Source: a virus. Taken from it: 64,000 nt of DNA. The position numbers and the translations under genes were made by a program. Positions 1-64,000 of this stretch are shown in pieces; positions within the stretch are counted from its first letter, which is position 1, and each line of letters starts with the position of its first letter. The stretch lies in the IMG/VR virus record IMGVR_UViG_3300021964_000012, positions 188,001 through 252,000 of that record, one strand, 5' to 3'. The notes beneath the pieces are model-generated. The model was not told where the DNA came from. It searched no databases and worked only from the letters and a program-made list of their open reading frames with translations.

Positions 1-126
1 CTTACACATAAAAGATTACGTAAAATATCTGCTATGATGTCACGAGAATATAGATTAAGTATGGATCAGACCAAAAGACGCAGACGTGCAGAACTATATC
101 TAAAGTTAAAATCTTCTTCTGTATAG
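1..126 (+). CDS. 3' end of an unidentified plus-strand gene (partial)
   Basis: The window opens inside a plus-strand reading frame that runs without a stop to TAG at 124-126. The 41 visible residues are strongly basic, with four consecutive arginines, and no start codon is seen. The last 21 bases overlap tail-to-tail with the end of the sulfotransferase-like gene. The product cannot be named, and a frame this short could be open by chance. Confidence 0.35.
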   Translation, partial: LTHKRLRKISAMMSREYRLSMDQTKRRRRAELYLKLKSSSV

Positions 127-729
127 TTCATAATCTTCTTCAATATAATTTTCTATATAGGTTTTATTTTGTGCAAACCATTTGTTATACTCAATGGTAA
201 ATTGTGTGGTATATCTACTGGTATTTTCCTGCATCCATTTAATGTCTATACCACTTAATGCACTTAGTATGTGTCTTAGTTGTCGCATATCGCCTGTACT
301 GAACCAATTGTCAATGTTAATAGGTGCATTTTTAATAAAAACATGCTGAGGCACAAAATGCACCAGCAGGTCAACTTGATTAGGTGTGAATTCTTTTGGT
401 AGTTGTTTACCAAGAAACCAATTGCCAATATCTTCAACTGTAAATTTGTACTGGTATTTTGCACTAGTTCCATAGGCAAATGCACTCTTAAGTCTTCCAT
501 AAGGTTCACGTAGGATAGTGAATGTATAAGGAAAATCAATCTTACCATCCCGAGTTGCCATTTGTGCAGCCCATGCGGCAATGGTTTGTGTAGCACATTT
601 TGGAATGTTCACAAACAAGAAATTGTCAACAGTTGGTTTGCTACAATGATATTTTGCTGTTGCAGTTTGAAATCTGTCAAAAAATCTAAATTGTAAGTTG
701 TCACTTACCTTAGATAACAGATACTTCAC
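106..729 (-). CDS. sulfotransferase-like protein
   Basis: The 207-residue product has the two signature segments of PAPS-dependent sulfotransferases. Near residues 42-50 it has a 5'-phosphosulfate loop (IPKCATQTI, compare IPKTAGTS). Near residues 74-84 it has a 3'-phosphate segment (REPYGRLKSAF, compare REPYERLVSAY). Family members move sulfate from PAPS to carbohydrate or other hydroxyl groups. The substrate here is unknown; a surface glycan is an inference from the glycan genes at the other end of the window. The start overlaps the end of the EF-hand gene by one base, so the two are probably co-transcribed. The usual Thr/Gly of the first loop is Cys/Ala, so activity is not certain. Confidence 0.7.
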   Translation of the reverse strand: MKYLLSKVSDNLQFRFFDRFQTATAKYHCSKPTVDNFLFVNIPKCATQTIAAWAAQMATRDGKIDFPYTFTILREPYGRLKSAFAYGTSAKYQYKFTVEDIGNWFLGKQLPKEFTPNQVDLLVHFVPQHVFIKNAPINIDNWFSTGDMRQLRHILSALSGIDIKWMQENTSRYTTQFTIEYNKWFAQNKTYIENYIEEDYELYRRRF

Positions 730-1058
730 TATTTTTTAGCTTTGCCTACTGCTTGTGCACCAAAAAATGCTGCCACAATAGCCGCAACTGATACAAAGTA
801 TACTGCTGCCATATCACCTAATATCTTAGCAGCTTGATCCATGCCAATTATATTTGCTATTAGTACTATTGCAGGATATAGTAACATACCAAACAGTGCA
901 AACCATGCCATGCTACGTTGTGCATCACGCATAGCATCTGCATCTTCTAGTTCTTTGCGTTTGAACTCTAGATACATTGCCTGTTCTTCTTCAGTTACTT
1001 TTCCATCACCGTTTGTATCTGCAGGATGAAAACCTGCTTGTTTAATTTCTTCTGCCAT
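729..1058 (-). CDS. EF-hand membrane protein
   Basis: This 109-residue protein carries one canonical EF-hand calcium loop at residues 14-25 (D14, N16, D18, K20, T22, E25). A charged helix follows, then two hydrophobic segments at about 49-72 and 83-104 and a short basic tail. It is therefore probably an inner-membrane protein with a soluble calcium-binding N terminus. Size and two-helix layout would also suit a holin-like or virion membrane protein, but nothing proves that. A good ribosome site (GGAGAGCTAGA before ATG) supports the start, and a CTAAATA late-type promoter lies 26 bases upstream. Confidence 0.7.
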   Translation of the reverse strand: MAEEIKQAGFHPADTNGDGKVTEEEQAMYLEFKRKELEDADAMRDAQRSMAWFALFGMLLYPAIVLIANIIGMDQAAKILGDMAAVYFVSVAAIVAAFFGAQAVGKAKK

Positions 1059-1083
1059 TCTAGCTCTCCAATGGTTAACTTTC

Positions 1084-1090
1084 TATTTAG
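1084..1090 (-). promoter_or_regulatory. late-type promoter CTAAATA
   Basis: CTAAATA on the minus strand, overlapping the stop of the upstream gene and 26 bases before the EF-hand gene start. It is a variant of the T4 late element TATAAATA. Confidence 0.4.
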
Positions 1091-1620
1091 TTTGCTAATG
1101 GGTTGTCCAAAGCCCTTTGTATTTTACGCATAAGTCTATCTTCTAGTTCTTTAGTATCGCGATTTACTGTTTCTCTTAAACTATCTCGTTTAGTTTCAAA
1201 TCTACTTTCAGCATCGGTTATCATATTACGCACATCATCTACACTTTTACGAACCATGTCTTCAGTTCTATCTGCTTGTTGCTCAATACGCAGTATGTCA
1301 TCACGTAATCCGCCTTTAATATCACGTGTATATTCCACAGTGTCTTCCATTTTGGATTCCATGATTTGCATACGTTTGTCATATGCATTGATTTTTGCTT
1401 CATATTCTTCTTGTTGTTCAACAAACTCTATAGCTTGTTCAACCTTTTGATACATTAGAAAGCCACCATATAATGCACCAAGCACACTACCAATAACTGC
1501 AACAAGAGCAGACATTGACATAAAACTCACTTTAAAACCAAGGATACGAAACTCTTTATTTTTAAGGTTTTCTATACCCTCTTCGATATTTTCAAGTTCA
1601 TCTCCTAAATTTTTAGCCAT
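1087..1620 (-). CDS. single-pass membrane protein with long coiled coil
   Basis: The 177-residue product has a charged N terminus, one transmembrane helix at about 33-57, and then a long heptad-rich, highly charged region (about 60-170) that should form a coiled coil. No enzymatic motif is seen. A clear ribosome site (GGAGAGAAC) precedes ATG. It lies between the EF-hand membrane protein and the exported-protein run, so a role at the cell envelope or in membrane-bound assembly is plausible but unproven. Confidence 0.65.
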   Translation of the reverse strand: MAKNLGDELENIEEGIENLKNKEFRILGFKVSFMSMSALVAVIGSVLGALYGGFLMYQKVEQAIEFVEQQEEYEAKINAYDKRMQIMESKMEDTVEYTRDIKGGLRDDILRIEQQADRTEDMVRKSVDDVRNMITDAESRFETKRDSLRETVNRDTKELEDRLMRKIQRALDNPLAN

Positions 1621-1632
1621 GTTCTCTCCAAA

Positions 1633-2082
1633 CTACTTTACAGTTTTTTCAATTTTAACATTATTCTTAAGTTTGTTTTTAAGTTGCAGTTCTCGTAACT
1701 TTTTTAGTTCTTGTTCCAGTTTCAAAACTTCTAGTCTTTTCTTTTTAAGCTCTAACTGGTATAGTGTATTACAGTTTATACGTTCTTTAGGACCGTCTAA
1801 TGGTACAGTTATTCTTGCATAAACACCTATATCTTTGGTACTGTTGCCTACGGTTGTATTGTCGTCAAAAGGACTTTGATAGTTATCAATGATGCCAGTC
1901 ACACCAAATTCCAAGTTGGTACTACCACCGATAGCATTTTGGCAATCTAAATCGCCTGCTTTGAATTTATCACTGGAAAAGTTGCTAGATGCGTTTGGTA
2001 ATTGAAGATTTAATGAACTACTGTTAGCGAATGCATAGTTGGATAAAATTGTTAAGATTAATAATAATAAAAAATTTTTCAT
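1633..2082 (-). CDS. exported protein with C-terminal helix
   Basis: This 149-residue protein starts with a typical signal peptide (MKNFLLLLILTILSNYAFA, likely cut after residue 19). Residues 40-95 look like a beta-rich domain with two cysteines. The last 45 residues form a Lys/Leu/Glu-rich helix. It lies in a run of four neighbouring genes whose products also begin with signal peptides. Such runs accompany 'curli-related' clusters reported for pelagimyophages; no CsgG pore is visible here, so that link is only suggested by context. Confidence 0.6.
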   Translation of the reverse strand: MKNFLLLLILTILSNYAFANSSSLNLQLPNASSNFSSDKFKAGDLDCQNAIGGSTNLEFGVTGIIDNYQSPFDDNTTVGNSTKDIGVYARITVPLDGPKERINCNTLYQLELKKKRLEVLKLEQELKKLRELQLKNKLKNNVKIEKTVK

Positions 2083-2084
2083 GC

Positions 2085-2468
2085 CTATTCATGCTTGAAT
2101 CTAGAACATATTTTTGAAGAAATGGTTGAAGATCTTAAATCTTCAGTTCTTATCTTCGACCTACTACATATATATTCAGCCTTGTATTTGTCAATTTCTC
2201 TTATATAAACATCTACTTCAGTACGTTCTAAATATTTTATGTTCAATATTGTATATTGAGACACAAATGGTATAGGTCTCCAGTCCTTGTCAAACACTCC
2301 TATCTCATAATAGTCCACATCATTCCTTTTGTTGAAAATTTCCATACGAGTAACCAAGAGGTCATCCATATAAGCATATTTCCACTTAGGATAGGTTGGT
2401 GTCATCTCATGACCAAAACTGCCATGTGAAAACAATATCAACCATAATATTATGAAATATTTATACAT
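2085..2468 (-). CDS. exported protein, chaperone-like pattern
   Basis: The 127-residue product has a cleavable signal peptide (about residues 1-19, ending HGSFG). Alternating beta-strand segments follow, with a late Y-I-C and two further cysteines near the C terminus. The strand pattern vaguely recalls the N-terminal half of periplasmic pilus chaperones, but no diagnostic motif is present. It sits two bases from the preceding exported gene and is adjacent to a pilin-like exported protein, so a periplasmic partner role is an inference. Confidence 0.55.
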   Translation of the reverse strand: MYKYFIILWLILFSHGSFGHEMTPTYPKWKYAYMDDLLVTRMEIFNKRNDVDYYEIGVFDKDWRPIPFVSQYTILNIKYLERTEVDVYIREIDKYKAEYICSRSKIRTEDLRSSTISSKICSRFKHE

Positions 2469-2972
2469 CTATTGGGCTACACAAACTGCCTCAACATTTG
2501 CAGTATAGTTTCCACCTGGAAATGCTTTGTTACCGCCATATGTTGCAATCGAAGTTGATTTGAACCAAGTTGATCCAGTTGCAGTTAAATCATACTGTGT
2601 TGTCTGTCCAAATGTGGTTTTGTTTGTGTCATAGCTTGCCATACCAGTTGCATCACTTACTGAACTTACACTTGTTGATCCTGTCCATGTTACAGTGTCA
2701 CCAAGTGAAGGACTTGTACTAAATGATGTTGGTGTTGTAATCTGTGCATAATATGCATCAGCAAGTGTTACATCATATCTAACTATAGGTTCTACACCAC
2801 CATCTGATGCTGACGTTGTAAGTGTGTAAGCATTAGGGTTACCATATGTTCCTGGTGTGTCTGTTGTTATAACACACCGTGACTGTACAGTTCCACTGAT
2901 TGGTACATCAACTGCTTGTGCCGAAAATGCAAATAAACTCATAGCAATAAAAATTGTTGCTTTTTTGAGCAT
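2469..2972 (-). CDS. exported pilin-like beta protein
   Basis: This 167-residue protein has a standard signal peptide ending AFSAQA (residue 20). The mature part starts DVPISGTVQSRC, is rich in Thr/Ser/Gly, and ends with a second cysteine in EAVCVAQ. A Cys in the first strand and another near the C terminus is the layout of fimbrial or spore-coat-U type adhesin subunits. I cannot assign the exact family. Together with the adjacent exported proteins it may form a surface structure made during infection. It starts one base from the previous gene's end, indicating one transcript. Confidence 0.55.
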   Translation of the reverse strand: MLKKATIFIAMSLFAFSAQAVDVPISGTVQSRCVITTDTPGTYGNPNAYTLTTSASDGGVEPIVRYDVTLADAYYAQITTPTSFSTSPSLGDTVTWTGSTSVSSVSDATGMASYDTNKTTFGQTTQYDLTATGSTWFKSTSIATYGGNKAFPGGNYTANVEAVCVAQ

Positions 2973-2983
2973 GTTTCTTTCTC

Positions 2984-3874
2984 CTATTTGTACTGCTGAG
3001 AAACCATTTTCTCATGCAATATTTGTTGAGCTAGGCCATTCCTAAGACCTGCTTTGTTCTCTGGTAGTTTAGCATCTACCAATCTAGTTGTTTCTTTGTA
3101 CTGTCCGCCTGGAATAGTTGCAGTAAGATATTGATTACTAACTGCTACATCCATTGCTCTATTCATCTGTTCTATTCTTTGATTTTCAGCAAATAGAGCT
3201 GCGGCATCTGTAGCACTCATTAGTTTTTGCAATCTATACTTTCGTTTTGCTTCTTCTGCGGCTTCTTTCTCTTCTTCTTCTTTTTCGCTTAATCTTTCTT
3301 CGTTTTCTTCTATAGATACTTTTTCTTCACTGCTTAAATTTACGTATTCATCTTGTGTTGCATCATACAATTCTACTTTTACTTCTGGAATAACTGGAAC
3401 TGGCGTTTTGTATCCAGGACAGTTAGGACTAAACTGAGGATCATAACAAGGATCAACTTTGTAACTGTAGATCACAGTTGGTTCTTCAATAGTACCTGTA
3501 CCCTCTACTTCTATTGATCCATCGCCCCATGCTTCTCTTGGAATATCTCCTATTCCAATAACCTTACGTACTTCTATTCCTCCTGGTGCGCCTGACCAGT
3601 CTTCTGTATCTCTAAAAACGTATCCAGTTCCATTTGCATTTTTGTTCTGTACGTGAACTTTCATGTCGTCTTCTGTTTTCTTGTTAGGTGTGTATTTGTA
3701 AAACACACCATTGATGTCTAAACCTGGAGGAGCAGGCAATATGTTAGGCATACTCCAACTCAAACCGTTTTGTGCCGCGTTTGGAGTTGTACCATAATAT
3801 GGTGCAATGTTATCAGAGTAACAATAGTAGGGATAAAATCCCACCAATACTCCAAGTAGCAGCTTTTTTAACAT
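2984..3874 (-). CDS. exported protein with charged coiled coil
   Basis: The 296-residue protein has a signal peptide (about 1-20). A Pro/Gly-rich domain follows with two cysteines in a DPCYDPQFSPNCPGY segment (about 142-156). Then comes a very acidic Glu/Lys coiled coil (about 185-225) and a helical C terminus. It overlaps the upstream exported gene by 62 bases. The signal peptide and an AAGGAAG-type ribosome site nevertheless support this start. No enzyme motif is seen. It is probably part of the same envelope-associated cluster. Confidence 0.6.
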   Translation of the reverse strand: MLKKLLLGVLVGFYPYYCYSDNIAPYYGTTPNAAQNGLSWSMPNILPAPPGLDINGVFYKYTPNKKTEDDMKVHVQNKNANGTGYVFRDTEDWSGAPGGIEVRKVIGIGDIPREAWGDGSIEVEGTGTIEEPTVIYSYKVDPCYDPQFSPNCPGYKTPVPVIPEVKVELYDATQDEYVNLSSEEKVSIEENEERLSEKEEEEKEAAEEAKRKYRLQKLMSATDAAALFAENQRIEQMNRAMDVAVSNQYLTATIPGGQYKETTRLVDAKLPENKAGLRNGLAQQILHEKMVSQQYK

Positions 3875-4364
3875 CTACTTGTTCTTCCTTACCGTTCTTT
3901 TCGTGTTTCTGTTTATCTTCATGTGATTCCCAACCAATCTTGGCTGCTTCTCCAATTTTGCCTTCATATGGACAAGGAGTACCTGCCATCATCATTGCAT
4001 CAAACACTTTTGCATCTTGACACATAACGGAAACTGCGGCAACTTTCATGCCCATGTCATACAATGTCTTTGCATTTTTTAATCTTATACAGTTGTCTTC
4101 TGTAAATGTGGTACCTGCACTTATACCTAATATCTGTGTTTGTACTGCACCAGCAACACCTATTGTACATAAATCGCTATTGTTGCCTGTGTTAAACTGC
4201 GGCGATATAGCACTTGGTGGTGGCGATTTTACAGTTGTTTCCATATTTCCTTCAGTAATAATTTTACTGTTCGTTGTGCTTTCTGTTACTATTGTTTCTG
4301 CAAGTACATTGGTCATAGTCATAAAAAACACAATTATTGTGCAAATAAATAATTTTTTAATCAT
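3813..4364 (-). CDS. exported protein with C-terminal hydrophobic anchor
   Basis: I chose the internal ATG at 4364 because AGGAAAAG lies at proper spacing and a signal peptide (MIKKLFICTIIVFFMTM, cut near NVLA-E) follows. The upstream GTG at 4388 would bury it. The 183-residue product has three cysteines in a conserved-looking middle region (DLCTIG, DNCIRL, VMCQDA, PCPYEG), a lysine/glutamate stretch, and a hydrophobic C terminus ending in five leucines that could anchor it. It is the first gene of the exported run, with a TATAAATA promoter 66 bases upstream. Confidence 0.6.
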   Translation of the reverse strand: MIKKLFICTIIVFFMTMTNVLAETIVTESTTNSKIITEGNMETTVKSPPPSAISPQFNTGNNSDLCTIGVAGAVQTQILGISAGTTFTEDNCIRLKNAKTLYDMGMKVAAVSVMCQDAKVFDAMMMAGTPCPYEGKIGEAAKIGWESHEDKQKHEKNGKEEQVDVKKAATWSIGGILSLLLLL

Positions 4365-4429
4365 TGATTCTTTTCCTAGATAATACACGACTATTTATTT
4401 GCATAAAAACATTAGTTTCTTACTGCAAA

Positions 4430-4437
4430 TATTTATA
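4430..4437 (-). promoter_or_regulatory. late promoter TATAAATA
   Basis: A perfect T4 late element on the minus strand, 66 bases before the first gene of the exported-protein run (2469-4364). It should make that run late-expressed. Confidence 0.65.
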
Positions 4438-4463
4438 GATCTCATGATTTGTTTTTCGTACGA

Positions 4464-4522
4464 ACAAAATTTTGACGGTCACAATAATTTGTACCAAAAT
4501 TAGGTACAAAATTTTGACGGTC
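4464..4522. repeat. pair of 17-base direct repeats around a small hairpin
   Basis: The 17-mer ACAAAATTTTGACGGTC occurs exactly at 4464-4480 and 4506-4522. Each copy contains the palindrome CAAAATTTTG. Between them is an inverted pair (GTACC at 4491-4495, GGTAC at 4503-4507), and just before lies the palindrome TTCGTACGAA. The block fills the spacer between the 73-residue gene and the late promoter at 4430. Confidence 0.7.
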
Positions 4523-4525
4523 TGT

Positions 4526-4747
4526 CTAATAGATTTTGGTTTTTTTTGGGTCAACTCGACGTGGTTCGCATACTGCGATATAATTTTGAGTTTTTACTTC
4601 ACCTTCGCCTGCACGTGAATTTGGCACACTGGGTTGGTTGTTGAGTCTTTCTGCAAAATACTTACAACTATCAATGCTGTGAAAGTACATATTTTGATTT
4701 ACTATATTTTTTCCAAGGTAGACTATTAGTAAAAACACATGAGTCAT
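4526..4747 (-). CDS. small exported or membrane-anchored protein
   Basis: The 73-residue product begins with a short hydrophobic stretch (MTHVFLLIVYLG) that could be a signal or anchor, and has single cysteines in SCKYF and AVCEP. No family is recognised. Its ATG overlaps the TGA-end of the next upstream gene by four bases, which argues that it is a translated gene. A repeat-containing spacer follows it. Confidence 0.5.
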   Translation of the reverse strand: MTHVFLLIVYLGKNIVNQNMYFHSIDSCKYFAERLNNQPSVPNSRAGEGEVKTQNYIAVCEPRRVDPKKTKIY

Positions 4748-5217
4748 GAGTACATTATAGCACTAATAATACCACCAGCAATAACAATAAGTATACCGAA
4801 TCCCATTAATGCCATCTTTATATCTGACCAAAGTTCTTCATTTTCTTTTTTGGCTTTGATACGTGCTTGACGTTGTGCTTCTTTGTGTTCAGCAATACGT
4901 CTTGCACGTTCTTCGAGTATGCCTGCCCAAGTTCCTGGGCCAAATCGTAGATTGACAAGTGTGGCTATTTCTTGTAGTTTTTCAGCAGCTAGTTTTTGAT
5001 CAATTGTTTCTTGTGCAATGTGAGCAGTGTCAAATTGTTCTTTGACACCCATCTGGCGTTTGTTAACTTTTTTGTCTAACTCTTGTTTTCCACGTAATAG
5101 ATTGTCGATATGACCGCCTATCTCGCTTATGTCTTGACAGGTTTGAATATTTGATTTTATAAAGTCAACACTACTTTTTACCAGGGCAATCCCTGCTAAT
5201 ATTTCTGCAACTGGCAT
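4744..5217 (-). CDS. coiled-coil protein with C-terminal membrane helix
   Basis: The 157-residue protein is helical and highly charged (about residues 25-130), with one hydrophobic segment at the C terminus (about 134-154, MALMGFGILIVIAGGIISAI). It would be a tail-anchored or C-terminally anchored membrane protein. No enzymatic motif is present. A CTAAATA promoter at 5269-5275 followed by a hairpin precedes it, so expression is probably late. The function is unknown. Confidence 0.6.
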   Translation of the reverse strand: MPVAEILAGIALVKSSVDFIKSNIQTCQDISEIGGHIDNLLRGKQELDKKVNKRQMGVKEQFDTAHIAQETIDQKLAAEKLQEIATLVNLRFGPGTWAGILEERARRIAEHKEAQRQARIKAKKENEELWSDIKMALMGFGILIVIAGGIISAIMYS

Positions 5218-5233
5218 ATCATTCCTCTGTTCC

Positions 5234-5262
5234 TCCAGGTAGGAACCTATCTAGCTCCTGGA
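5234..5262 (-). promoter_or_regulatory. 5'-leader hairpin
   Basis: TCCAGG at 5234-5239 pairs with CCTGGA at 5257-5262, with a nested TAGG/CCTA. The expected start of transcription from the CTAAATA at 5269-5275 is about 5263, so the hairpin would form the very 5' end of the mRNA. Confidence 0.45.
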
Positions 5263-5268
5263 CAGCTA

Positions 5269-5275
5269 TATTTAG
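5269..5275 (-). promoter_or_regulatory. late-type promoter CTAAATA
   Basis: CTAAATA on the minus strand, 52 bases before the gene at 4744-5217 and immediately before a leader hairpin. Confidence 0.5.
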
Positions 5276-5280
5276 CGGTA

Positions 5281-5463
5281 CTAAGGAATTAAATTCTTAT
5301 CAGATAATATACACACGGCACTGGTATTTTTTGGAAACCGATTACTGACATCTTTGTATTTTTTTGTTGCAATGTTACACACTTCTTCAGTTTCAAACAC
5401 ACCAATAAACTCTACGTGTGCATCTACTGTCAGTAGGTGAACTATAACTAATATCCAAACCAT
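5281..5463 (-). CDS. small exported protein
   Basis: The longest frame starts at TTG 5481, inside the U-tract of a terminator. I therefore prefer ATG 5463, which gives 60 residues beginning with a hydrophobic signal-like stretch (MVWILVIVHLLTVDA). Two cysteines follow (EEVCN, AVCIL), compatible with a small disulfide-bonded exported protein. No ribosome site precedes the ATG. A GTAAATA element ends eight bases upstream, suggesting a nearly leaderless mRNA. The family is unknown. Confidence 0.45.
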   Translation of the reverse strand: MVWILVIVHLLTVDAHVEFIGVFETEEVCNIATKKYKDVSNRFPKNTSAVCILSDKNLIP

Positions 5464-5470
5464 AACATTA

Positions 5471-5477
5471 TATTTAC
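5471..5477 (-). promoter_or_regulatory. possible late-type promoter GTAAATA
   Basis: A near-consensus NTAAATA lies between a strong terminator and the start of the 60-residue gene. It predicts transcription starting two bases before the ATG. Confidence 0.3.
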
Positions 5478-5478
5478 T

Positions 5479-5504
5479 CAAAAAAATAGCACCCGAAGGT
5501 GCTA
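5479..5504 (-). terminator. rho-independent terminator of the porin unit
   Basis: On the minus strand a TAGCACC/GGTGCTA stem with a TTCG tetraloop (5487-5504) is followed by a run of seven T. It ends the porin transcript 23 bases after the stop codon. Confidence 0.85.
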
Positions 5505-5526
5505 CTTTTATAATGTTTATTGTGTA

Positions 5527-6513
5527 TTAGAAAGAAGCGGCAATTTTAAATTGTAAAACTGAACCATCATCATCTGTTGATGCTTCTCCACCGTTCTTGT
5601 ACTCATAGTCTGTGTAGTTTACATAACCAGTTAAACCTGGTGCAATAGCATGTTTAAGTTCAACCATGTTTTGCTTTAAGTTTTCTTTTTCAGAACCTGA
5701 TACATCTAATGCATCTTCTGATTCCATTGTTGAAACTGCAACAGTTGTAGTGTCATTAATTGCATAACTTGCACCACCGCCTACTGTTTCAATGTCCTCG
5801 TCTGCACCTTCTACAGTACTCATTGCACCAATAAGTGTTACTGCACCAAATGATACTTTAGCACCAATGCTTTGTGACTCATTGTCAATTGCACCTGATA
5901 CTTCTTGCATGCCTTTTGTGTAACCAATTTTGATGTTTTCATGAGTGTAACTTGCACCATATGCAGTTGAATCAGTTGCGCCTGTTGCGCCTGAATCCAT
6001 GTAACTTACACCAGCTTGTATTCCGCCGAAACTTGGAGAAATGTATGATACTTTGTCAAGATCTGCACCATATGTTTTTTCACCTGCATTTGATTGAATT
6101 GAAGCATTGGTGTATGTGCCAGTTACTTCTTCGTCCATGATGTCTTGCTCACCAATACCAAAGTTGTCTGTAACTGCATCGTTACCGCCTAGTATTAGTT
6201 TACCAGCAGCACCTGAAATATAAATTGATGATTCGTCAATGGTTGCATTTGTGTCTGCAACTGTTGCCATTTCAACAACCATACCATAGTTTAGGCCACT
6301 ATCAGTTTTGTTTGAGAAAGTAAATTTAATTTCATTATCTGTGTTGCCCATTGAATCACCTTTTTGTGAAGCAATTTGTGAATCAACATCTTTATAATAA
6401 AATTCGGAACTACCAGAAATAGTAAATTCTGGCTTATTAACTGTGGCTTCTTGTGCCAAAGCAGTTGTACTCAGCAGTGTAGCTATCACTGCCAACGGGG
6501 CTAGTTTTTTCAT
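5527..6513 (-). CDS. outer-membrane porin
   Basis: The 328-residue product has a signal peptide (MKKLAPLAVIATLLSTTALA) and a mature start typical of Gram-negative trimeric porins. Repeated amphipathic strands follow, including SGSSEFYYKD, KFTFSNKTDSGLNYGMVVEM, GKLILGG and FGGIQAGVSYMD. The C terminus is FKIAASF, ending in the phenylalanine needed for BAM recognition. No SLH domain is present, which argues against a cyanobacterial porin. Length and strand pattern match alphaproteobacterial porins, so it was probably taken from a host. It stands alone between a CTAAATA promoter with leader hairpin and a strong terminator. Possible roles are altering nutrient uptake or masking receptors against superinfection. 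Confidence 0.85.
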   Translation of the reverse strand: MKKLAPLAVIATLLSTTALAQEATVNKPEFTISGSSEFYYKDVDSQIASQKGDSMGNTDNEIKFTFSNKTDSGLNYGMVVEMATVADTNATIDESSIYISGAAGKLILGGNDAVTDNFGIGEQDIMDEEVTGTYTNASIQSNAGEKTYGADLDKVSYISPSFGGIQAGVSYMDSGATGATDSTAYGASYTHENIKIGYTKGMQEVSGAIDNESQSIGAKVSFGAVTLIGAMSTVEGADEDIETVGGGASYAINDTTTVAVSTMESEDALDVSGSEKENLKQNMVELKHAIAPGLTGYVNYTDYEYKNGGEASTDDDGSVLQFKIAASF

Positions 6514-6548
6514 AGTCTTCTCTTATGTCCTTAAGGTTTAATTTTAAA

Positions 6549-6585
6549 TGTAGGAAATATATAGAATATATATTTCGTTCCTACA
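6549..6585 (-). promoter_or_regulatory. leader hairpin of the porin mRNA
   Basis: TGTAGGAA (6549-6556) pairs with TTCCTACA (6578-6585), with an inner ATATAT/ATATAT stem. The predicted transcription start (about 6583) falls within the outer arm, so the porin mRNA should begin with this hairpin. Confidence 0.55.
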
Positions 6586-6588
6586 TTA

Positions 6589-6595
6589 TATTTAG
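6589..6595 (-). promoter_or_regulatory. late-type promoter CTAAATA of the porin
   Basis: CTAAATA on the minus strand just upstream of the leader hairpin and 76 bases before the porin start. Confidence 0.5.
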
Positions 6596-6602
6596 TCAAC
6601 AG

Positions 6603-6881
6603 TTATCTACTCTCTAAATTTTTAATTCGTTTTTCTAGTAGATCAATCTTCTTTGTGATTTTTGGATAACGTTTACGCCACAAGTCTTCTGGCTCTTGTA
6701 ACCATGTCCATCCATACTTTTGTGCAATGTTCTCCATGAAGGTGTCAAACTTACTCACTGCCCATATTGCCATACGTGTATCTTTGAACCAAAACAAAAA
6801 TGCCGCACCTGCTAAACTTCCTACTATGCCAGTATATATCCAAAGTCTATCACTTGCCATACGTTCTATCATTTCCCACAT
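6603..6881 (-). CDS. small membrane protein with C-terminal coiled coil
   Basis: The 92-residue product has one transmembrane helix (about 14-32, WIYTGIVGSLAGAAFLFWF), an amphipathic middle and a charged helical C terminus. Size and layout are compatible with a holin-like or accessory membrane protein, but there is no specific motif. It lies nine bases after the neighbouring gene and seems to be co-transcribed with it. Confidence 0.55.
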   Translation of the reverse strand: MWEMIERMASDRLWIYTGIVGSLAGAAFLFWFKDTRMAIWAVSKFDTFMENIAQKYGWTWLQEPEDLWRKRYPKITKKIDLLEKRIKNLESR

Positions 6882-6890
6882 ATCATTCTC

Positions 6891-7247
6891 CTATTTGTAA
6901 AGTATTGGATCCCAATCTTTATTATCTTGTTCTTTGTATTTACAGATTCTGTCAGACATTATTTGATAGTAACTATCAATCTCGCCTCCCCATTTACCAA
7001 CAAGATGTTCTAGTGCTTGTTCGCAAAAAGTAAAGTTACCTTTTTGATAATTTTCATAAAACTTAATGTGTAGGTTTGCATACTCATTGATTTTATTGAT
7101 TTCTGATACGGGAATTTTTTCAATTAGACAGTATGCAGTTGTAGCAGGAAGATCTGGATTGCTTTTAAACTTCATGTCTTCTAAAGGCAGTACTGTATAC
7201 TTTGACTTCATTGCTTCTGCATTGTCTTTGCCAATAATTATGTTCAT
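6891..7247 (-). CDS. conserved-looking phage protein of unknown function
   Basis: The 118-residue product is soluble and helical, without signal peptide or recognisable motif. A strong ribosome site (AAGGAGACATGG) precedes its ATG at 7247. Its start region lies back to back with the plus-strand metallophosphoesterase gene. It could be an early regulatory or takeover protein, but the sequence gives no direct evidence. Confidence 0.55.
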   Translation of the reverse strand: MNIIIGKDNAEAMKSKYTVLPLEDMKFKSNPDLPATTAYCLIEKIPVSEINKINEYANLHIKFYENYQKGNFTFCEQALEHLVGKWGGEIDSYYQIMSDRICKYKEQDNKDWDPILYK

Positions 7248-7276
7248 CCATGTCTCCTTCGTTAAGTATAGTTATA

Positions 7277-8071
7277 ATGAAAATACACTTTGATTTAATT
7301 TCTGATCTACATGTAGATACTTGGGATGAAGAATTCACCTGGGAAGGAAAAGCCACCAGCCTGTATGCCGTTGTAGCCGGAGATATCAGCAGAGATAGAT
7401 CCAAGTTACGTCCAGTGCTTGAGGAGATCAGCAAGCACTATCTTATGACCATGTTTGTTGATGGAAACGATGAACATAGATGGACCATGGATAATTTAGC
7501 TGAAAGTTATAAAACACTAAAACAAGAATTAACTGGTATTCCTAATTTTATTTGGCTACAAGATGACTCTTTAGTGATAGATAATATAGGATTTATTGGG
7601 ACCAACGGTTGGACAAGTTTTGATTTTGCAGAGGACAATTCCTATCTTGAAAATAAAAAATGGATGGAACAGACATATAAAATAAGCATGTTTGCTGGAC
7701 AACAAATTGAAGCAATGGCAATGCAAGATGCAGGTTTCTTGGTCAAGACTGTTGAAAGGCTGCAAAGACATCCTGATGTAAAAAAGATTGTTGTGGTATC
7801 TCATTTTGTTCCTAATGTAAATCTAATCAACCATGACACACAATTAGTTAACCAACCAAGTAGACTTAACACAACTGGTAATAGTTTTTTACTGAGATGT
7901 CTTGAAGAAGATCATGAACATAAAATTGATACATGGTGTTTTGGACACTATCACAGTGACGTTGATAGAGTTTTAAACGGTGTAAGGTATGTGAATAATT
8001 GTCGTGGTCGAGGTGGGACTAACTGGTGCAAACCAGTTTATTATCCTAAACGTATTGAAATTGGTTTTTAA
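7277..8071 (+). CDS. calcineurin-like metallophosphoesterase
   Basis: The 264-residue form (from ATG 7277) begins MKIHFDLISDLHVD, the first metal-binding motif (DxH) of calcineurin-like phosphoesterases. Further motifs follow in order: AGDISRD, DGNDEH (GNxEH-like), VVSHFVP and FGHYHSDVD (GHxH). All metal-ligand positions seem present. Family members cleave phosphomono- or diesters, and phage versions may act on nucleotides or nucleic acid. An ATG at 7250 would add nine residues, but it overlaps the divergent gene's ribosome site, so I prefer 7277. The 3' end overlaps clpS by four bases, tail to tail. No clear ribosome site is seen. Confidence 0.8.
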   Translation: MKIHFDLISDLHVDTWDEEFTWEGKATSLYAVVAGDISRDRSKLRPVLEEISKHYLMTMFVDGNDEHRWTMDNLAESYKTLKQELTGIPNFIWLQDDSLVIDNIGFIGTNGWTSFDFAEDNSYLENKKWMEQTYKISMFAGQQIEAMAMQDAGFLVKTVERLQRHPDVKKIVVVSHFVPNVNLINHDTQLVNQPSRLNTTGNSFLLRCLEEDHEHKIDTWCFGHYHSDVDRVLNGVRYVNNCRGRGGTNWCKPVYYPKRIEIGF

Positions 8072-8373
8072 AGATCAGGTTCTAGTTTAACCTGCAAAGG
8101 AAAACCTTTGCTTCTAGCACACACTGTCACTTCTACGCCTTTTTGTTCAGCCATTTCATAAGGAAGTACTGCAACCACTGCACTGCCTTTTTCATGAATG
8201 TCTACAGTAATTTTTTCAGCAGTTGTTGGTGTATAATGAAAAATGTCAACAAGTGTTTCGATAACAAATTCCATTGCAGTTTTATCGTCGTTGACATAGA
8301 TCAACTTGAATAAGTGTGGTTCAGCTAGGGTAGTGCTTATTTCGGTTTTAACACTGGAATCTGGACTTGTCAT
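8068..8373 (-). CDS. clpS: ClpS-like N-end-rule adaptor
   Basis: The 101-residue protein has the ClpS core after a flexible 20-residue N terminus: LIYVNDDKTAMEFV (compare NDDYTPMEFV), a helix, then VDIHEKGSAVVAVLPYEMAE (compare VHNEGRGVCGVYTREVAE) and a C-terminal strand HP/FPLQVKLEPD. N28, D29 and H60, which bind the substrate alpha-amino group, are kept. ClpS delivers proteins with destabilising N-terminal residues to ClpAP and usually works with ClpA, not ClpX. It lies next to hsp20 with a strong hairpin between them. An AGGAAAATAC site supports the start. Confidence 0.85.
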   Translation of the reverse strand: MTSPDSSVKTEISTTLAEPHLFKLIYVNDDKTAMEFVIETLVDIFHYTPTTAEKITVDIHEKGSAVVAVLPYEMAEQKGVEVTVCARSKGFPLQVKLEPDL

Positions 8374-8392
8374 GTATTTTCCTATTGTTGCT

Positions 8393-8416
8393 TAGTAGAG
8401 GGGAGACCCTCTACTA
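8393..8416 (-). other. 10-bp intergenic hairpin without U-tract
   Basis: TAGTAGAGGG (8393-8402) and CCCTCTACTA (8407-8416) form a perfect stem with a four-base loop between hsp20 and clpS. No T-run follows on either strand. It may be an mRNA-stabilising or processing element that sets unequal expression of the two genes. Confidence 0.6.
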
Positions 8417-8430
8417 ATACTTATCTTTGG

Positions 8431-8874
8431 TTATTTGATTTCAATAGTTTTTGGCTTGAGGGCATCTGGAATGATTTTTTCTAAATGGATACTTAATACT
8501 CCATTTTTCATTTCTGCACTTTTTACTTCCACATACTCTGCAAGATTAAAAGTTCTTGTAAAGTTACGTCCTGAAAGTCCTCTGTGTAGATATTCAATTC
8601 CGTTTGCTTCATCTTCACCGTCAATCTTCTTAGGTTGGTTACCTGTGATTGTCAGTGTGCCATTTTCCATTTCTATCGTCATGTCTGCTTTTTCAAAACC
8701 AGCGGCCGCAATTTCTATGGTATAATTGTAATCATTCTCTCTGATGATATTATATGGCGGATAGTTCTGTGAACTTGTCATTTCAAAATTTGATGTGATT
8801 CTATCAAATAAAGAATCAAATCCAACAGCGTTACGATAAAAAGGGGTTAAGTCGAGTGAGGTTATTCTTGTCAT
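8431..8874 (-). CDS. Hsp20 / alpha-crystallin small heat-shock protein
   Basis: The 147-residue product has the IbpA-type layout. A short N-terminal arm contains FDSLFDRI, an alpha-crystallin domain covers about residues 37-128 (YTIEIAAAGFEKADMTIEME; LHRGLSGRNFTRTFNL; GVLSIHLEK), and a C-terminal tail follows. Small heat-shock proteins hold unfolding proteins for refolding. They are common in marine T4-like phages and may help virion protein folding. A TATAAATA promoter and a 5' hairpin lie upstream, and AGGAG precedes the start. It is adjacent to clpS. Confidence 0.93.
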   Translation of the reverse strand: MTRITSLDLTPFYRNAVGFDSLFDRITSNFEMTSSQNYPPYNIIRENDYNYTIEIAAAGFEKADMTIEMENGTLTITGNQPKKIDGEDEANGIEYLHRGLSGRNFTRTFNLAEYVEVKSAEMKNGVLSIHLEKIIPDALKPKTIEIK

Positions 8875-8905
8875 TTTTATTTCTCCTATTAAAGCAAGAT
8901 TAAAA

Positions 8906-8930
8906 TGTAAGTCCTATTAAGCAACTTACA
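8906..8930 (-). promoter_or_regulatory. leader hairpin of hsp20
   Basis: TGTAAGT (8906-8912) pairs with ACTTACA (8924-8930). The predicted late transcription start is about 8929, so the hairpin would sit at the 5' end of the mRNA. Confidence 0.5.
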
Positions 8931-8934
8931 ATAT

Positions 8935-8942
8935 TATTTATA
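8935..8942 (-). promoter_or_regulatory. late promoter TATAAATA of hsp20
   Basis: A perfect T4 late element on the minus strand, 61 bases upstream of the hsp20 start. Confidence 0.7.
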
Positions 8943-8975
8943 CACGGAATAAGGTATGCTGTCAATAAAAAAGGT

Positions 8976-9016
8976 AAAAAAAAGTTGCTAGGATAAAAAC
9001 AAAAATACCTAGCAAC
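8976..9016 (-). terminator. rho-independent terminator after the lipoprotein gene
   Basis: On the minus strand GTTGCTAGG (9008-9016) pairs with CCTAGCAAC (8984-8992) around a T-rich 15-base loop, followed by about eight T. It lies just past the lipoprotein stop. Confidence 0.8.
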
Positions 9017-9057
9017 TTTATAGTTAGAGGGATAGGAGTCCCTTTGTCAAATTTTGA

Positions 9058-11418
9058 TTAGAATGTCCAAGTATAATTGATACTTGCATTCTTATCACCG
9101 CTTTGACTTACGGCACCACCTACCTTAATCTTAGTATTAGTATCTAAGTTAAAGTTGTAGTTTGCTTTCAAGTAACCATTTATGTTTGTTGGTAACTTGA
9201 ATTTGTGTTCAGTGTAGTTAAGGTTGCCTGTTGAATCAACACTAGTAGGCACATTAGCAGTAACATCACCGTTTAGTAACACAGGATGTACACCAGCACC
9301 TAAGTCTAAGTTGCCTTGCTTGTATCCAAGCTCCCCCCATATACCAAATTGATCACTAACTTTTGTTATTAAACCTTTTTGGAAGTTTGTTTTAACATGC
9401 ATGGCACTTGCTCTTGCAGTAAAGCTACCTTTCTTGTATGTAACAACATTGTCAACAATGTTAGTGTTATCAACTTCACCCCATATGCCTGAGAAACCAA
9501 TCCATGGATTGCTATTCAACTTTGACAGATGCACACTGTAAGTTGTTCCATTGCCAGTTACTGCATTAGCATTGGTCCACATGTTTTGTCCTAGTGTGAA
9601 CTGTTGTGTTTTTGTATCGGCGCCAGCAATAACACCATTTTCAGTTGTAGTATTAAAACTAGAGATACTGTTGAACATTGTTGCACCATCAGAATCAATA
9701 TTTGTTTGTGCAAGGTTAACTGCATAGTTTCTTCCTATGCCGTCAAGTGCTTGACCAGTAACATCACCAATGTCAAATCCGTATACACTACCATTAAGTT
9801 TTAAACCGTTCATGGTAAGTGTGCCAATTGGTTGGAATGCTTTGTTGATATCAATTATTGTACCACCAGCAAATGATTGACCTGTATCAGTAAGTGCTTG
9901 AGCAGCTTGTGCATCACTTAGGTAACTCCAAGAATTTTGTATCATATTGATCGCAGTTCCTGCGGCTATTGTAGTTCCATCTAGCCTACTCATAAAAAAC
10001 GTAAGTTTATTATCATTACTGTCTCCGCCACCGGCACTGTTTGCCCATGTTACAAGATACTTGTAACCATCATCTGCTTGAAAAATGTTTACAGTACTAC
10101 CATTTATATCAGTCAAACCATTGGAAGTAGCAATTGATCTAACATCTGTCATAAAGTTAGTGAGTATGTTTTGATAAGCCGCAACGTATTTGTTATCAGA
10201 TGTTTTTAACAAAAACTGGTGACTGTTGTGTGGATTGTTCATAGTACTTGAATCACCACCACTGACCAATATGTCTGTTTTACCATCACCGTTAATATCA
10301 AAGAACCTTGGTTTATATGTACTTGAAGTATTGTTTTGATAACCAATTAGTGTAGAGCTTGTTGTATCAGTAAACACTCCACTACCGTTGTTTTGCATAA
10401 ACTGTATTTCGCTTAATTTGTCATCACCATTGTTTACTTTTTTGCTGAATACAATAACGTCTGCATATCCATCTTCATTAAAGTCGTGGTTGGCAATTTC
10501 AACACTATGATCTATACCGCTGGTACTAAATGCTGGAAGGTCTCTTTCATGTGTAAATTTAAGTACACCGCCTGTCCAGTCAACACTGTACATTTTAGTT
10601 GTGTTACTATCACTGCAAGTGCCGCTTACTACTGCACACTGAGCATCAGTAAGTATTACCTCATTGTTGTTACCGTTGTTCATAAAATTGCCTATTGCAA
10701 CTGCTGAACCACCGTATCTGAGATCACCTGTATTGCCTAATGCATCAACGTGTGTGGTAAATCCATTCACTTGGTTGTTGAGTGCAATAGTTGTATTTTT
10801 ATTTTTTAGATCCGGCATGATAATATCAATATAACCATCATTGTTCAAGTCACCAACATCACTACCATGTGACCAAACGTCTAAGGTTGGAATACTAACT
10901 TTGGTAAAGTTTGATCCATTATTAGTAAAGAAGGTAGCAGGACCAAAGTGTCTCATATCAGTACTGTGCGAAACAAACATATCTTTTCTGCCAGTTTTAA
11001 AGAAGTCAGCAAAATGAACATTAGGCTCTGTGCCCATTATTTCATTGTCGGTACCTGAAAACCACTGTGCAGTCTTATCAACCAATGAACCATTTTCAAA
11101 AGACAGCATGCTTAGTTTAGTGTTGCTCCATGTACCAGCTGTAGCAGGTTGTGTCTTCCTACCAGCAACTATAAAATCATCTGCATAACCATCACCATCA
11201 ATATCTTCTACAAATGTGTCACCAACGAACCATGCATTATCGTTACCACCTGCCATTGGATCAACTGTTACTTGTTGAACTGGCGGGGTATAATATAAGA
11301 CTGGACTTGGAGGATTTGGTGTGTAACCACCTCCGCCACCACCACCACCTCCGCCACAAGCGGAAAGAGCAGTTGCACCTAGTAGTGCGGCCACTATTCG
11401 AGTGTTTTGTTTTATCAT
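9058..11418 (-). CDS. large surface lipoprotein with FG-GAP/VCBS repeats and C-terminal barrel-like domain
   Basis: The 786-residue protein has a lipoprotein signal with lipobox LSAC (lipidated Cys21) and then ten glycines and a Pro-rich linker. From about residue 60 to 420 there are repeated D-x-[ND]-x-DG-x-x-D calcium-binding motifs (DIDGDGYADD, DLNNDGYIDI, DFNEDGYADV, DINGDGKTDI), the hallmark of FG-GAP/VCBS beta-propellers. The last 170 residues contain alternating strands with IWGELGYK and end in INYTWTF, like C-terminal barrels of alphaproteobacterial autotransporters. It has its own promoter and terminator. An outer-membrane, surface-exposed role is likely. A virion adhesin is the alternative, but the lipobox argues against it. 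Confidence 0.75.
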   Translation of the reverse strand: MIKQNTRIVAALLGATALSACGGGGGGGGGGYTPNPPSPVLYYTPPVQQVTVDPMAGGNDNAWFVGDTFVEDIDGDGYADDFIVAGRKTQPATAGTWSNTKLSMLSFENGSLVDKTAQWFSGTDNEIMGTEPNVHFADFFKTGRKDMFVSHSTDMRHFGPATFFTNNGSNFTKVSIPTLDVWSHGSDVGDLNNDGYIDIIMPDLKNKNTTIALNNQVNGFTTHVDALGNTGDLRYGGSAVAIGNFMNNGNNNEVILTDAQCAVVSGTCSDSNTTKMYSVDWTGGVLKFTHERDLPAFSTSGIDHSVEIANHDFNEDGYADVIVFSKKVNNGDDKLSEIQFMQNNGSGVFTDTTSSTLIGYQNNTSSTYKPRFFDINGDGKTDILVSGGDSSTMNNPHNSHQFLLKTSDNKYVAAYQNILTNFMTDVRSIATSNGLTDINGSTVNIFQADDGYKYLVTWANSAGGGDSNDNKLTFFMSRLDGTTIAAGTAINMIQNSWSYLSDAQAAQALTDTGQSFAGGTIIDINKAFQPIGTLTMNGLKLNGSVYGFDIGDVTGQALDGIGRNYAVNLAQTNIDSDGATMFNSISSFNTTTENGVIAGADTKTQQFTLGQNMWTNANAVTGNGTTYSVHLSKLNSNPWIGFSGIWGEVDNTNIVDNVVTYKKGSFTARASAMHVKTNFQKGLITKVSDQFGIWGELGYKQGNLDLGAGVHPVLLNGDVTANVPTSVDSTGNLNYTEHKFKLPTNINGYLKANYNFNLDTNTKIKVGGAVSQSGDKNASINYTWTF

Positions 11419-11450
11419 TGTAAAGTCTCCTATTCTCTAACAATATAAAC

Positions 11451-11478
11451 ACTATAGCATGCTATTTAGAACTGTCAA
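11451..11478 (-). promoter_or_regulatory. sigma-70-like promoter (plus CTAAATA) of the lipoprotein gene
   Basis: TTGACA (11473-11478) and TATAGT (11451-11456) are 16 bases apart on the minus strand. A CTAAATA at 11463-11469 lies inside the same spacer, so both early and late transcription are possible. Confidence 0.65.
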
Positions 11479-11506
11479 CCTTTTTTATTATTGCATGGCA
11501 GGCATG

Positions 11507-11513
11507 CTAAATA
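11507..11513 (+). promoter_or_regulatory. late-type promoter CTAAATA of the riboswitch gene
   Basis: CTAAATA on the plus strand. Counting six bases on gives 11519, one base before the riboswitch aptamer, which supports this motif as a true promoter. Confidence 0.6.
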
Positions 11514-11518
11514 CATAT

Positions 11519-11588
11519 ACGTTCACCCAAGAGGGCGGAAGTAGGCAATCGCTGAAGGAACGCACTTAACCTTAAAAGGGAGAGTGTA
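11519..11588 (+). promoter_or_regulatory. glutamine riboswitch (Downstream-peptide / glnA RNA type)
   Basis: The leader matches the conserved core of the glutamine-binding glnA/Downstream-peptide RNAs. P1 is CGTTC (11520-11524) paired with GAACG (11558-11562). A CCC/GGG hairpin follows P1, then the invariant CGGAAGTAGG (11536-11545) and GAAGGAACGC (11554-11563). The ribosome site GGGAGAG and the start of a short gene lie about 20 bases downstream, as in the Downstream-peptide class. These riboswitches are known from cyanobacteria, their phages and marine metagenomes. Glutamine should change access to the ribosome site. The match was made from memory. Confidence 0.85.
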
Positions 11589-11834
11589 ATGACAAACATA
11601 ATCGAAACTAAATTTGGTACCTTGGTTAATACAAAAAAGGTAGCCGCAGGAAGTGCATCTAGTATAAAAAAATCTGGTGCGTTTTATAGTTTTTCAATAA
11701 AAATAGCAAATGATGATATAAGAGAATACTCATTTACGGATCTTGCAAGAGCTCAGTATATGAGAACAATTATGATTGGTCATTTAGAAGAAAAAATTAA
11801 AAACGAAACTAAGAGTATTTCTAAAACTGCCTAG
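11589..11834 (+). CDS. small protein controlled by a glutamine riboswitch
   Basis: This 81-residue protein (start ATG after GGGAGAGTGTA) has a Ser/Lys-rich N-terminal half with beta character and a helical, charged C terminus. It has no signal peptide and no family I recognise. The glutamine riboswitch in its leader implies a link to nitrogen status. Host genes with this leader often encode small inhibitors of glutamine synthetase, but no such similarity is visible here. It is one of few plus-strand genes, and its last four bases overlap clpX tail to tail. Confidence 0.75.
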   Translation: MTNIIETKFGTLVNTKKVAAGSASSIKKSGAFYSFSIKIANDDIREYSFTDLARAQYMRTIMIGHLEEKIKNETKSISKTA

Positions 11835-13045
11835 GCTGCTAATTTTAGTGGTTTCTTAACGAGGCCTGGAGTTATAACTACTTCGGTAATATCCTGTTTA
11901 GCATATTCTTTTAGGCTAAACATATGCGGCATCAATATACGTTCAAGCTCGGCTTGCAAACTTCTTGCTCCAGTTTTACGTGTTGCCGCATTTTTTGCGA
12001 TTTCAAGCAGTGCTTCATCGCTAAATTTTAATTTTACACCATCACATTCAAACAGATAGGTATATTGATCAATTAAACTGTTTTTAATTCCAGTAAGCAC
12101 ATATACCAACTGTTTTTCTGAAAGTTCTTTCAAACCTACCCATGTTGGAAAACGTCCTACAAATTCGGGAATCATACCAAACTTTACCAAATCATCTGGC
12201 TCCATATTATCAAGTTCACCTTCTGCATTTGTTTTAACATCAACACCAAAACCTATTCCAGAACCTTCAGCACGTCTTTTGATAACATCATTAATACCAA
12301 CAAAGGCGCCACCAGCAATAAAAAGTATATTTGTTGTATCAATATCTATCATTTCAGCCTGTGGATTTTTCCGACTAGCATTTTGTGCAGGAACTCTACA
12401 AACAGTTCCTTCTACCACTTTCAACAATGCTTGTTGAACGCCTTCTCCACTTACATCACGTGTAATGCTTGTGTTTTCACTTTTGCGAGCGATTTTATCA
12501 ATCTCGTCTAAAAATATTATACCTCTTTGGCATTTTTCAACATTACCACCAGCATTGCTTAATAATTTTCCAATCAGTGACTCAACATCATCACCTACAT
12601 AACCAGCTTCAGTAATACTTGTTGCATCAGTGACTGCAAACGGCACATCTAGATACCTTGCTACTGACTTTGCTAATAGTGTTTTACCACAACCAGTTGG
12701 ACCAAGGAGCAGAACGTTTGCTTTATCTAGTTCTAGATCTTTTGATTTGTTTTGTATTCTTTTGTAATGGTTTGCCACTGCAACACTTAGAACTGTTTTA
12801 GCGGATTCTTGTCCTATTACATATTTGTCTAAAAATGCTTTTAATTCGGTTGGATCAATGTCTTTGAATTTTACTGAATCAACTGTTTCTTTTGTAAGAG
12901 ATTTTAGTAAGTCGCCACATAGGTCTACACATTCGTTACAAATAGCAACTCTATCACCTACAATAAGTTTATTAACTTTATCTTTTTCTTTATTGCAAAA
13001 ATCACATCGATTGTATTGTTGTTTTTGTTCTTCGTCCATGGTCAT
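11831..13045 (-). CDS. clpX: ClpX unfoldase, full length
   Basis: The 404-residue product has all ClpX domains: an N-terminal zinc-binding domain (C14, C17, C36, C39), Walker A GPTGCGKT (115-122), pore loop GYVGDD (148-153), Walker B IIFLDE (176-181) and the SITRDVSGEGVQQALLKVVEGT region. The ClpP-docking IGF loop is present (264-266), and a GAR sensor-2 arginine lies near residue 348. ClpX unfolds tagged proteins and feeds them to ClpP. No clpP is in the window, so the host ClpP would be the partner. The RKH loop reads RKN at 225-227. The ATG overlaps the previous gene's TAA. Confidence 0.95.
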   Translation of the reverse strand: MTMDEEQKQQYNRCDFCNKEKDKVNKLIVGDRVAICNECVDLCGDLLKSLTKETVDSVKFKDIDPTELKAFLDKYVIGQESAKTVLSVAVANHYKRIQNKSKDLELDKANVLLLGPTGCGKTLLAKSVARYLDVPFAVTDATSITEAGYVGDDVESLIGKLLSNAGGNVEKCQRGIIFLDEIDKIARKSENTSITRDVSGEGVQQALLKVVEGTVCRVPAQNASRKNPQAEMIDIDTTNILFIAGGAFVGINDVIKRRAEGSGIGFGVDVKTNAEGELDNMEPDDLVKFGMIPEFVGRFPTWVGLKELSEKQLVYVLTGIKNSLIDQYTYLFECDGVKLKFSDEALLEIAKNAATRKTGARSLQAELERILMPHMFSLKEYAKQDITEVVITPGLVKKPLKLAA

Positions 13046-15249
13046 TATAGATCCTGACTTTTTAGTTGACTTTCTATTTGTAATCTTTCTGCATCTGTAA
13101 GTAAATCAGGATCATATTCGCCTGACCCTAGTTTGTCTATAAGATATTGTACATAGTCTGGATTGTTGGCGAATGTATCAGAGTTATTCTTGTCAATTTG
13201 GATCCAGTTTGTACCATTCCATCTATACAGTTTGCTTGGCAAGTTATCAACTCTTACAAATGTGTCACCTTTGATTGGATCTGGAGGGAAGGTTGTTCCA
13301 AAATCTGATTTGGTATATTGATTTAATTCGTCTTCTGATGCTTCTATAAATTTTTGCCAAGGAACTTCGTCAATCAACCCTTGTGATTCCATTGCTTCTT
13401 GATTTTTCAATGTATCTTCTGGATTCAAACGTTTCCATATACGTTTTGCACGTTTTTCTGGATTATTAGGGTCGTTTATATCTTCTTCTATTGCTTGTGT
13501 TTCTTCTGTAATATGACTGTCTATGTCACGATTTATTTCTTCTTGGATTTGAGTATCTTCTTTGTTTTCAATTTCTTGCCAATTGTAAATATTTGCACCT
13601 TCATTGCTTATTTCAGGCTCACTAATTTTTTCTATCTCTTCTTCAATTTCTGGATTAGGAACATACTCATGATCATAGTCTATTTTTTCTTCTTTAATAG
13701 CAGGATCAGGTAAGACTATGTGTTCAACATGCAGTGTGCGGTTTAGGGTTTTATTATCTTGCTTAGGCTCTTCAGTATCGACTCCAGTTTCTCCTCCATC
13801 AGACTTATCCTCGCCTCCAGTCTTATCAGGCTCTTCATCTGCTGGTCCATCCTCAACTGTTGGTTCTGGTTCTGGTTCTTGTTCTTGTTCTTTTTGAACT
13901 TGTTCAGTCTCCTCAACCGGCAGTGGGCTCGGCACTTCTTCAGGAGTCTCAACGGCAGACACTTTTGTTTCTTGTTTAACAATATTATTGGCATATTTTT
14001 CCTCTCTACGCCATGCAAACGTTTCTGTTGCGGCTAGTAACATCATTATTGCAAGGGGATCAAATACTGCTACGATTAGTATTATGACCCAACGTACTGC
14101 CGCCTCGAGCAAATTCTGGTCAGGATTATCACCGTAGATTAACTGGGCTATGTATTTAACTGGGCCAACTTCTGCTTCAAACTGTCTATATTGTTTTTCA
14201 AAAACAAACTTTTCTTCACGTAGTCCATCTATTTCTGGTTGAATATTTTCTATGTTGAGTTCAAGTTCTTTAATTCTTGCATCAACATTTTTATTACTGC
14301 TTCCTGCTTCAATTGTATACTTGGCAATATTTGCATTAGCACTTTCTATAGTGTCGTTAATACTTGCACGTATCTTGGCTACATTTTGTTCAACACCTTT
14401 GATTTGTCCTGCCAAACGTTTGTTTATGTTTGTAATCTCACGTTGTACTCGACTTGCTACACCAATTTCGTTTTGTTTTGCTTGTTGTATTGTTCGAGCT
14501 AGTTCATCACGTTCAGGTTTTTGTTGAGCTCTAAGTTGGTTACCTTTTTTAACATTGTCTATATCAGCGGTAAAAACACCACCTTTGACTGTGCCCTGCG
14601 AAGTATAGGCGGCAACATCTTTATCAAGTTGCGCCAATCGTTTTTCTGCAAGGTTGATATCTGCTTGAGTACGTTTCTGTGCATCACTAAGTCTTTTGTT
14701 TTGTTGCTCTACTTCAACAGCGGCCTGTTCTCTAAAGCCTTTAATTTTTGCATTTTCTTGATCTATCTGTGGTTGTATACGTATATTTGCATTTTTGATA
14801 CGATCTTGTTCTCTTAAAATCAAACCATCTATACGTCCAGACGTTTCTCCTCTATTAAGTCTACCAATTTCATCATTCCAACGTTGTACTTTTGCTTGAG
14901 CTCTAACCAGTTTATCATCTATTACTTTTACTTGAGCAATTTGTTCTGTACCCAAAGCACTTTGTTCTATATGACTTTTACTTAAAAAGCCAAATATACC
15001 CATTGATGTAATAAACATCAGTATTCCGACTGCTGGCACAAGATATATCTTCATCACCATTCTAGCACGTTGCCAGTTTTGATGTAACCAAACTGTACAG
15101 GATAGTTTTGCAACTTCAAGTATTCCACCCATAACAATAATAGGCACTACGGCGGCGGCAAAAATTGCAGTCAATCCTATAATACTGTAATAGGCCGCAA
15201 TGCCACTTAAGGCTAGTGCGACAAATAAAATTAGTAATCCTAAAAACAT
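13045..15249 (-). CDS. large membrane and coiled-coil protein
   Basis: The 734-residue product starts with three closely spaced transmembrane helices (about 1-20, 28-48, 68-92). A very long coiled coil follows (about 100-370), then another hydrophobic segment (about 384-408, VIILIVAVFDPLAIMMLLAA) and an acidic, Pro/Glu-rich C-terminal third. Near the end a small domain with SKLYRWNGTNWIQIDK resembles short sugar- or protein-binding modules of phage fibres. I recall similar proteins in cyanomyophages, always uncharacterised. It may organise the infected-cell membrane or be an ejected virion protein. It is co-transcribed with clpX. Confidence 0.65.
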   Translation of the reverse strand: MFLGLLILFVALALSGIAAYYSIIGLTAIFAAAVVPIIVMGGILEVAKLSCTVWLHQNWQRARMVMKIYLVPAVGILMFITSMGIFGFLSKSHIEQSALGTEQIAQVKVIDDKLVRAQAKVQRWNDEIGRLNRGETSGRIDGLILREQDRIKNANIRIQPQIDQENAKIKGFREQAAVEVEQQNKRLSDAQKRTQADINLAEKRLAQLDKDVAAYTSQGTVKGGVFTADIDNVKKGNQLRAQQKPERDELARTIQQAKQNEIGVASRVQREITNINKRLAGQIKGVEQNVAKIRASINDTIESANANIAKYTIEAGSSNKNVDARIKELELNIENIQPEIDGLREEKFVFEKQYRQFEAEVGPVKYIAQLIYGDNPDQNLLEAAVRWVIILIVAVFDPLAIMMLLAATETFAWRREEKYANNIVKQETKVSAVETPEEVPSPLPVEETEQVQKEQEQEPEPEPTVEDGPADEEPDKTGGEDKSDGGETGVDTEEPKQDNKTLNRTLHVEHIVLPDPAIKEEKIDYDHEYVPNPEIEEEIEKISEPEISNEGANIYNWQEIENKEDTQIQEEINRDIDSHITEETQAIEEDINDPNNPEKRAKRIWKRLNPEDTLKNQEAMESQGLIDEVPWQKFIEASEDELNQYTKSDFGTTFPPDPIKGDTFVRVDNLPSKLYRWNGTNWIQIDKNNSDTFANNPDYVQYLIDKLGSGEYDPDLLTDAERLQIESQLKSQDL

Positions 15250-15256
15250 GCTGTAT

Positions 15257-15484
15257 TTATCGTAAATTTGGGTTGTTTGACATTTTCAACTCTATAAACG
15301 TTTTGAATGCTAGGTCAGGTACGTAAAACCAAACTTTTCTTGGTTCATATAACCAACCTGGATGTTTGAATTTTTTACGTATTCCACGTTGACCTTTCCA
15401 GTCATTTCCAAACCAACGTTTGAGTTCTCGTATAATATCATACCATTCATCTATGGTTTGTAAAGAAATATAAATTTTATGCAT
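15257..15484 (-). CDS. small conserved-looking protein
   Basis: The 75-residue product is basic and aromatic-rich (several Trp/Tyr), with no signal peptide or known motif. Its start codon shares one base with the ligase stop, indicating coupling to the DNA ligase gene. The Lys/Arg/Trp composition is compatible with nucleic-acid binding, but that is only a guess. Confidence 0.55.
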   Translation of the reverse strand: MHKIYISLQTIDEWYDIIRELKRWFGNDWKGQRGIRKKFKHPGWLYEPRKVWFYVPDLAFKTFIELKMSNNPNLR

Positions 15485-16869
15485 TAGATTTTCTCGCCTG
15501 CTTCAAATCCTCTAAATCTTTCAAATCTTGGAAATCTCAAACTGTATGTTCCGTCTTGATTCTGAGTAACTGCGTCTGCCTTTACTTCAACAACATAACC
15601 AACTAGACTATCTTTTCTAGTCCAAAAATCATCCCTATCACTATCAGACAAGCCGCTTCCAACGTTAACACGTATGGTGCGATTGTCGTCAACACCTTCG
15701 CATACAAGAGCTCCCAAACGTCCGGCATTTCTTCCTGTTCCTTCTTCAATGTCAATTACCTCCAAGTCTACTGTTATAACTGGCTTCCACTTCATCCAAA
15801 ATGTACTACGTCTACATTCGTATGGAGCATCAAGTTTCTTAATCATAATGCCTTCGTATCCTTCAGCAACACAGTCATTTGCATACTTTGCCATAAATTC
15901 GTGTGCTTCAGGTTCGTCTAGGTTAATTTGCTTACCTTTAACCATAACAACATTTTGCATTTGTACTCTATTTACTATACTTTCTAATGCAAGTAGTCTA
16001 TCAATTTGACTTGTGTTACTAAAGCCACGTTTGAAATCCTCTAGGTGCATAAAATCAAACACATTAAACACACTGTCAGTTGCAGTATGGTCTTTTTTAG
16101 TAGCACCTCTCATAAGTTCTTGAAAGCTCTTGCCAGTAATCTCACCATCAATTACAATATCATCAGTATCGTGTGATCTAAATGTGTCTGCTATCTTAGC
16201 AAGTTCTTGTGCAATGTGTGGGAAATTTTCAAACTCTTTACCGTTTCTACTGTACAAGTTTACAGTACCATTTGCATGGATGATTGCAATAGTTCTCACA
16301 CCATCTAACTTTGGCTCAATCATAACTTCACCAGCAAGTTTCTTAGGATGTCCTTTTGAGTCTGTTGCTAGTTGTACTTCAAACACAGGAATCTTCCATT
16401 CTGTTTTGCCAACGATTTTGTTAAGTGTTTTACTTGTGATACCACAACGTAAATCTTTTATAAGCACACGTCTAGCAAGTAGATTCCATTGATCACTGTC
16501 AAACTTTTCACTCATTAGTTCTACTGCTTCTCTGGCAGCATTACCTGTAATAGTTCTTGTACGTAAACTTTCACATAATCCCCAAAAAGATACCCATGGA
16601 TTTTCTCTGTGTTCATAGCCAGATGTTTCAGCAACTTGTTTTATGTTATACATGAAGTATGGATTATATGCTAGGTAGCAGTTGTACAAAAAGCACTCTG
16701 CACTATGACTACCAAGTCTAGCCGCCACAAGTGCTTTTTCAATTACACCTTCTTTGTGTAAGCGACTATTGCTTTCCTCGAGATCTTGTATCCAATCGCA
16801 AGCCACTTGTAATCCATTATAATTTTTTGAAGTATATTTTATTTTGTTTAGCACGAGTGATGTCTCCAT
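15484..16869 (-). CDS. ATP-dependent DNA ligase (T4 gp30-like)
   Basis: The 461-residue enzyme has the T4-type N-terminal domain and then the nucleotidyltransferase motifs in order. Motif I is EPKLDGVR with the adenylated lysine at about 187, followed by LYSRNGKEFENFP (motif Ia/III area), DIVIDGEITG (motif III/IV), GYEGIMIKK (motif IV) and FWMKWKP (motif V). An OB domain follows. It seals nicks during replication and recombination. A near-consensus sigma-70 promoter (TTGACA-17-TATATT) lies directly upstream, so early expression is likely. Length matches T4 ligase (487) with a slightly shorter N terminus. Confidence 0.93.
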   Translation of the reverse strand: METSLVLNKIKYTSKNYNGLQVACDWIQDLEESNSRLHKEGVIEKALVAARLGSHSAECFLYNCYLAYNPYFMYNIKQVAETSGYEHRENPWVSFWGLCESLRTRTITGNAAREAVELMSEKFDSDQWNLLARRVLIKDLRCGITSKTLNKIVGKTEWKIPVFEVQLATDSKGHPKKLAGEVMIEPKLDGVRTIAIIHANGTVNLYSRNGKEFENFPHIAQELAKIADTFRSHDTDDIVIDGEITGKSFQELMRGATKKDHTATDSVFNVFDFMHLEDFKRGFSNTSQIDRLLALESIVNRVQMQNVVMVKGKQINLDEPEAHEFMAKYANDCVAEGYEGIMIKKLDAPYECRRSTFWMKWKPVITVDLEVIDIEEGTGRNAGRLGALVCEGVDDNRTIRVNVGSGLSDSDRDDFWTRKDSLVGYVVEVKADAVTQNQDGTYSLRFPRFERFRGFEAGEKI

Positions 16870-16891
16870 TTCTGTTACATATCATACTATT

Positions 16892-16920
16892 AATATACAA
16901 CAAGAATGGAAGTTTGTCAA
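16892..16920 (-). promoter_or_regulatory. sigma-70-like early promoter of DNA ligase
   Basis: TTGACA (16915-16920) and TATATT (16892-16897) with a 17-base spacer on the minus strand, ending 23 bases before the ligase ATG. Confidence 0.75.
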
Positions 16921-16921
16921 C

Positions 16922-19045
16922 CTAATTTCTAATTATAATTGCATCTGCTTCTGCAACTGTATATGTTCCACTTAACAACGAACCTGGATTACTTGGTGGT
17001 GTTGTTGGAATAGGACCATCTTGCACTATATTTGCTTCGGCTAACTTATCAATGTTTCTTGCTTCTCTCATTGCGGCTACACTTGCTTGGCCACCTGTGC
17101 TATCAAAATTCATAACACGTTCTAAAAGTTCACCAGTACCGCCAGCTGATGTATCAAGGCCATAATTTGGTAAATTTGCTGCCAATTGAACTGCGTTATT
17201 TGTATTTGTAGGCACAACATCAAGATCCAGATCAATTTTTGCACGAATTAATTTTTCTCTGGCCTGTTGTTCTTGTAATCTTTTAAAGTTTGCTTGTATT
17301 GTTTGTGCCTGCGGATGAGCATTATAAAAGTCTTGCATCAATTGTTGTGCGGCAGCTATTATACCATTCCAACAATCTTCTTGAGTTGCATAAGTTCCTT
17401 CACCATAAACGCCTGCTGGTATAACATATGGTGTGGTTGCTGGAGCAGTGGGATCATAAGCACCTGCTATAAAATAATCCATCACAATTAAAATGCCAGT
17501 ATTAGAACTAGATGAACCATTATCCGCATAGAACACATTCATTGCACCACTGTCAATTAGTTCCTGCATTAGTATCTGGTTCTGTTGTAGAGGAGCAAAA
17601 CTATTATATCCTGCAGCATATCCAATCACATCACTTACACTAAAAGTTCCATCTGGCCCTGTGGCTAATTGTATGTTACTTTCTGTTCCATAAGTGGTTT
17701 TCCAATAATTTACTACATCGTCTGAAACATATTGTGTTTGGTTTTGTACTAATGGCAAATCTTTGTTTACTTCAAGAGTATTAACTGCGGTTGTTAAATC
17801 ATCTGTATTGGTCTTTTCGATTCCTTTGATTTGACCAAAACTTCTTGCCAATGCTCCATTTGCAATAGCAAGATCTTCTGGCAAAGCACCTAATAAATTA
17901 TTACCTAAGCTGGCAAATTCTTCATTAACTGCACCGTTTGCAGTGTATATTGCTCTATTTCCAACACTCGAAGTCCTTAATGGTGCAGTCAGTGTCGATG
18001 AACTTGTTGGAAAAAGTTTTTGCGGATTCATAAAATCTGTACCATCGACAATGGTAGGTTGTGTATTTTTTAGTATGCCTTTTACTTCAGAAACTTCTGT
18101 GGTTGTTAAGTCCCCAAACGCATCGTAAATTTGTCCTTGAACATTATTTGGTAAAGAAGGGCCTATTTGTGCAATATCACTTGCACTTATGCCAAGATTA
18201 CCAACAGTGAGTCCACCTGTGTTATTTGCTATAGCATTTGTAACACTGCTTAGTGATCCACCAAGAGAACTTGCGACTCTTGGATCTACTTTAATATTTG
18301 CTACTTTTTCGTACATTGGTCCGAGATTACCAGCAACATCCATGTTCTTTAAAAGTTGCCCTGGTGATCCAAGATTGCTTATACTATCAAAATCAACTGT
18401 GCTTCCTAACTTACCAAGATCTGTTCCAAAATCTGGTAAAGCATTTGTAATACCGCTCAACCCACCTGAACTAATTGCGTCCATTCCTGGAAAGGTCCCA
18501 CCAGCAAAACTACCTGCGGCATTTGTTGCGGCGGCTATCATTTGATTCGAACTTCCTACAAATCCTTCAGCTGCACCGAGTACACTTCCAAATTTGCTTG
18601 CGTTACCAACAATATTTCCAGCACTTACACTACCGCCCATGACTTTAGCGGCATTATTAAGTCCAGTTGGAAGTACATTAGATATTCCACTGCTGGCACC
18701 CATAACTGACAGTGCATCTCCAGAAAATACATCAAAACCTGCACTAAACACATTATCGCCAAGTCCACTGGCCATGTTGCTAAAACTTTGTTGATAGCTT
18801 GCAGGTAGGCTACTGGTAATTCCTGATACAGTACTGGTCACAGCCGCCATGTTAGGCAAACTTTGCACTGCACTCTGTACATTGGTTAAACCAGCCATGG
18901 TTGGAGAACCAGCCAGTCCAGTTGTTGCATCTGTGATATTAAGTGGAGCTCCACTAATTGATTCTAAAGGATTGCCGCCAACGTTTCCTGCGAGTCCAGC
19001 ACCAGCGGTTAAAACTGTTGCGGTAATTGCACCACCACAAGCCAT
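16922..19045 (-). CDS. large virion protein next to the spike tip
   Basis: The 707-residue protein is rich in Gly, Ala, Ser and Asn, with many short repeated-looking segments (SNL, GLS, NALP) and no cysteine clusters, signal peptide or enzyme motif. The last 250 residues are less repetitive and end in a Pro-rich tail. It follows the PAAR gene by one base, so a tail-spike, baseplate or hub function is likely from position. I recall large low-complexity proteins at this place in cyanomyophages. A secreted effector-like cargo of the PAAR tip is the less likely alternative. Confidence 0.6.
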   Translation of the reverse strand: MACGGAITATVLTAGAGLAGNVGGNPLESISGAPLNITDATTGLAGSPTMAGLTNVQSAVQSLPNMAAVTSTVSGITSSLPASYQQSFSNMASGLGDNVFSAGFDVFSGDALSVMGASSGISNVLPTGLNNAAKVMGGSVSAGNIVGNASKFGSVLGAAEGFVGSSNQMIAAATNAAGSFAGGTFPGMDAISSGGLSGITNALPDFGTDLGKLGSTVDFDSISNLGSPGQLLKNMDVAGNLGPMYEKVANIKVDPRVASSLGGSLSSVTNAIANNTGGLTVGNLGISASDIAQIGPSLPNNVQGQIYDAFGDLTTTEVSEVKGILKNTQPTIVDGTDFMNPQKLFPTSSSTLTAPLRTSSVGNRAIYTANGAVNEEFASLGNNLLGALPEDLAIANGALARSFGQIKGIEKTNTDDLTTAVNTLEVNKDLPLVQNQTQYVSDDVVNYWKTTYGTESNIQLATGPDGTFSVSDVIGYAAGYNSFAPLQQNQILMQELIDSGAMNVFYADNGSSSSNTGILIVMDYFIAGAYDPTAPATTPYVIPAGVYGEGTYATQEDCWNGIIAAAQQLMQDFYNAHPQAQTIQANFKRLQEQQAREKLIRAKIDLDLDVVPTNTNNAVQLAANLPNYGLDTSAGGTGELLERVMNFDSTGGQASVAAMREARNIDKLAEANIVQDGPIPTTPPSNPGSLLSGTYTVAEADAIIIRN

Positions 19046-19046
19046 A

Positions 19047-19340
19047 CTAACCTCTTGGGATTATAACGTCGGTACTGCCAGTTGCTCTTGTATGAGCACA
19101 AGTATCTGGAGAACCAACGTAGTTGATTGGTTTGTTTTCTGCAAGAACACTCATTGATCCAAGTGTTGTGCTTGCTGCACAATGTATAGAACATCCAGGA
19201 GCACCACAACAAGGATGCGGAGTTACGTTTGTTCCTGTCAGACAAGCAGGCCTTCCATTAATAATTACTGACAAGGCACCTGTACCAACTGCGGCCCCGC
19301 CTGCTGAGTTTACATCGCCAATTCTAACTGCTCCTGGCAT
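19047..19340 (-). CDS. PAAR-repeat membrane-puncturing spike tip
   Basis: The 97-residue product has the PAAR layout: MPGAVRIGDVNSAGGA at the N terminus, then GALSVIINGRPACLTG, HPCCGAPGC and a final PINYVGSPDTCAHTRATGSTDVIIPRG. PAAR proteins form a sharp cone, with a bound metal ion, on the central spike of contractile tails and type VI secretion systems. Several Cys/His residues could bind that metal. Here it would cap the gp5-like spike of the phage tail. It sits between the Lsm-like protein and the 707-residue protein in one run. Confidence 0.9.
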   Translation of the reverse strand: MPGAVRIGDVNSAGGAAVGTGALSVIINGRPACLTGTNVTPHPCCGAPGCSIHCAASTTLGSMSVLAENKPINYVGSPDTCAHTRATGSTDVIIPRG

Positions 19341-19342
19341 CT

Positions 19343-19639
19343 CTATCCTTTTAATATTCCTTTTGGTGCGGTTACAAGTCCAGTAACCGCTTGAATATAA
19401 CTTGAAACAACATCTTTATTTGTTTCAGTGTACATTGTAATGTTATTTGTATTTATGGTCACATTTTTTGTCTCGTCTGCACTCATCATTGCAGGCAAAA
19501 GTTGTACACCTTGTTGTGTGGGTATTAAAGTAAATGGATTAGCAATAATTGTTTCATTGCTATCTGAGCTAACAATCTTGCATATAATTTCACTACTATC
19601 ACAAAGACGCAATGAGTAAGTTTTATTTGGTTCTAACAT
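19343..19639 (-). CDS. small beta-barrel (Sm/Lsm-like) virion-associated protein
   Basis: The 98-residue protein begins MLEPNKTYSLRLCDSSEIIC. This resembles the first two strands of an Lsm/Hfq-type Sm fold (a short helix, then YxLxLxDG-like strand), followed by predicted strands with a conserved-looking NPFTLIP. Similar small proteins next to tail genes occur in marine T4-like phages. Whether it binds RNA or is a structural baseplate part is unknown. It lies two bases from the PAAR gene and directly after the amidinotransferase-like gene. Confidence 0.5.
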   Translation of the reverse strand: MLEPNKTYSLRLCDSSEIICKIVSSDSNETIIANPFTLIPTQQGVQLLPAMMSADETKNVTINTNNITMYTETNKDVVSSYIQAVTGLVTAPKGILKG

Positions 19640-20848
19640 TTAAAATCCTTTGTCAGTTATTGCAGTTTTTCTCTCTGGAAAATAGTCCTTTTGTATGCCC
19701 TCACGGCTTAGGTCAAGTGTAATACAATGTAATCCACCGTCCCAAAAATATCTATGACGCCACGGCACGTACACAGGTTCCATTTTGTGTTTTCTTAAGA
19801 ATGCATTTACAATTTTATTATCTGGTTGACTTACACAAACATGATGTTCGTCAAGGACAAGTACATTTACATCAAATACTGATTCTTCTACATAACCCAC
19901 CCAATCTTGTAGCCATGTTTCTACAAAGTGCGTAAACTCTTCATTATCTTCTTCGCCCGGCACCCACCACTTTCCAGAATTTTTCGTTTTCAACTCTAAG
20001 AATTTATTAACTTTGCTCCAACTTTGATCTGGTAAGTAACATATATCCCATCCAGGAAACGTTTCACTATAAGTTTGTATTTCATATAAACTAAGTATTG
20101 CACCAGGTTTGATAGTATGAAAACAAGCGTCGTTATGTCCACCAATGCTTAGTAGATTTATTCTGAAATTTGGAAACATTTTTGCAAACTGTTTACAACA
20201 ATATTCAAGCAAAATAGGATAAGTTTCACTGTAGACATCAACGTATATATCTTGTCCAACCACAGTAATTGATGGAGCAGGCATAGCAAATCCAAAAGGT
20301 ATTTCTTCTCTAAGTCTATCTAAAAGTTCATTGTGTATATCAGGTTTATCACTGAATGGTTGGTTATTGACAAATCTTCGTACATATTCTACATATGTAG
20401 GCCAATCAGGGGCATCTTCTCCTTTGTGACCATTAAAGGATGCTTCATTAATTGGAGAACGTATATGTTTAAAATTTTTATTATAATCATCAAGTGATTG
20501 TTTTATTCCAAGATGATCATGACCAGTATAAAACAGGGTATCACCAATTACTAATTGACAATCTCTTGGTTGTAACGGACTACGTGGTATTGCTGACAAT
20601 TTTCCGTCATGATCAGTATAACTCATAATAGAATCATTTTTATTCATATTAGGTCGAATAACATCACATCCAAAGTCTTTTAAAACTTTTTCAAAGCCTT
20701 CAAGATCTTCTTGTGTTTGACTGGCAATGTGTTGCAATGCTGAACGTACTTTTGTAGATTTTATATCACGGAAAAATTCTGGTGAATAGCATTCGCCAAG
20801 CATTACTGTTTGGAGTTTATCCCACTTGTTCCAGATGTTGTAATTCAT
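19640..20848 (-). CDS. amidinotransferase-family protein (glycine amidinotransferase-like)
   Basis: From ATG 20848 the product is about 402 residues; an upstream in-frame ATG at 20878 overlaps the glutaredoxin gene. The C terminus has GGLHCITLDLSREG, matching the catalytic-cysteine segment of glycine/inosamine amidinotransferases (GGGFHCWTCD). The middle has HNDACFHTIKPGAILS, matching HIDATFNIIGPGIVLS with the catalytic His. An early PRDCQLVIGDTLFYTGH resembles their substrate-entry segment. Where an active-site Asp is expected (DAADF) the sequence reads PAPSI, so chemistry may differ. Enzymes of this fold move the amidino group of arginine or deiminate it. It ends an RNR operon. Confidence 0.7.
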   Translation of the reverse strand: MNYNIWNKWDKLQTVMLGECYSPEFFRDIKSTKVRSALQHIASQTQEDLEGFEKVLKDFGCDVIRPNMNKNDSIMSYTDHDGKLSAIPRSPLQPRDCQLVIGDTLFYTGHDHLGIKQSLDDYNKNFKHIRSPINEASFNGHKGEDAPDWPTYVEYVRRFVNNQPFSDKPDIHNELLDRLREEIPFGFAMPAPSITVVGQDIYVDVYSETYPILLEYCCKQFAKMFPNFRINLLSIGGHNDACFHTIKPGAILSLYEIQTYSETFPGWDICYLPDQSWSKVNKFLELKTKNSGKWWVPGEEDNEEFTHFVETWLQDWVGYVEESVFDVNVLVLDEHHVCVSQPDNKIVNAFLRKHKMEPVYVPWRHRYFWDGGLHCITLDLSREGIQKDYFPERKTAITDKGF

Positions 20849-20856
20849 GCAACTAC

Positions 20857-21105
20857 TTAGTAGCCAGAACCATTCCATCCTGTATTTTCAATATACTCAA
20901 CTAAGTCGTCGTAACCACCAACAACCTTGTTGTTGATTACAATTTGTGGTGCAGTACGTGCATGAGGAGCAATCTCAAGCAACTCTTCTCTGGTTATATC
21001 TGTTCCAATTTTTGCTTCGTTAAATTGAACCTTCATTTTTCTTAGGAGACTTTTTGCCGCATCACAGTAGCCACACAAGTCTTTTGTATATACAGTCACA
21101 CTCAT
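20857..21105 (-). CDS. grx: glutaredoxin
   Basis: The 82-residue protein has the thioredoxin fold of a small glutaredoxin. It shows VTVYTKDLCGYC with the CxxC active site at residues 11-14, the TAPQIVI cis-proline segment (about 51-57), and VGGYDDLVEYI glutathione-binding end. It reduces ribonucleotide reductase, in line with its place four bases inside the end of nrdB. T4 NrdC and cyanophage glutaredoxins have the same role. Confidence 0.93.
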   Translation of the reverse strand: MSVTVYTKDLCGYCDAAKSLLRKMKVQFNEAKIGTDITREELLEIAPHARTAPQIVINNKVVGGYDDLVEYIENTGWNGSGY

Positions 21106-22226
21106 AAACTAAATCCTTTAAATGTATTGTTATCTACGTCTTGTTTTGTTCCACCGTTAACATAACTTGTAATTTCTGTTTCCTGTGGAGCCACTTGTAC
21201 ATCGCCACCAGCGATCCATTTCTGTGTCCATGGAAGTGGGTTGCTTGCACCTTTGTAACTGCTAGGAACTCCAACGGCAGTCATACGTTTATTTGCAATC
21301 CACTGTACATATTCTTTTAGTAATTGTGCATTAAGCCCTATCATTGATCCATCTCTAAACAAATAGTCTGCCCATGCACATTCTTGATCAACTGCATCTT
21401 CAAACATTTTTATCACTGTTGGTTCACACTCTTTTGCAATTTTTACAAAATCAGGATCATCTTTTGGCAACAACTTCATTAACTGTTGTGTTGAACCTAG
21501 ATGAACATTTTCATCACGTGCAATAAACTTGATAATCTTAGCATTGCCTTCCATCTTCTTAAGTTCAGCGAATGCCCAACTACAAGCAAATGAGACATAA
21601 AAACGTACACCTTCCAGTATGTTTACACTTGCTATGCAGGTCCAAAGTTTCTTTTTAAGTTCATACAAATCCACTACTACCTTTTTACCATTCACAGTGT
21701 GAGTACCTTCCCCAAGCAAGTTATAATAACTACAACTTTCGATAAGGTCATCATAGAATGCAGTAATATCATCTCCACAATCAATGATCTCTTGTATGTC
21801 CATCATTTCATCAAACACTTTACTAGGATTTGAATAAACGTTTCTAATTATGTGTGTGTAACTTTTTGAATGTATGGTTTCTGAAAATGTCCAGGTTATA
21901 ATCCAATTTTCTAGCTCAGGCAAACTAACAATAGGACCAAATGCTTCAATTGGTGCTCTACCTTGTACACTGTCTAATAGTATTTGTCTTTTTAAATTGC
22001 TTGTAAAAATATGTTTTTCGTTTGCAGTAAGCTCTTTAAAATCTTTTGCATCACGCAGTACGTCTACTTCTTCCGGACGCCAGAAAAAACCCAACTGCTT
22101 GTCAGTTAATTTGTCAAACTGACGATACTTTAATGTATCATAACGTTGTATACCTACTCCGCCGGCAGGATCTAAAAATGCTAAACTGGTCGTATGGTCT
22201 CTATTAGCAGTATTTAATACACTCAT
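21102..22226 (-). CDS. nrdB: ribonucleotide reductase class I beta subunit
   Basis: I place the start at ATG 22226 (AGGAACAACA ribosome site), nine bases after the nrdA stop. The longer frame from 22247 would overlap nrdA. The 374-residue protein keeps the di-iron ligands and radical tyrosine: Asp in LLDSVQGRAP, Glu and His in FSETIHSKSYTHIIRN (with the Tyr four residues after the His), and the second Glu/His pair in ARDENVHLGS. It makes the tyrosyl radical for NrdA. The C terminus (DNNTFKGFSL) should dock into NrdA. Confidence 0.96.
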   Translation of the reverse strand: MSVLNTANRDHTTSLAFLDPAGGVGIQRYDTLKYRQFDKLTDKQLGFFWRPEEVDVLRDAKDFKELTANEKHIFTSNLKRQILLDSVQGRAPIEAFGPIVSLPELENWIITWTFSETIHSKSYTHIIRNVYSNPSKVFDEMMDIQEIIDCGDDITAFYDDLIESCSYYNLLGEGTHTVNGKKVVVDLYELKKKLWTCIASVNILEGVRFYVSFACSWAFAELKKMEGNAKIIKFIARDENVHLGSTQQLMKLLPKDDPDFVKIAKECEPTVIKMFEDAVDQECAWADYLFRDGSMIGLNAQLLKEYVQWIANKRMTAVGVPSSYKGASNPLPWTQKWIAGGDVQVAPQETEITSYVNGGTKQDVDNNTFKGFSL

Positions 22227-22234
22227 TGTTGTTC

Positions 22235-24541
22235 CTATATGGTGCAACTATCGCAAGCTTCTTCGTACATTGGCTCTTCGATAGTTATATCTTGTTGTTG
22301 TGTTTCATTCATTTTGTCTATGTCTATTTCTCCTGCACCGTCAAATGTGTTGAAGTAATAGAGTTGTTTGTGTCCATATTTATAACATAGTAATAAATGT
22401 TGTAACATGGTACTCATTGGAATCTTTTCATCTTCAAAGTGTTGAGGATTGTAACTGGTGTTTACACTTATTCCTTGATCTATATACTTTTGTAGTACTG
22501 CCATAATCTTCAAGTAACCTTCTGGTGACTTTTGATCCCACAGTAGCTCATACTTGTTTTTGTAACGTGCATATCCTGGTACAACCTGCTTCAGTACTCC
22601 GTCCTTGCTTTGTTTGATACTAACAAATGCTCTTGGTGGTTCAATACCATTTGTACTATTACTGATTTGTGCAGATGTTTCTGCTGGCATCAGTGCCATT
22701 AATGTACTATTACGTATTCCTGTTTTACGTAACTGTGTTCTTAGTCCTGTCCAATCAACTGCATCTACATGAACTACTAGTTCGTCAACATCTTTTTTAT
22801 AGGTGTCTACTGGTAATATTCCATCTGCGTATTTTGTTTCATTGTTCAGCGGACAAGCACCAAATTCTTCTGCTAGATCAGCACTGGCTTTGATAAGATA
22901 ATAACTCCAGTGTTGTGCCCAAGTATCAACCAATTTCAGTGCATCTGGATCACTGTAACTGACATCATTTTTTGCAAGAAAGTATGCAAGATTTATAATA
23001 CCAACACCAAGCGGACGTCTGCCTTCAGTGGCTAACTGTGCAGCCAATATCGGATAGTTTTGATATGAAAGCAATGCATCAAGTCCACGCACTGCAAGTG
23101 TACATGCTTTTTCCATATCCTGTGGGTTTGAAAAATTACCCCAGTTTATTGCACTCAGTGTACACAATGCTATTTCACCATCAGGATCGTTTACATCATT
23201 TAAGGCTTTGGTTGGCAAATCAATTTCACAACACAAGTTGCTTTGCTTGATAGGAGCAACCTCTGTTTTGAAACTACTGTGTTCATTGGCATGGTCGACA
23301 TTCTGTAGATATATTCTGCCTGTATCTTTGCGTTCTTGCATAAACGAACTGAAAAGTTCTATAGCACTTATTTTCTTTTTTCGTATGCTTGTTTTACGTT
23401 CTGCCGATTCGTACAATTCTTTAAACTTGTCCTGATCTTGAAAGAAAGCATCATAAAGTCCAGGAACATCGTTAGGAGAGAACAATGTGATGTCTCCGCC
23501 TGACATTAAACGTTCGTACATCAGTTTGTTAAACTGCACACCATAATCCATGTGTCTGACTCTGTTGTCTTCTGTGCCTTTGTTGTTCTTAAGTACCAAA
23601 AGGTCTTCAACTTCTAAGTGCCAAATAGGATAGTAAAGTGTAGCGGCTCCGTTACGTACTCCACCTTGACTACAACTACGTGTGGCAGCCTGAAACATTT
23701 TGTAAAATGGAACAACACCTGTATGATAAGCATCACCATTGCGTATTGGCGAACCTAAGGCTCTGATACGTCCACCGTTAATACCAATGCCTGCTTTTTG
23801 CGAAACATACTTAACAATTGAACTTGATGTTGCATTAATACTGTCCAAACTGTCATCTGCTTCAATAAGCACACAACTTGAAAACTGTCTTTGTGGTGTA
23901 CGTACACCTGCCATTACAGGAGTTGGTAGACTTATTTGATGTGTTGATATAGCATCATAGTAATCTTTTACCCAACGTAATCTTGTTTTACGATCATAGT
24001 CTTGAAAAAGAGTAGCGGCTATAAGCATGTAACACATCTGTGGTGTTTCATAGAGTGTTTTTGTAACTCTGTTTTGCACAAGATACTTACCTCTAAACTG
24101 TTCCATGGCAGCATAGGTAAGTTGTTCATCTCTATCATGCTTTATCCATCCGTTGATAGTGTTCCATTCTTCTTCGGTGTATTCTGTGAGTAGTTCTGGA
24201 TCATAGAATCCTCTTTGTACATTTTCTTTGACCAATTTGTATACATGCCATGGTTTGAATTCGCCATAAACCATTTTGTTAATATGATAACTTATAAGTC
24301 TACCTGCTACAAATTGGTAGTTAGGAGTTTCTTCCGAGATTAAATCAGCAGCACTTTTGATTAGTGTTTCTTGTATATCTGTACTGGTAATACCATCATA
24401 AAATTGCACATTACTGCTTATCTCCACTTGACTAGCACTTACGCCTGTTATGTTTTCAGTTGCCCACCAAACAACTTTGTGTAATTTATCAATATCTAAT
24501 GCTTCTTTACTTCCGTCTCGTTTGGTAACTTGAATTGTCAT
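22235..24541 (-). CDS. nrdA: ribonucleotide reductase class I alpha subunit
   Basis: The 768-residue enzyme begins with an ATP-cone-like region (MTIQVTKRDGSKEALDIDKL). It contains the active-site cysteines in RQFSSCVLIEADDS, SNLCCEIDLPTKALND and GEIALCTLSAINWG, the glycyl/Tyr region PAETSAQISNSTNGIEPPR, and a C-terminal CDSC pair (763-766) that receives electrons from glutaredoxin. It converts ribonucleotides to deoxyribonucleotides for phage replication. Class Ia organisation (nrdA-nrdB-grx in one run) is typical of T4-like phages. No frameshift, intein or intron is seen. Confidence 0.97.
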   Translation of the reverse strand: MTIQVTKRDGSKEALDIDKLHKVVWWATENITGVSASQVEISSNVQFYDGITSTDIQETLIKSAADLISEETPNYQFVAGRLISYHINKMVYGEFKPWHVYKLVKENVQRGFYDPELLTEYTEEEWNTINGWIKHDRDEQLTYAAMEQFRGKYLVQNRVTKTLYETPQMCYMLIAATLFQDYDRKTRLRWVKDYYDAISTHQISLPTPVMAGVRTPQRQFSSCVLIEADDSLDSINATSSSIVKYVSQKAGIGINGGRIRALGSPIRNGDAYHTGVVPFYKMFQAATRSCSQGGVRNGAATLYYPIWHLEVEDLLVLKNNKGTEDNRVRHMDYGVQFNKLMYERLMSGGDITLFSPNDVPGLYDAFFQDQDKFKELYESAERKTSIRKKKISAIELFSSFMQERKDTGRIYLQNVDHANEHSSFKTEVAPIKQSNLCCEIDLPTKALNDVNDPDGEIALCTLSAINWGNFSNPQDMEKACTLAVRGLDALLSYQNYPILAAQLATEGRRPLGVGIINLAYFLAKNDVSYSDPDALKLVDTWAQHWSYYLIKASADLAEEFGACPLNNETKYADGILPVDTYKKDVDELVVHVDAVDWTGLRTQLRKTGIRNSTLMALMPAETSAQISNSTNGIEPPRAFVSIKQSKDGVLKQVVPGYARYKNKYELLWDQKSPEGYLKIMAVLQKYIDQGISVNTSYNPQHFEDEKIPMSTMLQHLLLCYKYGHKQLYYFNTFDGAGEIDIDKMNETQQQDITIEEPMYEEACDSCTI

Positions 24542-24552
24542 TTGGGGCCTTT

Positions 24553-24987
24553 CTATCTAATCTTGTGTGCAAACACAGCAGAGTCTATGTTTTTAGTTAC
24601 TTTATGTTTTTCTAACAATGTGATATTTACTACTTCATTAACGTTCCAATTCAACATATATAATCCATTGTTTACTAGGACTATATAGTCATTATTGTCA
24701 ATCTCAGATATACAAAGAACAGATATGTCTTGTCTATCTAACATGCAAATAGTATAGCACATTCCCAAACACTTTGCAAGACTACAATATGTGTTTTCGG
24801 CAATTAATTCCCAAGGATCAGGCCATTCTTTTACTAAATCAGTATGTAAATATCTCAACACCATCGGTGCTTGTTGCCACCACTCGTGTATGTTAGTTAT
24901 CACTGATTCAAGATTAGGGTTGTCTTTACATTCGTTACGCAGGTTAGCCCATGCGATTAAACGCTGTTCAGGATGGCTTTGCCACAT
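24553..24987 (-). CDS. conserved-looking phage protein between tail spike and nrdA
   Basis: The 144-residue product is soluble with a Trp-rich N-terminal half (MWQSHPEQRLIAW; EWWQQAP; EWPDPWE) and a beta-rich C-terminal half. No family motif is recognised, though I recall similar MWQ-HPEQR proteins beside tail genes in marine T4-like phages. It is three bases after the tail-spike gene, so a tail-assembly role is possible. Confidence 0.55.
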   Translation of the reverse strand: MWQSHPEQRLIAWANLRNECKDNPNLESVITNIHEWWQQAPMVLRYLHTDLVKEWPDPWELIAENTYCSLAKCLGMCYTICMLDRQDISVLCISEIDNNDYIVLVNNGLYMLNWNVNEVVNITLLEKHKVTKNIDSAVFAHKIR

Positions 24988-24990
24988 AAT

Positions 24991-26586
24991 TTACACACTA
25001 AAGTGTTCTATGGAATATTGAAAAGTATTTGCAATTGTGCTGGTATATTGAATACTAATTGTTGAGCCACTTTGTATTGCACTTAATACAAAGTTGTTTG
25101 GATTGTCTTCACTATAGTCGTCAACGTAAGCAAGTGTTCCAGCACTATCATCTGTGTCTTGACCGACAACTCTTAGTGTGCCAAAACGTACTACATTGGT
25201 TGATGATTCTTTCATTTGGTAATTTACATTAAATGCAGTTGCATTACCAGTATTAACAGTAAAAATTGTAGTTGCACTACCTTCCACTGATAGGTCTGTA
25301 CTGACTCCAGCTAGTCTATGGTAGGTTCCGAACTCAATTTCGTTACCGCTTATAAGTGCATAACAGGCTTTGTTGTTAAGTTCTACTCTTGGTTGTGTAA
25401 GATTATCAGCGTCGCTTCGTTCAAACATATCGCCAATGCTTACATTATCATCTCCGTTGATTTCGATTACTGGAGATGATGCATTACCTGCTCCTAAGTA
25501 GTCATTGCCGACATCTAAGAATATATTATATGCACTCACATTGAATGCAACTGCACCTATGCTTATACCTTGCTTGCCAATATTATCAAATAAGTTTTGT
25601 ACAATACGTACACCTTCAGGCCCACCATTGTCTGGAGTGCCTGTGCCTAACATTACACCTTGATAAAGGTGTCTAAGATCACAATTTTGTATTGTAACAC
25701 CTTGTATGTTTTCATCAGTGATCAGTCCGTAAGTTAAATAACTAAATTTACAATTCTCAAATTCAATTGCTTTACATGTAAAACTTGGAGTACTATCAAA
25801 ACGTACTCCAGCAATGTCTGCACTTGCGTCTACAGGATTTGCACTTAGGTTACCTTTGAAGTTACAATTGCTTACATTCACACCATGAGCTCTATCAATA
25901 AGCATCATATCAACACCAGCTTCTAAGCTGGTAAAGCTCATTCCAGTAATAACAATATCTATAGGATGCTGGGCACTATTGTTCCCAATGTTCGCACCAG
26001 TTTGTTGTAAACTATCAGCAGTTTGTATTACATATGCACCAAAAGAACTGTCTGATCCTACATCCATTTCTAAGATTGAACTATCCGGCCCATCACCCCA
26101 AAGTTTAGCATAAGATGGTACTAAAATTGACTGGGTAATTCTATAAGTCCCTGCAGGGAAATAAAGACTGCGTCTTATAGTTGTATTTGTTTGTACACAA
26201 AACAATTGAAATAAGGCTCGATTTATAGCATCAGTATCATCAGTAACTCCATCACCAGTTGCACCAAAATCAAGGACACTTGCAAAGTTATCTAATTTTG
26301 CCTGTAATGTTTGTTCGATAGGATCATTTGTAGTTGGACCAGTTTGTGCAGTATACCCAGCATGTTCGCCTTTGTAAGTATAGGCGGTTGCAATATTTAG
26401 GATATCACTGTATTGTGTTAGGATTTCAGTATTGCCAACTGCCGGTGCACCTTCAGCAAGTGTTCCATTTCCAATGTATAATCTTCTTTCATCGATTACC
26501 CATCCAAATTCAGCTGCTGCTAACTGCGGTAAGTTATCAGCTAATCCTTTTCGGTTGGTAATCCGTGATACTTGTACTATTGCCAT
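24991..26586 (-). CDS. tail spike with pectate-lyase-fold domain
   Basis: The 531-residue protein has an N-terminal module (about 1-60) of the kind repeated in T4-like tail proteins (RITNRKGLADNLPQLAAAEFGW; DERRLYIGNG). It is followed by the pectate-lyase-3 entry motif VLDFGATGDGVTDDTDAINRAL (about 99-120, shown in part). A right-handed parallel beta-helix follows, with many N/D/G turns (VTIQNCDLRHL, FENCKFSYL), and then a beta-sandwich C terminus. Such proteins bind and often cut surface polysaccharide. Catalytic residues cannot be fixed by eye. A CTAAATA element lies 21 bases upstream. Confidence 0.85.
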   Translation of the reverse strand: MAIVQVSRITNRKGLADNLPQLAAAEFGWVIDERRLYIGNGTLAEGAPAVGNTEILTQYSDILNIATAYTYKGEHAGYTAQTGPTTNDPIEQTLQAKLDNFASVLDFGATGDGVTDDTDAINRALFQLFCVQTNTTIRRSLYFPAGTYRITQSILVPSYAKLWGDGPDSSILEMDVGSDSSFGAYVIQTADSLQQTGANIGNNSAQHPIDIVITGMSFTSLEAGVDMMLIDRAHGVNVSNCNFKGNLSANPVDASADIAGVRFDSTPSFTCKAIEFENCKFSYLTYGLITDENIQGVTIQNCDLRHLYQGVMLGTGTPDNGGPEGVRIVQNLFDNIGKQGISIGAVAFNVSAYNIFLDVGNDYLGAGNASSPVIEINGDDNVSIGDMFERSDADNLTQPRVELNNKACYALISGNEIEFGTYHRLAGVSTDLSVEGSATTIFTVNTGNATAFNVNYQMKESSTNVVRFGTLRVVGQDTDDSAGTLAYVDDYSEDNPNNFVLSAIQSGSTISIQYTSTIANTFQYSIEHFSV

Positions 26587-26606
26587 TTATTAACTCCGAT
26601 TACGTG

Positions 26607-26613
26607 TATTTAG
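26607..26613 (-). promoter_or_regulatory. late-type promoter CTAAATA of the tail spike
   Basis: CTAAATA on the minus strand, overlapping the 3' end of the nuclease gene and 21 bases before the tail-spike ATG. Confidence 0.5.
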
Positions 26614-27323
26614 CTTGAGATATAGTATTGCTCAACCCTCTTCCACCATTGTTGGCGCCAGTGCTCAAAATCATCTCCCTCAACAATAAATTCTTGGTAT
26701 AGTGGATCTTCTTTAAGATGTCCCATTTCATCAACTGCCGGCTTTACTGCCATTAATACTATCCCTTTACGTATTTTAGTTCCATAAACTTCATTGTGTG
26801 CTTCAGCATATGCACAAAGTTGTAGTTTATAGTCCTCAATCCATTCAACTTTTTTTGGTTTGTTTGACTGCTTAAAATCCATTATAGCATGTTCGCCTTT
26901 ATGCACACCAACACAATCTGTTGTTCCAGCATATATATTTGGAAAGTACATAGGTACTTCGACTCCCCATACTTCGTCTACATTACACATACCTTGTTTG
27001 ATCACTGCTTGTGCCATAGCATGTGATTGCCAACTAAATGGATTGTTGCCACGCTCTTTAATAGTTCCATCAATACAGTAGTTTTCTAAATAGGTATGCA
27101 TTCGTGTGCCTCTGTTGGCAGCTTCAGTAACTATCTTTTGTGCTTGATCAGTTCCTACACGTTTACGCCAACGTGCTAGTCCTTCTTGCTTTTCTTTTGA
27201 TTGTGTAGCACCAAGTATAGTAGTAACACTGGGCACGGCATTGCCATCGGGAGTAGAATACAGGCGCTTGCCGTCAACCTGTTTTCGTGAGAGATTTTTG
27301 TATTGAAATTTTTCTATAAGCAT
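26610..27323 (-). CDS. PD-(D/E)XK nuclease (RecB/Cas4-like)
   Basis: The 237-residue protein shows the PD-(D/E)XK core. GTRMHTYLE comes at about 92-100 (first helix with Glu), then YAGTTDCVGVHKGEHAIMDFKQSNK with the catalytic Asp and the D-F-K signature (D149, K151). KLQLCAYAEAHNEVYG (the QxxxY motif helix) follows. Such enzymes are DNA exonucleases or endonucleases, and similar ones are annotated as exonucleases in cyanomyophages. No iron-sulfur cysteine cluster is present. It is in the tail-gene run, so expression is probably late. Confidence 0.8.
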   Translation of the reverse strand: MLIEKFQYKNLSRKQVDGKRLYSTPDGNAVPSVTTILGATQSKEKQEGLARWRKRVGTDQAQKIVTEAANRGTRMHTYLENYCIDGTIKERGNNPFSWQSHAMAQAVIKQGMCNVDEVWGVEVPMYFPNIYAGTTDCVGVHKGEHAIMDFKQSNKPKKVEWIEDYKLQLCAYAEAHNEVYGTKIRKGIVLMAVKPAVDEMGHLKEDPLYQEFIVEGDDFEHWRQQWWKRVEQYYISS

Positions 27324-27335
27324 CTATCTATTATA

Positions 27336-27998
27336 CTATAGTTTGATCCATTCTGCAAGTTTTTTTGCAATAACAGCATGTCCATTATGATTAGGATGGG
27401 CAAAGTTTGGACGTATATATTCATTGTCTTGTACTCCTAACAGATGCTCGCCATTGTGATCAGTTGCTCCAAGCCAGTCAGCAGCAGTTTCAGCACCACC
27501 TTTGTAGATTTTGTTAATATCTACACCTGGTAACCATTCAGTTTGCCTGATCCATCCTGCAAAATAATAATCGTCAATATCAAGTGATTTACACATCTGT
27601 TGAAGTGTAAGTACTGCCATGTTAGCCCTAATTATATCTCGATTACCATTATGAAAGTGTAACTTTAGTTCTTTAACAAAATCTTTAGCATCACCAGGCC
27701 AGTGTTTTCTTTCATTGCTTAAAGCATTCCAACTCGTACTCAATGGCCAGTGCATACTTCGTGCTGGATTTGTTAGGAAAAAAATTGCAGTAACATTTTC
27801 TAACTTTGATTGTATTAGTTGCAGTACCATATCTTCAATACTTGCACCTGCTGACCCGTAGTTTATAAACTTATATCCATATTGTTCTGCAAGTTGACGT
27901 CCATAAGGATATTGACCTAAATCTTCTTTTAGTTCTCCGCCCTGTGGCCAACTGTCGCCAAAAGTAACTAGTGTTTTATGTAAGTGGGTTTGCTGCAT
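27336..27998 (-). CDS. SGNH/GDSL-type hydrolase-like protein
   Basis: From ATG 27998 the product is about 220 residues. Block I is VTFGDSWPQGGE with the nucleophile serine in GDS. A block III-like Asn lies further on, and block V is HPNHNGHAVIAKKLAEW. The residue three before the block V His is Asn (NFAH) rather than the usual Asp, so the triad may be weakened. SGNH enzymes are esterases or acetylhydrolases; on phages they can trim acetyl groups from glycans. The start overlaps the previous gene by 23 bases. Confidence 0.7.
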   Translation of the reverse strand: MQQTHLHKTLVTFGDSWPQGGELKEDLGQYPYGRQLAEQYGYKFINYGSAGASIEDMVLQLIQSKLENVTAIFFLTNPARSMHWPLSTSWNALSNERKHWPGDAKDFVKELKLHFHNGNRDIIRANMAVLTLQQMCKSLDIDDYYFAGWIRQTEWLPGVDINKIYKGGAETAADWLGATDHNGEHLLGVQDNEYIRPNFAHPNHNGHAVIAKKLAEWIKL

Positions 27999-28326
27999 CT
28001 GCCATGCCGGCAACAGTATCTTGTGCTTGGTCAACTGTCATGGTGTCAGAACCTTCTTCACCAGTGATGCCAGCTCCAACAAGTACAATGTTATCTGCAT
28101 CTACATTTTGAATAATGTTCTTTAGAGGATCTTGCGTTGCTAAAGTACGTAGTTGTTGATCAGTGATGTTCACACCCATGTTGTGTGCCATGCTTAGAAA
28201 AACATCTATTGGTACTGTGTGTTGTGTATCTTCGTCATCAGCTCTGCCCAGCAGATATTCTGCGAGTGCAGTTAGTTGTTGTGCAGATGGTTTATCTGAT
28301 CTACTTGTGAACTCAAGTATACGCAT
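27976..28326 (-). CDS. conserved-looking virion-run protein
   Basis: The 116-residue product is acidic and helical in its first 90 residues, with a Gly/Ala/Asp tail. There is no signal peptide or enzyme motif. It is contiguous with the 343-residue gene before it (stop and start adjacent) and overlaps the SGNH gene. It is probably a structural or assembly protein from context only. Confidence 0.5.
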   Translation of the reverse strand: MRILEFTSRSDKPSAQQLTALAEYLLGRADDEDTQHTVPIDVFLSMAHNMGVNITDQQLRTLATQDPLKNIIQNVDADNIVLVGAGITGEEGSDTMTVDQAQDTVAGMADAANPLT

Positions 28327-29358
28327 TTATCTTCTTGCTCTACCAAGAGCTCCATCTTGTACATCAACATTTACATCAACTGCTTCACCGCCTGCTTCTG
28401 CATCAACGTTTACATCTGCAACTGCATCAATTGGATCTGCCGCTAGTGGATCTGCTACTGGCTCATCTATTGCTGGAGTGCCTGCAACTTCTTCTTGTCC
28501 TGGTACTACAGGAGCAACACCTGTTAGTGTTCCTTGTGCAGTTTCCATTTCAACTTTTGCAGCCTGTATTGAATCAACTAGGACTGCTAAACTTTGACCG
28601 GCAGCATCATTAAATGCTTGTGCTTCTGTAGTGCCTATGGTTGTTTGTATTGAACTACTCAATGCAGGTAAATCTTTAAACTGCATTGATGTTACATCTT
28701 CTAACATCTTCTGCATTCTGTCTACCATGTCCTGTGCAGCCAACACAACCTGTGCTTGTTGTACTTCACTTTCAGTTAGATAACGTCCTGACTTGGTTCT
28801 AAGTTTTGCGCCTTCACGCATTTTTGCAAGTATAGCACCAGCAACTCGATCACCGGCCGCTTTGCTTCCGTATCTTTTAGAGGCATCCTTGGCAATCTTT
28901 TTAAAGTTCTTTCCTGGTTTTCCTATGTCTTTACCAGCACGAGCTTTTTTTGCACTGTAATCTTCTTTGGCTTCGTCCATATCATCAAGATTTATTTTTC
29001 CAGACTCGACATCACTTTTAAATTGTGTTGCAGTAGCCATATCTGCAGTTCCGATGCTTTGTCCATTAGCACTAATTTTTGTTGCACCAGTTTGTGGTTC
29101 AAGTTTTACATCTGCTTCACGAACTCTTGCGGCCAATCCTCTTTCCATAACCAATAATTTTAGATAAGATGGATCTTTTTCACTGCCTGCAAGTGGGTTA
29201 GTAGAACGATGTTCGTAGATTAATCCACGTACTTTAGTGAGCATGTCACTGGCCTTTTTACTAGGCATTTTTGTAAAATCAACACGGTTACCAAAAAAAC
29301 TCTCAAGCACTTGCTGAGACTTTTTGGTCTGAGGTGAATCTAAGTCAAATAATTTCAT
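28327..29358 (-). CDS. virion or scaffold-like protein of unknown function
   Basis: I choose ATG 29358 because AAAAAGGA lies upstream and a CTAAATA promoter sits at 29382-29388; the longer frame would begin upstream of that promoter. The 343-residue product is helical, Lys/Ala-rich (KKARAGKDIGKPGKNFKK), then has an acidic Ala/Pro/Val C terminus with repeated DVNVD-type segments. That composition suits a scaffold or internal head protein, but no family is recognised. Confidence 0.55.
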   Translation of the reverse strand: MKLFDLDSPQTKKSQQVLESFFGNRVDFTKMPSKKASDMLTKVRGLIYEHRSTNPLAGSEKDPSYLKLLVMERGLAARVREADVKLEPQTGATKISANGQSIGTADMATATQFKSDVESGKINLDDMDEAKEDYSAKKARAGKDIGKPGKNFKKIAKDASKRYGSKAAGDRVAGAILAKMREGAKLRTKSGRYLTESEVQQAQVVLAAQDMVDRMQKMLEDVTSMQFKDLPALSSSIQTTIGTTEAQAFNDAAGQSLAVLVDSIQAAKVEMETAQGTLTGVAPVVPGQEEVAGTPAIDEPVADPLAADPIDAVADVNVDAEAGGEAVDVNVDVQDGALGRARR

Positions 29359-29839
29359 TGTCGAATCCTTTTTGCTGACAGTATTTAGCAACATTTATAC
29401 TTTTGGTCAATTGTTTTTGTATGATATTGTATTCATATTTTGCACTTGATAGTCTATGTAATACAACTTCTTTACGAAAATTGTCTGTGCGTGGACTAGT
29501 TATTACATGCCTGTAGTGCATCATTTCATTTTGTCTGTGCAGTAATTTGTCTTCAAGAGCAACTAAATGTTTTGCATCCATTTGCATTTTATTTTTATCT
29601 AAAATACAGTAACTAAGTGCAATTCTAATAGTACTACAACTTGTTACGTACAATTCGTTTTTGTAAATTTTATACTCGTTTGGAGTAACTTTTTCTATTT
29701 CATATTCAGCAAAAGCCATAATGCTATCGCCGTTGCGAAAAATTGCATTGGGATTTGAGTTCAGAAGTTCATCTGCAATTTTGTTTAATAATCTTGAGGC
29801 TTTTTCTGTTACCCGACTACGTAAGTGATCACTAACCAT
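29345..29839 (-). CDS. conserved-looking helical protein
   Basis: The 164-residue protein is mostly helical and basic, without signal peptide or known motif. Its start lies 31 bases inside the 3' end of the next gene, and its end overlaps the following start. Such nested overlaps are common in this run and support co-translation. The function is unknown. Confidence 0.5.
   Translation of the reverse strand: MVSDHLRSRVTEKASRLLNKIADELLNSNPNAIFRNGDSIMAFAEYEIEKVTPNEYKIYKNELYVTSCSTIRIALSYCILDKNKMQMDAKHLVALEDKLLHRQNEMMHYRHVITSPRTDNFRKEVVLHRLSSAKYEYNIIQKQLTKSINVAKYCQQKGFDNEII
29382..29388 (-). promoter_or_regulatory. late-type promoter CTAAATA
   Basis: CTAAATA on the minus strand, 24 bases before ATG 29358. 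It helps to fix that start. Confidence 0.5.
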
Positions 29840-30072
29840 CCAACTGTTCCTAAAAGAGCTGCAATAATTCCTGTTCCCCAGCCTATCAACTGGTCAGTCC
29901 TACGTTGAGTCATTTTCTCAACCATAGTATGGACTTCATTAATCATCATTTCCAAGCGATCTACTTTTTTATCTAAGCCTTCTATATTTGAGGCCATAGA
30001 TTTATATCGCTCTGCACATAAATCAACATGTGCTTCTAAACTCTTTTTTTCGATTGGTGTTGTGTCAGCCAT
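29809..30072 (-). CDS. small coiled-coil protein with C-terminal membrane helix
   Basis: The 87-residue product has a heptad-rich helix (about 20-60, GLDKKVDRLEMMINEVHTMV) and one C-terminal transmembrane segment (about 64-86). This is the layout of haemolysin XhlA-type holin partners and other phage tail-anchored proteins. A TATAAATA promoter lies 27 bases upstream, so it is late. A lysis role is possible but not shown. Confidence 0.6.
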   Translation of the reverse strand: MADTTPIEKKSLEAHVDLCAERYKSMASNIEGLDKKVDRLEMMINEVHTMVEKMTQRRTDQLIGWGTGIIAALLGTVGWLVITYVVG

Positions 30073-30098
30073 CGGTATCTCTAAATTCTTGTTGCAAG

Positions 30099-30106
30099 TA
30101 TTTATA
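30099..30106 (-). promoter_or_regulatory. late promoter TATAAATA
   Basis: A perfect T4 late element on the minus strand, 27 bases before the gene starting at 30072. Confidence 0.65.
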
Positions 30107-30121
30107 AAATCTCATTGATTT

Positions 30122-30568
30122 TTACTGTTCAAAATTATCAATAATATCAAAGCTAATATTCTTTTTTTCGCCCTTTGCGATAAGATAAGGCATTAAAAAA
30201 CCTTCGGTATAGGTTTCTGATAAACCAACTATCATTGGTACACCATGAACTTCTTGTTTTAGCAAACCAAGTGGATCGTTTCCATCACTGAAAATATCAG
30301 TGTGTTCTATACCAAAACTAAAAGTCCACATGGTATGTGAATGTTTTTTTATAATTTGTGGATCAGATACATTCAGTGGTTGGGTTTGTAGACTAACGCA
30401 CTGTAGAATTGTTTCCCAATTGCGTTGTTGATTACGACTATAGTTCCATTCGTCGATGGTTTTTATTTGTTTGCCTGTGTTGTCGGCATAGCCATGTTGT
30501 AGTTTTCTGTAACTTTTAGTTCCAGTTGGAGTGCAGTCAAAGTATGTCATTACACTAATTGTTTGCAT
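30122..30568 (-). CDS. virion-run protein of unknown function
   Basis: I start at ATG 30568 (148 residues), because the longer frame runs far into the upstream gene. The product is beta-rich (MQTISVMTYFDCTPTGTKSY; WTFSFGIEHTDIF; GVPMIVGLSETY) with no signal peptide. I recall similar proteins in marine T4-like structural regions, but cannot name the family. Confidence 0.55.
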   Translation of the reverse strand: MQTISVMTYFDCTPTGTKSYRKLQHGYADNTGKQIKTIDEWNYSRNQQRNWETILQCVSLQTQPLNVSDPQIIKKHSHTMWTFSFGIEHTDIFSDGNDPLGLLKQEVHGVPMIVGLSETYTEGFLMPYLIAKGEKKNISFDIIDNFEQ

Positions 30569-30779
30569 TACGCAGGCTCCAGTATACCTGTAGTTTATCA
30601 AGCATTTCTTTGAGAGCAGGATCAAAAGGAGATTCAGCTACAATGTTATCTATTTGGTCTGCAATAGGATGGTCTTTTTCTTTTTTTAACACAAGTTCAC
30701 GTTTGGTGCTATTTGCACGCCTACGGTAAACTGTGTCGCCTCGATCCGGACTTTCATATATCCATTCAGTCTTTTGCAT
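30555..30779 (-). CDS. small protein from a probably leaderless late mRNA
   Basis: The 74-residue product is charged and soluble (MQKTEWIYESPDRGDTVYRR at the N terminus), family unknown. The longer frame starts at a TTG inside a terminator U-tract, so ATG 30779 is preferred. A CTAAATA ends six bases before it, which would place the transcription start on the A of the ATG. Confidence 0.55.
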   Translation of the reverse strand: MQKTEWIYESPDRGDTVYRRRANSTKRELVLKKEKDHPIADQIDNIVAESPFDPALKEMLDKLQVYWSLRNANN

Positions 30780-30784
30780 GCGAA

Positions 30785-30791
30785 TATTTAG
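30785..30791 (-). promoter_or_regulatory. late-type promoter CTAAATA
   Basis: CTAAATA on the minus strand between a strong terminator and ATG 30779. The spacing predicts a leaderless transcript. Confidence 0.45.
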
Positions 30792-30794
30792 CCA

Positions 30795-30827
30795 CAAAAA
30801 AACCCTAGTTAATAAAAACTAGGGTTT
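30795..30827 (-). terminator. rho-independent terminator
   Basis: On the minus strand AAACCCTAGT pairs with ACTAGGGTTT (30800-30809 with 30818-30827) and is followed by seven to eight T. It ends the gene at 30853-31266. Confidence 0.85.
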
Positions 30828-30852
30828 AGTATTTGGTTATAGCAAATTAAAA

Positions 30853-31266
30853 TTATGCTAACTTGAAACCACCTGTTGTTACAGTTGAACTTGAACAGTC
30901 TACGCTGTTTGAACCAGCGGCTGTTAATGTTCTAATTGATGTTTGTAATGTTGATGCTGTGTATGCACCTGTTGGGTAGATACCAACTGAAATCTGTCCA
31001 CTTGTGTCATCTTCAACTTGGTATACAGCCACTGTAGATGTCTGCTGGATGTTTTCTAAAATTGCTTCTACTGCTAATCCTGTTCCAACTTCTGCTTGTA
31101 AGTCTACGGCTGAACCATCATCAATTAAAAGTTTGAAGAAGTCTAGTTTTGGACCTTGTAGGTTAACTGGAGCTGATTCAGCTAAAGCACCTGAAAGTGC
31201 ACCGTTGTTTGTGTCAATATGGAATACCTGTTGTGCATTACCATGGGTTCTTGTAAATTCTGCCAT
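30853..31266 (-). CDS. small abundant-type virion protein
   Basis: The 137-residue product is rich in Thr, Ser, Ala and Gly, beta-predicted, with no signal peptide (MAEFTRTHGNAQQVFHIDTN). It has a strong terminator and a good ribosome site (AGGAG), the mark of a highly expressed structural gene. It may be a capsid decoration or tail protein. The family is not recognised. Confidence 0.6.
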   Translation of the reverse strand: MAEFTRTHGNAQQVFHIDTNNGALSGALAESAPVNLQGPKLDFFKLLIDDGSAVDLQAEVGTGLAVEAILENIQQTSTVAVYQVEDDTSGQISVGIYPTGAYTASTLQTSIRTLTAAGSNSVDCSSSTVTTGGFKLA

Positions 31267-31317
31267 TTTAATCTCCTATATCTAATGGTGGAATCCGTAA
31301 TCGGTTCCTACTTTTAT

Positions 31318-32964
31318 TTACCTTTTTACCCTCATTAATGACCTACGCATAAACTCATAGAATTCGTTCTGCAAACCGGTTTTACGCATCTGTAGCATAA
31401 GTCTTTGACGAATTGTGTTTTTGTCTCTTGGTGTTTGTCTTTCCCAGTTTGAGATTTGTCTACGCATTTGTATCAGTGGCGCAGGCAGAAAATCTTCCAT
31501 CTGGCGTTGTAACATCAACATCATGTAGCTGTAATCACTATTGTTGAATTCTCTTTTCATTATCTGTCGTAGATTACGTTTCAGTCTAAGTTCAGGTATT
31601 GTAATTTGTGCGTTTTGTACAACTCTGTCTTTGAACTTTTCTGGCTTCATCAGTATAGCAATTACATTGTAGAGATCTGGTTGAGAAGTTCTAAATCCAG
31701 GCCAGTTCTGTAAATTCATTATTTCTTCTGCTATTCGGGCAGCATACGCAGGATCACTGTTTACAAATATTTGCAATGCTAACAGTTGTTCAAACAGTTG
31801 CTCACCTAGTTGTTTCAATGTCAATCCATTTAGATGTCTTGGTGTTCTATATGCACGACTTTCTGTCAACCAATCAAAAGCAATTTTTTCTTTCTCTTTG
31901 CTTTCTGTCAGTCCTTTGACACGTGCAATAGCATTCCATCTTTGACTTACAGTGTCTACCCATTCCCATTTGTCGCCTGTAAATGCACTTACGCCTTTTA
32001 CAAATATATCCCATTCGCCTCTGTGTATATCGTTATCATCTAGGTGTCTTGATATTTTGTATTCTAATCCATTGTGCGTCATCAAATATGCACCTGGCTC
32101 TTTAGGATGCTTTTTAGTTGCTCCTTCGCTGACAGTAGTTTTCATAATTACTTCTGGCATTTTCATATGTGAAATATTACTACCAAATGGTACGATACTT
32201 TTTTCGTACCTACGTGCTAGATCTATTTTTTCTTCTTCATCATCAGTGCGATAAAACTGGTTAGCAATTGCCATGTCTGCAACTACTGTGCCCGCAGGAG
32301 GGTCAATAAATGTAGGGCGATATAGATTTACTTTTTTTAGATCTTTATTGGTTAAACTATAAAACGTGCTTTCCCATTTGTCTGGATGAAGTGCATAACG
32401 ACCATTGCGTTGTGGCACATAGTCTACTAATTCATCATCTCCATCATGGAACTTGCCTAGTTTTTGTAAATGCACAACTTTGCCTTCAGTTGGTTTTTTC
32501 AGATAGTACTCTAGTCTTCCTCTTTCTGTGCTTACATCAACTTCTTCTCTAACTGTGCTACGTGGCATTTCATAACGTGTGCCAATTCTGAATGGCGAGT
32601 CTTCAACTGTGAATACTCTGTTTGGTGTGTCAAAATTTTTCTTACGCATTACAGTTTTAGCAATTAAATCTAGTTCGTCATTGTCTTTGTCTAACACTAA
32701 TGCAAAAGGCACATTTATGTCTGTCTGTAAATCACGCATGACCGCTTCACTGTCAGGACCCATCTGTGCAATAGGTTTGCCATAACGTTTGCGTTCTTGT
32801 TTAAACAGTCTTGTAAGCTCTGCTGGCACTATTGGTTTTTCATTACGTTCACTGTTTACTCTATCCATAAAGTGTTTTGTAAACTCCACATCGATACCTA
32901 CATCAGCAAATATTCTATCTGCGAATGTTTCTAGTTGCTTCATATCGACTGCGGTTACTGGCAT
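31318..32964 (-). CDS. large conserved-looking protein of unknown function
   Basis: The 548-residue protein has a compact N-terminal domain (about 1-115: FTKHFMDRVNSERNEKPI; PFALVLDKDNDELDLIAKTV) that resembles small ribonuclease-toxin-like domains with a His-x-x-x-Arg pattern. A long central region and a basic helical C terminus (many Arg/Gln) follow. No catalytic assignment is safe. Its ATG shares one base with the TAA of the 46-residue gene. A virion-packaged or ejected protein is possible from context. Confidence 0.55.
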   Translation of the reverse strand: MPVTAVDMKQLETFADRIFADVGIDVEFTKHFMDRVNSERNEKPIVPAELTRLFKQERKRYGKPIAQMGPDSEAVMRDLQTDINVPFALVLDKDNDELDLIAKTVMRKKNFDTPNRVFTVEDSPFRIGTRYEMPRSTVREEVDVSTERGRLEYYLKKPTEGKVVHLQKLGKFHDGDDELVDYVPQRNGRYALHPDKWESTFYSLTNKDLKKVNLYRPTFIDPPAGTVVADMAIANQFYRTDDEEEKIDLARRYEKSIVPFGSNISHMKMPEVIMKTTVSEGATKKHPKEPGAYLMTHNGLEYKISRHLDDNDIHRGEWDIFVKGVSAFTGDKWEWVDTVSQRWNAIARVKGLTESKEKEKIAFDWLTESRAYRTPRHLNGLTLKQLGEQLFEQLLALQIFVNSDPAYAARIAEEIMNLQNWPGFRTSQPDLYNVIAILMKPEKFKDRVVQNAQITIPELRLKRNLRQIMKREFNNSDYSYMMLMLQRQMEDFLPAPLIQMRRQISNWERQTPRDKNTIRQRLMLQMRKTGLQNEFYEFMRRSLMRVKR

Positions 32965-33104
32965 TATCTTTTGCCTTGTCCTCTATACATTTTGTAGGAT
33001 CGTCTTTTGTGTTTGTTCATTTTACATAAAGACGGCTTTCTTCCTATGCTGGTTTTTACAAATGTAGGTTCGTGTGTTGAACTTGTTGCATACATTTTTG
33101 CCAT
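32964..33104 (-). CDS. 46-residue basic protein
   Basis: A frame of 46 residues exactly fills the space between two large genes. Its ATG overlaps the preceding TAA and its TAA overlaps the next ATG (TAATG at both ends). The product is strongly basic (MAKMYATSSTHEPTFVKTSI, then KMNKHKRRSYKMYRGQGKR). The perfect coupling and composition argue for a real gene, perhaps a nucleic-acid-binding or internal virion peptide. Confidence 0.65.
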   Translation of the reverse strand: MAKMYATSSTHEPTFVKTSIGRKPSLCKMNKHKRRSYKMYRGQGKR

Positions 33105-34984
33105 TATGCTACTCCTGGGTTATTAGCCGCAAAGTTTACACGGCTGAATTTATCTCTATCAACAAGTTTTATGCCGTCTCCGACATAGCCCTCATGTCCG
33201 CTTACGCCTTTAATATCTGCTTTTACATCTTGATCTTGATCGTCAAGATCTTTAATCAATTTATCTTTTAGCAGTGCTATATTTACAAAAGAACTAAACA
33301 ACGCACTCACTGCACCTTGATTTTCGTTCATCCATTCAATTATTCTTGGTGCTTGTGTAGGCATTTTTTGTGTTACCCAAGGACCAAAATCTTTTACCAT
33401 GTTTGTAAAACCACCTTGACGTACCTTAAAATTTATGTATTGCTTCATCAACTTTGGAGTGCTGGTAATTTTCCTATTTCTTAGCTCTGATGGATTTAAA
33501 AATGCATCAATTGCAGGTGCATATTCGTTAAAGGTGTCTTGTATTTTAATTAACAGTCCTTTGTCTAATTCTATTGCACTTCCAGTATCTTTCATTGTAC
33601 TGTCTAATGCTAATACACCTGGAACCTTGTCGAGAACCCGAGTTGTTACTGGACGCACTGTTCCTTTAGGCTTGTCTATTTCTGTATGAACTGCAATACC
33701 TACGTTACTGTTTCCTATTTGTTTTCCAAGTGGCGTATCAGCACTTACTCTGTAGGTTACTTGGTTAGGTGTAAACACATATGAGTTGTCTTCTACAGGT
33801 GGTGTTGCACTGTACAACAGATCTGCTTGAACGAAACCTCTAAAATGCTGCGGCACAGCTCTGCTTAATAACGGAAATAACTTTTGATATACACCGATTA
33901 AATCTGTGTAATCACCCTTACGATTACTAAACACTCTTGCCATATCTTTTGCACTAGTAGCCAAACCATTATATCCTGTGGCTACAAATCCGCCTTTGTC
34001 TGTAAGAATAAACTGTCCATTGTTATCTCTGCCGAATACTATAGCAGGTTTGCCATCCCATTTGATAGTGTTAACTTTTGCTGGTTCTTCTGCACTGCGT
34101 CTTATTGCATCAATTGCTTGTTTAATTCCTTTGGATCCCATGTCAAAAACTAGATCTTCAGGATGTTCAATCCTAGCACCTTCAGCCAAATATGGTTTGT
34201 AATGAGCAGGGTTGTCTGAGACTACTTCCATGCCTTGATTGATGATTCTATCACGTAGTCTTGCCAACCAATCACTGCCGCCTTCTACAACTGATTCAAA
34301 GGTAAATCCTTCTCTTTCAGCATAACCACGGAAGTCTTCAAGTTTTTGATCACGTTGTGGATCATTTTGTAACGCACCTAGTATTGCTTCTACACTGAAC
34401 AAATCTTTTTCAGTAGCACCTTTGTTAAGTATTACTCTTGCAATGTCTGCTGGTAGATCTGTTACAAATTCGTTTGTTGATCTACTAACCAATCCTTGAT
34501 TTGGTGAAAGTTTATATCCGGCAGCTTTTGCAATTGAATTCATCAGTACATTACGTGTAACACCTTTGTAATCACTAGCTGGATCAGCACGCATTAGAAA
34601 CTTTGAAAAGTCTGGCTTCTGAACAAACATAAAGTCAGTCTGTATATAGCCTTGATCTTCTCTGCCTGTGATTGGTGCTTTGAAATGAACACTTATTCCA
34701 CTCTTACGCACCCATTCTCTAGGATCAAAGCCGTGAGATTCAGCCCACTGAGTTAGTTTGTTTTCAAGTTCTTGTTTGCTTATCGTTTTAGGGTCAACTG
34801 CTAGATCTAAATCACCTGATGTTGGTTTTTGTCCTGTGCTACCAAGCATGTTATCCATGAGAGACAATCCAGTGAGTTGCTCTAACCAAAGTACAGTAGG
34901 CTTTACATCTGTTTGATTAATACGCTTAGTTTGTATAGCACCATCAGCATCTTTGAAGACGTTGCCACCCTCTTTTAGTTTCAT
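33104..34984 (-). CDS. nucleotidyltransferase plus ligase-like two-domain protein
   Basis: The 626-residue protein has an N-terminal pol-beta-type nucleotidyltransferase pattern: TSGDLDLAV at 55-63 with two acids, and a third acid in YIQTDFMF near 117. A second domain contains TIKWDGKPAIVFG at about 306-318, which matches motif I (KxDG) of ATP-dependent ligases and mRNA-capping enzymes. TDKGGF follows. I recall an uncharacterised family (DUF6267-like) of this form in T4-like phages. Ligation, tagging or capping of RNA or DNA is possible. It is embedded in the virion run, so it may be packaged. Confidence 0.65.
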   Translation of the reverse strand: MKLKEGGNVFKDADGAIQTKRINQTDVKPTVLWLEQLTGLSLMDNMLGSTGQKPTSGDLDLAVDPKTISKQELENKLTQWAESHGFDPREWVRKSGISVHFKAPITGREDQGYIQTDFMFVQKPDFSKFLMRADPASDYKGVTRNVLMNSIAKAAGYKLSPNQGLVSRSTNEFVTDLPADIARVILNKGATEKDLFSVEAILGALQNDPQRDQKLEDFRGYAEREGFTFESVVEGGSDWLARLRDRIINQGMEVVSDNPAHYKPYLAEGARIEHPEDLVFDMGSKGIKQAIDAIRRSAEEPAKVNTIKWDGKPAIVFGRDNNGQFILTDKGGFVATGYNGLATSAKDMARVFSNRKGDYTDLIGVYQKLFPLLSRAVPQHFRGFVQADLLYSATPPVEDNSYVFTPNQVTYRVSADTPLGKQIGNSNVGIAVHTEIDKPKGTVRPVTTRVLDKVPGVLALDSTMKDTGSAIELDKGLLIKIQDTFNEYAPAIDAFLNPSELRNRKITSTPKLMKQYINFKVRQGGFTNMVKDFGPWVTQKMPTQAPRIIEWMNENQGAVSALFSSFVNIALLKDKLIKDLDDQDQDVKADIKGVSGHEGYVGDGIKLVDRDKFSRVNFAANNPGVA

Positions 34985-36873
34985 GTTGTAACCGCATCTA
35001 AATACTGTAGTATTTGTTTTTTAATTCCAGGATTGCTATTGATTTGTTGAGCCAGTGTTATTACAGGATCATCACTGGCAATTTTCTTTAGATCAGGCAT
35101 CTTTATACCAGCAGTTTGAAATGCTTGTTGCATCACTGCTCCGTCTATGCCTTGAGTTGTAAGCCATTGTGCAATTTGTACACTGTCAGTTGGTTTGCCG
35201 GCTTTTGTCCATGCTTTCATAAGTTTATCAGCAGTTACTTTAGTTGTGATATTTGTACCGACTTGACGAGCTTTTTGTCCAAGTTTGGTAACACCTTTAC
35301 CAATTTGTTGTTTTAAGTTTGAAAGCATACCGCCTGGTGCTTCCATAAGATCTTGCTTGTAGGCAACTGCAACAAAAAGTTTTGTAATTTGATCTTCTGT
35401 GAGTGCATTCGCAGTACTGTGTCCGCTCTGCAACAATGATCTTCGTTTTGCTAGTTGCTCTGGAGATAGGTTCTTAAGTCTTTCTGCTTGAGCAGCGGCT
35501 TTTGCATCTAAATTTTCAGCGGCACCGGGTACGTTATCTTTTAGCCATTGTGTAGCCTCTGGACTCATAGCCTGTGTTCCTGGAAATTGTGAGTTGAATT
35601 GATCTATTAGTTCTGGGTCTGTAATTGGTATATCACCACGTACGACAATACCTTCGCCTGTGCCGCCTGGTGCAACTAGATCAGCTTTTGCTTGTAGGTC
35701 CGCTCTGCCTTGTGCAACTTTATCCCCTACACTACCACTTTGAGCAGTTGCAGTTCTATCAGCACCTGTTCCACCACTTACTTCATCAGGGTCAACAACA
35801 TCACCACCAGTTGTACCGTCTAAATGACTTTGTAGTTGTTTATTGTATTGATCTATTATATCGTCAGGAATATTGTCTTGATTTGGAAGGTCAATCAACC
35901 CATCCATTTGTTCTGGTGTTAAAGGTTGTCCTGGTTGATATGATGCAAGATTCAGTCCATTTTCATCATACATAGGTCCTAGTTGTGCATTGTATTGATC
36001 AATTACATTCTGCGGTATACCGTCTTGATTTGGCAAATCCTGTATCATGTTCATTTCAGCAGTTGATAGTTTACCATCAAAGTCTGCAACAATATCATCT
36101 ATACTAGTAGCACCTGCTATATCTTGTATGCCGGCAGCTCGCATATCTGCGGCCGTTCCGGCGTCAACATCGGTGATTCCGTCGAGGCTATTTCCTCCAC
36201 CAGCAAATCCTCCTTGTGTTGATTGTGCAGTATCAGCAGTTGCTCCAACAGCATCTCCGCCACCACGCACTAGATCGCCAAGTGTACTTGCACCGGCCGC
36301 CAACGCACCAGTTTTACCTGCACTGTATAACGCACTTCTTATGTCTTTACCTTGTAACAGTTGATCTGTAAGTTTAAACAAACCTAATGCGGCAGCACCA
36401 CCTAAACCTGCACCACTTACACCAGCGGCTGCAATCAATGCGGCATAGATAAAACCTTGCATAATAGGATGTTTCTCTGCAAACTGACGATATTTTTTAA
36501 CAGCTTGCATTACACGACCTTCGTCGCCACCTGCACTTTGCTTCAGTTGTTCGGCGGCGGCATCATATTTTTGTGCAAAGCCTTGCATAGGTCCAGAATT
36601 GTAAACTTTTGCCTTTAGATCATTCCAAGGTTTAACAATTGCTTGATTAACTTTGTCTAATCCTTTACCAACTGCCGTACGGTTTGATCCAGCCTCAGTT
36701 GCAGTTTTTTCTATTTCTGCAAACAAACCTTGTATCTGTTGTGGTGAAAGTGCAGCTTCACGAAGTTGATATCCCACGTTTTCCCAAACAAGATAGGTAT
36801 CGAGATTGGTTCGGTTAAGACTTTCTAGTAATGCATGTCTTGATTCATGTTTTTTTAATTCGGTGATCCTCAT
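34981..36873 (-). CDS. large repeat-containing virion-type protein
   Basis: The 630-residue product has a helical N terminus and a small-residue hydrophobic segment (about 135-175, GFIYAALIAAAGVSGAGLGG) that could insert into membranes. The middle is Gly/Asp-rich with a duplicated segment (DLPNQDGIPQNVIDQYNAQL and DLPNQDNIPDDIIDQYNKQL) and a third weaker copy. The C-terminal domain is helical (LTEDQITKLF onward). It may be an ejected or baseplate-hub protein. The start overlaps the previous gene by four bases (ATGA). Confidence 0.55.
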   Translation of the reverse strand: MRITELKKHESRHALLESLNRTNLDTYLVWENVGYQLREAALSPQQIQGLFAEIEKTATEAGSNRTAVGKGLDKVNQAIVKPWNDLKAKVYNSGPMQGFAQKYDAAAEQLKQSAGGDEGRVMQAVKKYRQFAEKHPIMQGFIYAALIAAAGVSGAGLGGAAALGLFKLTDQLLQGKDIRSALYSAGKTGALAAGASTLGDLVRGGGDAVGATADTAQSTQGGFAGGGNSLDGITDVDAGTAADMRAAGIQDIAGATSIDDIVADFDGKLSTAEMNMIQDLPNQDGIPQNVIDQYNAQLGPMYDENGLNLASYQPGQPLTPEQMDGLIDLPNQDNIPDDIIDQYNKQLQSHLDGTTGGDVVDPDEVSGGTGADRTATAQSGSVGDKVAQGRADLQAKADLVAPGGTGEGIVVRGDIPITDPELIDQFNSQFPGTQAMSPEATQWLKDNVPGAAENLDAKAAAQAERLKNLSPEQLAKRRSLLQSGHSTANALTEDQITKLFVAVAYKQDLMEAPGGMLSNLKQQIGKGVTKLGQKARQVGTNITTKVTADKLMKAWTKAGKPTDSVQIAQWLTTQGIDGAVMQQAFQTAGIKMPDLKKIASDDPVITLAQQINSNPGIKKQILQYLDAVTT

Positions 36874-37877
36874 GCTATTGCTTTCTTCAATTTCTGTTTG
36901 CTCGGAGCATCTAATTTATCTATTGCACCTATCGTACCGGGGGATGCTTTTTCGATAGCCGCACGTAGTCCTGCCATCTTTGGATCATTGAGATCAATTT
37001 TTTGTCCACCAATCTTAGCAGTAGGAACTTTTGTTTTTTGAGCAACGTCTTTTGCAGTGGTTGATACTATCTTACCTGTACTGTCTCTTTGCGGTGCGGT
37101 TGACTGTTTAGCTTGTTGACTTTTAGGAACATTGGTCATGTAACTTGGTTTGCGTTTTTTCCAATCATCATTGGCTTGATCCATGCCTTGCTTCACTGCA
37201 CTTGTTTTGCCCTTGTTCATTGCTTGCGAAATTGGATCAGTTCCTTGACCTTGCTTGTTTTGATTACGTGCAATGCTTTTCTGTATTGCTTTTTGATCCT
37301 GGTTAGCAGCAGAGGCTTGTGCACCTGTTGTTCCTAGTTTTTTTTCTAGTTCTGCTTTTCTTTGTGCTTCGGCATCGGTTTTTTGTAACTTTGCAGCCAA
37401 TCCAGCAGCCTTATTACGTTGTGTAATACTACCACTTTGAGCGTTTTTTCCAATACTTGCACCCCCAACACCGGTGTAGGTTTGTTGACTGCGATCAGGA
37501 AGACCACTTTGCCAATTATAACTGGTTACATCGTCAACTTTGTCCAGTGTTTTTTGTGCAAGTGCATCTGCTTTGCCAATTCCAGTTTGTACTGCACCAG
37601 CGGCTCTTTTTAGAAACCCTGGACCTTGTGCTTGTGCTTTTGCAGTAGGTGCTTTATAATCTTTTCCAGCAACTGCTTTTTGTGTTTGTTGTTTGCCTTG
37701 TTGGAATGACTTGCCTAATGCATCAGCACTACGCTTAGTAACACCTTTGATCTTTTGTCCTGCTCCTTGAACCGCACCAAGGCCTTGGCCAATTTTTTTA
37801 GTGATGGCTTTAGAGAAATCACCAATTTCGTCTAAGAGCTCTTCTTGTAGTTGTTGTTCTGTTAATCTATTTGTCAT
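36870..37877 (-). CDS. basic low-complexity protein, possible internal head protein
   Basis: The 335-residue protein is rich in Lys, Gln, Ala and Gly with hardly any hydrophobic core (KRSADALGKSFQQGKQQTQK). Its N terminus (LTEQQLQEELLDEI) may be a targeting helix. T4-like phages carry internal proteins of this composition, delivered with the DNA. That is an analogy rather than homology. ATGA overlap links it to the 630-residue gene. Confidence 0.5.
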   Translation of the reverse strand: MTNRLTEQQLQEELLDEIGDFSKAITKKIGQGLGAVQGAGQKIKGVTKRSADALGKSFQQGKQQTQKAVAGKDYKAPTAKAQAQGPGFLKRAAGAVQTGIGKADALAQKTLDKVDDVTSYNWQSGLPDRSQQTYTGVGGASIGKNAQSGSITQRNKAAGLAAKLQKTDAEAQRKAELEKKLGTTGAQASAANQDQKAIQKSIARNQNKQGQGTDPISQAMNKGKTSAVKQGMDQANDDWKKRKPSYMTNVPKSQQAKQSTAPQRDSTGKIVSTTAKDVAQKTKVPTAKIGGQKIDLNDPKMAGLRAAIEKASPGTIGAIDKLDAPSKQKLKKAIA

Positions 37878-38127
37878 TGGCTCTTTTCACTGATCTTGCA
37901 AACTTACTCGGATCACGCAAACGAATAGCATTCAGTAGTTTGCGTTGTAGATTTTCACTTTGCTCTGCATCATATAACTCGTCGATCTGTTCCATTAAAC
38001 GGATAGCACTGGCAATCACATTGCTGGCACGACTTTCTACGATGTATCCACGCTCTTGACGTTTAGCATAGCGTTCTACGTAGATGCCGTCTAATTCTTC
38101 AAAGATGCTACGAGTCTTTTTTTGCAT
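37867..38127 (-). CDS. small helical protein
   Basis: From ATG 38127 (ribosome site AAAGGAAC) the product is 86 residues, charged and helical (MQKKTRSIFEELDGIYVERY). The longer frame includes promoter sequence. Two late-type elements lie 17 and 44 bases upstream, so this is the first gene of the long virion run. The function is unknown. Confidence 0.6.
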   Translation of the reverse strand: MQKKTRSIFEELDGIYVERYAKRQERGYIVESRASNVIASAIRLMEQIDELYDAEQSENLQRKLLNAIRLRDPSKFARSVKRANDK

Positions 38128-38143
38128 TTTTGTTCCTTTTGCA

Positions 38144-38150
38144 GTATTTA
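38144..38150 (-). promoter_or_regulatory. late-type promoter CTAAATA
   Basis: CTAAATA on the minus strand, 17 bases before ATG 38127. Confidence 0.45.
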
Positions 38151-38170
38151 GCAGTTTTTGCTGATTCAAA

Positions 38171-38178
38171 TATTTATA
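38171..38178 (-). promoter_or_regulatory. late promoter TATAAATA of the virion run
   Basis: A perfect T4 late element on the minus strand, 44 bases upstream of ATG 38127. It heads the run of virion-type genes down to about 30.85 kb. Confidence 0.65.
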
Positions 38179-38195
38179 GTAGCATAGATTCTGTA

Positions 38196-38202
38196 GTAAA
38201 TA
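38196..38202 (+). promoter_or_regulatory. possible late-type promoter GTAAATA
   Basis: GTAAATA on the plus strand, 38 bases before the DnaE-like gene. A tandem ten-base repeat (TAGGCAAACA twice, 38221-38240) separates it from the ATG. Confidence 0.3.
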
Positions 38203-38239
38203 TACCTATTAAGGCATCTTTAGGCAAACATAGGCAAAC

Positions 38240-39940
38240 ATGAAAACAGAAATAGAACAGATACAATTATTATTAGAACAATTTAGAAGACCAACTCCCG
38301 AAGGCGAAGAATATCAAAACAGACTAGCAGAAGAATTTGAAATTATACTTCAGCAACGTTTTACAGATTACTTTCTCAAAATAAGACTCATACTTGATCT
38401 CAACGAAGACATACCACACATGACCAGAGGCAGTGCTGGTAGCAGTTTGGTTTGCTATCTCATGGGCATAACTGATGTTGATCCAATTGAATGGAACATA
38501 CCACTAGCAAGATTTTTAAATCCATACAGAGATGACTTGCCTGATGTGGATATTGATATACCTCATCACAAACAAGAACTTGCAATGCAACGTGTGTTTG
38601 ACAAATGGCCAACACAGAGTGCTAGGATATCAAACTATGTGCTTTACAGAGAGAAGAGTGCAAAACGCGAAGCTGCCAAACGCCTTGGAGCAAAAGGCAG
38701 ACTGCCAAAAGATATAGACTACGCAAAACTAGGCGTTGACGAACAAGAAGCACGTCGTATTGAACGCAAACTCATGGGCAAAAAACGTTGTATCAGCAAA
38801 CACTGTGGTGGTGTGCTGGTTTTTGATCGTCCACTACCTAAAAGCCTGTTCCGTGATGACAATCTTATCTTGCTTGACAAAAACGAAGTAGAGGATTTGG
38901 AACATCTAAAAGTAGACATACTTGCAAACAGAGGATTATCACAGTTACTAGAAATAGATCCTCACACAAGACTGGATGCATATCCAAAACAGGATGAACG
39001 TGTTGCTGATTTGTTGTGTAGAGGTGATGTACTTGGTGTAACACAAGGTGAGTCGCCAACTATGAAGAGACTGTTTCGTGCATTGCAACCAACCGGAGTT
39101 GAGGACTGTGTGTTTGCCAGTGCATTAGTGCGTCCAGTTGCTATGGAAGGCAGACGCAAGGCCAGTTGGTTCCGTGACTGGAGTGAAAAAGGCATACAAA
39201 AGAATGCAATAGTATATGAAGATGATGCCATACATAAAATAATGAAATTGATTGGCATATCACCATACGAAGCAGATATGTATCGTCGTGCTTTTGCAAA
39301 AAAGAATGAAGAAAAGATGATGCAGTTTATGGCACGCTTAGGTGATCATCCAGACAAGCATGATATCTATGAACAAATGCAATCACTAAGTGGGTTTGGC
39401 TTGTGTAGAGCACACGCAGTTAATTTAGGCAGACTTATATGGGCATTAGCATATCACAAAGTATACAATCCAAAAGAGTTTTGGCGTGCTTGTTTAAAAC
39501 ACTGCCAAGGATCATATGCACGTTGGGTATATCGTAACGAAGCAAAACGTGCTGGTTGGGATCTGCGTGAACTAGGTTTTGACAACTGGATTACAGAAGA
39601 TCCAGTTGAGAGTTTCAAACAACATGGTGCATGGAATAGTCCTGGCTTTTTGCCAAACATGGGATTGCAAAATTTATTCTTAGACAAGTTTCAGTTTGCA
39701 GGTATAATTGCCGCCAGCAGAGTGTTTAAAAGTGATATAAAAAGTTATATACACTTCATCACACTAGGTGTTGGTGAAGGTCGCTATGTGGATCTTGTTG
39801 TTGACAAACCAGTGAAATACGGTAAAGGAACTGTAGTCTTAGGAGAAGGAGAACTACACAGCAGAGACAACAGCGAGTATCTCAAAGTAAAACGCAAATC
39901 AGTAAAAGTGATGTCAATTGACGACTATGTTCAGAGCTAA
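38240..39940 (+). CDS. family C (DnaE-like) DNA polymerase core without PHP domain
   Basis: The 566-residue protein matches bacterial Pol III alpha from the palm onwards. YFLKIRLILDL precedes MTRGSAGSSLVCYLMGITDVDP (compare GRGSGAGSLVAYALGITDLDP), then RFLNPYRDDLPDVDIDI with D102 and D104, KHCGGVLVF, and HLKVDILANRGL with D226. GDVLGVTQGESPTMKRL, EDCVFASALVRP, YEDDAIHKIM and LCRAHAVNLGRLIWALAYHK follow. All three catalytic aspartates are present. The N-terminal PHP domain is absent and the C terminus is short. It lies opposite to neighbouring replication genes and overlaps the radical SAM gene by four bases. Whether it replaces or assists a T4 gp43 outside the window is unknown. Confidence 0.88.
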   Translation: MKTEIEQIQLLLEQFRRPTPEGEEYQNRLAEEFEIILQQRFTDYFLKIRLILDLNEDIPHMTRGSAGSSLVCYLMGITDVDPIEWNIPLARFLNPYRDDLPDVDIDIPHHKQELAMQRVFDKWPTQSARISNYVLYREKSAKREAAKRLGAKGRLPKDIDYAKLGVDEQEARRIERKLMGKKRCISKHCGGVLVFDRPLPKSLFRDDNLILLDKNEVEDLEHLKVDILANRGLSQLLEIDPHTRLDAYPKQDERVADLLCRGDVLGVTQGESPTMKRLFRALQPTGVEDCVFASALVRPVAMEGRRKASWFRDWSEKGIQKNAIVYEDDAIHKIMKLIGISPYEADMYRRAFAKKNEEKMMQFMARLGDHPDKHDIYEQMQSLSGFGLCRAHAVNLGRLIWALAYHKVYNPKEFWRACLKHCQGSYARWVYRNEAKRAGWDLRELGFDNWITEDPVESFKQHGAWNSPGFLPNMGLQNLFLDKFQFAGIIAASRVFKSDIKSYIHFITLGVGEGRYVDLVVDKPVKYGKGTVVLGEGELHSRDNSEYLKVKRKSVKVMSIDDYVQS

Positions 39941-40944
39941 CAGGTACCACAGTTATCATCGCAAATGACTAACCGTCCATTTTCATAATCTTTAAGTATC
40001 CAACTTTGTTCCACTTTGCCAAACCATTCAATACATTGTTCCAAAGTGTAAACTAATGCATTATTTTTTTCAATCATTGGAATTAATTGACTGTTGGCAG
40101 CTTGATGATACTGCCCTTTCCCGTATGTCTTAGGGTAAAACCCAGTGTAACAACAAGGATACACATCTCCATTGGCAGAGATATAAATGCTTTTAAGTTT
40201 TTTTGTTTCACAGATTACACTGGCGCAAGGTTTTCTTCCTGGAATAATATCTTCTAATAAAATATCATCAGTTTTTTTACTGTCAAGAAGTTTTTCAAAA
40301 TTGGTTTCTCCTGAGTATGATCCTAATGTATGAGCCAGGTTACCTTTCTTGTCAAATACAGGAGCAGTGTTTCTTCCTTCGTCAACTATTTTAAATTTTG
40401 AAAATTCCAGTTGAATGCTCAGTTGTTTACATTCTTCGATTTGATGACGATTATGATCAAATTCTATAAACTGCCAAATTGCATTTCCTCCGTTTGAAAT
40501 AAAAGTTTTAGCATTTTTAATCACAGTTTTCCAAGAAGTATCTTGACGATATAAACTGTGGGTGTCTTCTAATCCATCAATTGCAAAATTAACCGTGGCA
40601 CTACTGCTGGCAAGGCTTTTCCAAAAATCTTCTTTTCTAGCTCCGCCGTTGGTGTTAATCGAAATATTCATTTTTGGATTATTATCTCTAAAGTATTTTA
40701 TAATATCTTGACCTTCGGGATTCATCACAATATCGCCAAAATTTCCATTAACACGAATTGATTTCAATTGTAGCAGAAATTTTTTTGAAAATATTTTTTT
40801 TGTTTGCTCTAATGTCAAATACGTTTCAGGATAACCTCCATTATAAGGATACCCCCAGAAGTTTCGAGGACACCAAGGACATCTCGCATTACACAAAGAT
40901 GCAATTTCTAAATGAACATCACGAATTTCATTGTAAGATATCAT
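39937..40944 (-). CDS. radical SAM/SPASM enzyme
   Basis: The 335-residue protein has CNARCPWC (C18, C22, C25), the CxxxCxxC site for the 4Fe-4S cluster that cleaves S-adenosylmethionine. NGNFGDIVMNPEG and SINTNGG follow, as in SPASM proteins. The C-terminal half has further cysteines (KPCASVICE, VYPCCYTG, CIEW, ICDDNCGTC) for auxiliary clusters. SPASM enzymes modify peptides or small molecules. No obvious precursor peptide is next to it. It overlaps gp41 by four bases (ATGA), so it belongs to the replication run. Related genes occur in marine myophages, with unknown substrates. Confidence 0.85.
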   Translation of the reverse strand: MISYNEIRDVHLEIASLCNARCPWCPRNFWGYPYNGGYPETYLTLEQTKKIFSKKFLLQLKSIRVNGNFGDIVMNPEGQDIIKYFRDNNPKMNISINTNGGARKEDFWKSLASSSATVNFAIDGLEDTHSLYRQDTSWKTVIKNAKTFISNGGNAIWQFIEFDHNRHQIEECKQLSIQLEFSKFKIVDEGRNTAPVFDKKGNLAHTLGSYSGETNFEKLLDSKKTDDILLEDIIPGRKPCASVICETKKLKSIYISANGDVYPCCYTGFYPKTYGKGQYHQAANSQLIPMIEKNNALVYTLEQCIEWFGKVEQSWILKDYENGRLVICDDNCGTC

Positions 40945-42344
40945 TTTTGTTTGATACCTGCTAACATCTGTTTAAGTTTTGTGCTTTGTACATCAGCAAC
41001 AATCTTACCTGGTTCGTCTGCCACAGTTGCATCGTTTACAGTGTCAGTTGTGAGTGTCTTGGCTTTTATTTGATCATAGATACTTGAACTCTGTTTCTTA
41101 AACTGTTGATATTCTTCATCATCTCCTAAGTCACGTATACGCAAACTTTCTATGTCAAACTCCAAGTCTACTTTCTGTCCAACACCTGAACTACTTCTAG
41201 TCTTCATAGCCTGTATCTGATATCTGCCACGTTCTCTCATTGCACGGCTTGTAAAGATACCAAACACATTGTCAGCAGTATTGATCTTACTGATACCACC
41301 TGATATATGCGAATGATCAAACTCTATTTCTTCAACTGCACTTCTATTCAACTGTGAAGCAGTTACAAACAATATGTTAAGTTCCCTTGCAAGGTTACGC
41401 AGTTCTTCAGATACATACTTGTCCTTAACAAACAGATCATTTGGCGATACTTTTGCACTTACTGGCATAAGCAAATCCAAATAGTCAACACACATAAAGT
41501 CTATTTCTTTTCCTTGTTTGATGCTTAGTTCTTTTACAAATGCTCTTATGTCGTTAACTGTGCTCTGTGCAGGCATGTATTTTATTTGAAGTTTTCCTGA
41601 CTTCTTGCCCATCATTTTAACTTTCATTTCAACAGTTTCAATGTCTTTGAACAACTGTTTACTAGGAGTGTTTGTTAACATACTGTCAATACGCATAGCT
41701 GTCAACCCTTCACTCAATTCGAGTGTAATGTATACTCCGCTGAGTCCTGCTTCCATCCAGTTCACTGCCAAGTTTTGCATGAACAAACTTTTACCTGATC
41801 CTGACCCGCCTGCAAATATCTGTAGTTCTCCTCTGTTAAACCCACCATACAATAATTTGTCTAAGTTTGCCCAACCTGTTGAATTCTGTCCGTTGTTGTC
41901 TTTCAGTGCCGCAAGTCTTGCACGAGGATCTTCAAAGTAATCTGTACCCAGATCCTTTGTTAAACTTATCTGTACTGCATCCTTGATTAGTTTCTCAACT
42001 GGTGAATACTCTCCCTTTTCTAACAGGTCTGCACTTTTAAGTATGGCACGTTCTAGTTCAGTACGTCTGGTAAATGCTTCAAATTCGTTCAAAAACCAAT
42101 CTGTATGTCCACTATTGAGATCTGGAATCTCCAATAGTTCAACGTTTGTCACTGCTTTTATCTGTGCTCTGTCAGGAAGTGTTTTATGTTCGTTTGCATG
42201 GTCATAGATAAACTTTGCAGTTTCACGCAAGTCTCTGTCAAAATTTTCTGTATTGAATATATTTTGTACTCTCAAAAAACTTTGTGCATCATGCATCATC
42301 ATTTCTAAAAATAACTTTTGTACATCATAGTTATAATCTGTCAT
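40941..42344 (-). CDS. replicative DNA helicase (T4 gp41/DnaB-like)
   Basis: The 467-residue protein has the DnaB-type RecA core: Walker A GGSGSGKS at 179-186, VYITLELSEGLTAMRID (motif 1a), FMCVDYLDLL (Walker B), TASQLNRSA (motif 3) and QAMKTRSSSGVGQKVDLEFD near the end. It unwinds DNA at the fork as a hexamer with the primase. It is directly downstream of gp61 with a four-base overlap, the classic T4 pairing in reversed local order. Confidence 0.93.
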   Translation of the reverse strand: MTDYNYDVQKLFLEMMMHDAQSFLRVQNIFNTENFDRDLRETAKFIYDHANEHKTLPDRAQIKAVTNVELLEIPDLNSGHTDWFLNEFEAFTRRTELERAILKSADLLEKGEYSPVEKLIKDAVQISLTKDLGTDYFEDPRARLAALKDNNGQNSTGWANLDKLLYGGFNRGELQIFAGGSGSGKSLFMQNLAVNWMEAGLSGVYITLELSEGLTAMRIDSMLTNTPSKQLFKDIETVEMKVKMMGKKSGKLQIKYMPAQSTVNDIRAFVKELSIKQGKEIDFMCVDYLDLLMPVSAKVSPNDLFVKDKYVSEELRNLARELNILFVTASQLNRSAVEEIEFDHSHISGGISKINTADNVFGIFTSRAMRERGRYQIQAMKTRSSSGVGQKVDLEFDIESLRIRDLGDDEEYQQFKKQSSSIYDQIKAKTLTTDTVNDATVADEPGKIVADVQSTKLKQMLAGIKQK

Positions 42345-43312
42345 ACTATCCTCGCTAGGCGTTTACGTGCCATTTCAATTTTTATCTTACTACGTTCTGC
42401 ATGTTGATGAATTTGATGTAGTGTTTCGGCTACACCAAAACGCACCACTGCATCATTTACATCTTTTACATCTTTGGGCCATTCGGGTATACTAACTTCA
42501 AACTTGTGTTCTACTGCGGCATCAATTATACTTAATCCTGCACGGTCCTGATCTGGTACTACTATAATTCTACGTTGTAACTGCTTCAACAACTGTGCTT
42601 GATCTTTGCTAATGGTCTCATGCATACATGCTAATCCGGATATACTTAGTGCATCAAATATACCCTCAACAACTATTGCACTAGTCCAGTCAGACTTTTG
42701 TAAATCGTAACCAAACACATACCCAGGTTGTTGATTGTTTATAAACTTTGGTGTACGATTATCCAAGTAACGTGATGTATATCCTACTATCCTGTTTTTG
42801 TAAGTGTATGGTATAACAATCCTGTCTCTTGGTCCACGTTTTTTATCTACTAAAAATGGATAACCAAACACTATACCACGATTACGCAGGTATTCAACAT
42901 AATGAAAGTGACCACGATTGTTCTCATCTATTCGTTCAACACCTGTGGGTATTTCTTGTTCTTCAAAGTCTATTTGTTTTTGTTTAATGGTATTGCGTTC
43001 AGCAGTTAAATCTAATAAATTTTTACGTTTCAAACTTTCTAAGTTGAGCCTTTCAATATCAGTTGGATCAACACCTAGCCATTCTAATAGTTTACGTGTT
43101 TTGTAACCAACGTTGCGTCCAGCAACAAAACTTGCTGTAAAACCACAGTTAAAGCAATGATAACTCCAATCGTCATCCTGTTGTTTGATTCCACCACGAA
43201 GACGCTTGTCTTTTGATTCACCTTGATGAACACAACAAGGTGCATTGAAACTTACCCATCCAGAACTGGTATGTTTTCGCTTTTGCGGAATGTAACTCAA
43301 TAGATCGATCAT
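42341..43312 (-). CDS. DNA primase (T4 gp61-like)
   Basis: The 323-residue protein has a CHC2-like zinc-binding domain (C26/C27, H29, C53, C56: CCVHQ and HCFNCGF). A TOPRIM domain follows with VVEGIFDAL (catalytic Glu, about 214-222) and VVPDQDRAG (DxD, about 252-260). It makes RNA primers and partners the adjacent gp41 helicase. There is no clear ribosome site before the ATG. A weak TTGCAT-17-TACTAT promoter may lie upstream. Confidence 0.92.
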   Translation of the reverse strand: MIDLLSYIPQKRKHTSSGWVSFNAPCCVHQGESKDKRLRGGIKQQDDDWSYHCFNCGFTASFVAGRNVGYKTRKLLEWLGVDPTDIERLNLESLKRKNLLDLTAERNTIKQKQIDFEEQEIPTGVERIDENNRGHFHYVEYLRNRGIVFGYPFLVDKKRGPRDRIVIPYTYKNRIVGYTSRYLDNRTPKFINNQQPGYVFGYDLQKSDWTSAIVVEGIFDALSISGLACMHETISKDQAQLLKQLQRRIIVVPDQDRAGLSIIDAAVEHKFEVSIPEWPKDVKDVNDAVVRFGVAETLHQIHQHAERSKIKIEMARKRLARIV

Positions 43313-43356
43313 TATGTAATAGTAACATAACCTAGTGCTTTATGCAAGTGTTTTGA

Positions 43357-44349
43357 TTATCGATAGGTGATTTGGCTAATAGTACCGTTATTAATTTCCA
43401 CAGTAGGAGTTGCTTCATAGCCTTGCCCACCATTAGTAACAGAAATTTCTGTAACTACATTTCCGCTTATGGTTGCAGTTGCAGTGGCTCCGGTGCCTAG
43501 TCCTGTGATTTCAACATTTGGTGTACCAGGACCATAGTACTCACTACCACCCGTTGCACTAATCTCAGTTATTACGCCGTTCTGTACAGTGGCACTGCCA
43601 GTAGCAGCCACACCATATTGATTGATTTCAAAACGTACCCAGTTGTGTCTTCCCTCAACATTCACAAATGCTCTTTTAGTTTGATTGGTATAGACTGTTT
43701 GACTCCCTATATCATACCAATCTGGACCTATCTGTGTGTCACTGCCTTGTGCTTTTACATTACCTGAGAAGTTGTCAAAGTCAAATTGAAATGTTGTGAG
43801 TGTATTATTCGCAGTATATGCTATGCTAGTATATCTTCTATCACCAGATTCAGTTTTTATTCCATATTCATCTGGTTTAGGAATTTCAAGTAACCTGCTT
43901 TCAACAAAATTAGGATATACACTGTCTACTATTTCAACTTGTCCACGTCCTGAACTATATGCATCTGTAAAGACTGCTTCATAGAGATTGCCACTAGCAC
44001 GTTCTAAACTCCAGCTTGCAGTTTGCTCTTCAATAAGATCCAGTTCTTCACTAGTAAGTGTAACCTTTGCTCTTCCAAATGTTGCACTCAATGTTTCTAA
44101 ATCTTTGGCTATTAACTGTTCTTCTCCGTCTGTAGACATCATTCTATAGGTAATAGTGCTACCACTAATATTCACTGGTTTTTGATCTTGATTTATAAAT
44201 TCAAATAATATGACATTGTCAACACCGCGGTTGACTTTTAATTTCTTAGCATACACTGGTTGCCATCTCCTTTGAAAGTATGCGCCACTCGTATCAGGTA
44301 ATAACACCTGCTGCTTCTGCTGATATAAATATACGGGTGTAGAATACAT
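43357..44349 (-). CDS. virion-type protein with beta-rich repeats
   Basis: The 330-residue product starts MYSTPVYLYQQKQQVLLP. It has an immunoglobulin-like or baseplate-type middle domain (VNISGSTITYRMMSTDGEEQ) and a Gly/Thr-rich C terminus in which a segment of about 28 residues seems duplicated (EISATGGSEYYGPGTPNVEI and EISVTNGGQGYEATPTVEI). The latter pattern occurs in phage fibre or neck proteins. A CATAAATA promoter lies 22 bases upstream, so it is late although embedded among replication genes. Confidence 0.6.
   Translation of the reverse strand: MYSTPVYLYQQKQQVLLPDTSGAYFQRRWQPVYAKKLKVNRGVDNVILFEFINQDQKPVNISGSTITYRMMSTDGEEQLIAKDLETLSATFGRAKVTLTSEELDLIEEQTASWSLERASGNLYEAVFTDAYSSGRGQVEIVDSVYPNFVESRLLEIPKPDEYGIKTESGDRRYTSIAYTANNTLTTFQFDFDNFSGNVKAQGSDTQIGPDWYDIGSQTVYTNQTKRAFVNVEGRHNWVRFEINQYGVAATGSATVQNGVITEISATGGSEYYGPGTPNVEITGLGTGATATATISGNVVTEISVTNGGQGYEATPTVEINNGTISQITYR
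44324..44331 (+). promoter_or_regulatory. late promoter TATAAATA for the plus-strand 125-residue gene
   Basis: A perfect element on the plus strand, inside the 5' end of the opposite gene and 45 bases before ATG 44376. Confidence 0.55.
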
Positions 44350-44370
44350 AAATTAACTCCAATTATAAGG

Positions 44371-44378
44371 TATTTATG
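44371..44378 (-). promoter_or_regulatory. late promoter CATAAATA
   Basis: An NATAAATA element on the minus strand that overlaps the start codon of the divergent plus-strand gene and serves the gene starting at 44349. Confidence 0.5.
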
Positions 44379-44753
44379 GGCGTAGAGCTGTTCGAAAAGA
44401 TTGCAGGACGATATCCGTTTATCACTTTCTGTACCTATGCAGGTAATGAATATGTTGGTGTAATCCAAAACCGCGATGATCAAATCACTACTATCTATGA
44501 CTTTGGAAGTATCGTCGAAGATGATATCAAACGTGATTTTCTAGAACTAGCCAATCAATGGTGGTGGGAATCTAATCGCAGTATACCAATTAACATTTTT
44601 TTAAAACAAGATTGGGAAAAGTTTAAACCTTATTTAAAAACTTTCATAAACAAAGATCTACAAATTTTACTAGGGCCAAGCACAAGCCTAGCAGAACTTA
44701 GTCGTAAAAAAATAAAACGAAGAAGTATTACACTGGTTCGCAAAGTAGATTAA
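44376..44753 (+). CDS. conserved-looking phage protein
   Basis: The 125-residue product is soluble, with a beta-rich first half (GRYPFITFCTYAGNEYVGVI; TTIYDFGSI) and a helical C-terminal half with a basic end. No family motif is recognised. The plus-strand TATAAATA upstream indicates late expression. The last 26 bases overlap the mini DnaE-like gene tail to tail. The Sm-like first half could suggest RNA binding, but this is speculative. Confidence 0.55.
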   Translation: MGVELFEKIAGRYPFITFCTYAGNEYVGVIQNRDDQITTIYDFGSIVEDDIKRDFLELANQWWWESNRSIPINIFLKQDWEKFKPYLKTFINKDLQILLGPSTSLAELSRKKIKRRSITLVRKVD

Positions 44754-45288
44754 TGTGTAGTGCAACAAGACGTGCATAACTGATTGCATGTGATTTTTTA
44801 AATACAAAACCAGCACTATTATCTCCATCCCACACAGTAGCAAATACATCAGTCCAACTCTTACGTTGTAGGTGAGATTTACCTGGACGTATTATACTGA
44901 TAAATGCTGCCATGCGTTGTATGTTGTCTGGTTGCATTGCAACTATTAGGTCATGATAGTTCCCAATATGCACTATCTGTTCGCAAAAATCTTTGTCTTG
45001 TAAACGTGTCCAGTCTGTTTCTTTTGCCAACATAGCATCATAGTGTGCTTGGTCACGTATCAGTGTGTACACACTTTGATTAAGTAAGTCTAATTTAAAA
45101 TACCCACGTTGTTCTGCATACTCATAGTCTATGCTTGCACAACTGTTTATTGCATCAAATGGTACAGGAGTAACATAAACACCACTATTGTGCTTTTTTC
45201 CTTCTGCGTTCATTCTTGCCGGTGTACATTGAATCAAATCAATTATCTGTTGCCTATCAGCAAAATCTATGTCAACATCAGCACTCAT
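44728..45288 (-). CDS. miniature DnaE-like protein
   Basis: The 186-residue protein strings together hallmark motifs of family C polymerases with most of the linking sequence deleted. It has ADVDIDFADR at 3-12 (catalytic D4 and D6), HNSGVYV at 33-39 (compare HACGVVI), FKLDLL at 64-69 (third catalytic Asp, D67), PDNIQRMAAFISIIRPGK (compare the EDLIALVALYRPGP helix) and FVFKKSHAISYARLVAL (compare FNKSHSAAYALVSY). It lacks the GRGSAAGSL nucleotide-binding segment. It may be an inactive relic, an accessory subunit or a regulator. It overlaps the next gene's end by four bases. Confidence 0.7.
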   Translation of the reverse strand: MSADVDIDFADRQQIIDLIQCTPARMNAEGKKHNSGVYVTPVPFDAINSCASIDYEYAEQRGYFKLDLLNQSVYTLIRDQAHYDAMLAKETDWTRLQDKDFCEQIVHIGNYHDLIVAMQPDNIQRMAAFISIIRPGKSHLQRKSWTDVFATVWDGDNSAGFVFKKSHAISYARLVALHINLLCEPV

Positions 45289-45536
45289 TTACTAATGTAG
45301 TGTCCTATGTTAGCAAATTCAGCAATCGCAAATACTATTGCAGCCATAACTAAATCACCAGTTAACAATGCATAGCATCCGCCAATTCTTATCGCACTTT
45401 TTATCAGCAACATATAGAATTGTGGATCTTTGGATTTGTTTACTTTTTCCATTTGTTGGATTTTTGGTCTAGTCAATCCCATTTTCTTCTCCTCTGCAGG
45501 TAATGTAAAACTTATTTTTTCTGTGTAAAACGGCAT
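45285..45536 (-). CDS. small membrane protein
   Basis: ATG 45536 (83 residues, MPFYTEKISFTLPAEEKKMG) lies one base after the stop of the zinc-finger gene, so I prefer it to the longer frame. The C-terminal half is hydrophobic (about 50-80, SAIRIGGCYALLTGDLVMAA and VFAIAEFANIGHYISK) and may form two short membrane helices. The function is unknown. Confidence 0.55.
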   Translation of the reverse strand: MPFYTEKISFTLPAEEKKMGLTRPKIQQMEKVNKSKDPQFYMLLIKSAIRIGGCYALLTGDLVMAAIVFAIAEFANIGHYISK

Positions 45537-45537
45537 G

Positions 45538-46239
45538 CTACCATCCTGCCTGTTTAAGTATTTCTTCACAATATGCCTGATCTGCTGGATAGTCACGAAA
45601 CTTCTTTTGCCAAAAGTCTGGATCAATCCAAGGCCATACAATTTTTGTTTGATCAGGATTCATATCTGCTAGATATCGTTGTCCTGACTCACAGTTAAAC
45701 ACCAACCAAGGTGATATGCGTCCAGTACTTATTGCAAACGCAACTGCATTATCATTTCCATAACGCAAAAAGTCCTGTGCAGGATGTCCAGTACGTTCAC
45801 TCCACTTTATACTATATTCAATGCCACGTTCAAGTGCATCTGTTAGTGCTTCCCGTCTAATATATTCATGAAGGTATTCATCATATACTGCTTCTTTGCA
45901 CCAGTGATCTAGTTTTTTGTTTTGTTTGATCACCCATTCAACAAACTTGGGTACATTGATAGCATTTATACCAACACAATGTCTACCAAATTTTACAAAT
46001 GCTTTGTAGTATGGTGATGTTGCAAAATCTGCATAGCTTTTTAGTTTTGCACTGCCCTGTGTCATGGTGTAAAACTTCAAATAACTTTGCAAACCAATTT
46101 GCACACCAACTTCTTTTTCTTCTTGGAATCTGCGTTTTTGTTCACAGAGATGTACTGCTAGTGTGCTTTCTTTTCTAAACTCACGTTCGCAGTACTTGCA
46201 TCGATAGGTTTCACTTTTTGTCTGCGACTCCGCTGTCAC
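45538..46239 (-). CDS. C2H2 zinc-finger protein
   Basis: The 233-residue product (GTG start overlapping the previous TGA) has a single C2H2-like finger near the N terminus (CKYCEREFRKESTLAVHLCEQ, residues about 14-34; ligands C14, C17, H30 and C33 or a later residue). A helical domain with many aromatic residues follows. DNA or protein binding in replication or transcription is likely from the finger and position. It is common in marine T4-like replication clusters as far as I recall. Confidence 0.65.
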   Translation of the reverse strand: MTAESQTKSETYRCKYCEREFRKESTLAVHLCEQKRRFQEEKEVGVQIGLQSYLKFYTMTQGSAKLKSYADFATSPYYKAFVKFGRHCVGINAINVPKFVEWVIKQNKKLDHWCKEAVYDEYLHEYIRREALTDALERGIEYSIKWSERTGHPAQDFLRYGNDNAVAFAISTGRISPWLVFNCESGQRYLADMNPDQTKIVWPWIDPDFWQKKFRDYPADQAYCEEILKQAGW

Positions 46240-46660
46240 GCATGTGTTCCTTCAGTTCTTTATTTGTTACAAGTTTACTGAGCATATCTATTTCATCTGC
46301 TTTCATTGCAGGATACAACTCCATCAACATCTTCTTTGCTTCATTATTGCCTTTTTCTTTCTTCTTTGGTGGTATCCACTGATGTCTGTGATTGCCCATA
46401 CCAGGTGAAATAGCAGTAGCACATAACCATTGTAGTTTAGGATGCTTGTTTATGTCAAAGAAATGTTTATTCAAACGTTCATTACAGGCTATCAAATAGT
46501 ATTCTTGAAGTTCATTAGGACCTTGCACACTTGATCCCCAACGTATCATGAGAAAGTTGGAAAACTTTTTGCGTTCTTCATCTGTCAGACTATCGTAAAA
46601 GTCTCTGCTTTTACTGTCAAGACAACGCATCTCATTTGCTATGTTTAGTTTTTCGCTCAT
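46211..46660 (-). CDS. possible clamp-loader small subunit (gp62-like)
   Basis: From ATG 46660 (MSEKLNIANEMRCLDSKSRD) the protein has 149 residues. By eye the middle (RLNKHFFDINKHPKLQWLCA, then GMGNHRHQWI) and the end (LSKLVTNKELKEHM) resemble the AHFNYLMAAVPRGKRYGKW and LKGLVTDDFLKEV segments of T4 gp62. This similarity is weak and unverified. Location among replication genes fits. Otherwise it is a conserved protein of unknown function. Confidence 0.5.
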   Translation of the reverse strand: MSEKLNIANEMRCLDSKSRDFYDSLTDEERKKFSNFLMIRWGSSVQGPNELQEYYLIACNERLNKHFFDINKHPKLQWLCATAISPGMGNHRHQWIPPKKKEKGNNEAKKMLMELYPAMKADEIDMLSKLVTNKELKEHMRDSGVADKK

Positions 46661-46880
46661 TGTGTTTTTTCCATATCTTGTGCAGTATGTAAAACCAAAA
46701 TCCGTTGATACAAGGTTCAACTAATGCAACTGCGCCTGCTTCCCATAAACTTGAACCAGTCATCCAGTAAACAACATTCATTGCTATTATAACATGACCA
46801 ACAGTATAAATCAATGCCAATGCAATACTATCATCTACTTTTTCTTTTACAACAGTAAATATTCCTCTAGTAAATTCCAT
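46632..46880 (-). CDS. small membrane protein (DUF2061-like)
   Basis: The 82-residue product has two or three hydrophobic segments (ALALIYTVGHVIIAMNVVYW; AGAVALVEPCINGFWFYIL) and a basic C terminus (KIWKKHNERKTKHSK). The VGHV...VEP...WFYILHKIW pattern resembles the DUF2061 membrane family. The role in phages is unknown. Its end overlaps the next gene's start by 29 bases. Confidence 0.65.
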   Translation of the reverse strand: MEFTRGIFTVVKEKVDDSIALALIYTVGHVIIAMNVVYWMTGSSLWEAGAVALVEPCINGFWFYILHKIWKKHNERKTKHSK

Positions 46881-46884
46881 ACGA

Positions 46885-47385
46885 TCACCATGCTTTGTTA
46901 TAGTCTACAATTTCGCAGTTACGACTGATATCTTTTACAAAATAAACACATCTTGGATCATTTTTGTTTTCAACCGGTACTGCCAACATCTGTCCATTTT
47001 TAAGTTTAGGAACATACCAAGTTACGTCTTGATAAACATCAATTATTTCTATATCCAGATAGGTTGGTGTAAAACTTGTGTGTGGATTGAATTGGAAAGT
47101 TTTAAAACCTCTATCATTGATACTAGTTAAAGGTAACATCTCAAGATCACCAACTTCTGGTTCACCAATCAGTACCTGCCAATCAATTGGCATTTTCATC
47201 TGTGTTTCACCAATACGCAATACCAATGCTGGCGAGTTAAATGTTTCTAAAAATATTAATGGAATATAGATGTGATCTGGATTGGTTGGATCACTGTTGT
47301 CAAAAATAGCAAAACGTAAGTCATCTATCTCTTCAGGCAATGTATCTAATTCAAACACAGTATTTTCTAGTGTTAGTATTCTCAT
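46885..47385 (-). CDS. conserved-looking protein downstream of the cassette site
   Basis: The 166-residue product (MRILTLENTVFELDTLPEEI) is beta-rich, with segments like YIPLIFLETFNSPALVLRIG. No motif is recognised. Its first 33 bases around the start are duplicated, with two differences, at 48117-48149. This marks it as the fixed downstream flank of a cassette site that lies between it and uvsW. The ATG overlaps the end of the SGNH gene by four bases. Confidence 0.6.
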   Translation of the reverse strand: MRILTLENTVFELDTLPEEIDDLRFAIFDNSDPTNPDHIYIPLIFLETFNSPALVLRIGETQMKMPIDWQVLIGEPEVGDLEMLPLTSINDRGFKTFQFNPHTSFTPTYLDIEIIDVYQDVTWYVPKLKNGQMLAVPVENKNDPRCVYFVKDISRNCEIVDYNKAW

Positions 47386-48101
47386 AATGTCTCCATCAAG
47401 TATTTTGCAAATAGTTCATGAGCTCGTGCTCCAGGGTGTCCGTGTATTCCATACAAATGTTCGTCCTTTGGTTGCAATCCTTGTTCTCGTGCAAAGGTTC
47501 CAAAACTAAATTTCCAAGGGTCTATAACTCCTTCATCCTTTAGTATTGTGTCTTGTAGACTACTAATAAAAGGACTATTGTATCCAACGTATTCGCTACC
47601 TTCAAGTTTATCAACATTTGAAAATATCTTATACTTAATACCTTTACTACGTAACCAACCTATTAGCATAACTAAATCAGTACATAGTTCGGTCATTTGT
47701 GATTCTCGATTATAATGCATTAACCATTCCTTATAGTATTCACTAACTACTGGATCAACTTTTTCATGTATATTTGGTACTATTGAATCCATTAGTCCAT
47801 TAGTCCAAGATACGTTTTGCGTTGGCTTAATTTGATAAAAATGCCCATCGTTGTCGACTGCTGGCAAGTCTGGTCTCCATATTTCGCTGCGACTTATAAA
47901 AGTCAATCCTATAAGAACTAATACATCATCTGCAATTTCATTTACATCACGTAACGTGGTTCTGATTATACGTCTATTGCAAGAACCAGGTATAGCTTTA
48001 TTAATTAGTTGTGCTTTAAGAGTTTTTGCAATGATTTCAGAATATACTGGATGACTCTTAGTAGGTACACCAAAACTACAACTATTTGAATAAAGTATCA
48101 T
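47382..48101 (-). CDS. SGNH-type hydrolase-like cassette gene
   Basis: From ATG 48101 the protein has 239 residues. It begins MILYSNSCSFGV, where the SGNH block I serine position is N-S-C-S, and continues with LINKAIPGSCNRRI (block II-like Gly), LIGLTFISRSE (block III-like) and IHGHPGARAHELFAKYL (block V His). Many phage and glycan-locus proteins share this short-form layout. It lies between a hybrid junction and the MRILTLE gene, so it is one of two tandem cassettes at this site. Confidence 0.6.
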   Translation of the reverse strand: MILYSNSCSFGVPTKSHPVYSEIIAKTLKAQLINKAIPGSCNRRIIRTTLRDVNEIADDVLVLIGLTFISRSEIWRPDLPAVDNDGHFYQIKPTQNVSWTNGLMDSIVPNIHEKVDPVVSEYYKEWLMHYNRESQMTELCTDLVMLIGWLRSKGIKYKIFSNVDKLEGSEYVGYNSPFISSLQDTILKDEGVIDPWKFSFGTFAREQGLQPKDEHLYGIHGHPGARAHELFAKYLMETL

Positions 48102-48139
48102 TTGTTCCAATCCAGTTTTTCTAGTGTCAGTATTCTCAT
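48098..48139 (-). pseudogene. 13-codon hybrid frame at a recombination junction
   Basis: The frame reads MRILTLE, as the start of the gene at 46885-47385, and then KLDWNK, close to the uvsW end EKLEWN. It stops with TGA overlapping the SGNH ATG. It is the joined remains of two gene ends rather than a selected gene, although it could still couple translation. Confidence 0.75.
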
Positions 48140-48149
48140 AATTTCTCCA
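48099..48149 (-). repeat. hybrid repeat joining the uvsW 3' end and the downstream gene 5' end
   Basis: Bases 48099-48123 match 48742-48766 (uvsW end) at 23 of 25 positions. Bases 48117-48149 match 47363-47395 (start of the MRILTLE gene) at 31 of 33. The two matches share the seven bases TTTTCTA (48117-48123), which mark the crossover. Confidence 0.85.
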
Positions 48150-48150
48150 A

Positions 48151-48744
48151 TTATTTTATCTTGTGTCTTTTCATTATTACGCCGTATTCAAAAAAGTCTT
48201 GTCGGACTATTTCAAACCCTTGTGCTAAAAGCCAAATAACATTTGCTCCACATTTTCCTACCCAACAGTCATTCAAGGTATGAGTATCATCAAACACGAC
48301 TACTGCATCGTCAGTAAGATAAGGAAATATAGCAATCATTTGTTTCATGTGTTCTACCTGGCAGGTTTGATTTGCCAATGGTATGCCTAGTTCTTCTCTA
48401 TAGAAACGTCTTTGTTTTATATCACTATCATCTAATATAAGGTCGATATCCCATATATAATCAAAATTGTCTAGATATAGACAACTAATTTTTTTATCTA
48501 ATTTTGGCAATTGATTCACGCACCAATCACTGCCCCATCCAATATGCCATGTTGCTGGTAGATCTGGAAGACGTCTTTTTGGTTCATCAATAATATCTAC
48601 AGTGTGCATTTCAGCACCATGCTTTTGTGCTAATCGTGAAAAGTATTCTGTACTGCCTTCGTGTCTATCACTGCCTATTTCTAAAAACATTGTGTTATTT
48701 GTTTCACCTAAGTACTGTTCCGTATGTTTAAATGCGTCGCCCAT
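48151..48744 (-). CDS. class I SAM-dependent methyltransferase-like cassette gene
   Basis: From ATG 48744, which overlaps the uvsW TAA (TAATG), the protein has 197 residues. MFLEIGSDRHEGSTEYFSRL is the glycine-rich SAM-binding motif I. MHTVDIIDE (acidic end of strand 2) and VVVFDDTHTLN (motif of Methyltransf_24-type enzymes) follow. The substrate is unknown; a sugar or small molecule is likely. It is the first of two tandem cassettes after uvsW. Confidence 0.7.
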   Translation of the reverse strand: MGDAFKHTEQYLGETNNTMFLEIGSDRHEGSTEYFSRLAQKHGAEMHTVDIIDEPKRRLPDLPATWHIGWGSDWCVNQLPKLDKKISCLYLDNFDYIWDIDLILDDSDIKQRRFYREELGIPLANQTCQVEHMKQMIAIFPYLTDDAVVVFDDTHTLNDCWVGKCGANVIWLLAQGFEIVRQDFFEYGVIMKRHKIK

Positions 48745-50204
48745 TAGTTCCACTCCAGTTTTTCTACACTGTACGGATAGTTCGCTTCTCTATAGAATGC
48801 TTTACGTTTGGTTAGATGTCTTTTTGCAAATCTGCAAGTAGATGTTATGTCCCAGATTTGGACGTGGTCTTTGTCTTCCGCTTTACGAATACCCCTGCCA
48901 ATACTTTGTATAACCCGTACAAAACTTTTACCAGGCTCAAGAAGGACAAGATTGAAGATACGTGGCAGATTAATGCCCACGGCCGCGACACCATATGTAG
49001 CAATAATAATTTTACCTGTCGCAGTAGCCACTTCATCGTACTCATCCTGTCTTGCTTTTGCTTTGGTTGCACCACTTACAAATACTGCATCATCGCCCAT
49101 TCTGTTTAGTAACTCTGTGCCAGCACTTATTCTATCAACCAATACCAATGTGTTACCAGTTTTATTTACTTCAATAACCAAGCCTGCAATGGTATCAAGT
49201 CTGCCTTTTTCTTCAAATAGATACTTTAATTCACTCTGATAGTTTGTAAATTCAGCATGATCAATTAACTGTACAACATTTACGTGACAGTTTGCAAGTA
49301 CACCTTTTTCCTGTAGCTCACTTGCAGCAAGTTGATTTATCACTGGCCCTAAACTACAATGCAATGCTTGAAACTCATATGGCTCTTTTGGCACTGTTCC
49401 TGTTAGTCCCCAACGCAATGGTACACGTGCCATTACTCCAGTGAGCAATGTTTTAAGTGCATCTGCTTTAGCCATATGTACTTCATCAACTATCACTGCA
49501 ACTACGTCTTCTAAAAACTCATGTATTGTAATATCAACTGTTTGGTTCTTTGTGTTCTTTAGCAACACATTTAGACTTTGCCATGTGCATATTGTATGCT
49601 TATGCCCAAACTCTTTTCTATCACCATAGAATACGCCAACATCAAGTTGCATGTTTGAATAGTCTGCTTCTGTTTGTGTAACCAAACTTTTATTAGGAAC
49701 TATTACAATACTACGTCCATAGTTTTCTACACGTTCACTTAGACTTGCAGTCATAATTGTTTTACCAGCACCAGTTGCTACTTCTTGTATGCACTGTGGA
49801 TTTTTTAAGAAACTGTTTATGATCTCTACTTGATAATCACGCATCTTAATAGGAGTGCCAGAGGCAGGATGATTCTTCGGCCACATAATGTCACTGTAAG
49901 TATCTTCTGCCACTGGATCAAACTTGAATACTGTTTGGTATTCTCTGTTGTCTTGTATGTCAACATCGTAGTTGAAGTCTTCTAATATAGGAAGTATATC
50001 TGGTAACAAGTTTAAGTATGTGCTACCGCCCATTTGAAAGTATGCAACCTTACCATCCCAACGTCCTAGTCGTACTGCTGGCAAGTATCTTGCATGCGGT
50101 ACATCATACTTGAAAGTGTTCACGAGTTTCTTACGAACATCAAGCTCTAGTCCTGATATCTTAAGATTTACTTCATCATTTATTATTAGTGTTGCCGTTC
50201 TCAT
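48744..50204 (-). CDS. uvsW: UvsW-like superfamily 2 helicase
   Basis: The 486-residue protein has the N-terminal T4 UvsW-type domain and then SF2 motifs: QEVATGAGKTIMTASLSERV (Walker A GAGKT), AVIVDEVHMAKADAL (DEVH box), RWGLTGT (motif III), TLVLVDRI (motif IV), IIATYGVAAVGINLPR (motif V) and RVIQSIGRGIRK (motif VI). It remodels branched DNA and R-loops during recombination-dependent replication. A near-consensus sigma-70 promoter precedes it. Its last codons (EKLEWN) are duplicated at 48099-48123. Confidence 0.94.
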   Translation of the reverse strand: MRTATLIINDEVNLKISGLELDVRKKLVNTFKYDVPHARYLPAVRLGRWDGKVAYFQMGGSTYLNLLPDILPILEDFNYDVDIQDNREYQTVFKFDPVAEDTYSDIMWPKNHPASGTPIKMRDYQVEIINSFLKNPQCIQEVATGAGKTIMTASLSERVENYGRSIVIVPNKSLVTQTEADYSNMQLDVGVFYGDRKEFGHKHTICTWQSLNVLLKNTKNQTVDITIHEFLEDVVAVIVDEVHMAKADALKTLLTGVMARVPLRWGLTGTVPKEPYEFQALHCSLGPVINQLAASELQEKGVLANCHVNVVQLIDHAEFTNYQSELKYLFEEKGRLDTIAGLVIEVNKTGNTLVLVDRISAGTELLNRMGDDAVFVSGATKAKARQDEYDEVATATGKIIIATYGVAAVGINLPRIFNLVLLEPGKSFVRVIQSIGRGIRKAEDKDHVQIWDITSTCRFAKRHLTKRKAFYREANYPYSVEKLEWN

Positions 50205-50210
50205 AATATT

Positions 50211-50238
50211 ATTATATACACTTTTTGTAATTAGTCAA
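50211..50238 (-). promoter_or_regulatory. sigma-70-like early promoter of uvsW
   Basis: TTGACT (50233-50238) and TATAAT (50211-50216) with a 16-base spacer on the minus strand, seven bases before the uvsW ATG at 50204. The start of transcription therefore falls at or very near the ATG. Confidence 0.65.
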
Positions 50239-50243
50239 GGAAA

Positions 50244-50272
50244 GTGGGCAACATTTTTACAACATTGCCCAC
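50244..50272 (-). terminator. terminator-like hairpin after the AAA+ gene
   Basis: GTGGGCAA (50244-50251) pairs with TTGCCCAC (50265-50272) across a 13-base loop. Only TTTCCTT follows on the minus strand, so termination may be partial. Confidence 0.6.
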
Positions 50273-50313
50273 CTGTGGTTGTCCAGGAGCTAGATCTGAT
50301 ATGACAACCTATT

Positions 50314-51126
50314 CTATCTGCGTTTCATCACAGTGTTTTCTGCTAACTGTTTCCAGTTAGGACTTACCTTTGTAAGATCTGCTATCTTCAACGCCATTCT
50401 CAAACTGACTTCTCTTAATTTATCCTTAACAGTATCCATGAAAGCAATTACTTCGCCTTCCATTTCTTTACTAAGATCATAATCCTTAAACAGTTCGCCT
50501 GTAGCAACAATCTGTTTAATACGTAAGAACTTGTCTCTCATAGTATCAAGTGTAAGATCCAAGTAATGACATCTTGATTGTAATGCATCTAAATGATCTT
50601 GTAGTTTTTTACTTCTAACGTTCTCAAATTTTACATTAGTAATAAAAATTACACCGCCTTTGAATTCAAACTTGTCTGGAATACCTTCTGATCTAAGTTT
50701 GTTACTATCTGCATTCCAATGTAGCACACGTTTCTTACCTGAATCAAGTGCAGCCTTAAGTATATTAAGACTAAGTTCGTCCATAAGCACACTGTCACAG
50801 TCATCAAATACTAACACATGGTTAGCATCTGCATGTCTGTATAATGTAGCATATAGTCCTAGTGCAGTCATTGCACCTTTTACGACTTCATACTTGATTG
50901 GTCTACCAGCAATGCTATCCATCATTGATGCTTTGTCTAATTCTTTTTCAACTCCATAACTCTTTCCGACTCCTGGAGGTCCAGTAACAATCATAGCTCT
51001 AACATCACCAGCAATAACTGCTTTGGTCATATCATGTAGTATATCAAAACGTGTAGCAATACGGTCCATAACCTGCTGATCAGTTTCAAAATTAATAGTT
51101 TTGGAATCTTGTTTTTTCATTTGCAT
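50314..51126 (-). CDS. AAA+ ATPase
   Basis: I start at ATG 51126, which follows AGGAGAGCTAGA; the longer frame would include that ribosome site. The 270-residue protein has Walker A GPPGVGKS (49-56), Walker B HVLVFDDCDSVL (about 103-114), VIFITNVKF (sensor 1 Asn) and ALQSRCHYLDL (arginine finger area). It differs from gp44 clamp loaders. Possible roles are remodelling in replication or transcription control. It is followed by a terminator-like hairpin and then uvsW. Confidence 0.8.
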   Translation of the reverse strand: MQMKKQDSKTINFETDQQVMDRIATRFDILHDMTKAVIAGDVRAMIVTGPPGVGKSYGVEKELDKASMMDSIAGRPIKYEVVKGAMTALGLYATLYRHADANHVLVFDDCDSVLMDELSLNILKAALDSGKKRVLHWNADSNKLRSEGIPDKFEFKGGVIFITNVKFENVRSKKLQDHLDALQSRCHYLDLTLDTMRDKFLRIKQIVATGELFKDYDLSKEMEGEVIAFMDTVKDKLREVSLRMALKIADLTKVSPNWKQLAENTVMKRR

Positions 51127-51196
51127 TCTAGCTCTCCTATGCAATGTTGTTTTCTAACTGTATAAACAGCTTAACACATTATACGTATATGTCAAC

Positions 51197-51319
51197 CTAT
51201 TTCTTAAGTTTTTTTGATGGTTTATAGTCTTTGCCAGCAACTTTTTTTTGCATTTCGTCTCTGCCTTCAACGTATGTATCAACTATTTCTTGCCACTGTT
51301 GTTTAATCCATTTTAACAT
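51197..51319 (-). CDS. 40-residue basic peptide gene
   Basis: A short frame, MLKWIKQQWQEIVDTYVEGR followed by a Lys-rich end (KPSKKLKK). It lies six bases from the next small gene and upstream of the AAA+ gene. The amphipathic helix and basic tail look like a real phage micro-protein, but the length makes this tentative. Confidence 0.4.
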   Translation of the reverse strand: MLKWIKQQWQEIVDTYVEGRDEMQKKVAGKDYKPSKKLKK

Positions 51320-51325
51320 TGATAC

Positions 51326-51487
51326 CTAACCTGTTTTCTTTTGAATCTCTGACATTTTTCCTGATCTAGTTTGCAGACCCATTTTGATATACTCATTACG
51401 AACAGCAATACACTCAGACGCAGTAAGACATTCCCAAATTTCAAAGTCACCTGTTTCGGCACTTTCACCTAGTACATAATACTTCAT
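51326..51487 (-). CDS. 53-residue small protein
   Basis: The frame encodes MKYYVLGESAETGDFEIWEC and continues to 53 residues with two cysteines and a basic helical end. Its ATG shares one base with the stop of the 63-residue gene, which supports translation. The function is unknown. Confidence 0.55.
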   Translation of the reverse strand: MKYYVLGESAETGDFEIWECLTASECIAVRNEYIKMGLQTRSGKMSEIQKKTG

Positions 51488-51678
51488 TATTTGTCTTCCT
51501 TTTTCTTCTTACTACGTTGCCAAGGATTTGTTAATGCGCCTTCTGTTCTTGCATTAGCAACACAGACTGTAACCTTTCCACCTTTTGCAAAGTACTCGTC
51601 ATAAGCCTGTTGCAATTCTGGGTCTTTACTTGTTCTTGGTGTAAAGTCTATTTCTTTAATTGTAGATTCGTCTGACAT
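51487..51678 (-). CDS. 63-residue protein behind a long structured leader
   Basis: The product (MSDESTIKEIDFTPRTSKDP) is soluble and charged with a Lys-rich end. AGGAGCAAAT precedes the ATG. The leader of about 200 bases contains three stem-loops and starts at a sigma-70-like promoter, so expression may be controlled at RNA level. It is followed closely by two small genes. Confidence 0.6.
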   Translation of the reverse strand: MSDESTIKEIDFTPRTSKDPELQQAYDEYFAKGGKVTVCVANARTEGALTNPWQRSKKKKEDK

Positions 51679-51881
51679 ATTTGCTCCTGTTATAAAACTT
51701 GATCTTTTTACAATCAGTACAGATGATCAATCTGTACCGGGTAGTTTTTAGTTGTAGTGTTATGGTTCCTTGAGTCCTACCTGACTTGTAAACCTCTGTA
51801 GTTGTCGAGCACCGCTCTCCCTTAATCAACTACTTACACTTTACTGCTGGCTATGTCATATTGTTTCCTTTTCCTTACTAT
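51679..51881 (-). promoter_or_regulatory. long structured 5' leader, unidentified
   Basis: There is no convincing gene in this stretch. On the transcribed strand it folds into three successive stem-loops. (1) GTAGTTG/CAACTAC (51798-51804 with 51827-51833) holds an inner GAGC/GCTC. (2) GGTT/AACC (51764-51767 with 51791-51794) holds an inner AGTC/GACT. (3) A perfect 8-bp stem, GTACAGAT/ATCTGTAC (51717-51724 with 51730-51737), comes last. No known riboswitch core was recognised. Confidence 0.5.
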
Positions 51882-51887
51882 GCTGTT

Positions 51888-51915
51888 ATAATAACACAGT
51901 TTAAGGTTAAGTCAA
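51888..51915 (-). promoter_or_regulatory. sigma-70-like early promoter
   Basis: TTGACT (51910-51915) and TATTAT (51888-51893) with a 16-base spacer on the minus strand, heading the structured leader. Confidence 0.6.
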
Positions 51916-51937
51916 CCTTTTTATTTGTTTTGGCCAT

Positions 51938-51964
51938 AAAAAAATCGCCCAACTAGTGGACGAT
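51938..51964 (-). terminator. rho-independent terminator
   Basis: On the minus strand ATCGTCC pairs with GGGCGAT (51958-51964 with 51944-51950, one U-G) and is followed by seven T. It closes the candidate small RNA. Confidence 0.8.
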
Positions 51965-52034
51965 CTGATTAAAACCGCTTAGTAACTAAGCGAACATGTT
52001 GGCGCCTTCTCCCAACTTGCGAATTCTTTTTGTT
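51938..52034 (-). ncRNA. candidate phage small RNA (about 95 nt, late)
   Basis: A TATAAATA promoter at 52040-52047 predicts a start near 52034, and a strong terminator ends at 51938. In between there is no useful reading frame (only MFA-stop). There are three stems: GTTGG/CCAAC (51998-52002 with 52012-52016), CGCTTAG/CTAAGCG (51976-51982 with 51986-51992, followed by GTTTT) and the terminator. A purine-rich loop GGGAGAAGG could pair with ribosome sites. Confidence 0.55.
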
Positions 52035-52039
52035 ACTTT

Positions 52040-52047
52040 TATTTATA
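52040..52047 (-). promoter_or_regulatory. late promoter TATAAATA of the candidate small RNA
   Basis: A perfect T4 late element on the minus strand, downstream of the 194-residue gene and with no gene start within 350 bases. Confidence 0.65.
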
Positions 52048-52070
52048 CTAATAAAAAGACGACTATGTTT

Positions 52071-52655
52071 TTATGGTGCTACATATGCGGCTATGTTAGC
52101 TGGTATGCGTTGAATCCAGGATATTGTCTGTTCATTATCTAAGACAAACTGCCAACTAGAAAACGTTGGACTATCTACACCACCAGAGGGAATTCCGCCA
52201 GCATCTGCAGATGTAGCCGTTAATACCGGAGCAGATCCATCAATGAGTATAGTCTTCTTTTCTGGAATAGCACTTTCACTACCGTCACCATATGCTAGAT
52301 CGGCATTGGTTCCCGGATAGTAGTAGGTACCGTCATGTAGAAAAGGACGCTCGCTTTCTGGATATGAAGCAGAATTAGTATCGCCTGAACTTACAAGTAC
52401 TGTACCAATTGAAGCTTTTCCTGCAGTGATTTCTATACTGCATGCAACTTCTTGTTCTGCAGTATCGTCTGAATTAGTATAATCCCAAGACAAAATGTAG
52501 TGGGTGTCATCTGCTGGTGCATTTACACCATCATATGTATTAACAACGGCAGTAGATATTGCTCCGCTGAACACTTGAACGCCGCCCATTGTTACGGTTG
52601 CAGTTGTTCCGGCGTCGTGATTCCAACCTTCGACTAAAAATTTTCTTGTTGCCAT
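52071..52655 (-). CDS. virion-type beta protein
   Basis: The 194-residue product (MATRKFLVEGWNHDAGTTAT) is rich in Thr, Ser, Ala and Asp, beta-predicted, with no signal peptide or cysteine clusters. It looks like a phage structural or fibre protein. It stands between the gene-free small-RNA stretch and the glycan module. An inverted repeat (52680-52699) lies upstream. The family is unknown. Confidence 0.55.
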   Translation of the reverse strand: MATRKFLVEGWNHDAGTTATVTMGGVQVFSGAISTAVVNTYDGVNAPADDTHYILSWDYTNSDDTAEQEVACSIEITAGKASIGTVLVSSGDTNSASYPESERPFLHDGTYYYPGTNADLAYGDGSESAIPEKKTILIDGSAPVLTATSADAGGIPSGGVDSPTFSSWQFVLDNEQTISWIQRIPANIAAYVAP

Positions 52656-52679
52656 TTCTTCATATTCCTTTTATAAAAA

Positions 52680-52699
52680 TATGTATATAGATATACATA
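52680..52699. repeat. short AT-rich inverted repeat
   Basis: TATGTATAT (52680-52688) and ATATACATA (52691-52699) form a 9-bp stem with a two-base gap between two minus-strand genes. No T-run follows, so it is more likely an operator or mRNA element than a terminator. Confidence 0.45.
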
Positions 52700-52712
52700 C
52701 GTATAACTCTAT

Positions 52713-53468
52713 TTACCTCCAATGTCCCAAAATTAAACTATCATTTACTTCATGAGGTTTTGGATTTCCATGAAAAATTACAATACTTGTTTTGGGATTA
52801 AAAGTACTTGTACCGCCAGGATTCAATGGTTTTCTATATCTAAAATCCATTCCACCTTCTTTGACTTGCCAACGATAACTTACTATTTGATCAGTGCTAT
52901 AGTAACCTACGTCGTCTTTTATCTTGCTGAAAATATAATCTTGATCTCCATGCCATGGACATCTTGGATTGTTTATAATCTGTTTTAAATCAAAGTCTGT
53001 GTATACATAATTGTATTTGAATGGATCAAACCACATTACACTGCTGTTTATTTTCCACCTACTGCTTTTCATTAGATATTGAAAGTCTCTAGCGGCCCAA
53101 AATTTATCTCTACTTACATTCCATAACCAATCCAGATTGCCTGTAATCACAGAATCTAAATCAAAATACAACATCTGTGACCAGTCTGTATTCCAATGTT
53201 TACTGTTGAACAGTTGTATCTTATACCACCAACTACGTTTAGGGCCTCTAACACCTTCCCATTCTTCTAGATCATGACGTATATAGTTTGCTGGCACAAA
53301 CCTGTTGCTTTCAGTAAACACATGCATTCTCACTGTTGGCGTGAGGTTCCGTTCTAAACCACGATAAAGTTTATCAACGTAACTCCAATCATAAAGAGTA
53401 TCATGTATAAGACAAGCACAATCAATTGTGTCGGTTACACTAGTGAGTCTTTTAATCTTTTTAGCCAT
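52713..53468 (-). CDS. glycosyltransferase, GT-A fold
   Basis: The 251-residue protein has MLYFDLDSVITGNLDWLW with a DxD nucleotide-sugar/metal site at D103 and D105. WHGDQDYIFSK (acceptor/catalytic region, about 185-195) and FHGNPKPHEV near the C terminus follow, a pattern of capsule glycosyltransferases. It would act in the cytoplasm on a surface or phage glycan. It overlaps the upstream gene by 34 bases. Confidence 0.75.
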   Translation of the reverse strand: MAKKIKRLTSVTDTIDCACLIHDTLYDWSYVDKLYRGLERNLTPTVRMHVFTESNRFVPANYIRHDLEEWEGVRGPKRSWWYKIQLFNSKHWNTDWSQMLYFDLDSVITGNLDWLWNVSRDKFWAARDFQYLMKSSRWKINSSVMWFDPFKYNYVYTDFDLKQIINNPRCPWHGDQDYIFSKIKDDVGYYSTDQIVSYRWQVKEGGMDFRYRKPLNPGGTSTFNPKTSIVIFHGNPKPHEVNDSLILGHWR

Positions 53469-54310
53469 AAACCTTCTGCTATTTCATCTACTGTGTATTC
53501 AGTATGACTTATTTCTACTAACCATTGTTTTCTGTCTTTGGTTGGAGGATTTTCTATTTGTTCTAACGCAATACTCATTGGGTAAGCTAGACTTTTCGTG
53601 TCTACCACTACATTAGAACCAGCAATTACTGCATTGATACCAGGACCACTGCAATGATTTATTACACAATGATAGTTGTAATCAATGTTGAATGCATCGT
53701 ATGTGCTTTCTATTTGCATTGGTGTTTCTAGTGTACAATTCTCTATAACTTTGTTCATCAACAACATTTTAAAACGTTGCGTTGGAATAAAAAATGGACA
53801 ACGTGGATGGTATCTTACAACAATATGTCTATCACTGTGTTTTCTTATTCTGTGTATTAGATCAACAGTCCAATCTTCTAAACTGGGCATGCCTTCCCAT
53901 TGCAAACTTTTATTGTGTTGGGCCGCAATGAGTATTTTATCATTGAGTTGATTGTTATGTAAACTAACGCCAAGTTTACGAGGACGGTCAAGATCTAAGT
54001 TTTCAGTATGACCGTAATATCCTTCTGTAGTAATATTGTTGACTGCAATTTTCCAAGTAACTTCACGTTCTAATGCACCTGCATCAATTACCACAACTGG
54101 CTTTCCGAGCGAACGATAGTGTTCATATATCCTTTTGTTCTTGCTCATTCTGCCATTCCATAGTACACTCCATATAACAACAGCATCACAGTCGAGGGAG
54201 TCTTCAACAGGTGTTATACCAGCACCTCGACAGCTGTTTAGAAATGCTTCCATGATTGGTTTGCTATTCAGAGCACACTGAGCAGGATAATATGCTATGT
54301 TATTGATCAA
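53435..54310 (-). CDS. capsule-type (GT-B/KpsC-S-like) glycosyltransferase candidate
   Basis: The 291-residue protein has a late NHCSGPGINAVIAGSNVVVD segment, the N-x-S...A-x-x-G-x-P/N-V-V pattern of Kdo-type or capsule transferases. VVRYHPRCP and the ending RKQWLVEISHTEYTVDEIAEG also fit. The same C-terminal pattern occurs in the proteins at 56114-57070 and 57063-58745. It starts 16 bases from the divergent plus-strand glycosyltransferase. Confidence 0.6.
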   Translation of the reverse strand: MINNIAYYPAQCALNSKPIMEAFLNSCRGAGITPVEDSLDCDAVVIWSVLWNGRMSKNKRIYEHYRSLGKPVVVIDAGALEREVTWKIAVNNITTEGYYGHTENLDLDRPRKLGVSLHNNQLNDKILIAAQHNKSLQWEGMPSLEDWTVDLIHRIRKHSDRHIVVRYHPRCPFFIPTQRFKMLLMNKVIENCTLETPMQIESTYDAFNIDYNYHCVINHCSGPGINAVIAGSNVVVDTKSLAYPMSIALEQIENPPTKDRKQWLVEISHTEYTVDEIAEGLWLKRLKDSLV

Positions 54311-54313
54311 AGG

Positions 54314-54320
54314 TTAAATA
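54314..54320 (+). promoter_or_regulatory. possible late-type promoter TTAAATA
   Basis: TTAAATA on the plus strand ends six bases before ATG 54326, so the mRNA would be leaderless. No ribosome site is present. Confidence 0.35.
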
Positions 54321-54325
54321 CCCAT

Positions 54326-55156
54326 ATGAAACGTTACACAGTAATTACCACTTTTAATGAACAAGGCCGCAAATTATACGGACAAAAAATGGTCAACAGT
54401 TTTCAAAACTTTTGGCCGCGAGAAGTTGATTTAGTTGTCTACACTGAGGGCACAACAGTTCCTACACAAAGCTCAAATGTAAGACTTGTTGATTTGTATG
54501 CCAACAGTAAAGTATACAAGCAGTTTTTAAAAAGACATAAAAACAATCCACAGGCTCAAGGTGGTAAAGGTCCCAACAATGAAGCAAAATATGACGCAAG
54601 GAAAGCATTTAAATGGCAAGGCATAAGATTTTGTCATAAAGTTTTTGCCGTTCATCATGCAGTAAACACAATTGACAGTGACTGGATCATATGGTTAGAC
54701 GGTGATACACTAACTCATACACCAATGGCAATGCAATTCCTTGACAGCGTCAGTCCAGACGAATATCTAGCAACACACCTTGGACGAGGAGAAAGATACC
54801 ACAGTGAATGTGGTTGGGTAGGCTACAATAGAAAACATACGCAAGGCATTGATTTTGTAAACGACTTTGCTGGATTGTATATAAATGATACAATGTTTAA
54901 CTATCCTGAATGGCACGATAGTTTTTTGTTTGATGTAATGCGTAGGGAATATCAAAACAAAGGTGCAAAGTTCTTCAATCTCAATCCTCATCCAGATACC
55001 AAAGGACTTGCTGGACATCCGTTTATAAACAGTGAGCTCGGCAGATATATTGATCACATGAAAGGAAAACGAAAAATAGTTGGATACAGTAAGGCAAACG
55101 AGTACCAAATGCACAACAATATTGACTATGTGAAAAGTATACCACGTGTTAGATAG
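54326..55156 (+). CDS. glycosyltransferase-like, GT-A fold
   Basis: The 276-residue protein begins with a Rossmann-like strand (MKRYTVITTFN) and has WIIWLDGDTLTHTPM with DxD at D125 and D127. HLGRGERYHSECGWVGYN and YPEWHDSFLFD follow, as in cytoplasmic sugar transferases of phage and capsule loci. It is the first of three plus-strand genes in an island set opposite to its surroundings. The following gene overlaps by 11 bases. Confidence 0.7.
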   Translation: MKRYTVITTFNEQGRKLYGQKMVNSFQNFWPREVDLVVYTEGTTVPTQSSNVRLVDLYANSKVYKQFLKRHKNNPQAQGGKGPNNEAKYDARKAFKWQGIRFCHKVFAVHHAVNTIDSDWIIWLDGDTLTHTPMAMQFLDSVSPDEYLATHLGRGERYHSECGWVGYNRKHTQGIDFVNDFAGLYINDTMFNYPEWHDSFLFDVMRREYQNKGAKFFNLNPHPDTKGLAGHPFINSELGRYIDHMKGKRKIVGYSKANEYQMHNNIDYVKSIPRVR

Positions 55157-55475
55157 TTTGATTCTTAGTTTTGCTATCAGTATGCATTTTGGACTATCAA
55201 ACGAAAGTTTCAATAATCTACATCCACATGTACAGTATCAATTGCCAAACAATTATGTTACAGGAATATATCATAACAGTGACCGTAGAGAAAGTATATA
55301 CATTGGTAAAGAAGCCACATACAAAGGCTTAGATATCACATATGGCTTAGTACATGGATATCGACGCATAGATATTGCTCCAATGATAAAAATCAACTAT
55401 GGTAACTGGTTTATTGCACCAGCCGCCACTGAAGATGATATTGGATTAGTATCAGGAATAGAGGTAAAATTCTAA
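55146..55475 (+). CDS. small beta-barrel-like protein
   Basis: The 109-residue product has a hydrophobic N terminus and then alternating strands with GIYHNSDRRESIYIG, GLVHGYRRIDIAPM and a final aromatic residue (GIEVKF). The pattern recalls small phage proteins with a PagL/lipocalin-like barrel, and the C-terminal Phe is typical of outer-membrane barrels. The signal peptide is weak. Lipid A or surface modification is a possibility only. Confidence 0.5.
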   Translation: MLDSLILSFAISMHFGLSNESFNNLHPHVQYQLPNNYVTGIYHNSDRRESIYIGKEATYKGLDITYGLVHGYRRIDIAPMIKINYGNWFIAPAATEDDIGLVSGIEVKF

Positions 55476-56125
55476 TGTATCAAGCTCATGGATGGTGGTT
55501 TGCAGACCAAGACACTCATTTTTCTCATATGATTCAAAAAAATATTAAAAAAGGTGGTCCTGCAGAATACCAAGAACCTGTTAGACAGAAAAGTTTGCAA
55601 TTTGTTAAGGATTTTGGTGTCGCAGTAGATATAGGTGCAAATGTAGGACTTTGGAGTAGAGACCTAGCCGCACGTTTTGCTAGAGTAGTTGCAATTGAAC
55701 CGGTGGTTGAGTTTCAAGAATGTTTGCGTAAGAATGTACCTATGGAAAATATCGAGATATGGCCTATTGCACTAGGTACCGAAGACACAACTATAGATAT
55801 GGTGATAACTGAAGGAAATACTGGACATTCGCATATAAACAAAGACACTATTGGTATGGGAAAGGTAGACATGAAATGCCTAGACAGTCTATGGTTCGAT
55901 CGAATTGATTATATGAAAATCGACTGCGAAGGTTACGAAATGCAAATACTCAAAGGTGGAGAACAAACTCTACGTACACATCAACCAATTGTTGTAGTCG
56001 AACAAAAACTACACAAAGACACCGGAATAACCAAAGACACACAATATGGAGCAGTAAACCTCTTGCTTAGTTGGGGAGCCAAGAAACTAGGGCAGGTACG
56101 TAACGATTGTATACTAGGTTGGTAG
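55475..56125 (+). CDS. FkbM-family methyltransferase
   Basis: The 216-residue protein has VDIGANVGLWSRDLA (SAM motif I, about 51-65), VVAIEPVVEFQECLRKNV (motif II), YMKIDCEGYEMQILKGGE (the FkbM signature D-C-E-G-x-E) and VVVEQK. FkbM enzymes methylate sugar or polyketide hydroxyls and are frequent in capsule loci and in phages. ATG overlaps the previous TAA (TAATG). The 3' end overlaps the opposite gene by 12 bases. Confidence 0.88.
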   Translation: MYQAHGWWFADQDTHFSHMIQKNIKKGGPAEYQEPVRQKSLQFVKDFGVAVDIGANVGLWSRDLAARFARVVAIEPVVEFQECLRKNVPMENIEIWPIALGTEDTTIDMVITEGNTGHSHINKDTIGMGKVDMKCLDSLWFDRIDYMKIDCEGYEMQILKGGEQTLRTHQPIVVVEQKLHKDTGITKDTQYGAVNLLLSWGAKKLGQVRNDCILGW

Positions 56126-57070
56126 ATATTTCTCAAAATGTTTGTAAACAAGTCCCATGCGACTTTGATCAATAGTCCAATGTGCTTGTCCTAAATCTTG
56201 TAACCATTGGCTTCTATCTGGCTTTTGTGGGTTCATAATATATTTTAGATCATGATTAGCAACTGCCCACGTAACTGCACTTTCTTCGCTTACGAAAGTT
56301 GGTATTCCTTTTATAACACTTAGCACACTGCTTGAACTATTGTAAAAAACAGCACATCTTGCAGTTTTCATGCTTTGGTGTAATGTAACATTGATACTAT
56401 CAATTAGTTCAACACCTTCTATGGAATTTACCCAACTCCAGTTGTGTTTTGTTTTGGTTCTATCTCTGTTGAGATCTCCTGGATGAGCTCTTACTTTGAT
56501 TAATTCGTTCGTATACTCGCGTATTGTCTTTATTGATTTTTTAAGCCATAATTCTTGATCAAAACCTTTTGCATTCCATCCGTTGTCTCGTTGTAAACAA
56601 ATCAGTATATAATCGCCATTATTACTCCATGGAATTGCCTCTAAACCCAAACTAGACTTAACCATATTCCAGTGTTGATCTGAGCTATTTTTGTTTGCAT
56701 AATTACCTGTGTTCCAAAAAACACTATCTAAGCTATATCTTAACCACATGTTCTCGTGTTGATGGTGGAACTTAAAACAACTGCCGTCGATGCTCATAAC
56801 TTTTGCACCATTGTCACGTTGTTTGTTTATTACAGATTCTCTAAAATATATATGAGGACCACTATAACTCATACCTACCCATCCAAGAATTACTGCTAGT
56901 CGTGTATGATAGAGTTTACGATCTGGCATAGTTTCAGTTACCAAACAACGAGCACCATGTTTGCTTGCACCTTCAGCAAATGCTCTCATTATTTGCACTT
57001 TTATATTGTGATTTTTAATCTTTGGTAGTGTATTTAGATACACTACAACATCATAATCCCATTTAGTCAT
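56114..57070 (-). CDS. capsule-type glycosyltransferase candidate
   Basis: From ATG 57070 the product has 318 residues; the longer frame lies inside the upstream gene. ICLQRDNGWNAKGFD, KVRAHPGD, YNSSSSVLSVIKGIPTFVSE and the ending RSQWLQDLGQAHWTIDQSRMG fit the GT-B-like/KpsS pattern also seen in its neighbours. The start overlaps the previous stop by eight bases. Confidence 0.6.
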   Translation of the reverse strand: MTKWDYDVVVYLNTLPKIKNHNIKVQIMRAFAEGASKHGARCLVTETMPDRKLYHTRLAVILGWVGMSYSGPHIYFRESVINKQRDNGAKVMSIDGSCFKFHHQHENMWLRYSLDSVFWNTGNYANKNSSDQHWNMVKSSLGLEAIPWSNNGDYILICLQRDNGWNAKGFDQELWLKKSIKTIREYTNELIKVRAHPGDLNRDRTKTKHNWSWVNSIEGVELIDSINVTLHQSMKTARCAVFYNSSSSVLSVIKGIPTFVSEESAVTWAVANHDLKYIMNPQKPDRSQWLQDLGQAHWTIDQSRMGLVYKHFEKYLPT

Positions 57071-58745
57071 TTGTTTTGTAGTTACTCTGTAGGATAAGCC
57101 ATGCAGTACCGTTTGCCATTTCATCAGGAGTAAATTGGTTGTATGCAAGGTTGGCACATAATCTTTTTACCATTGCAGTTGTTGGCATGAAAGGTTTTTC
57201 AATTTTTGAAAGATCAGTATTTGCCAATGGCGCAGCGGCATTAGGACCCATGGTAAAAACAGGTTTGCCATAAATTAAACTTTCAACTGCGGCAATACTG
57301 TTATAGGTTACCATGCAATGAACATCTCTCGACAAAGCCATTTCCATGGTGTCATCATTGGTACGTATATGCCTACTTTGTTTTTCACGTATAACAATAG
57401 GTCGGTCTGTGTATGTTTTAATTTTTTCAGTGGTTTGCACTATCCATGTTTCAAGATTTATATTCCAGTAGTTGAGAGCTTTTTGACTTGGAGGACAAAG
57501 TAAAATATTAGTTCCAGGAGTGTGTGGCCAAATTTGTATTCCAGTTTTTTTCAATCTGTCAGTAGGGCAATCACGGCGAATAACACTATTATATTGTAAA
57601 TTGTTTTTTGTAATCCGATGATATAATTTGCCTTTACCGTGCCCAAAGTAACCAGTGTCTATATAGTAAAAATCTCTGCCATCTTCGATAGCTTTGTGTA
57701 TAACTTTTCTTTTTGCTATTCCTCTTACCACAATTGGAGTTGTGATAGGAATATCTGGTAACTGCTTGCTTCCAGCAAATACTCCAATTGAACCTTGTAA
57801 AAAACACTCTAGTATACCATCTACTTTTTTAACTTTTGTATCTACCATAACTTCATCCTCAACTAATCCAGCATCAATAATACCAACAACATTAGGCTTC
57901 TCAAACTGACGTGCTAACATTTTCAGTGATTGTGTATAATCTTTATTATAAATTTTGTATGGATCACATAGTGATGTACACAATTCGCTGAATGTTAATT
58001 TGTGTTGTTCTGTTAATTGTAACTGGCTTACTGATCCAGTTTTTTTTGTTGATTCAAGGTATTCGTCTTTATAGGTATTCCATATGTCGGCATATTCGCA
58101 GTTACAATATTGTTCGAACCACGGTCCTCCTTCGGTATAGTGTATGATACTGGGTTTATTTGTTTTGCTTTCTTTGTACCATCCTACTAACCAATTCCAT
58201 TTAGGACTAACACTTCCAATATCTTTATCCAGGAGCCAACTAAATCTGTGCAGATATTTTCCAGTTGTTAGCGGATTGTTTACAAGTTCTTTAGTAACAT
58301 GCTTATTGGCTTTATGACCACAGTTCCATACTACCATAGAACTCCAATTTTTACGTGGATAAGCAGTTTGAACTTGTCCATCCATCTTTATACCTTCTTC
58401 AGGAGTATAATCATGATGTACACAGGTAACTGCTTTAGATTTTTTTACCTGTCGTAAAAGCGTTGCAATATCATCTAGCACCAGCATATCACAATCCATA
58501 AAAATTGCAGTGCCTTTAAATTGATTTAGCTCAGGAATAAGAAATCTTGTAAATGTAAATTCAGTACTAGCTAATTTATCAACGTCGCGGCTATACCAAC
58601 CTCGCATTTTTAGTTCATCTTGTTTGAGAAATACAACGTCAACAGGTATGGTTGCATGCTTCAATATACTATATTTGCAAACTTCTGCCGCTATGGATTC
58701 ACGACTATCCCAACCAATATAAACTGTGACTGAATCTAATTCCAT
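57063..58745 (-). CDS. two-domain glycosyltransferase (GT8-like plus capsule-type)
   Basis: The 560-residue protein has an N-terminal GT8-like domain (about 1-240). It contains VYIGWDSRES, TRFLIPEL, GTAIFMDCDMLVLDD with DxD at D84/D86, NWSSMVVWN, and SIIHYTEGGPWF. A C-terminal domain (about 285-560) contains CMVTYNSIAAVESLIYGKPVFTMG and a final LAYNQFTPDEMANG, akin to the single-domain proteins at 53435-54310 and 56114-57070. The fusion suggests that both transfers act on one glycan. Confidence 0.75.
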   Translation of the reverse strand: MELDSVTVYIGWDSRESIAAEVCKYSILKHATIPVDVVFLKQDELKMRGWYSRDVDKLASTEFTFTRFLIPELNQFKGTAIFMDCDMLVLDDIATLLRQVKKSKAVTCVHHDYTPEEGIKMDGQVQTAYPRKNWSSMVVWNCGHKANKHVTKELVNNPLTTGKYLHRFSWLLDKDIGSVSPKWNWLVGWYKESKTNKPSIIHYTEGGPWFEQYCNCEYADIWNTYKDEYLESTKKTGSVSQLQLTEQHKLTFSELCTSLCDPYKIYNKDYTQSLKMLARQFEKPNVVGIIDAGLVEDEVMVDTKVKKVDGILECFLQGSIGVFAGSKQLPDIPITTPIVVRGIAKRKVIHKAIEDGRDFYYIDTGYFGHGKGKLYHRITKNNLQYNSVIRRDCPTDRLKKTGIQIWPHTPGTNILLCPPSQKALNYWNINLETWIVQTTEKIKTYTDRPIVIREKQSRHIRTNDDTMEMALSRDVHCMVTYNSIAAVESLIYGKPVFTMGPNAAAPLANTDLSKIEKPFMPTTAMVKRLCANLAYNQFTPDEMANGTAWLILQSNYKTND

Positions 58746-59530
58746 CTTTCAATATCTTCTTCGCTAAGATATACGCCTTTCCATACTTCAATAATATGAG
58801 CAGGATCATTGCTATTGTTTACACCTTTATGCCAAACATTTGAAGGGATGTCAACTGGATTAGGTGGTGAAAGATCTTGGCGTTTTGGATCATCTGGTTC
58901 AGCTCTATTGCTTGTTAGCAAGTGTGCTTCACCGCTTACAAGATTCCATGTTTCACTTCGGTTTTTGTGACGTTGCATACTTAGACTGCTATGAGGGTTA
59001 ATCACAAGTTCTTTTACTGCAAATCCTTCACCCTTGTAAAGTTCTCTATAGTGTCCCCAATCTCTTTCTACTATCGGAGCTTCCCAATCTTTGAGTATCC
59101 AACTGCTTGAATTCTTTTTATCTGTACCACCAACACCAAAAGCAAAACCAACCTTTTTGATACCTGCTTTCTCTTCTAGTGTGGTACCGGGTTTCCTATC
59201 ACCGCCATTTGCAAAAATAATTTCAGCTTCAGGATTGTATTCACGTATGTCTTGTATAAATTTAAGGCAACTATCGTCTGCATCGTAGTCATCATCAAAG
59301 CCTACAACTTTGTCAACCATTAAGAGTTCACTTATAATTGCACCACGTTCTTCGAGTGGCATAAAAAATCTACCTTTTTTACGTTTTAACCAAGCATCAC
59401 TGTTAATACCAACAACCAGTGTGTCGCCGAGAGCTTTAGCGGCTTTAAAATATTCAATGTGACCACTATGTATAGGATCAAATCCTCCAGTAACTAGTAC
59501 TATAGTCTTTTGAGATTCTTCTTCAGCCAT
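58736..59530 (-). CDS. cytidylyltransferase-cupin fusion
   Basis: The 264-residue protein has an N-terminal cytidylyltransferase domain (VTGGFDPIHSGH with HxGH at 21-24; KGRFFMPLEERGAIISEL; a late NSSSWIL in place of ISSSxI). From about residue 150 a type II mannose-6-phosphate-isomerase-like cupin follows (WGHYRELYKGEGFAVKELVI; HSSLSMQRHKNRSETWNLVS). Alone, such domains make CDP- or ADP-activated sugars or alditols and isomerise sugar phosphates. The fusion suggests a two-step precursor pathway. It overlaps the next gene by ten bases. Confidence 0.8.
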   Translation of the reverse strand: MAEEESQKTIVLVTGGFDPIHSGHIEYFKAAKALGDTLVVGINSDAWLKRKKGRFFMPLEERGAIISELLMVDKVVGFDDDYDADDSCLKFIQDIREYNPEAEIIFANGGDRKPGTTLEEKAGIKKVGFAFGVGGTDKKNSSSWILKDWEAPIVERDWGHYRELYKGEGFAVKELVINPHSSLSMQRHKNRSETWNLVSGEAHLLTSNRAEPDDPKRQDLSPPNPVDIPSNVWHKGVNNSNDPAHIIEVWKGVYLSEEDIERWN

Positions 59531-59705
59531 TTTCTACCTCTTTCTTTAGTTCATCTCTACGCATTGTCATCCAACTTATAGCAGTGTGTATATGACCTGT
59601 TGCACTTGGACGGAGATGACTTTGTGCAAACTTAATCTCATCTTCCAGTATAAAAATACGTTCAAGTTTCTGTGTTTTTGTTCTTGTCATTTCAGTGTCT
59701 ATCAT
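59523..59705 (-). CDS. small helical protein
   Basis: I choose ATG 59705 (MIDTEMTRTKTQKLERIF; ribosome site AGTAGG), giving 60 residues. The product is charged and helical with a basic middle, family unknown. It lies between the HAD phosphatase and the cytidylyltransferase genes, overlapping the latter by eight bases. It could be a small regulator or subunit. Confidence 0.45.
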   Translation of the reverse strand: MIDTEMTRTKTQKLERIFILEDEIKFAQSHLRPSATGHIHTAISWMTMRRDELKKEVENG

Positions 59706-59716
59706 TATATACCTAC

Positions 59717-60121
59717 TTAATTGTAACCCTTGTTTCTTTTTACATTCCAAGCAATAGCAGTTTGTAGTCCACCTGGCTTGTTATCGTTTACAACAATACG
59801 TTCACCGTGATGTACTCCAAATATAGCACGGTCATAACGTAGTCCATGACTGTTGATAAACTCTAAAGTTTTTTGTTTAACATCCTCATGTCTGGCAGTC
59901 ATTATTATAATCATATCATCTGCAGGAATCTGTGCCCACATCTCTTTCACTCCAGGCAAAAGTGTATCATTTTCATATGGATGCTGATTAACTTCTGCAA
60001 TGGTACCGTCAATATCAAAAATCCAAGTATGTCCTAGGTTTTTGCTTAGTTCAAACGGAAACACCTCTGCTACCTTACTAGTAGGATAGTTTGCTCTGTC
60101 GTAATCAAAATCTTCTATCAT
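59717..60121 (-). CDS. HAD-family phosphatase
   Basis: The 134-residue protein has HTWIFDIDGTIAEV (nucleophile D36, acid D38), IIIMTARHEDVKQ (motif II Thr) and ERIVVNDNKPGG (motif IV Asp with K-P-G). The small size without a cap is typical of capsule-locus phosphatases that remove phosphate from sugar bisphosphates. It overlaps the nucleotidyltransferase-kinase gene by four bases (ATGA), in line with a shared pathway. Confidence 0.85.
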   Translation of the reverse strand: MIEDFDYDRANYPTSKVAEVFPFELSKNLGHTWIFDIDGTIAEVNQHPYENDTLLPGVKEMWAQIPADDMIIIMTARHEDVKQKTLEFINSHGLRYDRAIFGVHHGERIVVNDNKPGGLQTAIAWNVKRNKGYN

Positions 60122-61638
60122 AATATTTTTTTTATTCCTCTATTAAGCCAAAAAAGTCCATTATAAAAACTGCCAATAATACTGTCAATATCATCTTTGG
60201 CATATCCACTTAGTGAAAGCCATATCAGTCCATGTAGTAAATCTATACTAGGCATATCAGACATCAATTCTTCAAATACGTCTTGAGCAATTCTAGCAGT
60301 ATCTGGTTCACCCATGAGTATTTCGCAAGTGTCATTGTCAATATGCAATTTGAATTTTCGCTGATTGAATGTATCATAGCCACCAACTGCACTGTAGTAT
60401 ACTTTTGCAAAATCGTATAGTGGATCACCGTATATTCCAGGTTTATAAAAACTTCCGCGAGGATCAATAAACCATGCTTTGAGATTCTTATCAATTATGG
60501 TATTGCTAAATGTAGGGTCACCATGTATAGGTGTGAATGTATCTGTTTGAAGAGCTGCATCAATTTTATCCCACCATGTATTGTAGCGAGGATGAAATAA
60601 GTTGTAACATTTTACACCGTTGACTGTGAAACTTTCTCGGTCAAAATTTGGAATAATCTGTTGAACACTCTTTACTCTGTTTTGTGTTTTTGATATATAC
60701 ACGTTTGTAATTGCTTGCTCATTTGCAACTCGCTCACTTCTACTGTGTAAATCATCTAGAGTATAAATGATATCACTTAAAATACTGCGTTGTTCTCTCG
60801 GTGTCAGGTCGTCCAGTTCCCAAATGTGTTTGCCATTGATACGTTGCATGGTAAAAGGATCTGTGCTAACTACGTCGGGTATGCGAATAAATCCAAGGTC
60901 CTGTGCATCTTTGTACCAAATAATTTCATGTTCAATTAAATGTTTATAGTTTGGATCAATTGCTTGTTTCACTACTGTTTTGTCGAGTATATCAACTTGA
61001 TTGAAAAATCTGCTAAGTCCAATTCGACTGTTGTTTTCTTCTATACTGGCGAAATCACCAAGTTCTTCAAGTTCAGTTGCAACCACTGTGTCGTATTCAA
61101 GAATATTCTTACTAAACCATTTCACAAATTCACCACTTGCTGGAGGAATGGTAAACTGTCTGCGTTGAAAAAAGTAGAATATTCCTGGAACTCCAGTTAC
61201 TTCACTAGTGATTTCTTGTAAACCAGTTTCTTGGTAACTCCACCTACAGGTAAAAGCATCTGTAAGATACACAAGAGGTCGATCCGCATGGTCTGGAAAC
61301 GCAGGAAGTTCTTTGATAATAAGATCACTCCACGTAAGAAGTACAGGATCATCTTCAGGTACAAGTTTAAGTGCAATATCAATGCCACTACAAGTTCCTT
61401 TTTGATCTGTTTTAATCAGTTTATACTCGACTTGTGGAGTGTCAACTTGCAAGTAGTTTTCCAATTGGTCATATAGGTAGTCACCAATAATAATAAACCT
61501 TGCAGACGGAAATTTATCAAACAGATGATATAACAACGGTTTACCATGCACACTGACCAAGCACTTGGGTTTGTTCCATGTATGATGTCTTAATCGGCTG
61601 CCTCTGCCGCCAGCTTGTACTATTACTGTTAGTGTCAT
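60118..61638 (-). CDS. sugar-1-phosphate nucleotidyltransferase fused to a phosphotransferase
   Basis: The 506-residue protein begins with VIVQAGGRGSRLRHHTWNKPK, the nucleotide-binding motif of sugar-phosphate nucleotidyltransferases (GGRGSR at 10-15, K25). TWSDLIIK supplies the metal-binding Asp. The C-terminal half (from about 245) is a kinase of the choline/aminoglycoside type, with FTPIHGDPTFSNTIID (HGDxxxxN) and AWFIDPRG (DxR/DPRG). It would phosphorylate and activate a sugar or alcohol. With the HAD phosphatase it resembles heptose- or phosphoalcohol-activation pathways. Confidence 0.83.
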   Translation of the reverse strand: MTLTVIVQAGGRGSRLRHHTWNKPKCLVSVHGKPLLYHLFDKFPSARFIIIGDYLYDQLENYLQVDTPQVEYKLIKTDQKGTCSGIDIALKLVPEDDPVLLTWSDLIIKELPAFPDHADRPLVYLTDAFTCRWSYQETGLQEITSEVTGVPGIFYFFQRRQFTIPPASGEFVKWFSKNILEYDTVVATELEELGDFASIEENNSRIGLSRFFNQVDILDKTVVKQAIDPNYKHLIEHEIIWYKDAQDLGFIRIPDVVSTDPFTMQRINGKHIWELDDLTPREQRSILSDIIYTLDDLHSRSERVANEQAITNVYISKTQNRVKSVQQIIPNFDRESFTVNGVKCYNLFHPRYNTWWDKIDAALQTDTFTPIHGDPTFSNTIIDKNLKAWFIDPRGSFYKPGIYGDPLYDFAKVYYSAVGGYDTFNQRKFKLHIDNDTCEILMGEPDTARIAQDVFEELMSDMPSIDLLHGLIWLSLSGYAKDDIDSIIGSFYNGLFWLNRGIKKIL

Positions 61639-62372
61639 AGTTGAACAATTCTATCTGGTAATGGTATATCCCATAGCTTTCTTTTACGCCAGTAGTATAA
61701 GCCATTTGGCATAGCAGGATAATTGTTATACACGTGTTGAAAACTAAGATCACTAAACACAAAACTCTCCAGTTTCCATTTGCGTCTTGCTCTCATACAG
61801 TGAAACACACTGTCAATATTACGTGCAAAAAGATATTGTTCCATTTCATCTGATGTAACTTCTACAAGTTCACGCCAGTTAAGATTGGCTCTAAATAATG
61901 CTACTCCAAAGGTCCATGCATCACATGGTTTGCTATCACCTTTACGTACTTGAGTGCTATAAAAATCTAAACTAAAACCATCTAGATTGTTCTCAACCAA
62001 GTACTGCTCTGCACGGTGTAATTTTTCATTGACAATCTCAAAGTTGTGTGTTAGAAACAGAGTATCATCAGCATCGATCATCCAAAACAAATCTGCATCT
62101 TTGCTCTGCTCAAATCCAGTTAAATTTGCAGTTGCCATGTTGCGTTTTGAACTTTTAAGTTGTTGCACATAAGTTACTAAACTTCTGTCGCTTTCAATTA
62201 GCTCAGCAGCTGGATAATCATAAGCAAAACAATTGTGTAGTTTTTCTGAGAGTGCTTTGTTGTCGCATAAAACAAAAGTTTTGTAGTTTTTAAATGTTTC
62301 CAACCAGAATCTTAAACACAAAAGTGTATGAGGAACATCTCTATCAATTTTTAAAAAAACATTTGTTTTCAT
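61635..62372 (-). CDS. glycosyltransferase-like protein
   Basis: The 245-residue protein has LFWMIDADDTLFLTHNF with DxDD at 100-103, a metal-binding motif of GT-A-type sugar transferases or related proteins. PCDAWTFGVALFRANLNWRE follows. No signal peptide is present. It overlaps the NTP-transferase gene by four bases and shares one base with the cupin gene, so all belong to one transcript. Confidence 0.65.
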   Translation of the reverse strand: MKTNVFLKIDRDVPHTLLCLRFWLETFKNYKTFVLCDNKALSEKLHNCFAYDYPAAELIESDRSLVTYVQQLKSSKRNMATANLTGFEQSKDADLFWMIDADDTLFLTHNFEIVNEKLHRAEQYLVENNLDGFSLDFYSTQVRKGDSKPCDAWTFGVALFRANLNWRELVEVTSDEMEQYLFARNIDSVFHCMRARRKWKLESFVFSDLSFQHVYNNYPAMPNGLYYWRKRKLWDIPLPDRIVQL

Positions 62373-62725
62373 TAGGATTTAGATCCAATGGTCCTTCTTT
62401 GTATATCATCATGATTAAACTCGGCCCAGTATAATTCAAATGCAACACCATCTTCTATACCTTCGAACTGATGTATCTTGCCTGGCTTAACTTGTGTAAA
62501 ATCTCCAGGACCTAGTATTGTTTCATCAACCAACCCTTGTTGTTCACCATCTTGCCATACTCTTACAATCATTTTTCCAGACTCAACAAAAAAACCATTC
62601 CATTTAAATCTGTGTTCATGCTCACTGCATTTAAAACCTGCTTTGTATTCAATGCGATGAAACTCTAATACTCCGTTTGCGTGTATCAATTCTGTAGAAC
62701 CCCATATTTTGCCTGCTTTCATCAA
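62372..62725 (-). CDS. cupin protein
   Basis: The 117-residue protein has a cupin barrel: EHEHRFKWNGFFVESGKMIV (motif 1, H-x-H and E), then GPGDFTQVKPGKIHQFEG (motif 2, G-x-x-x-x-P-x-x-x-H). Metal ligands are kept. Such single-domain cupins in glycan loci are often sugar isomerases or regulators. It overlaps the methyltransferase gene by four bases. Confidence 0.75.
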   Translation of the reverse strand: MMKAGKIWGSTELIHANGVLEFHRIEYKAGFKCSEHEHRFKWNGFFVESGKMIVRVWQDGEQQGLVDETILGPGDFTQVKPGKIHQFEGIEDGVAFELYWAEFNHDDIQRRTIGSKS

Positions 62726-63483
62726 TGATTCTCCATTATTGTAAGATTTTTATCTATCCATGGTAGTACTAAATCTCTTTGTCGTAGATGACCAAATTTG
62801 GTAATACTTTGAACTACACATTCAGGAAGTAATTGTGTATCTTCTGCAATGCTATATAAGTTTGTTTTGTCTGGATCCATTGGTTCAATATTGCTTCGAT
62901 ACACGAGTATGTGTATCCAAGGATCGTTGATTTCCTTTCTGAAAAATCCAGATCTACAATCCCAACCGTTTACACTCAACATATAGATCAACATAGGCAA
63001 TGTAAAATTATATTTGTGATCCATTCTGGCATGGAACTCTTGCTTGTTGTATTCTATATTGGTTGTTTGCGGTACTGATAAAACCAACATCGAATCTGTA
63101 GTTGCAATGTGCCACCAATTTTTTAATGTCATGTATGGATTGGTTTGATACTGTAGTACATCATATGCCCATAAAATATCAAAATTTTTTTTTGGTCGTG
63201 TGATAGAGTTCACATTTTCTCTTTGAAAAGCAATATTATTGTGCTTGACGTTTAGTTTGTCGAGGTCATTTACAATTGTACACTTGATATTAAGTGGCAA
63301 CTTTTGCTTATCTCTAGTGACTGCGTTTGCCCACCATTGTATATCCAGTGCTTCTGGATCACTTCCAATGCCAACAACAGTTCCAACACTTTCCATGAAG
63401 TCGTCGTATTCATATAGATATTTGATAATATTTTCATAGCAGTGATTAAATTTTTCTTCGGAACTTGAAAAACTACTGTTCAT
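62722..63483 (-). CDS. SAM-dependent methyltransferase-like protein
   Basis: The 253-residue product has VGTVVGIGSDPEALDIQWW (motif I, G-x-G), a strand ending in ND (IVNDLDKLN), NFDILWAYDVLQYQTNPYMT (the D-x-L...VLxH-like motif IV region) and MLVLSVPQT, the layout of class I methyltransferases. The substrate is unknown. Placed between the cupin and the possible uvsY, it closes the glycan module. Confidence 0.65.
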   Translation of the reverse strand: MNSSFSSSEEKFNHCYENIIKYLYEYDDFMESVGTVVGIGSDPEALDIQWWANAVTRDKQKLPLNIKCTIVNDLDKLNVKHNNIAFQRENVNSITRPKKNFDILWAYDVLQYQTNPYMTLKNWWHIATTDSMLVLSVPQTTNIEYNKQEFHARMDHKYNFTLPMLIYMLSVNGWDCRSGFFRKEINDPWIHILVYRSNIEPMDPDKTNLYSIAEDTQLLPECVVQSITKFGHLRQRDLVLPWIDKNLTIMENH

Positions 63484-63485
63484 TG

Positions 63486-63944
63486 TTATACCTGTACATC
63501 TTCCATTCCGGCAGTTCTAAGACGTACAATATGCCCTAGTTGCCATTGTTTAGTATCTAAGCCTTTCATTATGCCAAGATACTTATTACGCAGTAGAGCA
63601 ACCTCGTTAATTAATGTTTCGAAGTCAATTACTTCGTCTTCGCCATCAACGTATTTTTCTGCATCACGACTGGTAAGTGCTCTTGCATATCCTTCCAAAT
63701 ATTTTTGAAAGTGTTTGCGTCTTATCTGCCTAAGTTTAATGTTTAGAAAGTTTAGTACTGCTTCAATTTCTTGCAGTTGATTGAACCGATGTTCAGTGAG
63801 TCCTGGCAATGCTTTAATATTTTTTTCAACAAGTCCGCCTACTCTACATTCACTCTTGGCTATTTCCAACTCATGCTCATAATAAGTGAGAAACCCAGGA
63901 ATCTCTGAAAGGTTGTTTACAATTTTATTATAATATTGGCTCAC
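63486..63944 (-). CDS. possible UvsY-like recombination mediator
   Basis: The 152-residue protein starts with GTG 63944, overlapping the previous TGA (GTGA). It is helical and charged. The ending AEKYVDGEDEVIDFETLINE, LLRNKYLGIMKGLDTKQWQL and HIVRLRTAG resembles by eye the C-terminal half of T4 UvsY (VLKVDTSLQYWGILLDF, IKHIQDMRAFEAG). UvsY loads UvsX onto gp32-coated DNA. The similarity is weak and needs a profile search. Confidence 0.5.
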   Translation of the reverse strand: MSQYYNKIVNNLSEIPGFLTYYEHELEIAKSECRVGGLVEKNIKALPGLTEHRFNQLQEIEAVLNFLNIKLRQIRRKHFQKYLEGYARALTSRDAEKYVDGEDEVIDFETLINEVALLRNKYLGIMKGLDTKQWQLGHIVRLRTAGMEDVQV

Positions 63945-64000
63945 TTAGTGGCATCCATTAACCATTGATTATAAAGTATTGTAGCACAATCATCTAACTG
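63941..64000 (-). CDS. 3' end of an unidentified gene (partial)
   Basis: The last 20 codons of a frame (QLDDCATILYNQWLMDATK, stop TGA) enter from the right edge. The stop overlaps the next GTG start, which supports a real upstream gene in the same transcript. Too little is visible to name it. Confidence 0.55.
   Translation of the reverse strand, partial: QLDDCATILYNQWLMDATK

Follow-up and report, generated by a model that had tools for sequence, protein, structure and literature searches.

Phages are usually regarded as leaving the outer membrane of the host alone until lysis. The Lc porin (NmpC) is a general porin encoded by the temperate lambdoid coliphage PA-2, and it has been described as reducing the adsorption of progeny to debris and superinfection, as has Llp of phage T5 by another route. 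On marine virus contigs from oxygen minimum zones, a viral OmpL, inferred to come from Bacteroidetes, was reported beside glnK-amtB (PMC8115048), so that porins on marine virus contigs are already known from one published precedent. In a recent jumbo phage review, porin appears solely as a receptor (PMC13282480). A search for "phage-encoded porin" in the open-access full-text literature, with subscription papers outside its scope, gave no match.

In the current study, we analyzed a window of 64,000 nucleotides, namely bases 188001-252000 of a virus record of 328,292 bases. The T4-type genes in this record include gp23 (at 302 kb), portal, protease, terminase (at 260 kb), gp32, and UvsX. PHROG matches to gp23, gp20, gp21, gp17, gp32, and UvsX all lie in one record of 328 kb (criterion, over 200 kb), and the virus is a T4-like jumbo phage. 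Its nearest isolates by gp23, at approximately 65% identity, are Vibrio phage 2.275.O, Pseudomonas phage PA5oct, and Sinorhizobium phage Phosso. A cyanophage host was rejected, as a psbA family match is absent from the record.

The porin gene (5527..6513, minus strand) is intact and encodes 328 aa with a C-terminal Phe. A signal peptide of 20 aa (6454..6513, minus strand) ends in an AxA-type cleavage site, ALA|QE, identified in the translation by eye; the N-terminus reads MKKLAPLAVIATLLSTTALA|QE, and the pattern MKK..LLST[TS]ALA was found in every phage porin copy that has its N-terminal end. The Pfam family Porin_4 (PF13609) matched residues 8-307 over profile positions 3-309 of 310 (E=1.9e-32; 113.8 bits against a curated cut-off of 27), and profile-profile comparison aligned the whole chain with alphaproteobacterial porins (probability 99.9%, E 1.6e-33). 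The Rhodobacter capsulatus porin 2POR was reached via a bridging profile; a PDB profile search with the phage porins only gave no direct match, and neither did a PHROG search with the porin. Judged from these sequence matches, the product is a Gram-negative general porin, in agreement with the first-pass annotation, which had described a full porin with a signal peptide and a C-terminal Phe.

The likeness to the alphaproteobacterial general porins (PF13609, 2POR) extends over the full-length family, a mature length of approximately 300 aa, the signal peptide, the C-terminal Phe, and the L3 region, while the phage copies differ in forming a clade of their own, in their identity of approximately 40% to the nearest cellular porins, and in loops that evolve more slowly than the strands. 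With PA-2 Lc, as that protein is generally described, the locus shares a phage-encoded general porin; PA-2, however, is temperate and its enterobacterial porin acts in lysogens, whereas the present phage is a T4-like jumbo phage with an alphaproteobacterial porin behind a late promoter. The viral OmpL is likewise a porin gene on marine virus contigs, but it lies directly 3' of glnK-amtB (PMC8115048), whereas the Porin_4 gene in the window stands alone as a late unit and belongs to jumbo T4-like phages.

Several searches bear on the origin of the gene. Scanning 84,980 species for exact motifs turned up no cellular relative, and when 337 alphaproteobacterial genomes were searched with a profile, the hits were weak and fell mostly in the N-terminal half. 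In the order containing the genome G309, 63 of 136 genomes matched the porin, the best match being full length (E=4.8e-70), and the closest cellular porins in this order are approximately 40% identical and equal in protein length. As expected of a gene of host origin, its nearest relatives outside the phages belong to one cellular lineage; with such homologues in cells, the porin is also a candidate auxiliary metabolic gene for nutrient uptake. The equal length disposed of the idea that the phage porin has shortened loops compared with its donors. The genomes of this order measure 1.0-2.8 Mb, with a G+C content of approximately 30% near the matching genes and 47% in G309; from the small genomes and the G+C content, the order is probably SAR116 (Puniceispirillales). 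In the tree, the phage porins form one clade (99/98) that is sister to the porins of this order, in line with the naming of SAR116 among the candidate donors in the first-pass annotation. A single, old capture is the simplest reading, and the capture was probably old because no close cellular copy was found. A recent capture from the host found no support, as the 84,980 species of the motif scan yielded no close cellular copy and the phage clade stands apart. Among possible host markers, the window's FG-GAP protein showed no signal for the order of G309, and ClpX was discarded, its signal being weak (best 55%); the porin is the sole basis of the host assignment. The porin gene may also help to link uncultured jumbo phages to their hosts.

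The gene recurs outside the window. Related porins, 72-96% identical, were found on 20 IMG/VR contigs (19 from scans, with L264 added later), and in related jumbo T4-like phages the porin occupies three genomic positions. At site A, the position in the window, L015 (96%, partial gene) and L006 (74%) match the gene order on the flanks they cover: the upstream neighbor g13 (6603..6881, minus strand; 92 aa, no known function) is syntenic in both, and the downstream neighbor g11 (5281..5481, minus strand; 66 aa, no known function) in L006. At site B, the porin lies directly 3' of the capsid gene gp23 in L002, L005, and L001 (88%), and L004 has porin and gp23 on one contig. A sulfotransferase-like gene adjoins the porin at this site (L002:11039-11635, minus strand). 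At site C (72-75%; L014, L016, L008, L009, L020, and L264), the porin lies 3' of the terminase and a virion structural protein and 5' of gp32 and uvsX, the upstream genes being scored as far as each contig extends. The remaining porin contigs carry the same sequence types as those at the three sites, and sites B and C are empty in the 328-kb genome of the window.

The possibility that a host contig had been joined to the phage by assembly, which was named in advance as the result that would overturn the first annotation, is ruled out by the synteny in L015 and L006 and by the gp23- or gp32-adjacent copies. The view that a porin is unusual in a T4-like marine phage stands in part: it is a full porin in a jumbo T4-like phage, but not a unique one, given 20 contigs and three sites. 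In 26 of the closest relatives by gp23, whose records reach 374 kb, the porin was not found, which argues that the gene is restricted, though many of these records are fragments. A tblastn search of 50,697 INPHARED records with the window porin found no other phage porin, and four queries informed by cellular porins found no porin in IMG/VR outside the porin family of the window.

It could be supposed that the porin is a passenger, either a host gene that was captured but has no selected function or the result of an assembly that joined a host contig to the phage. Host-like captured genes are common in phages, and the contig L007 begins inside a hybrid leader: at L007:1-112, a porin leader and signal peptide like those of site A are fused to the body of a site C porin at the contig start. 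This junction may be a recombinant or an assembly chimera, and no conclusion depends on L007. Nevertheless, we consider the passenger explanation highly improbable, since the gene has been kept at three positions on 20 contigs with a dedicated promoter and terminator, no host-type porin was found in the viral contigs scanned, and the pairwise dN/dS of the phage porins is 0.05-0.19. These ratios demonstrate strong purifying selection on the porin, which acts across no fewer than three related lineages of virus.

Synonymous divergence provided evidence on exchange among these phages. Between the window phage and L002, dS was 0.56 for the porin, 0.79 for gp23, and 1.6 to saturated for gp20, gp21, and gp22; codon bias, and not just recent exchange, may account for the low porin value. 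Between L008 and L020, dS was 0.05 for gp32 and uvsX and 0.44 for the porins, which are 87.5% identical, a contrast that indicates replacement of the porin allele at the locus. The porin of L006, at site A, is 89% identical to that of L016 at site C and 76% identical to that of the window at site A, which again points to exchange.

Concerning expression, a late-type promoter core (CTAAATATA, CTAAATA(TA), resembling the T4 late TAAATA; 6587..6595, minus strand) precedes the porin gene, and a hairpin of 41 nt (TGTAGGAA..TTCCTACA; 6547..6587, minus strand) can be folded at the presumed 5' end of the mRNA. The promoter assignment is based on the sequence and on motif enrichment: in the intergenic stretches upstream of genes throughout this genome, [ACT]TAAATA occurs 13 times on the sense strand versus 1.5 expected (approximately 9-fold enrichment), with an antisense count of 5. 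The leader hairpin (-13.0 kcal/mol, z -5.3) has the strongest z among the late promoters scanned, and hairpins right 3' of [ACT]TAAATA have a mean z of -1.85 (n=9) versus -0.78 for controls. Hairpins just 3' of TAAATA-type late promoters were observed at several genes, in intergenic regions of the window and in L164 and L165, and such hairpins are perhaps a general device of this phage that protects the 5' end of its mRNAs.

At the other end of the unit, an intrinsic terminator (TAGCACC-TTCG-GGTGCTA plus 7 T; about 5480..5504, minus strand) reads TAGCACC-TTCG-GGTGCTATTTTTTT, with a perfect stem and a U-tract; there are only two terminators of this kind in the 64-kb window. The other belongs to a gene of 137 aa and no known function (30826-31266, minus strand), which has the second highest gp23-like codon usage in the window and whose product is perhaps an abundant structural protein. 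The gp23 terminator in the genome of the window (L164:6116) has the stem ATAGCACC..GGTGCTAT, the same as that of the porin terminator, and a near-identical terminator lies 3' of the porin in L006, L002, and L001. Sites A and B share a nearly identical terminator stem; that of the L008 group resembles it, and L016 has a different one. Wherever flanks are readable, at all three sites, the porin has its own TAAATA-type promoter, leader, and terminator. A post-promoter hairpin is possible at the porin in the window, L015, L006, L007, L002, and L004, with differing sequences; it lies further down in L008, L009, and L020 and is less clear in L016 and L001. From this recurrence we infer that promoter, porin, and terminator travelled as one cassette. 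Thus, the earlier description of an isolated late expression unit, with a late-type promoter, a leader hairpin, and a strong terminator, was borne out in each of its elements. In codon similarity to gp23, the porin ranks fourth of 85 genes (0.693; mean 0.578, sd 0.053), which would fit both a high level of expression and a long stay in phages.

The pattern of divergence along the protein gives a clue to function. L3 of general porins sets the size and selectivity of the pore, and in the region aligned with this constriction loop in the cellular porins (GNDAVTDNFGIGEQDIMDEEVTGTYTNASIQSNAGEKTYGADLD; 6055..6186, minus strand, limits approximate), 66% of positions are invariant among the phage porins. 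The AlphaFold model of the porin had a pLDDT of 36 with a shallow alignment, and the strand/loop map, drawn from the weak C-terminal half of this model and the alignment, is approximate. On this map, the ratio of outer-loop to strand divergence was 0.70 in the phage porins versus 1.2-1.5 in the cellular porins, and L3 showed the same reversal, being slower than the strands in phages and faster in cells. The loop/strand difference gave permutation p=0.03 for phage and 0.0005 for cellular porins, values that ignore relatedness and use the approximate topology. L6 and L8 are invariant in 10 distinct phage porin sequences, L7 and L8 are distinct from those of the cellular homologues set beside them, and net charge did not differ between phage and cellular porins. 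The loops, which had been expected to vary, are therefore the more conserved part of the phage protein.

Based on this evidence, we tentatively favor a role in permeability, to which we give slightly less than an even chance. A general porin taken long ago from a small-genome marine alphaproteobacterial order (probably SAR116), and since adapted to the phage, would be expressed from a late promoter of its own, with a leader that forms a hairpin, and would probably come near the level of the capsid protein. Sec would export the protein, and the host BAM complex would insert it as a trimeric 16-strand barrel; while the lytic phage would shut down host gene expression, its porin would maintain or raise the permeability of the outer membrane to small solutes during virion production. 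Host identity, expression level, membrane insertion, trimer, host shutdown, and permeability function are all things that we infer. The permeability reading would explain the constraint on the pore and the dose: relative to the strands, L3 is the more conserved in phages and the less conserved in cells, codon usage is capsid-like, and the terminator is one of the two perfect ones in the window. Against it, late expression would leave little time for a metabolic benefit if the infection is short, a nutrient-specific neighbor lies at none of the three sites, and the conservation of L6-L8 exceeds the need of a pure diffusion pore.

That same conservation of the outer face could instead reflect receptor replacement, in which a late phage porin, recognized neither by the phage itself nor by its rivals, would displace the host porins that serve as receptors and so lower both superinfection and the adsorption of progeny to lysed debris. 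We regard this as possible but doubtful. It would account for an outer face that stays constant and for expression late in infection, as the phage outer loops are near-constant while the cellular loops diverge fast (0.70 versus 1.2-1.5), L7 and L8 are unlike the cellular homologues shown, and the late, strong expression signals fit protection of progeny at lysis. Superinfection exclusion genes, however, are usually early; host porins as receptors of these phages lack support, loop conservation is expected under other constraints too, and the difference reaches p=0.03 only, in 10 related sequences. A bolder version, in which a mobile cassette in a lytic jumbo lineage repaves the outer membrane at a capsid-like dose with a constant outer face, replacing the host-porin receptors so that progeny escape debris and rival phages, appears to us unlikely, more so than receptor replacement as such. 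Purpose aside, the phage probably rebuilds the outer surface of its host cell, to judge from these features. That several jumbo lineages keep a conserved porin with strong expression signals suggests that surface permeability or receptors are actively remodelled late in infection in this marine group, and the slow-evolving loops, opposite to those of cellular porins, give a hint, open to testing, as to whether permeability or receptors are involved.

A further possibility is that a high dose of porin perturbs or stabilizes the outer membrane and thereby times or eases lysis. The late-type promoter would suit such a role, as would the Hsp20, ClpS-like, ClpX, and FG-GAP genes in the porin region of the window. 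We consider it improbable, given that the pore region is conserved, that selection is strong along the whole chain, and that no recognized lysis gene lies beside the porin at the three sites, where many neighbors have no known function.

Other genes of this region were also recorded. A ClpX of 404 aa, which scores above the curated cut-off, is clustered at 8068-13045 with a ClpS-like adaptor and an IbpA-like Hsp20; the three are kept in L006 and L015, as is an FG-GAP repeat protein of 786 aa (9058-11418, minus strand), which is lipoprotein-like with an aromatic C-terminus and had no match in INPHARED. A glutamine riboswitch (RF01739, 53.7 bits; 11518-11566, plus strand) lies directly 3' of a CTAAATA late-type promoter and precedes a gene of 81 aa and no known function (11589-11834, plus strand).

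Follow-up and report, generated by a model that had tools for sequence, protein, structure and literature searches.

The window, by which we mean the whole 64-kb stretch of viral DNA analysed here, holds a compact unit in which a phage late-type promoter motif, a riboswitch aptamer and one small open reading frame (ORF) follow one another on the same strand. The features discussed below, which include a porin gene elsewhere in the window, are as follows.

5527-6513, minus strand: outer-membrane porin gene of the phage, its product most similar to porins of SAR116 (44% identity)
11507-11513, plus strand: CTAAATA, a T4-like late-promoter motif, read from the sequence
11518-11566, plus strand: glutamine riboswitch aptamer (RF01739), located by covariance model
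11520-11524, plus strand: 5′ strand of P1, CGUUC, paired with GAACG at 11558-11562 in the covariance alignment
about 11546-11566, plus strand: likely cargo exchange junction interval, placed by a shift in similarity between relatives
11562-11587, plus strand: proposed expression platform hairpin, from the MFE fold and covariation
11577-11582, plus strand: Shine-Dalgarno-like AGGGAG, read from the sequence, 6 nt upstream of the start codon
11589-11834, plus strand: 81-aa ORF, a homologue of a SAR116 small protein, from the ORF and homology

A proteostasis cluster surrounds this unit, with genes for ClpS-like (8068-8373), Hsp20-like (8431-8874) and ClpX-like (11831-13045, minus strand) proteins; the same three-part cluster is also found in the relatives L220 and L221.

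The riboswitch and its promoter motif

What kind of RNA is the leader of this small gene? When the window was searched with all Rfam covariance models, RF01739, the glnA RNA, gave the sole above-threshold match (53.7 bits, E 5.5e-9; gathering score, 35). The alignment is full-length, spanning model positions 1-53 of 53, and contains the three-stem junction of P1, P2 and P3 together with the conserved core blocks CGGAAGUA and GAAGGAACGCA. Because the match stands at 53.7 bits against a cut-off of 35 and covers the full model, we regard the riboswitch as real and not as a chance observation. The glutamine riboswitch that an earlier sequence-only reading had placed here is thus confirmed as a member of this class, from which we infer that it binds glutamine, and the P1 stem and invariant core blocks described in that reading are both seen in the alignment. 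The aptamer is the single RF01739 match in the 328,292-base virus record, and the start codon lies 22 nt downstream of its end, as befits a 5′ leader. In the related locus L006, P1 reads CGUUG/CAACG, which represents a compensatory change on both strands of the stem. The window therefore resembles the known glnA RNA in its full-length match, three stems, core blocks and leader position; it differs in having a phage late-type promoter and SAR116 cargo, and in that the aptamer of its relatives precedes unrelated cargo. The idea that the hit is fortuitous, or a look-alike without function, can practically be dismissed, since the assignment, although made from sequence and structure, is backed by this score and E-value and by the recurrence of the same arrangement in six viral contigs and of the leader with other cargo in four more, so that this alternative is already refuted at that level.

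The sequence-only reading had also linked the leader to the Downstream-peptide RNA (RF01704), a sister class whose position ahead of short ORFs (17-100 aa) has been known since 2010 (PMC2864571). The short ORF downstream is a point of likeness, but the RF01704 model gave no match between positions 11400 and 11900 even at E ≤ 10; this link fails, and the class was ruled out as an alternative.

The CTAAATA motif at 11507 is TATAAATA-like and oriented towards the gene, as in a T4-like late promoter, and four bases separate it from the aptamer match. TAAATA-type motifs upstream of genes in the window occur 18 times in the sense orientation versus 6 times in the wrong one, as expected of T4-like late promoters. 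At the same position, relatives carry TATAAATA (L006), ATAAATA (L002-L004) or a degenerate motif (L005). A late-type motif directly ahead of the aptamer agrees with the earlier proposal that transcription starts at the aptamer, the start site itself being predicted. Judged from the motif alone, the unit would be expressed late, and it is plausible that glutamine is sensed late in infection.

Proposed expression platform and probable direction of control

How might the aptamer control the gene? Behind it, GCACUU (11562-11567) can pair with GAGUGU (11582-11587), and CCU (11570-11572) with AGG (11577-11579), forming a hairpin that covers the ribosome site and reuses aptamer bases, namely G11562 at the 3′ end of P1 and the conserved CA that follows it. 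The MFE fold of 11555-11600 reaches -10.7 kcal/mol (z -3.36), and none of 200 shuffles was as good. A CA-anchored stem of at least four pairs is present in 69 of the 88 distinct leaders (viral and window) and absent in the other 19. Where such a stem was found, pair four is C-G (54), U-G (8), U-A (6) or A-U (1), and pair five is C-G (42), U-A (23) or U-G (3), one leader being mismatched there. Both tallies cover only leaders in which a stem was found, and kinship among the sequences inflates the covariation that these tallies indicate. The observed pairing score of 12.16 compares with 10.52 ± 0.19 (maximum 11.0 in 200 swaps) when 5′ and 3′ parts were swapped between leaders. A terminator-type platform was rejected, as no transcription terminator was found in the leader.

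Because viral leaders keep the platform stem by paired changes, we argue that the leader would act as a translational ON switch. RNA polymerase would start at CTAAATA, so that the transcript begins near P1. Without glutamine, the 3′ tail of the aptamer, GCACUU, would pair with the GAGUGU next to the start codon, hiding the ribosome site; with glutamine, P1 would close and claim the tail bases, and translation would rise. The motif, the structure and the covariation are observed, and the start site and the ON direction are deduced from them.

Could glutamine instead reduce translation, so that the 81-aa protein is made under glutamine shortage? When P1 was forced in the RNA model, the ribosome site remained covered by a shorter version of the hairpin (-15.6 versus -20.4 kcal/mol when free); energy alone therefore does not show a glutamine-driven opening, and the persistence of such a hairpin would suit an OFF switch. 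Against this, the full hairpin takes G11562 and the conserved CA from the aptamer, and because these bases are shared, the two structures compete, and the aptamer does not help the hairpin to form. Two analogous systems also suit activation by glutamine. First, in a SAR116-family genome (L201:1-1559), a single glutamine riboswitch (55.8 bits) lies directly before a glutamate synthase-like gene. Second, synthesis of the cyanobacterial protein IF17 is stimulated by high glutamine (PMC7760959); the gifB/IF17 riboswitch, like that of the window, precedes a small-protein gene, and it differs in its product, IF17 being a 149-aa glutamine synthetase inhibitor and the window cargo an 81-aa protein for which the analysis turned up no link to glutamine synthetase or PII. 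Both examples fit the ON direction, and we consider an OFF switch unlikely.

The 81-residue protein and the probable host

The one small ORF that the sequence-only reading had noted behind the riboswitch encodes 81 residues, and the protein has 47 relatives in IMG/VR. In L001-L006, the homologue is accompanied by the riboswitch, which RF01739 confirmed for L002-L006 (42.9-62.1 bits). In L007-L047, the protein is about 78 aa long and its gene comes straight after another one, with no riboswitch pattern nearby. In the loci read in detail, the gene before this form encodes an SU10-type adaptor, the setting is a structural operon, and the next gene is overlapped.

Outside viruses, we found homologues at 26 loci in bacterial genomes, most of which are titled SAR116, and the 81-aa protein is 77-87% identical to the SAR116 cellular copies over 68-80 residues. 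A homologue occurs in 38 of the 58 genomes in the family of one SAR116 genome; across the class, only 3 of 385 genomes contain one at strong E-values, two of these remote. No riboswitch was detected at the host copies, either by pattern or, in the loci tested, by covariance model. Comparison with the other riboswitch phages gives the ORF a dN/dS ratio of 0.06-0.32, and comparison with the host copies one of 0.04-0.05, values from which the ORF is judged to be under purifying selection. By this homology, the product is a conserved SAR116 cellular protein and is not phage-specific. It had been described as an unrecognised phage protein, and the first part of this description stands, in that no known family was matched: searches of Pfam (E ≤ 10), NCBIfam, INPHARED and PDB sequences returned nothing significant, and the best PHROGs match had an E-value of 0.077. 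A YRG-motif protein (DUF4278, PF14105) was rejected, there being no Pfam family at E ≤ 10. AlphaFold models of middling confidence (pLDDT 72.2 and 74.4) combine short strands with a long C-terminal helix. A Foldseek comparison with PDB and BFVD gave no match at E ≤ 0.001; the highest-scoring VIA-align candidate, a methane monooxygenase inhibitory subunit (Z 5.5), was not above background and was discarded.

In a tree of the protein family (225 columns, midpoint root), the seven copies from riboswitch phages group together (98/89), next to L170 and L171 from hosts (94/89); a separate clade (98/91) holds the copies from adaptor operons. The tree supports capture of the gene by phage from SAR116, with the host-to-phage direction depending on the midpoint root and the 225 columns. 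With the same root, the simplest reading is that two captures from SAR116 took place, giving rise to the riboswitch and adaptor-operon forms. Like other phage auxiliary genes, the 81-aa gene has a close homologue in the presumed host and nests beside host copies; it differs from them in standing under a metabolite switch that the host copies lack.

We also considered that the protein might be a component of the virion or of its assembly. In other phages, the 78-aa form comes directly 3′ of an SU10-adaptor gene and overlaps the gene after it, and the adaptor-operon and riboswitch settings both imply late expression. Nevertheless, the gene is chromosomal in 38 of the 58 SAR116-family genomes, and phage structural genes are absent around the two host copies examined; a virion role is thus improbable, and we prefer to regard the product as a host-derived cellular protein.

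Similarities of the 81-aa protein, the porin and a UvsW-like helicase together point to SAR116 as the likely host. The porin scores 195 bits in SAR116 versus at most 49.5 bits in the other alphaproteobacteria sampled, and the nearest isolates for the helicase are Sinorhizobium and Agrobacterium jumbo phages (54% and 50%). On these grounds, the virus, a giant marine T4-like phage, probably infects SAR116 alphaproteobacteria, which supports the earlier view that the likely host is not a cyanobacterium. Because the 328-kb phage record contains no glutamine synthetase gene, it is more likely that the switch senses glutamine of the host and adjusts how much of a phage-supplied small protein is made than that it controls a phage pathway.

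Exchange of cargo behind the aptamer

How did a host protein come to lie behind this aptamer? Phage relatives for a comparison of cargo were found by way of the clpX gene. In four of them (L219, L220, L221 and L227), clpX is 85-89% identical and the riboswitch adjoins clpX as in the window (51.3-54.7 bits). Their aptamers are 92-94% identical to that of the window, and the promoter region is up to 96% identical (L220; 56% in L219). The similarity of the cargo region is no better than that of shuffled sequence, and the cargo is an unrelated MTYRPYQWKKF-type peptide of 34-37 aa. Conversely, L002 and L003 match the window closely in the cargo region (93-99%) and have dissimilar promoter flanks (56%), and the leader tail of the window is identical to that of L003. 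In other words, the promoter and 5′ aptamer of the window are closest to L219-L221 and L227, the tail and everything beyond belong to L003-type cassettes, and the portion between is common to both. Because the promoter side matches the L219 type and the tail matches the L003 type, the junction most likely lies in the 3′ aptamer (about 11546-11566). These comparisons suggest that the SAR116 protein probably replaced the peptide of 34-37 residues by recombination in the conserved aptamer. A second swap locus is provided by L005 and L086, which share neighbouring genes and the riboswitch, with a SAR116-type protein in one and a 49-aa peptide in the other.

The replaced peptide itself has a counterpart in SAR116. 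RF01739 matches occur in 6 of 58 SAR116-family genomes, and in L196 and L198-L200 tandem glutamine aptamers lie ahead of a 38-aa peptide (MTYIPYQWKKF... or MTYRQYQWKQC...) of the same family as the MTYRPYQWKKF-type phage peptide and the peptides behind viral glutamine riboswitches. Phage lineages with a common promoter and aptamer therefore differ in cargo, and both cargos have SAR116 cellular counterparts.

The leader might instead be a relic whose aptamer was kept by descent or as a patch of homology for recombination, the protein being made late without glutamine control. The copies in structural operons of other tailed phages have no riboswitch, and glutamine control is therefore dispensable for phage use of the protein. 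However, the leader retains all core blocks and has a compensatory change in P1 in L006, and the platform stem differs on both sides between cargo types (CACC/GGUG to CACU/AGUG), that is, it was preserved by paired change when the cargo changed. We thus give the relic little credence and favour a working switch.

Taken together, we think it quite probable that the window contains a late one-gene ON unit of a T4-like giant SAR116 phage, in which a host protein has been swapped into a glutamine-gated slot. The product would be a captured SAR116 protein, with the direction of capture read from the tree, standing in place of an unrelated peptide of 34-37 residues, and the unit would form a slot for interchangeable small proteins gated by glutamine. 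Our best guess is that, under plentiful glutamine, the product would add to or modulate its host counterpart. Whether this extends more widely is, in our judgement, an evenly balanced question: the aptamer of marine phages that infect SAR116, and probably other streamlined bacteria too, may be a plug-in slot at which recombination within the aptamer swaps host-acting peptides under a glutamine-gated late promoter. If this were true, the unit in the window would represent the exchange of a host-type riboswitch peptide for another host protein.

Glutamine riboswitches have been published for cyanophages and for phages of OM43 and SAR11 (PMC9964418, PMC9004378), and their position upstream of small proteins in phages is already known. 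Two other T4-like phages from the sea, Methylophilales phage Melnitz and Pelagibacter phage Mosig, likewise infect streamlined heterotrophs and carry a glutamine riboswitch (PMC9004378). The Melnitz riboswitch occurs with a two-piece tmRNA and a transcription coactivator gene, whereas that of the window precedes one small host-derived protein. We found no report of a SAR116 setting or of cargo exchange for glutamine riboswitches in the literature searched, which included few subscription journals, and the SAR116 cargo and its swapping appear to be new. Phage riboswitches are known and their targets are mostly unstudied. Because both cargos have SAR116 counterparts, the role and interchangeability of high-glutamine small proteins in the infected cell are directly testable. 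The unit further connects a giant phage with a lineage that is abundant in the ocean, and it suggests that a regulatory RNA may act as a recombination joint.

A pattern scan of IMG/VR for such aptamers yielded at least 120 stretches. The first ORFs behind them are small, with a median of 42 aa over the 112 loci listed, and belong to several unrelated families, one of which is near DUF4278 with a score below its cut-off. Tandem aptamers, which are known for this class (PMC2864571), account for 10 of 120 among the matches listed, including L059, L063, L075, L094 and L127. The viral glutamine riboswitch of L089 and L147 precedes a different protein of 78 aa, whose start codon is GTG. Finally, a 99-aa reading frame lies between the riboswitch unit and a lipoprotein gene in L221 (L221:6394-6693); this stretch is absent from the window, and similar DNA is also present in L219 and L220.

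What the first reader, a model, noticed from the sequence alone, without database searches (positions are those of the whole stretch)
44728..45288. Miniature DnaE-like protein beside the replication genes
A 186-residue protein carries, in the correct order, the DxD, HxxGV, KxDLL, RPG and KSHAxxYA motifs of family C polymerases with almost all intervening sequence removed, and without the GRGSAAGS loop. With the 566-residue homologue in the same replication region, this makes a large/small pair. It may be an accessory subunit, an inhibitor of the host Pol III alpha, or a relic. I know of no described role for so short a form.
Basis: partly seen in the sequence, partly recalled or inferred. Interest (0 to 1): 0.85.

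Follow-up and report, generated by a model that had tools for sequence, protein, structure and literature searches.

The report
Half of a split phage DNA polymerase
The short protein is one half of a stripped-down bacterial-type DNA polymerase that giant phages make as two separate proteins from distant genes; this kind was described in 2021 but, as far as I could find, never tested, and this phage carries it alongside two other polymerases.

Summary
ORF 44728-45288 lies on the MINUS strand (186 aa) and carries family C motifs in order, with the catalytic aspartates D4, D6 and D67 invariant in 50 relatives. It belongs to PHROG_11778, and every credible fold match is Pol III alpha.

The suggested partner is wrong. 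The missing GRGS loop is encoded about 91 kb away by a 157-aa protein (G000:C1:141683-142156), which ends (..EFLR) where this one begins (MSADVDIDF). All 19 large records with the C half also carry the N half. Both halves are under strong purifying selection (dN/dS 0.03-0.13). So this is the Mg-binding and template-binding half of a two-protein polymerase core of about 343 aa, not an inhibitor or relic. Iyer et al. 2021 (PMC7824862) described this kind in group 2.2 jumbo phages; I found no biochemical test.

Additions here: the enzyme has no room for a thumb domain. The genome also encodes a family B polymerase and the single-chain 566-aa DnaE, three polymerases in all, as in 2 of the 18 other records. 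The gene sits in a conserved cassette. Cellulophaga phage phiST splits its ordinary DnaE at the same junction, apparently independently. Activity of the assembled pair is inferred, not shown.

The parts
44728..45288 (-). C-terminal half (186 aa) of the split minimal Pol III alpha: second palm segment with the catalytic aspartates plus a reduced fingers region
45265..45279 (-). DxDxD motif (D4, D6, D8); aligns with E. coli DnaE D401, D403, D405
   Evidence: invariant in 50 relatives; position
45181..45192 (-). H33-x-x-G36 motif (E. coli H511..G514)
   Evidence: invariant; hhalign
45088..45096 (-). K65-x-D67 motif, third catalytic aspartate (E. coli K553, D555)
   Evidence: invariant; hhalign
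44878..44889 (-). R134-P-G-K137 motif
   Evidence: R134, P135, K137 invariant; aligned to DnaE RPG
44788..44799 (-). K164-K-S-H167 motif (E. coli NKSH 757-760)
   Evidence: K164 and H167 invariant
44376..44753 (+). convergent ORF of 125 aa (phrog_11637, unknown) overlapping the 3' end of the C-half gene by 26 nt; same arrangement in 17 of 19 records
45285..45641 (-). small ORF immediately upstream, overlapping the C-half start codon by 4 nt (ATGA); probable start is downstream of the listed TTG; hydrophobic stretch
   Evidence: sequence; no family
45538..46239 (-). 233-aa protein, phrog_11058, weak C2H2 zinc-finger match; conserved neighbour upstream of the C half, candidate accessory protein
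46885..47385 (-). 166-aa protein, phrog_11279, conserved neighbour of unknown function
38240..39940 (+). third polymerase: single-chain 566-aa DnaE without PHP, palm + thumb + fingers + C-terminal extension, catalytic residues kept
40941..43312 (-). replicative DnaB-like helicase (40941-42344) and DnaG-like primase (42341-43312), conserved neighbours of the C half

Best explanation
The protein is the C-terminal half of a split, thumb-less, PHP-less minimal DNA polymerase III alpha. Its partner is a 157-aa protein encoded at G000:C1:141683-142156 (minus strand, outside the window), which carries the first part of the Pol-beta-like palm with the dNTP-binding GRGS loop. The window protein carries the metal-binding aspartates, the rest of the palm and a shortened fingers region. 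The proposed mechanism is that the two chains, made separately, assemble non-covalently at the junction between EFLR and SADVDID into one active site of about 343 aa. The resulting polymerase would have low processivity and work beside the family B replicase, for example in gap filling, primer extension, repair or recombination-coupled synthesis. Shown: homology, collinearity, exact complementarity of the pieces, conservation of catalytic residues, co-occurrence, purifying selection. Inferred: physical assembly, polymerase activity, and the role in the cell.
For: Own-genome search finds the complementary fragment GRGSSVASYV..EFLR*, phrog_11127 'DNA polymerase'. Its profile ends at E. coli DnaE 392-393, eight residues before D401. 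A concatenated N+C profile aligns through the junction and scores 43.4 bits against DnaE, versus 29.3 for C+N order and at most 2.1 for shuffles. AlphaFold: C half pLDDT 90, N half 83; in Foldseek the best 12 PDB matches of the C half and the best 15 of the N half are all Pol III alpha or PolC. D4/D6 lie in strand 4-9 and D67 in strand 65-70. D4, D6, H33, K65, D67, RP, K137, K164, H167 are invariant in 50 C halves; GxGRGS is invariant in 50 N halves. All 19 records with a C half have an N half, and 18 of 19 have PolB. dN/dS is 0.03-0.13 for C and 0.05-0.10 for N. The literature reached the same inference (PMC7824862).
Against: Foldseek TM-scores are modest (0.34-0.51 for C), as expected for a fragment. 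The loss of the thumb and of the GVFQxE finger segment leaves it unclear how primer-template is held. N and C genes are far apart, so there is no operon support. Most records were picked because they carry one of the halves, so co-occurrence across lineages is partly shared ancestry.
Confidence: 0.78

Rival explanations
1. The two halves assemble, but into a non-polymerising nucleotidyltransferase or DNA-binding factor (for example a terminal transferase, ligase-like or replisome regulator) that uses the DnaE metal site for another reaction.
For: No room for a thumb and no GVFQxE finger segment; a family B replicase is already present; no PHP match exists in the genomes.
Against: Template-side and dNTP-side motifs (RPG, KSHA, GRGS) are kept as well as the metal site.
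Confidence: 0.12
2. The 186-aa protein works with the 566-aa DnaE as a large/small pair, as accessory subunit or regulator.
For: Both genes lie 5 kb apart here and on the same contigs in a few relatives.
Against: Only 3 of 19 records with the C half have a 566-type gene; LR756508 has the 575-aa form and PolB but neither half. The 566-aa protein has its own complete palm, so nothing is missing for the small protein to supply.
Confidence: 0.05
3. Inhibitor of the host Pol III alpha (dominant-negative mimic).
For: It is a truncated relative of a host enzyme.
Against: Catalytic aspartates are invariant, a complementary half is always present, the sequence is far from any host DnaE (branch length 1.9), and it is shared by phages of very different hosts. 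A mimic would need none of the metal ligands.
Confidence: 0.02
4. Relic or degenerating fragment.
For: Short length only.
Against: dN/dS 0.03-0.13; intact in all 80 IMG/VR loci examined; similar length in all lineages.
Confidence: 0.01

Closest known systems
Split minimal DNA polymerase III alpha of group 2.2 jumbo phages (Iyer et al. 2021, PMC7824862)
   Same: [quoted passage not shown] group 2.2 includes Atu_ph07.
   Different: That paper states that phages with this version contain no other Pol III domains; this genome and G006, G013 also encode a single-chain 566-aa DnaE. Thumb absence, conserved cassette and recurrence of the split site are added here.
PHROG_11778 (C half) and PHROG_11127 (N half)
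   Same: Full-length membership, E=1.2e-52 and 1.2e-39.
   Different: PHROGs labels both only 'DNA polymerase' and does not link them.
Bacterial DnaE / Pol III alpha (E. coli DnaE, Taq Pol III alpha)
   Same: GRGS loop, DxD, HxxGV, KxDxL, RPG, KSHA in the same order; same fold by Foldseek.
   Different: 343 aa in two chains against 1160 in one; no PHP, thumb, GVFQxE segment, HhH, OB or tau-binding parts.
Split DnaE of Cellulophaga phage phiST (gp044/gp045)
   Same: Broken at the same junction: PF07733 positions 4-98 in gp044 and 100-260 in gp045.
   Different: Adjacent genes, PHP and full thumb/fingers/HhH present, groups with bacterial DnaE rather than the jumbo clade, with about 56-aa and 18-aa extra ends at the break.
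Cyanobacterial split DnaE (trans-splicing intein; from memory)
   Same: DnaE encoded by two separate genes.
   Different: Different break point and joined by a split intein; no intein sequence is left in the jumbo-phage halves, which end and begin at the junction.

Membership tests
Split minimal Pol III alpha (group 2.2 jumbo phages) | C piece with DxD, KxD metal site and template-binding region, no GRGS loop | tested here: met
Split minimal Pol III alpha (group 2.2 jumbo phages) | Separate N piece with the NTP-binding GRGS region encoded at a distant locus of the same genome | tested here: met
   G000:C1:141683-142156, 91 kb away
Split minimal Pol III alpha (group 2.2 jumbo phages) | Family B DNA polymerase in the same genome | tested here: met
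   G000:C1:104361-107072, exo and pol motifs intact
Split minimal Pol III alpha (group 2.2 jumbo phages) | The two pieces reconstitute an active polymerase | not testable with these tools
   no complex prediction or assay here; no test found in the literature searched
Split minimal Pol III alpha (group 2.2 jumbo phages): accompanying remark of the 2021 paper, not a defining feature | No other Pol III domains in the genome | tested here: not met
   566-aa single-chain DnaE present; this is an exception to the published generalisation about the genomes, not a property of the enzyme
Family C DNA polymerase (Pol III alpha) | Pol-beta-like palm with three catalytic aspartates | tested here: met
   sequence and fold; distances between the aspartates not measured
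Family C DNA polymerase (Pol III alpha) | GRGS dNTP-binding loop in the same chain | tested here: not met
   supplied by the second protein
Family C DNA polymerase (Pol III alpha) | PHP, thumb and full fingers domains | tested here: not met
   no PHP anywhere in 20 records; D6-H33 spacing 27 versus 108 residues; fingers profile PF17657 only marginal in 5 of 45

The most novel reading that the evidence does not exclude
This phage lineage runs three DNA polymerases of two unrelated folds at once: a family B replicase, a thumb-less two-chain family C core, and a single-chain PHP-less family C enzyme. The two-chain enzyme would be a near-minimal functional family C polymerase, with dNTP-binding and metal-binding halves on separate proteins, perhaps held on DNA by conserved cassette neighbours (phrog_11058 zinc-finger protein, phrog_11637).
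Probability: 0.45. Interest if true: 0.75.

Novelty: new member of a known kind. Interest (0 to 1): 0.5.

Why it matters
If the pair is active, it would show how little of a bacterial replicase is needed for catalysis, and that its active site can be shared between two separately made proteins. It would offer a natural two-piece polymerase whose activity could be switched by supplying one half. The three-polymerase genomes raise the question of how replication work is divided.

Tried and rejected
Pairing with the 566-aa protein: rejected on distribution and because that protein has its own full palm. Inhibitor and relic readings: rejected on invariance of metal ligands and dN/dS. Intein origin of the split: no intein found in the phiST tail/head, and nothing intein-like at the jumbo-phage junction, where the halves end and start cleanly. 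Proofreading partner: DnaQ-type exonuclease (PF00929) found in 5 of 7 cultured split-polymerase phages tested (not Phosso or SCTP-2) and in LR756508, but not in G000 or any metagenomic relative, so it is not an obligatory partner. Evolutionary placement: a tree of 269 core columns puts the split clade on a very long branch (1.9) with weak (66) attachment to the 566-type clade; 'ancestral' versus 'derived' is not resolved. Pfam, NCBIfam: no match for the C half. Single-sequence hhalign to DnaE gives low probability for the C half alone (27%), so the case rests on PHROG, fold, collinearity and the partner. Genome scan: only 9 loci among 84,980 species genomes encode the C half, all in metagenome-assembled or uncultured bins, which may hold phage contigs.

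Full report
Observation. ORF 44728-45288 is on the minus strand and encodes 186 aa. The listed motifs are there in order and GRGSAAGS is absent. The protein is a full-length member of PHROG_11778 (E=1.2e-52) and has about 90 full-length GenBank relatives at 28-43% identity, nearly all in records of 280-490 kb, with a few partial records (Rak2/121Q/GAP32/CBB-like, PA5oct/Paride, Atu_ph07, Phosso, SCTP-2, RAS14).

Partner. A search of the virus's own 328-kb record with PF07733 gave, besides the 566-aa protein, a short match at 141689-141904. It lies in a 157-aa ORF (141683-142156, minus strand) with GVGRGSSVASYVLYLLGVHKIDSMYYDLDPGEFLR at its C terminus, a member of PHROG_11127 (E=1.2e-39). It stops just short of the point where the window protein starts (MSADVDIDF), i.e. 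between E. coli DnaE residues 393 and about 399. A concatenated N+C profile aligns to E. coli DnaE through the junction (322-423) and scores 43.4 bits; the reverse order C+N gives 29.3; composition-preserving shuffles reach 2.1.

Distribution. In 24 large records, 19 have the C half and all 19 also have the N half. Four records have the N half only (130-262 kb, probably fragments). PF00136 family B polymerase is in 18 of the 19 (the exception is a 209-kb record). In the window's genome PolB is 903 aa with intact exonuclease and polymerase motifs. N and C genes are tens of kb or more apart in every record. In the annotated phages the C half lies in a replication neighbourhood (UvsW helicase, primase, DnaB), as in the window; the N half is near a clamp-loader subunit and/or a GroES-like protein.

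Structure. AlphaFold models from 45- and 43-row alignments are confident (C: pLDDT 90, pTM 0.79; N: 83, 0.66). In Foldseek against the PDB the best 12 matches of the C half (probability 0.44-1.00) and the best 15 of the N half are Pol III alpha or PolC structures. D4 and D6 are in one strand (4-9) and D67 in another (65-70). Distances could not be measured because the tool does not release coordinates. From D6 to H33 there are 27 residues, against 108 in E. coli and 84 in the 566-aa protein (D104 to H188), so there is no room for the thumb (433-510 in E. coli, domain boundary from memory).

Selection. Nei-Gojobori dN/dS against close relatives is 0.03-0.13 (C half), 0.05-0.10 (N half), 0.07 (566-aa gene). 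Twenty-five C-half positions are invariant in 50 relatives, among them all metal ligands, and GxGRGS in the N half.

Prior knowledge. CBB_328 (the N half) was noted as a truncated Pol III alpha in 2017 (PMC5259590), and Atu_ph07 gp316 as a Pol III alpha subunit (PMC6102473). Iyer et al. 2021 (PMC7824862) recognised both pieces as a split minimal Pol III alpha of group 2.2 jumbo phages, proposed that they reconstitute an enzyme that might cooperate with PolB, and regarded it as a model of an ancestral state. I found no biochemical follow-up in the open-access library. The kind is therefore known; this genome is a new member.

What this case adds. (a) The genome also has a single-chain 566-aa DnaE with thumb, fingers and a C-terminal extension and intact catalytic residues. 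Two of 18 other split-polymerase records do too (G006, G013), against the published statement that such phages lack other Pol III parts. LR756508 has only the single-chain form plus PolB. (b) A convergent ORF of 117-134 aa (phrog_11637) overlaps the 3' end of the C-half gene by 4-30 nt in 17 of 19 records; phrog_11637, phrog_11058 and phrog_11279 are found in 85-87 GenBank records with nearly the same make-up by organism as the C half, though shared ancestry can explain this. (c) Cellulophaga phage phiST, whose DnaE is PHP-containing and groups with bacterial DnaE, is broken at the same junction (PF07733 4-98 / 100-260), which suggests a recurrent fission point. The grouping rests on support of 66, so independence is likely but not proven.

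Limits. Co-occurrence is measured within related phages and records were chosen through one half. Assembly and catalysis are inferred. The origin of the split (ancestral or derived) is unresolved because of the long branch (1.9).

Noticed in passing
window 44376-44753 (+): Convergent ORF (phrog_11637) overlapping the 3' end of the C-half gene by 26 nt; the overlap is conserved (4-30 nt) in 17 of 19 distant phages, suggesting linked regulation or function.
   Followed up: partly
window 38240-39940 (+): Single-chain PHP-less 566-aa DnaE as a third polymerase; a 575-aa relative is in uncultured phage LR756508, which lacks the split enzyme.
   Followed up: partly
L315:1846-5446 (Cellulophaga phage phiST): Adjacent genes gp044/gp045 split an ordinary PHP-containing DnaE at the same junction; gp044 carries a tail of about 56 aa and gp045 a head of about 18 aa of unknown origin, without detectable intein similarity.
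   Followed up: partly
L007:5998-6561 (Atu_ph07): Annotated gene start of the C half (locus position 6067) cuts off the catalytic DxD; the open frame extends upstream in frame to the codons for PDIDID.
   Followed up: yes
window 45538-46239 (-): phrog_11058 protein with a weak C2H2 zinc-finger match, conserved upstream of the C half in Paride, Phosso and others; candidate DNA-binding accessory protein.
   Followed up: partly
G000 whole record: DnaQ-type exonuclease is present in several cultured phages with the split polymerase but undetected in the window's genome and its metagenomic relatives.
   Followed up: partly
window 39937-40944 (-): Radical SAM/SPASM protein between the 566-aa DnaE and DnaB genes.
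   Followed up: no
L308, L309, L314 (phage records OR847176, OR846665, OR844993): Unverified 'phage' records that appear to hold bacterial DnaE genes, probably host contamination.
   Followed up: no

Follow-up and report, generated by a model that had tools for sequence, protein, structure and literature searches.

A hybrid of MRI and uvsW gene ends lies between two tandem cassette genes in a jumbo phage

How does a large phage come to carry two unrelated genes in tandem between two conserved ones, with a short hybrid of the conserved genes' ends between them? We addressed this question in a 64,000-nt stretch of DNA (the window; positions 188,001 to 252,000 of IMG/VR virus record IMGVR_UViG_3300021964_000012). 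Its minus strand carries, in order, a uvsW-like helicase gene, a putative methyltransferase cassette gene (MT), the hybrid, a putative esterase cassette gene (SGNH) and the MRI ('MRILTLE') gene (Table 1). A first-pass annotation had read the same order along the gene strand and interpreted the hybrid as the junction left by an unequal crossover between two related phages, each with a different cassette between uvsW and MRI, at a hotspot for gene exchange.

Table 1. Features of the uvsW–MRI interval, in window positions
Feature	Position	Strand	Basis
uvsW-like helicase gene, anchoring the variable interval on the left	48744..50204	-	ResIII/DEAD/Helicase_C; PHROG DNA helicase
uvsW end, copied (23/25) in the hybrid; TAA overlaps the MT gene ATG	48742..48766	-	repeat comparison
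MT cassette gene, 197 aa, predicted class I SAM methyltransferase fold	48151..48744	-	structure model
Hybrid, probable scar: MRI leader and start joined to uvsW end, 51 bases	48099..48149	-	repeats, relatives, shuffles
7-nt microhomology TAGAAAA, overlap of the two hybrid halves; proposed breakpoint	48117..48123	-	repeat comparison
In-frame mini-ORF MRILTLEKLDWNK and stop, 13 aa; TGA stop overlaps the SGNH ATG	48098..48139	-	sequence
SGNH cassette gene, 239 aa, DUF6071; predicted GDSL/SGNH esterase fold	47382..48101	-	Pfam and structure model
MRI leader and start, 33-nt repeat copied (31/33) in the hybrid	47363..47395	-	repeat comparison
MRI gene, phrog_11279, right anchor; ATG overlaps the SGNH stop	46885..47385	-	PHROG

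The hybrid and the two cassette genes

The MRI leader and start recur at 48117-48149 with 31 of 33 positions identical, and the uvsW end recurs at 48099-48123 with 23 of 25, exactly as first annotated. The two repeats overlap at TAGAAAA on the gene strand, the TTTTCTA at which the join had been placed. From its start codon the hybrid reads ATG AGA ATA CTG ACA CTA GAA AAA CTG GAT TGG AAC AAA TGA, so that the opening MRI codons continue, without a change of frame, into the closing codons of a uvsW gene; the window's own MRI gene has CTA where the hybrid has CTG. The best matches in 300 dinucleotide shuffles of 8 kb reached 24/33 and 19/25, and no other place in the real window exceeded 21/33 and 16/25. 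Only four direct repeats of at least 24 nt within 5 kb occur in the whole 64-kb window, two of which are the hybrid pairs, and the 25-nt uvsW-end word (up to three mismatches) was found only at the uvsW end and in the hybrid across the entire 328,292-bp record. Elsewhere in the window, a 54-nt direct repeat (35833-35886 and 35980-36033; 80% identical, 147 nt apart) probably lies inside a repetitive protein.

A Pfam search with the MT gene gave no match, so a structure model was used. This model (pLDDT 87) matched class I SAM methyltransferases in the PDB (best 6g80, E 6e-7, TM about 0.6), and a distant member of the family had only a sub-threshold Pfam match, to Methyltransf_24. The SGNH gene matched DUF6071 (E 1e-9) and its model (pLDDT 76) matched the GDSL/SGNH acetyl- and thioesterases 1deo, 4rsh and 1ivn. 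On the strength of these models, the cassettes are predicted to encode a methyltransferase and an esterase. PADLOC returned no match for three window proteins and, for four other cassette proteins, one methyltransferase-domain match only. The virus record also encodes its own RecA-family protein, and further SGNH-like genes lie elsewhere in the same genome (G000:C1:77200-77349 and 81102-81308, loci L106 and L107); at L107, two SGNH-like genes sit close together beside a sulfotransferase-like gene.

The uvsW–MRI interval in related phages

IMG/VR was scanned with the window MRI protein, two diverged MRI proteins and the two cassette proteins, which yielded 241 distinct loci besides the window. 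Including the window, 223 intervals were complete from uvsW to MRI; because the contigs were not dereplicated, these are counts of contigs and not of independent phages. The interval was empty in 117 of the 223 (in 16 of which the uvsW stop overlaps the MRI start), held one insert in 79 and two to four genes in 27, with sizes from 0 to 2.9 kb. Its open reading frames fall into about 27 families, so that gene turnover is high between two conserved genes, and families F3 and F4 were found in both orders (L123 versus L088, L116 and L117). Besides MT and SGNH, the cassettes include ClpP-like, PIG-L-like, short-chain dehydrogenase, aminotransferase-like and NUMOD3/HNH endonuclease-like genes. The last of these (L080, L156, L171 and L221; twice on the opposite strand) could cut in the interval and promote exchange there. 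The anchors are also present in named cultured phages, of which Phosso and Atu_ph07 have an empty interval and PA5oct, GAP32 and SCTP-2 each have one different small gene. Four loci (L047, L060, L061 and L062) have intervals of 30-45 nt whose remnants resemble the two ends of an MT-type cassette, as an internal deletion would leave them.

Relatives with neither gene, with MT only, with SGNH only and with other genes were therefore all present, as the first-pass annotation had predicted, rather than a single two-gene order throughout. MT-like genes occupy 22 single-cassette loci, down to 36-46% identity, of which L005, L006, L015 and L016 are close to the window, and SGNH alone occurs at L035 and L040. 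The MT–SGNH double is rare and narrow, while empty and single-cassette intervals are common: apart from the window, it occurs in four further contigs (L001-L004) from four metagenome datasets, with a clearly different MT allele in L004. A degenerate pattern search for MRI/uvsW hybrids returned only these four contigs.

The proposal of a hotspot was borne out by the high turnover between uvsW and MRI, but the interval is not unique. Among relatives, the lengths of the intervals upstream of uvsW and downstream of MRI are equally variable, which makes uvsW–MRI one hotspot and not the sole one. In the window, these flanking intervals are 50204-50314 (only about 110 nt, next to a phrog_1250 AAA gene) and 46660-46885.

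We then compared the two halves of the hybrid with the junctions of single-cassette phages. The uvsW genes of the SGNH-only loci L035/L040 end in AAACTGGATTGGAACAAATGATACTTTATTCAAATAG, identical to the right half, and the left half is likewise identical to GGAGAAATTATGAGAATACTGACACTAGAAAA, with which the MRI genes of the MT-only loci L015/L016 begin. When 141 distinct uvsW ends and 137 MRI starts were searched blind for the best match to each half, the same loci emerged, L035/L040 for the uvsW half (23/23) and L015/L016 for the MRI half (23/23). Control sequence (83-92 kb each) scored only 14-16, except at L162, whose own genuine junction fell inside the control stretch. The hybrid thus joins the MRI start of one cassette type to the uvsW end of the other, as first proposed. 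The SGNH gene of L035 is 89% identical to that of the window (DNA), so no sampled living pair represents the true parents.

Origin of the double array

The most probable origin of the window, to which we assign a probability of roughly 0.8, is ectopic (unequal), microhomology-mediated recombination between two related single-cassette phages. The joint and the surviving singles support the earlier idea of a crossover between two cassette-bearing phages, but it requires amendment on two counts: the exchange was illegitimate, since identity at the joint is only about 7 nt, and the flanks are further mosaic. The parents, presumably co-infecting one cell, would have been uvsW–MT–MRI (A) and uvsW–SGNH–MRI (B). 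The start of A's MRI would have been joined to the end of B's uvsW at their common TAGAAAA, appending B's SGNH cassette, tagged with the last codons of B's uvsW, behind A's MT cassette. Then or later, ordinary homologous recombination on both sides would have re-mosaicked the flanks. The scar was probably kept because it is in frame and provides both a ribosome-binding region and, at the SGNH start, an overlapping stop, so that SGNH translation would stay coupled through the mini-ORF. Overlap between the uvsW stop and the ATG of the first cassette was seen in 54 of 102 intervals, and a joint inside the uvsW end would for this reason keep the cassette's start region.

Flank similarity was compared in segments of 100 nt. 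The MT gene and the final 100 nt of uvsW match the MT-only L005/L006 (88-98%), whereas positions -300 to -100 of uvsW are 97-100% identical to empty phages and 76-84% to MT-only phages. The SGNH gene is 97-100% identical to that of L088 (L088 841-1557) in most of these segments and 98.9% over the whole gene (DNA), but the MRI gene of L088 is merely 69% identical to that of the window; SGNH has therefore moved recently between diverged lineages. At the MRI start, from about codon 7, similarity switches to the MT-only L005/L006 (93-97%) and later to L015/L008 (98-99%). The outer flanks thus do not simply follow A to the left and B to the right: the fit to an MT parent is limited to the last 100 nt of uvsW and that to an SGNH parent to the first MRI codons. 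Judged by these flanks, a single clean crossover of two extant types is not enough to account for this genome, and extra homologous exchanges must be assumed. Parental flanks need not persist after an old event, because later exchange erases them, and homologous exchange has been so frequent to the left and right that the precise succession of events can no longer be reconstructed.

The same flanks bear on a different route, in which an SGNH unit with TAGAAAA on either side, one copy from a uvsW end and the other from an MRI start, was inserted as an excised circle or on a fragment at the TAGAAAA in an MT-only phage's MRI start, in place of a single crossover. Both the uvsW end with the MT gene and MRI beyond about codon 7 resemble MT-only L005/L006, as just described. 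In addition, codon 4 of the window MRI (CTA) is that of SGNH-only L035 and codon 7 (GAA) that of L005, a pattern that puts the right-hand switch inside ACACTAGA, where the left joint also lies. However, this switch is defined by two polymorphic sites, both variable in many relatives; an ordinary homologous exchange at the beginning of MRI would look the same, and no circular or free SGNH unit is known. We regard such an insertion as improbable, though as a serious rival. Considerably less probable is an ancestral double that gave rise to the MT-only and SGNH-only types by deletion between the 33-nt and the 25-nt repeats. The repeats would permit exactly these two deletions, and near-empty intervals with cassette scraps (L047, L061) indicate that loss occurs. 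Yet the hybrid can form only from separate uvsW–cassette–MRI units, and the singles outnumber the double and are more diverse, as the spread of identities among the MT-like singles illustrates.

The intact in-frame ORF, its ribosome-binding-like GGAG and the overlap of its stop with the next start might also suggest an element designed for regulation or as a leader peptide, and not a scar of recombination. This is very unlikely, since the hybrid equals two known junctions carrying the neighbours' own polymorphisms and is confined to this array; moreover, no RNA structure was found when sought at the hybrid. Finally, all these sequences are metagenome assemblies, and MT-only and SGNH-only phages from one sample could in principle be assembled into a chimera. 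We give this the least credence of all, because the 7 nt common at the joint are below assembler word length, five records from several datasets agree, and L002 and L004 show allelic differences.

Other arrays and known routes of gene gain

Two further loci were informative. In L050, cassette 1 runs in frame into YPFTVEKLDWNG and a stop, a uvsW end, followed by an MT' cassette, whereas the single-cassette relative of cassette 1 in L037 ends QEYLTYE. The copied end is 36/36 identical to MT'-only L049/L051/L054 and differs from L050's own uvsW; the joint itself has hardly any identity (about 1 nt). Judged from its sequence, L050 is certainly a second array in which a uvsW end was copied to the junction of two cassettes, and an independent repeat of the pattern. 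The SGNH gene of L091 ends ISTTEWK, where relatives end TETL or METL, and 16 nt of this tail are identical to L091's own uvsW end; a kinase-like gene comes next. As AACGGAG is present both in MRI leaders (CACAACGGAG in L007, L034 and L052) and in the uvsW end, it is the likely joint, and L091 is probably a third such array. The MRI gene was not found in the L091 stretch examined, in which kinase-like, nucleotidyltransferase-like and methyltransferase-like genes and a second SGNH-like gene follow the uvsW-end copy (900-4936).

All three joints (window, L050 and L091) lie in the uvsW reading frame at different breakpoints; with three cases only, an in-frame bias is no more than suggestive. Some 21 other multi-cassette loci had neither such a scar nor a shared site at their array joints, so unequal joining is not the sole route to arrays. 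Among these searches, the joints of L066 and L123 looked suggestive but scored 11 and 13, at or near background, and uvsW-like ends on the SGNH-family genes of L111/L113, L116/L117, L134 and L133 scored 14-16, the control level, and may be native C-termini. The same end/start search of three neighbouring intervals (276 kb) gave no scars; four score-18 matches there fell at the very end of an interval and were boundary calls.

The double array is a clear and well-supported natural instance of a known process, within known recombination biology, and not a new kind of system. Under laboratory conditions, tandem arrays arise in T4 where microhomologies of 6-10 bp occur (Srikant et al. 2022, PMC9391042, and older T4 work cited therein). 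The window resembles this tandem segmental amplification in its 7-nt joint (TAGAAAA) kept as one copy, its tandem array and its T4-type phage. Amplification in T4, however, duplicates a genome's own segment under laboratory selection; here two units with unrelated genes, not copies of the same locus, were joined in nature from two genomes, with gene ends supplying the microhomology. As in P2/P4 accessory hotspots, for which exchange by homologous recombination was proposed (Rousset et al. 2022, PMC9122126), a small locus between two conserved genes turns over rapidly, but the phage is a jumbo phage, tandem-joint scars are visible and PADLOC recognised no known defence genes among the window cassettes. 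T4-related novel-ORF regions likewise hold variable ORFs between core genes, with illegitimate exchange proposed (Petrov et al. 2010, PMC2993671); the import route left unclear there can be followed here, where the joint and both parental junction types are readable. The mosaic flanks would be accounted for by relaxed (homeologous) phage recombination, which tolerates divergence (Martinsohn et al. 2008, PMC2327257), although about 7 nt of identity at the joint is far below homeologous exchange between 22%-diverged genes. Insertion driven by a homing endonuclease differs in that the window interval has no endonuclease gene, even though other phages have NUMOD3/HNH-type genes in the same interval, and an integron-type array would have a common site at each joint, whereas breakpoints here differ between the window, L050 and L091.

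A broader proposal, which we hold only tentatively, is that arrays here grow by a repeatable, recombinase-free route in which the last uvsW codons travel with a cassette as a portable start signal (ribosome-binding region and overlapping stop/start). Joints in the uvsW end would then add a ready-to-translate gene, and selection for in-frame joints might make illegitimate recombination orderly.

Gene gain by large phages is usually inferred from before-and-after pictures. At this locus the before states (empty, MT-only and SGNH-only), the after state and the exact joint are all readable in wild phages, and the single-cassette types still circulate and match the halves of the scar, so that one route of gene gain can be read directly. 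The locus thereby offers a natural test of microhomology-driven gene gain, through counts of joints, any preference for the reading frame and any collapse between the 25-nt and 33-nt repeats.
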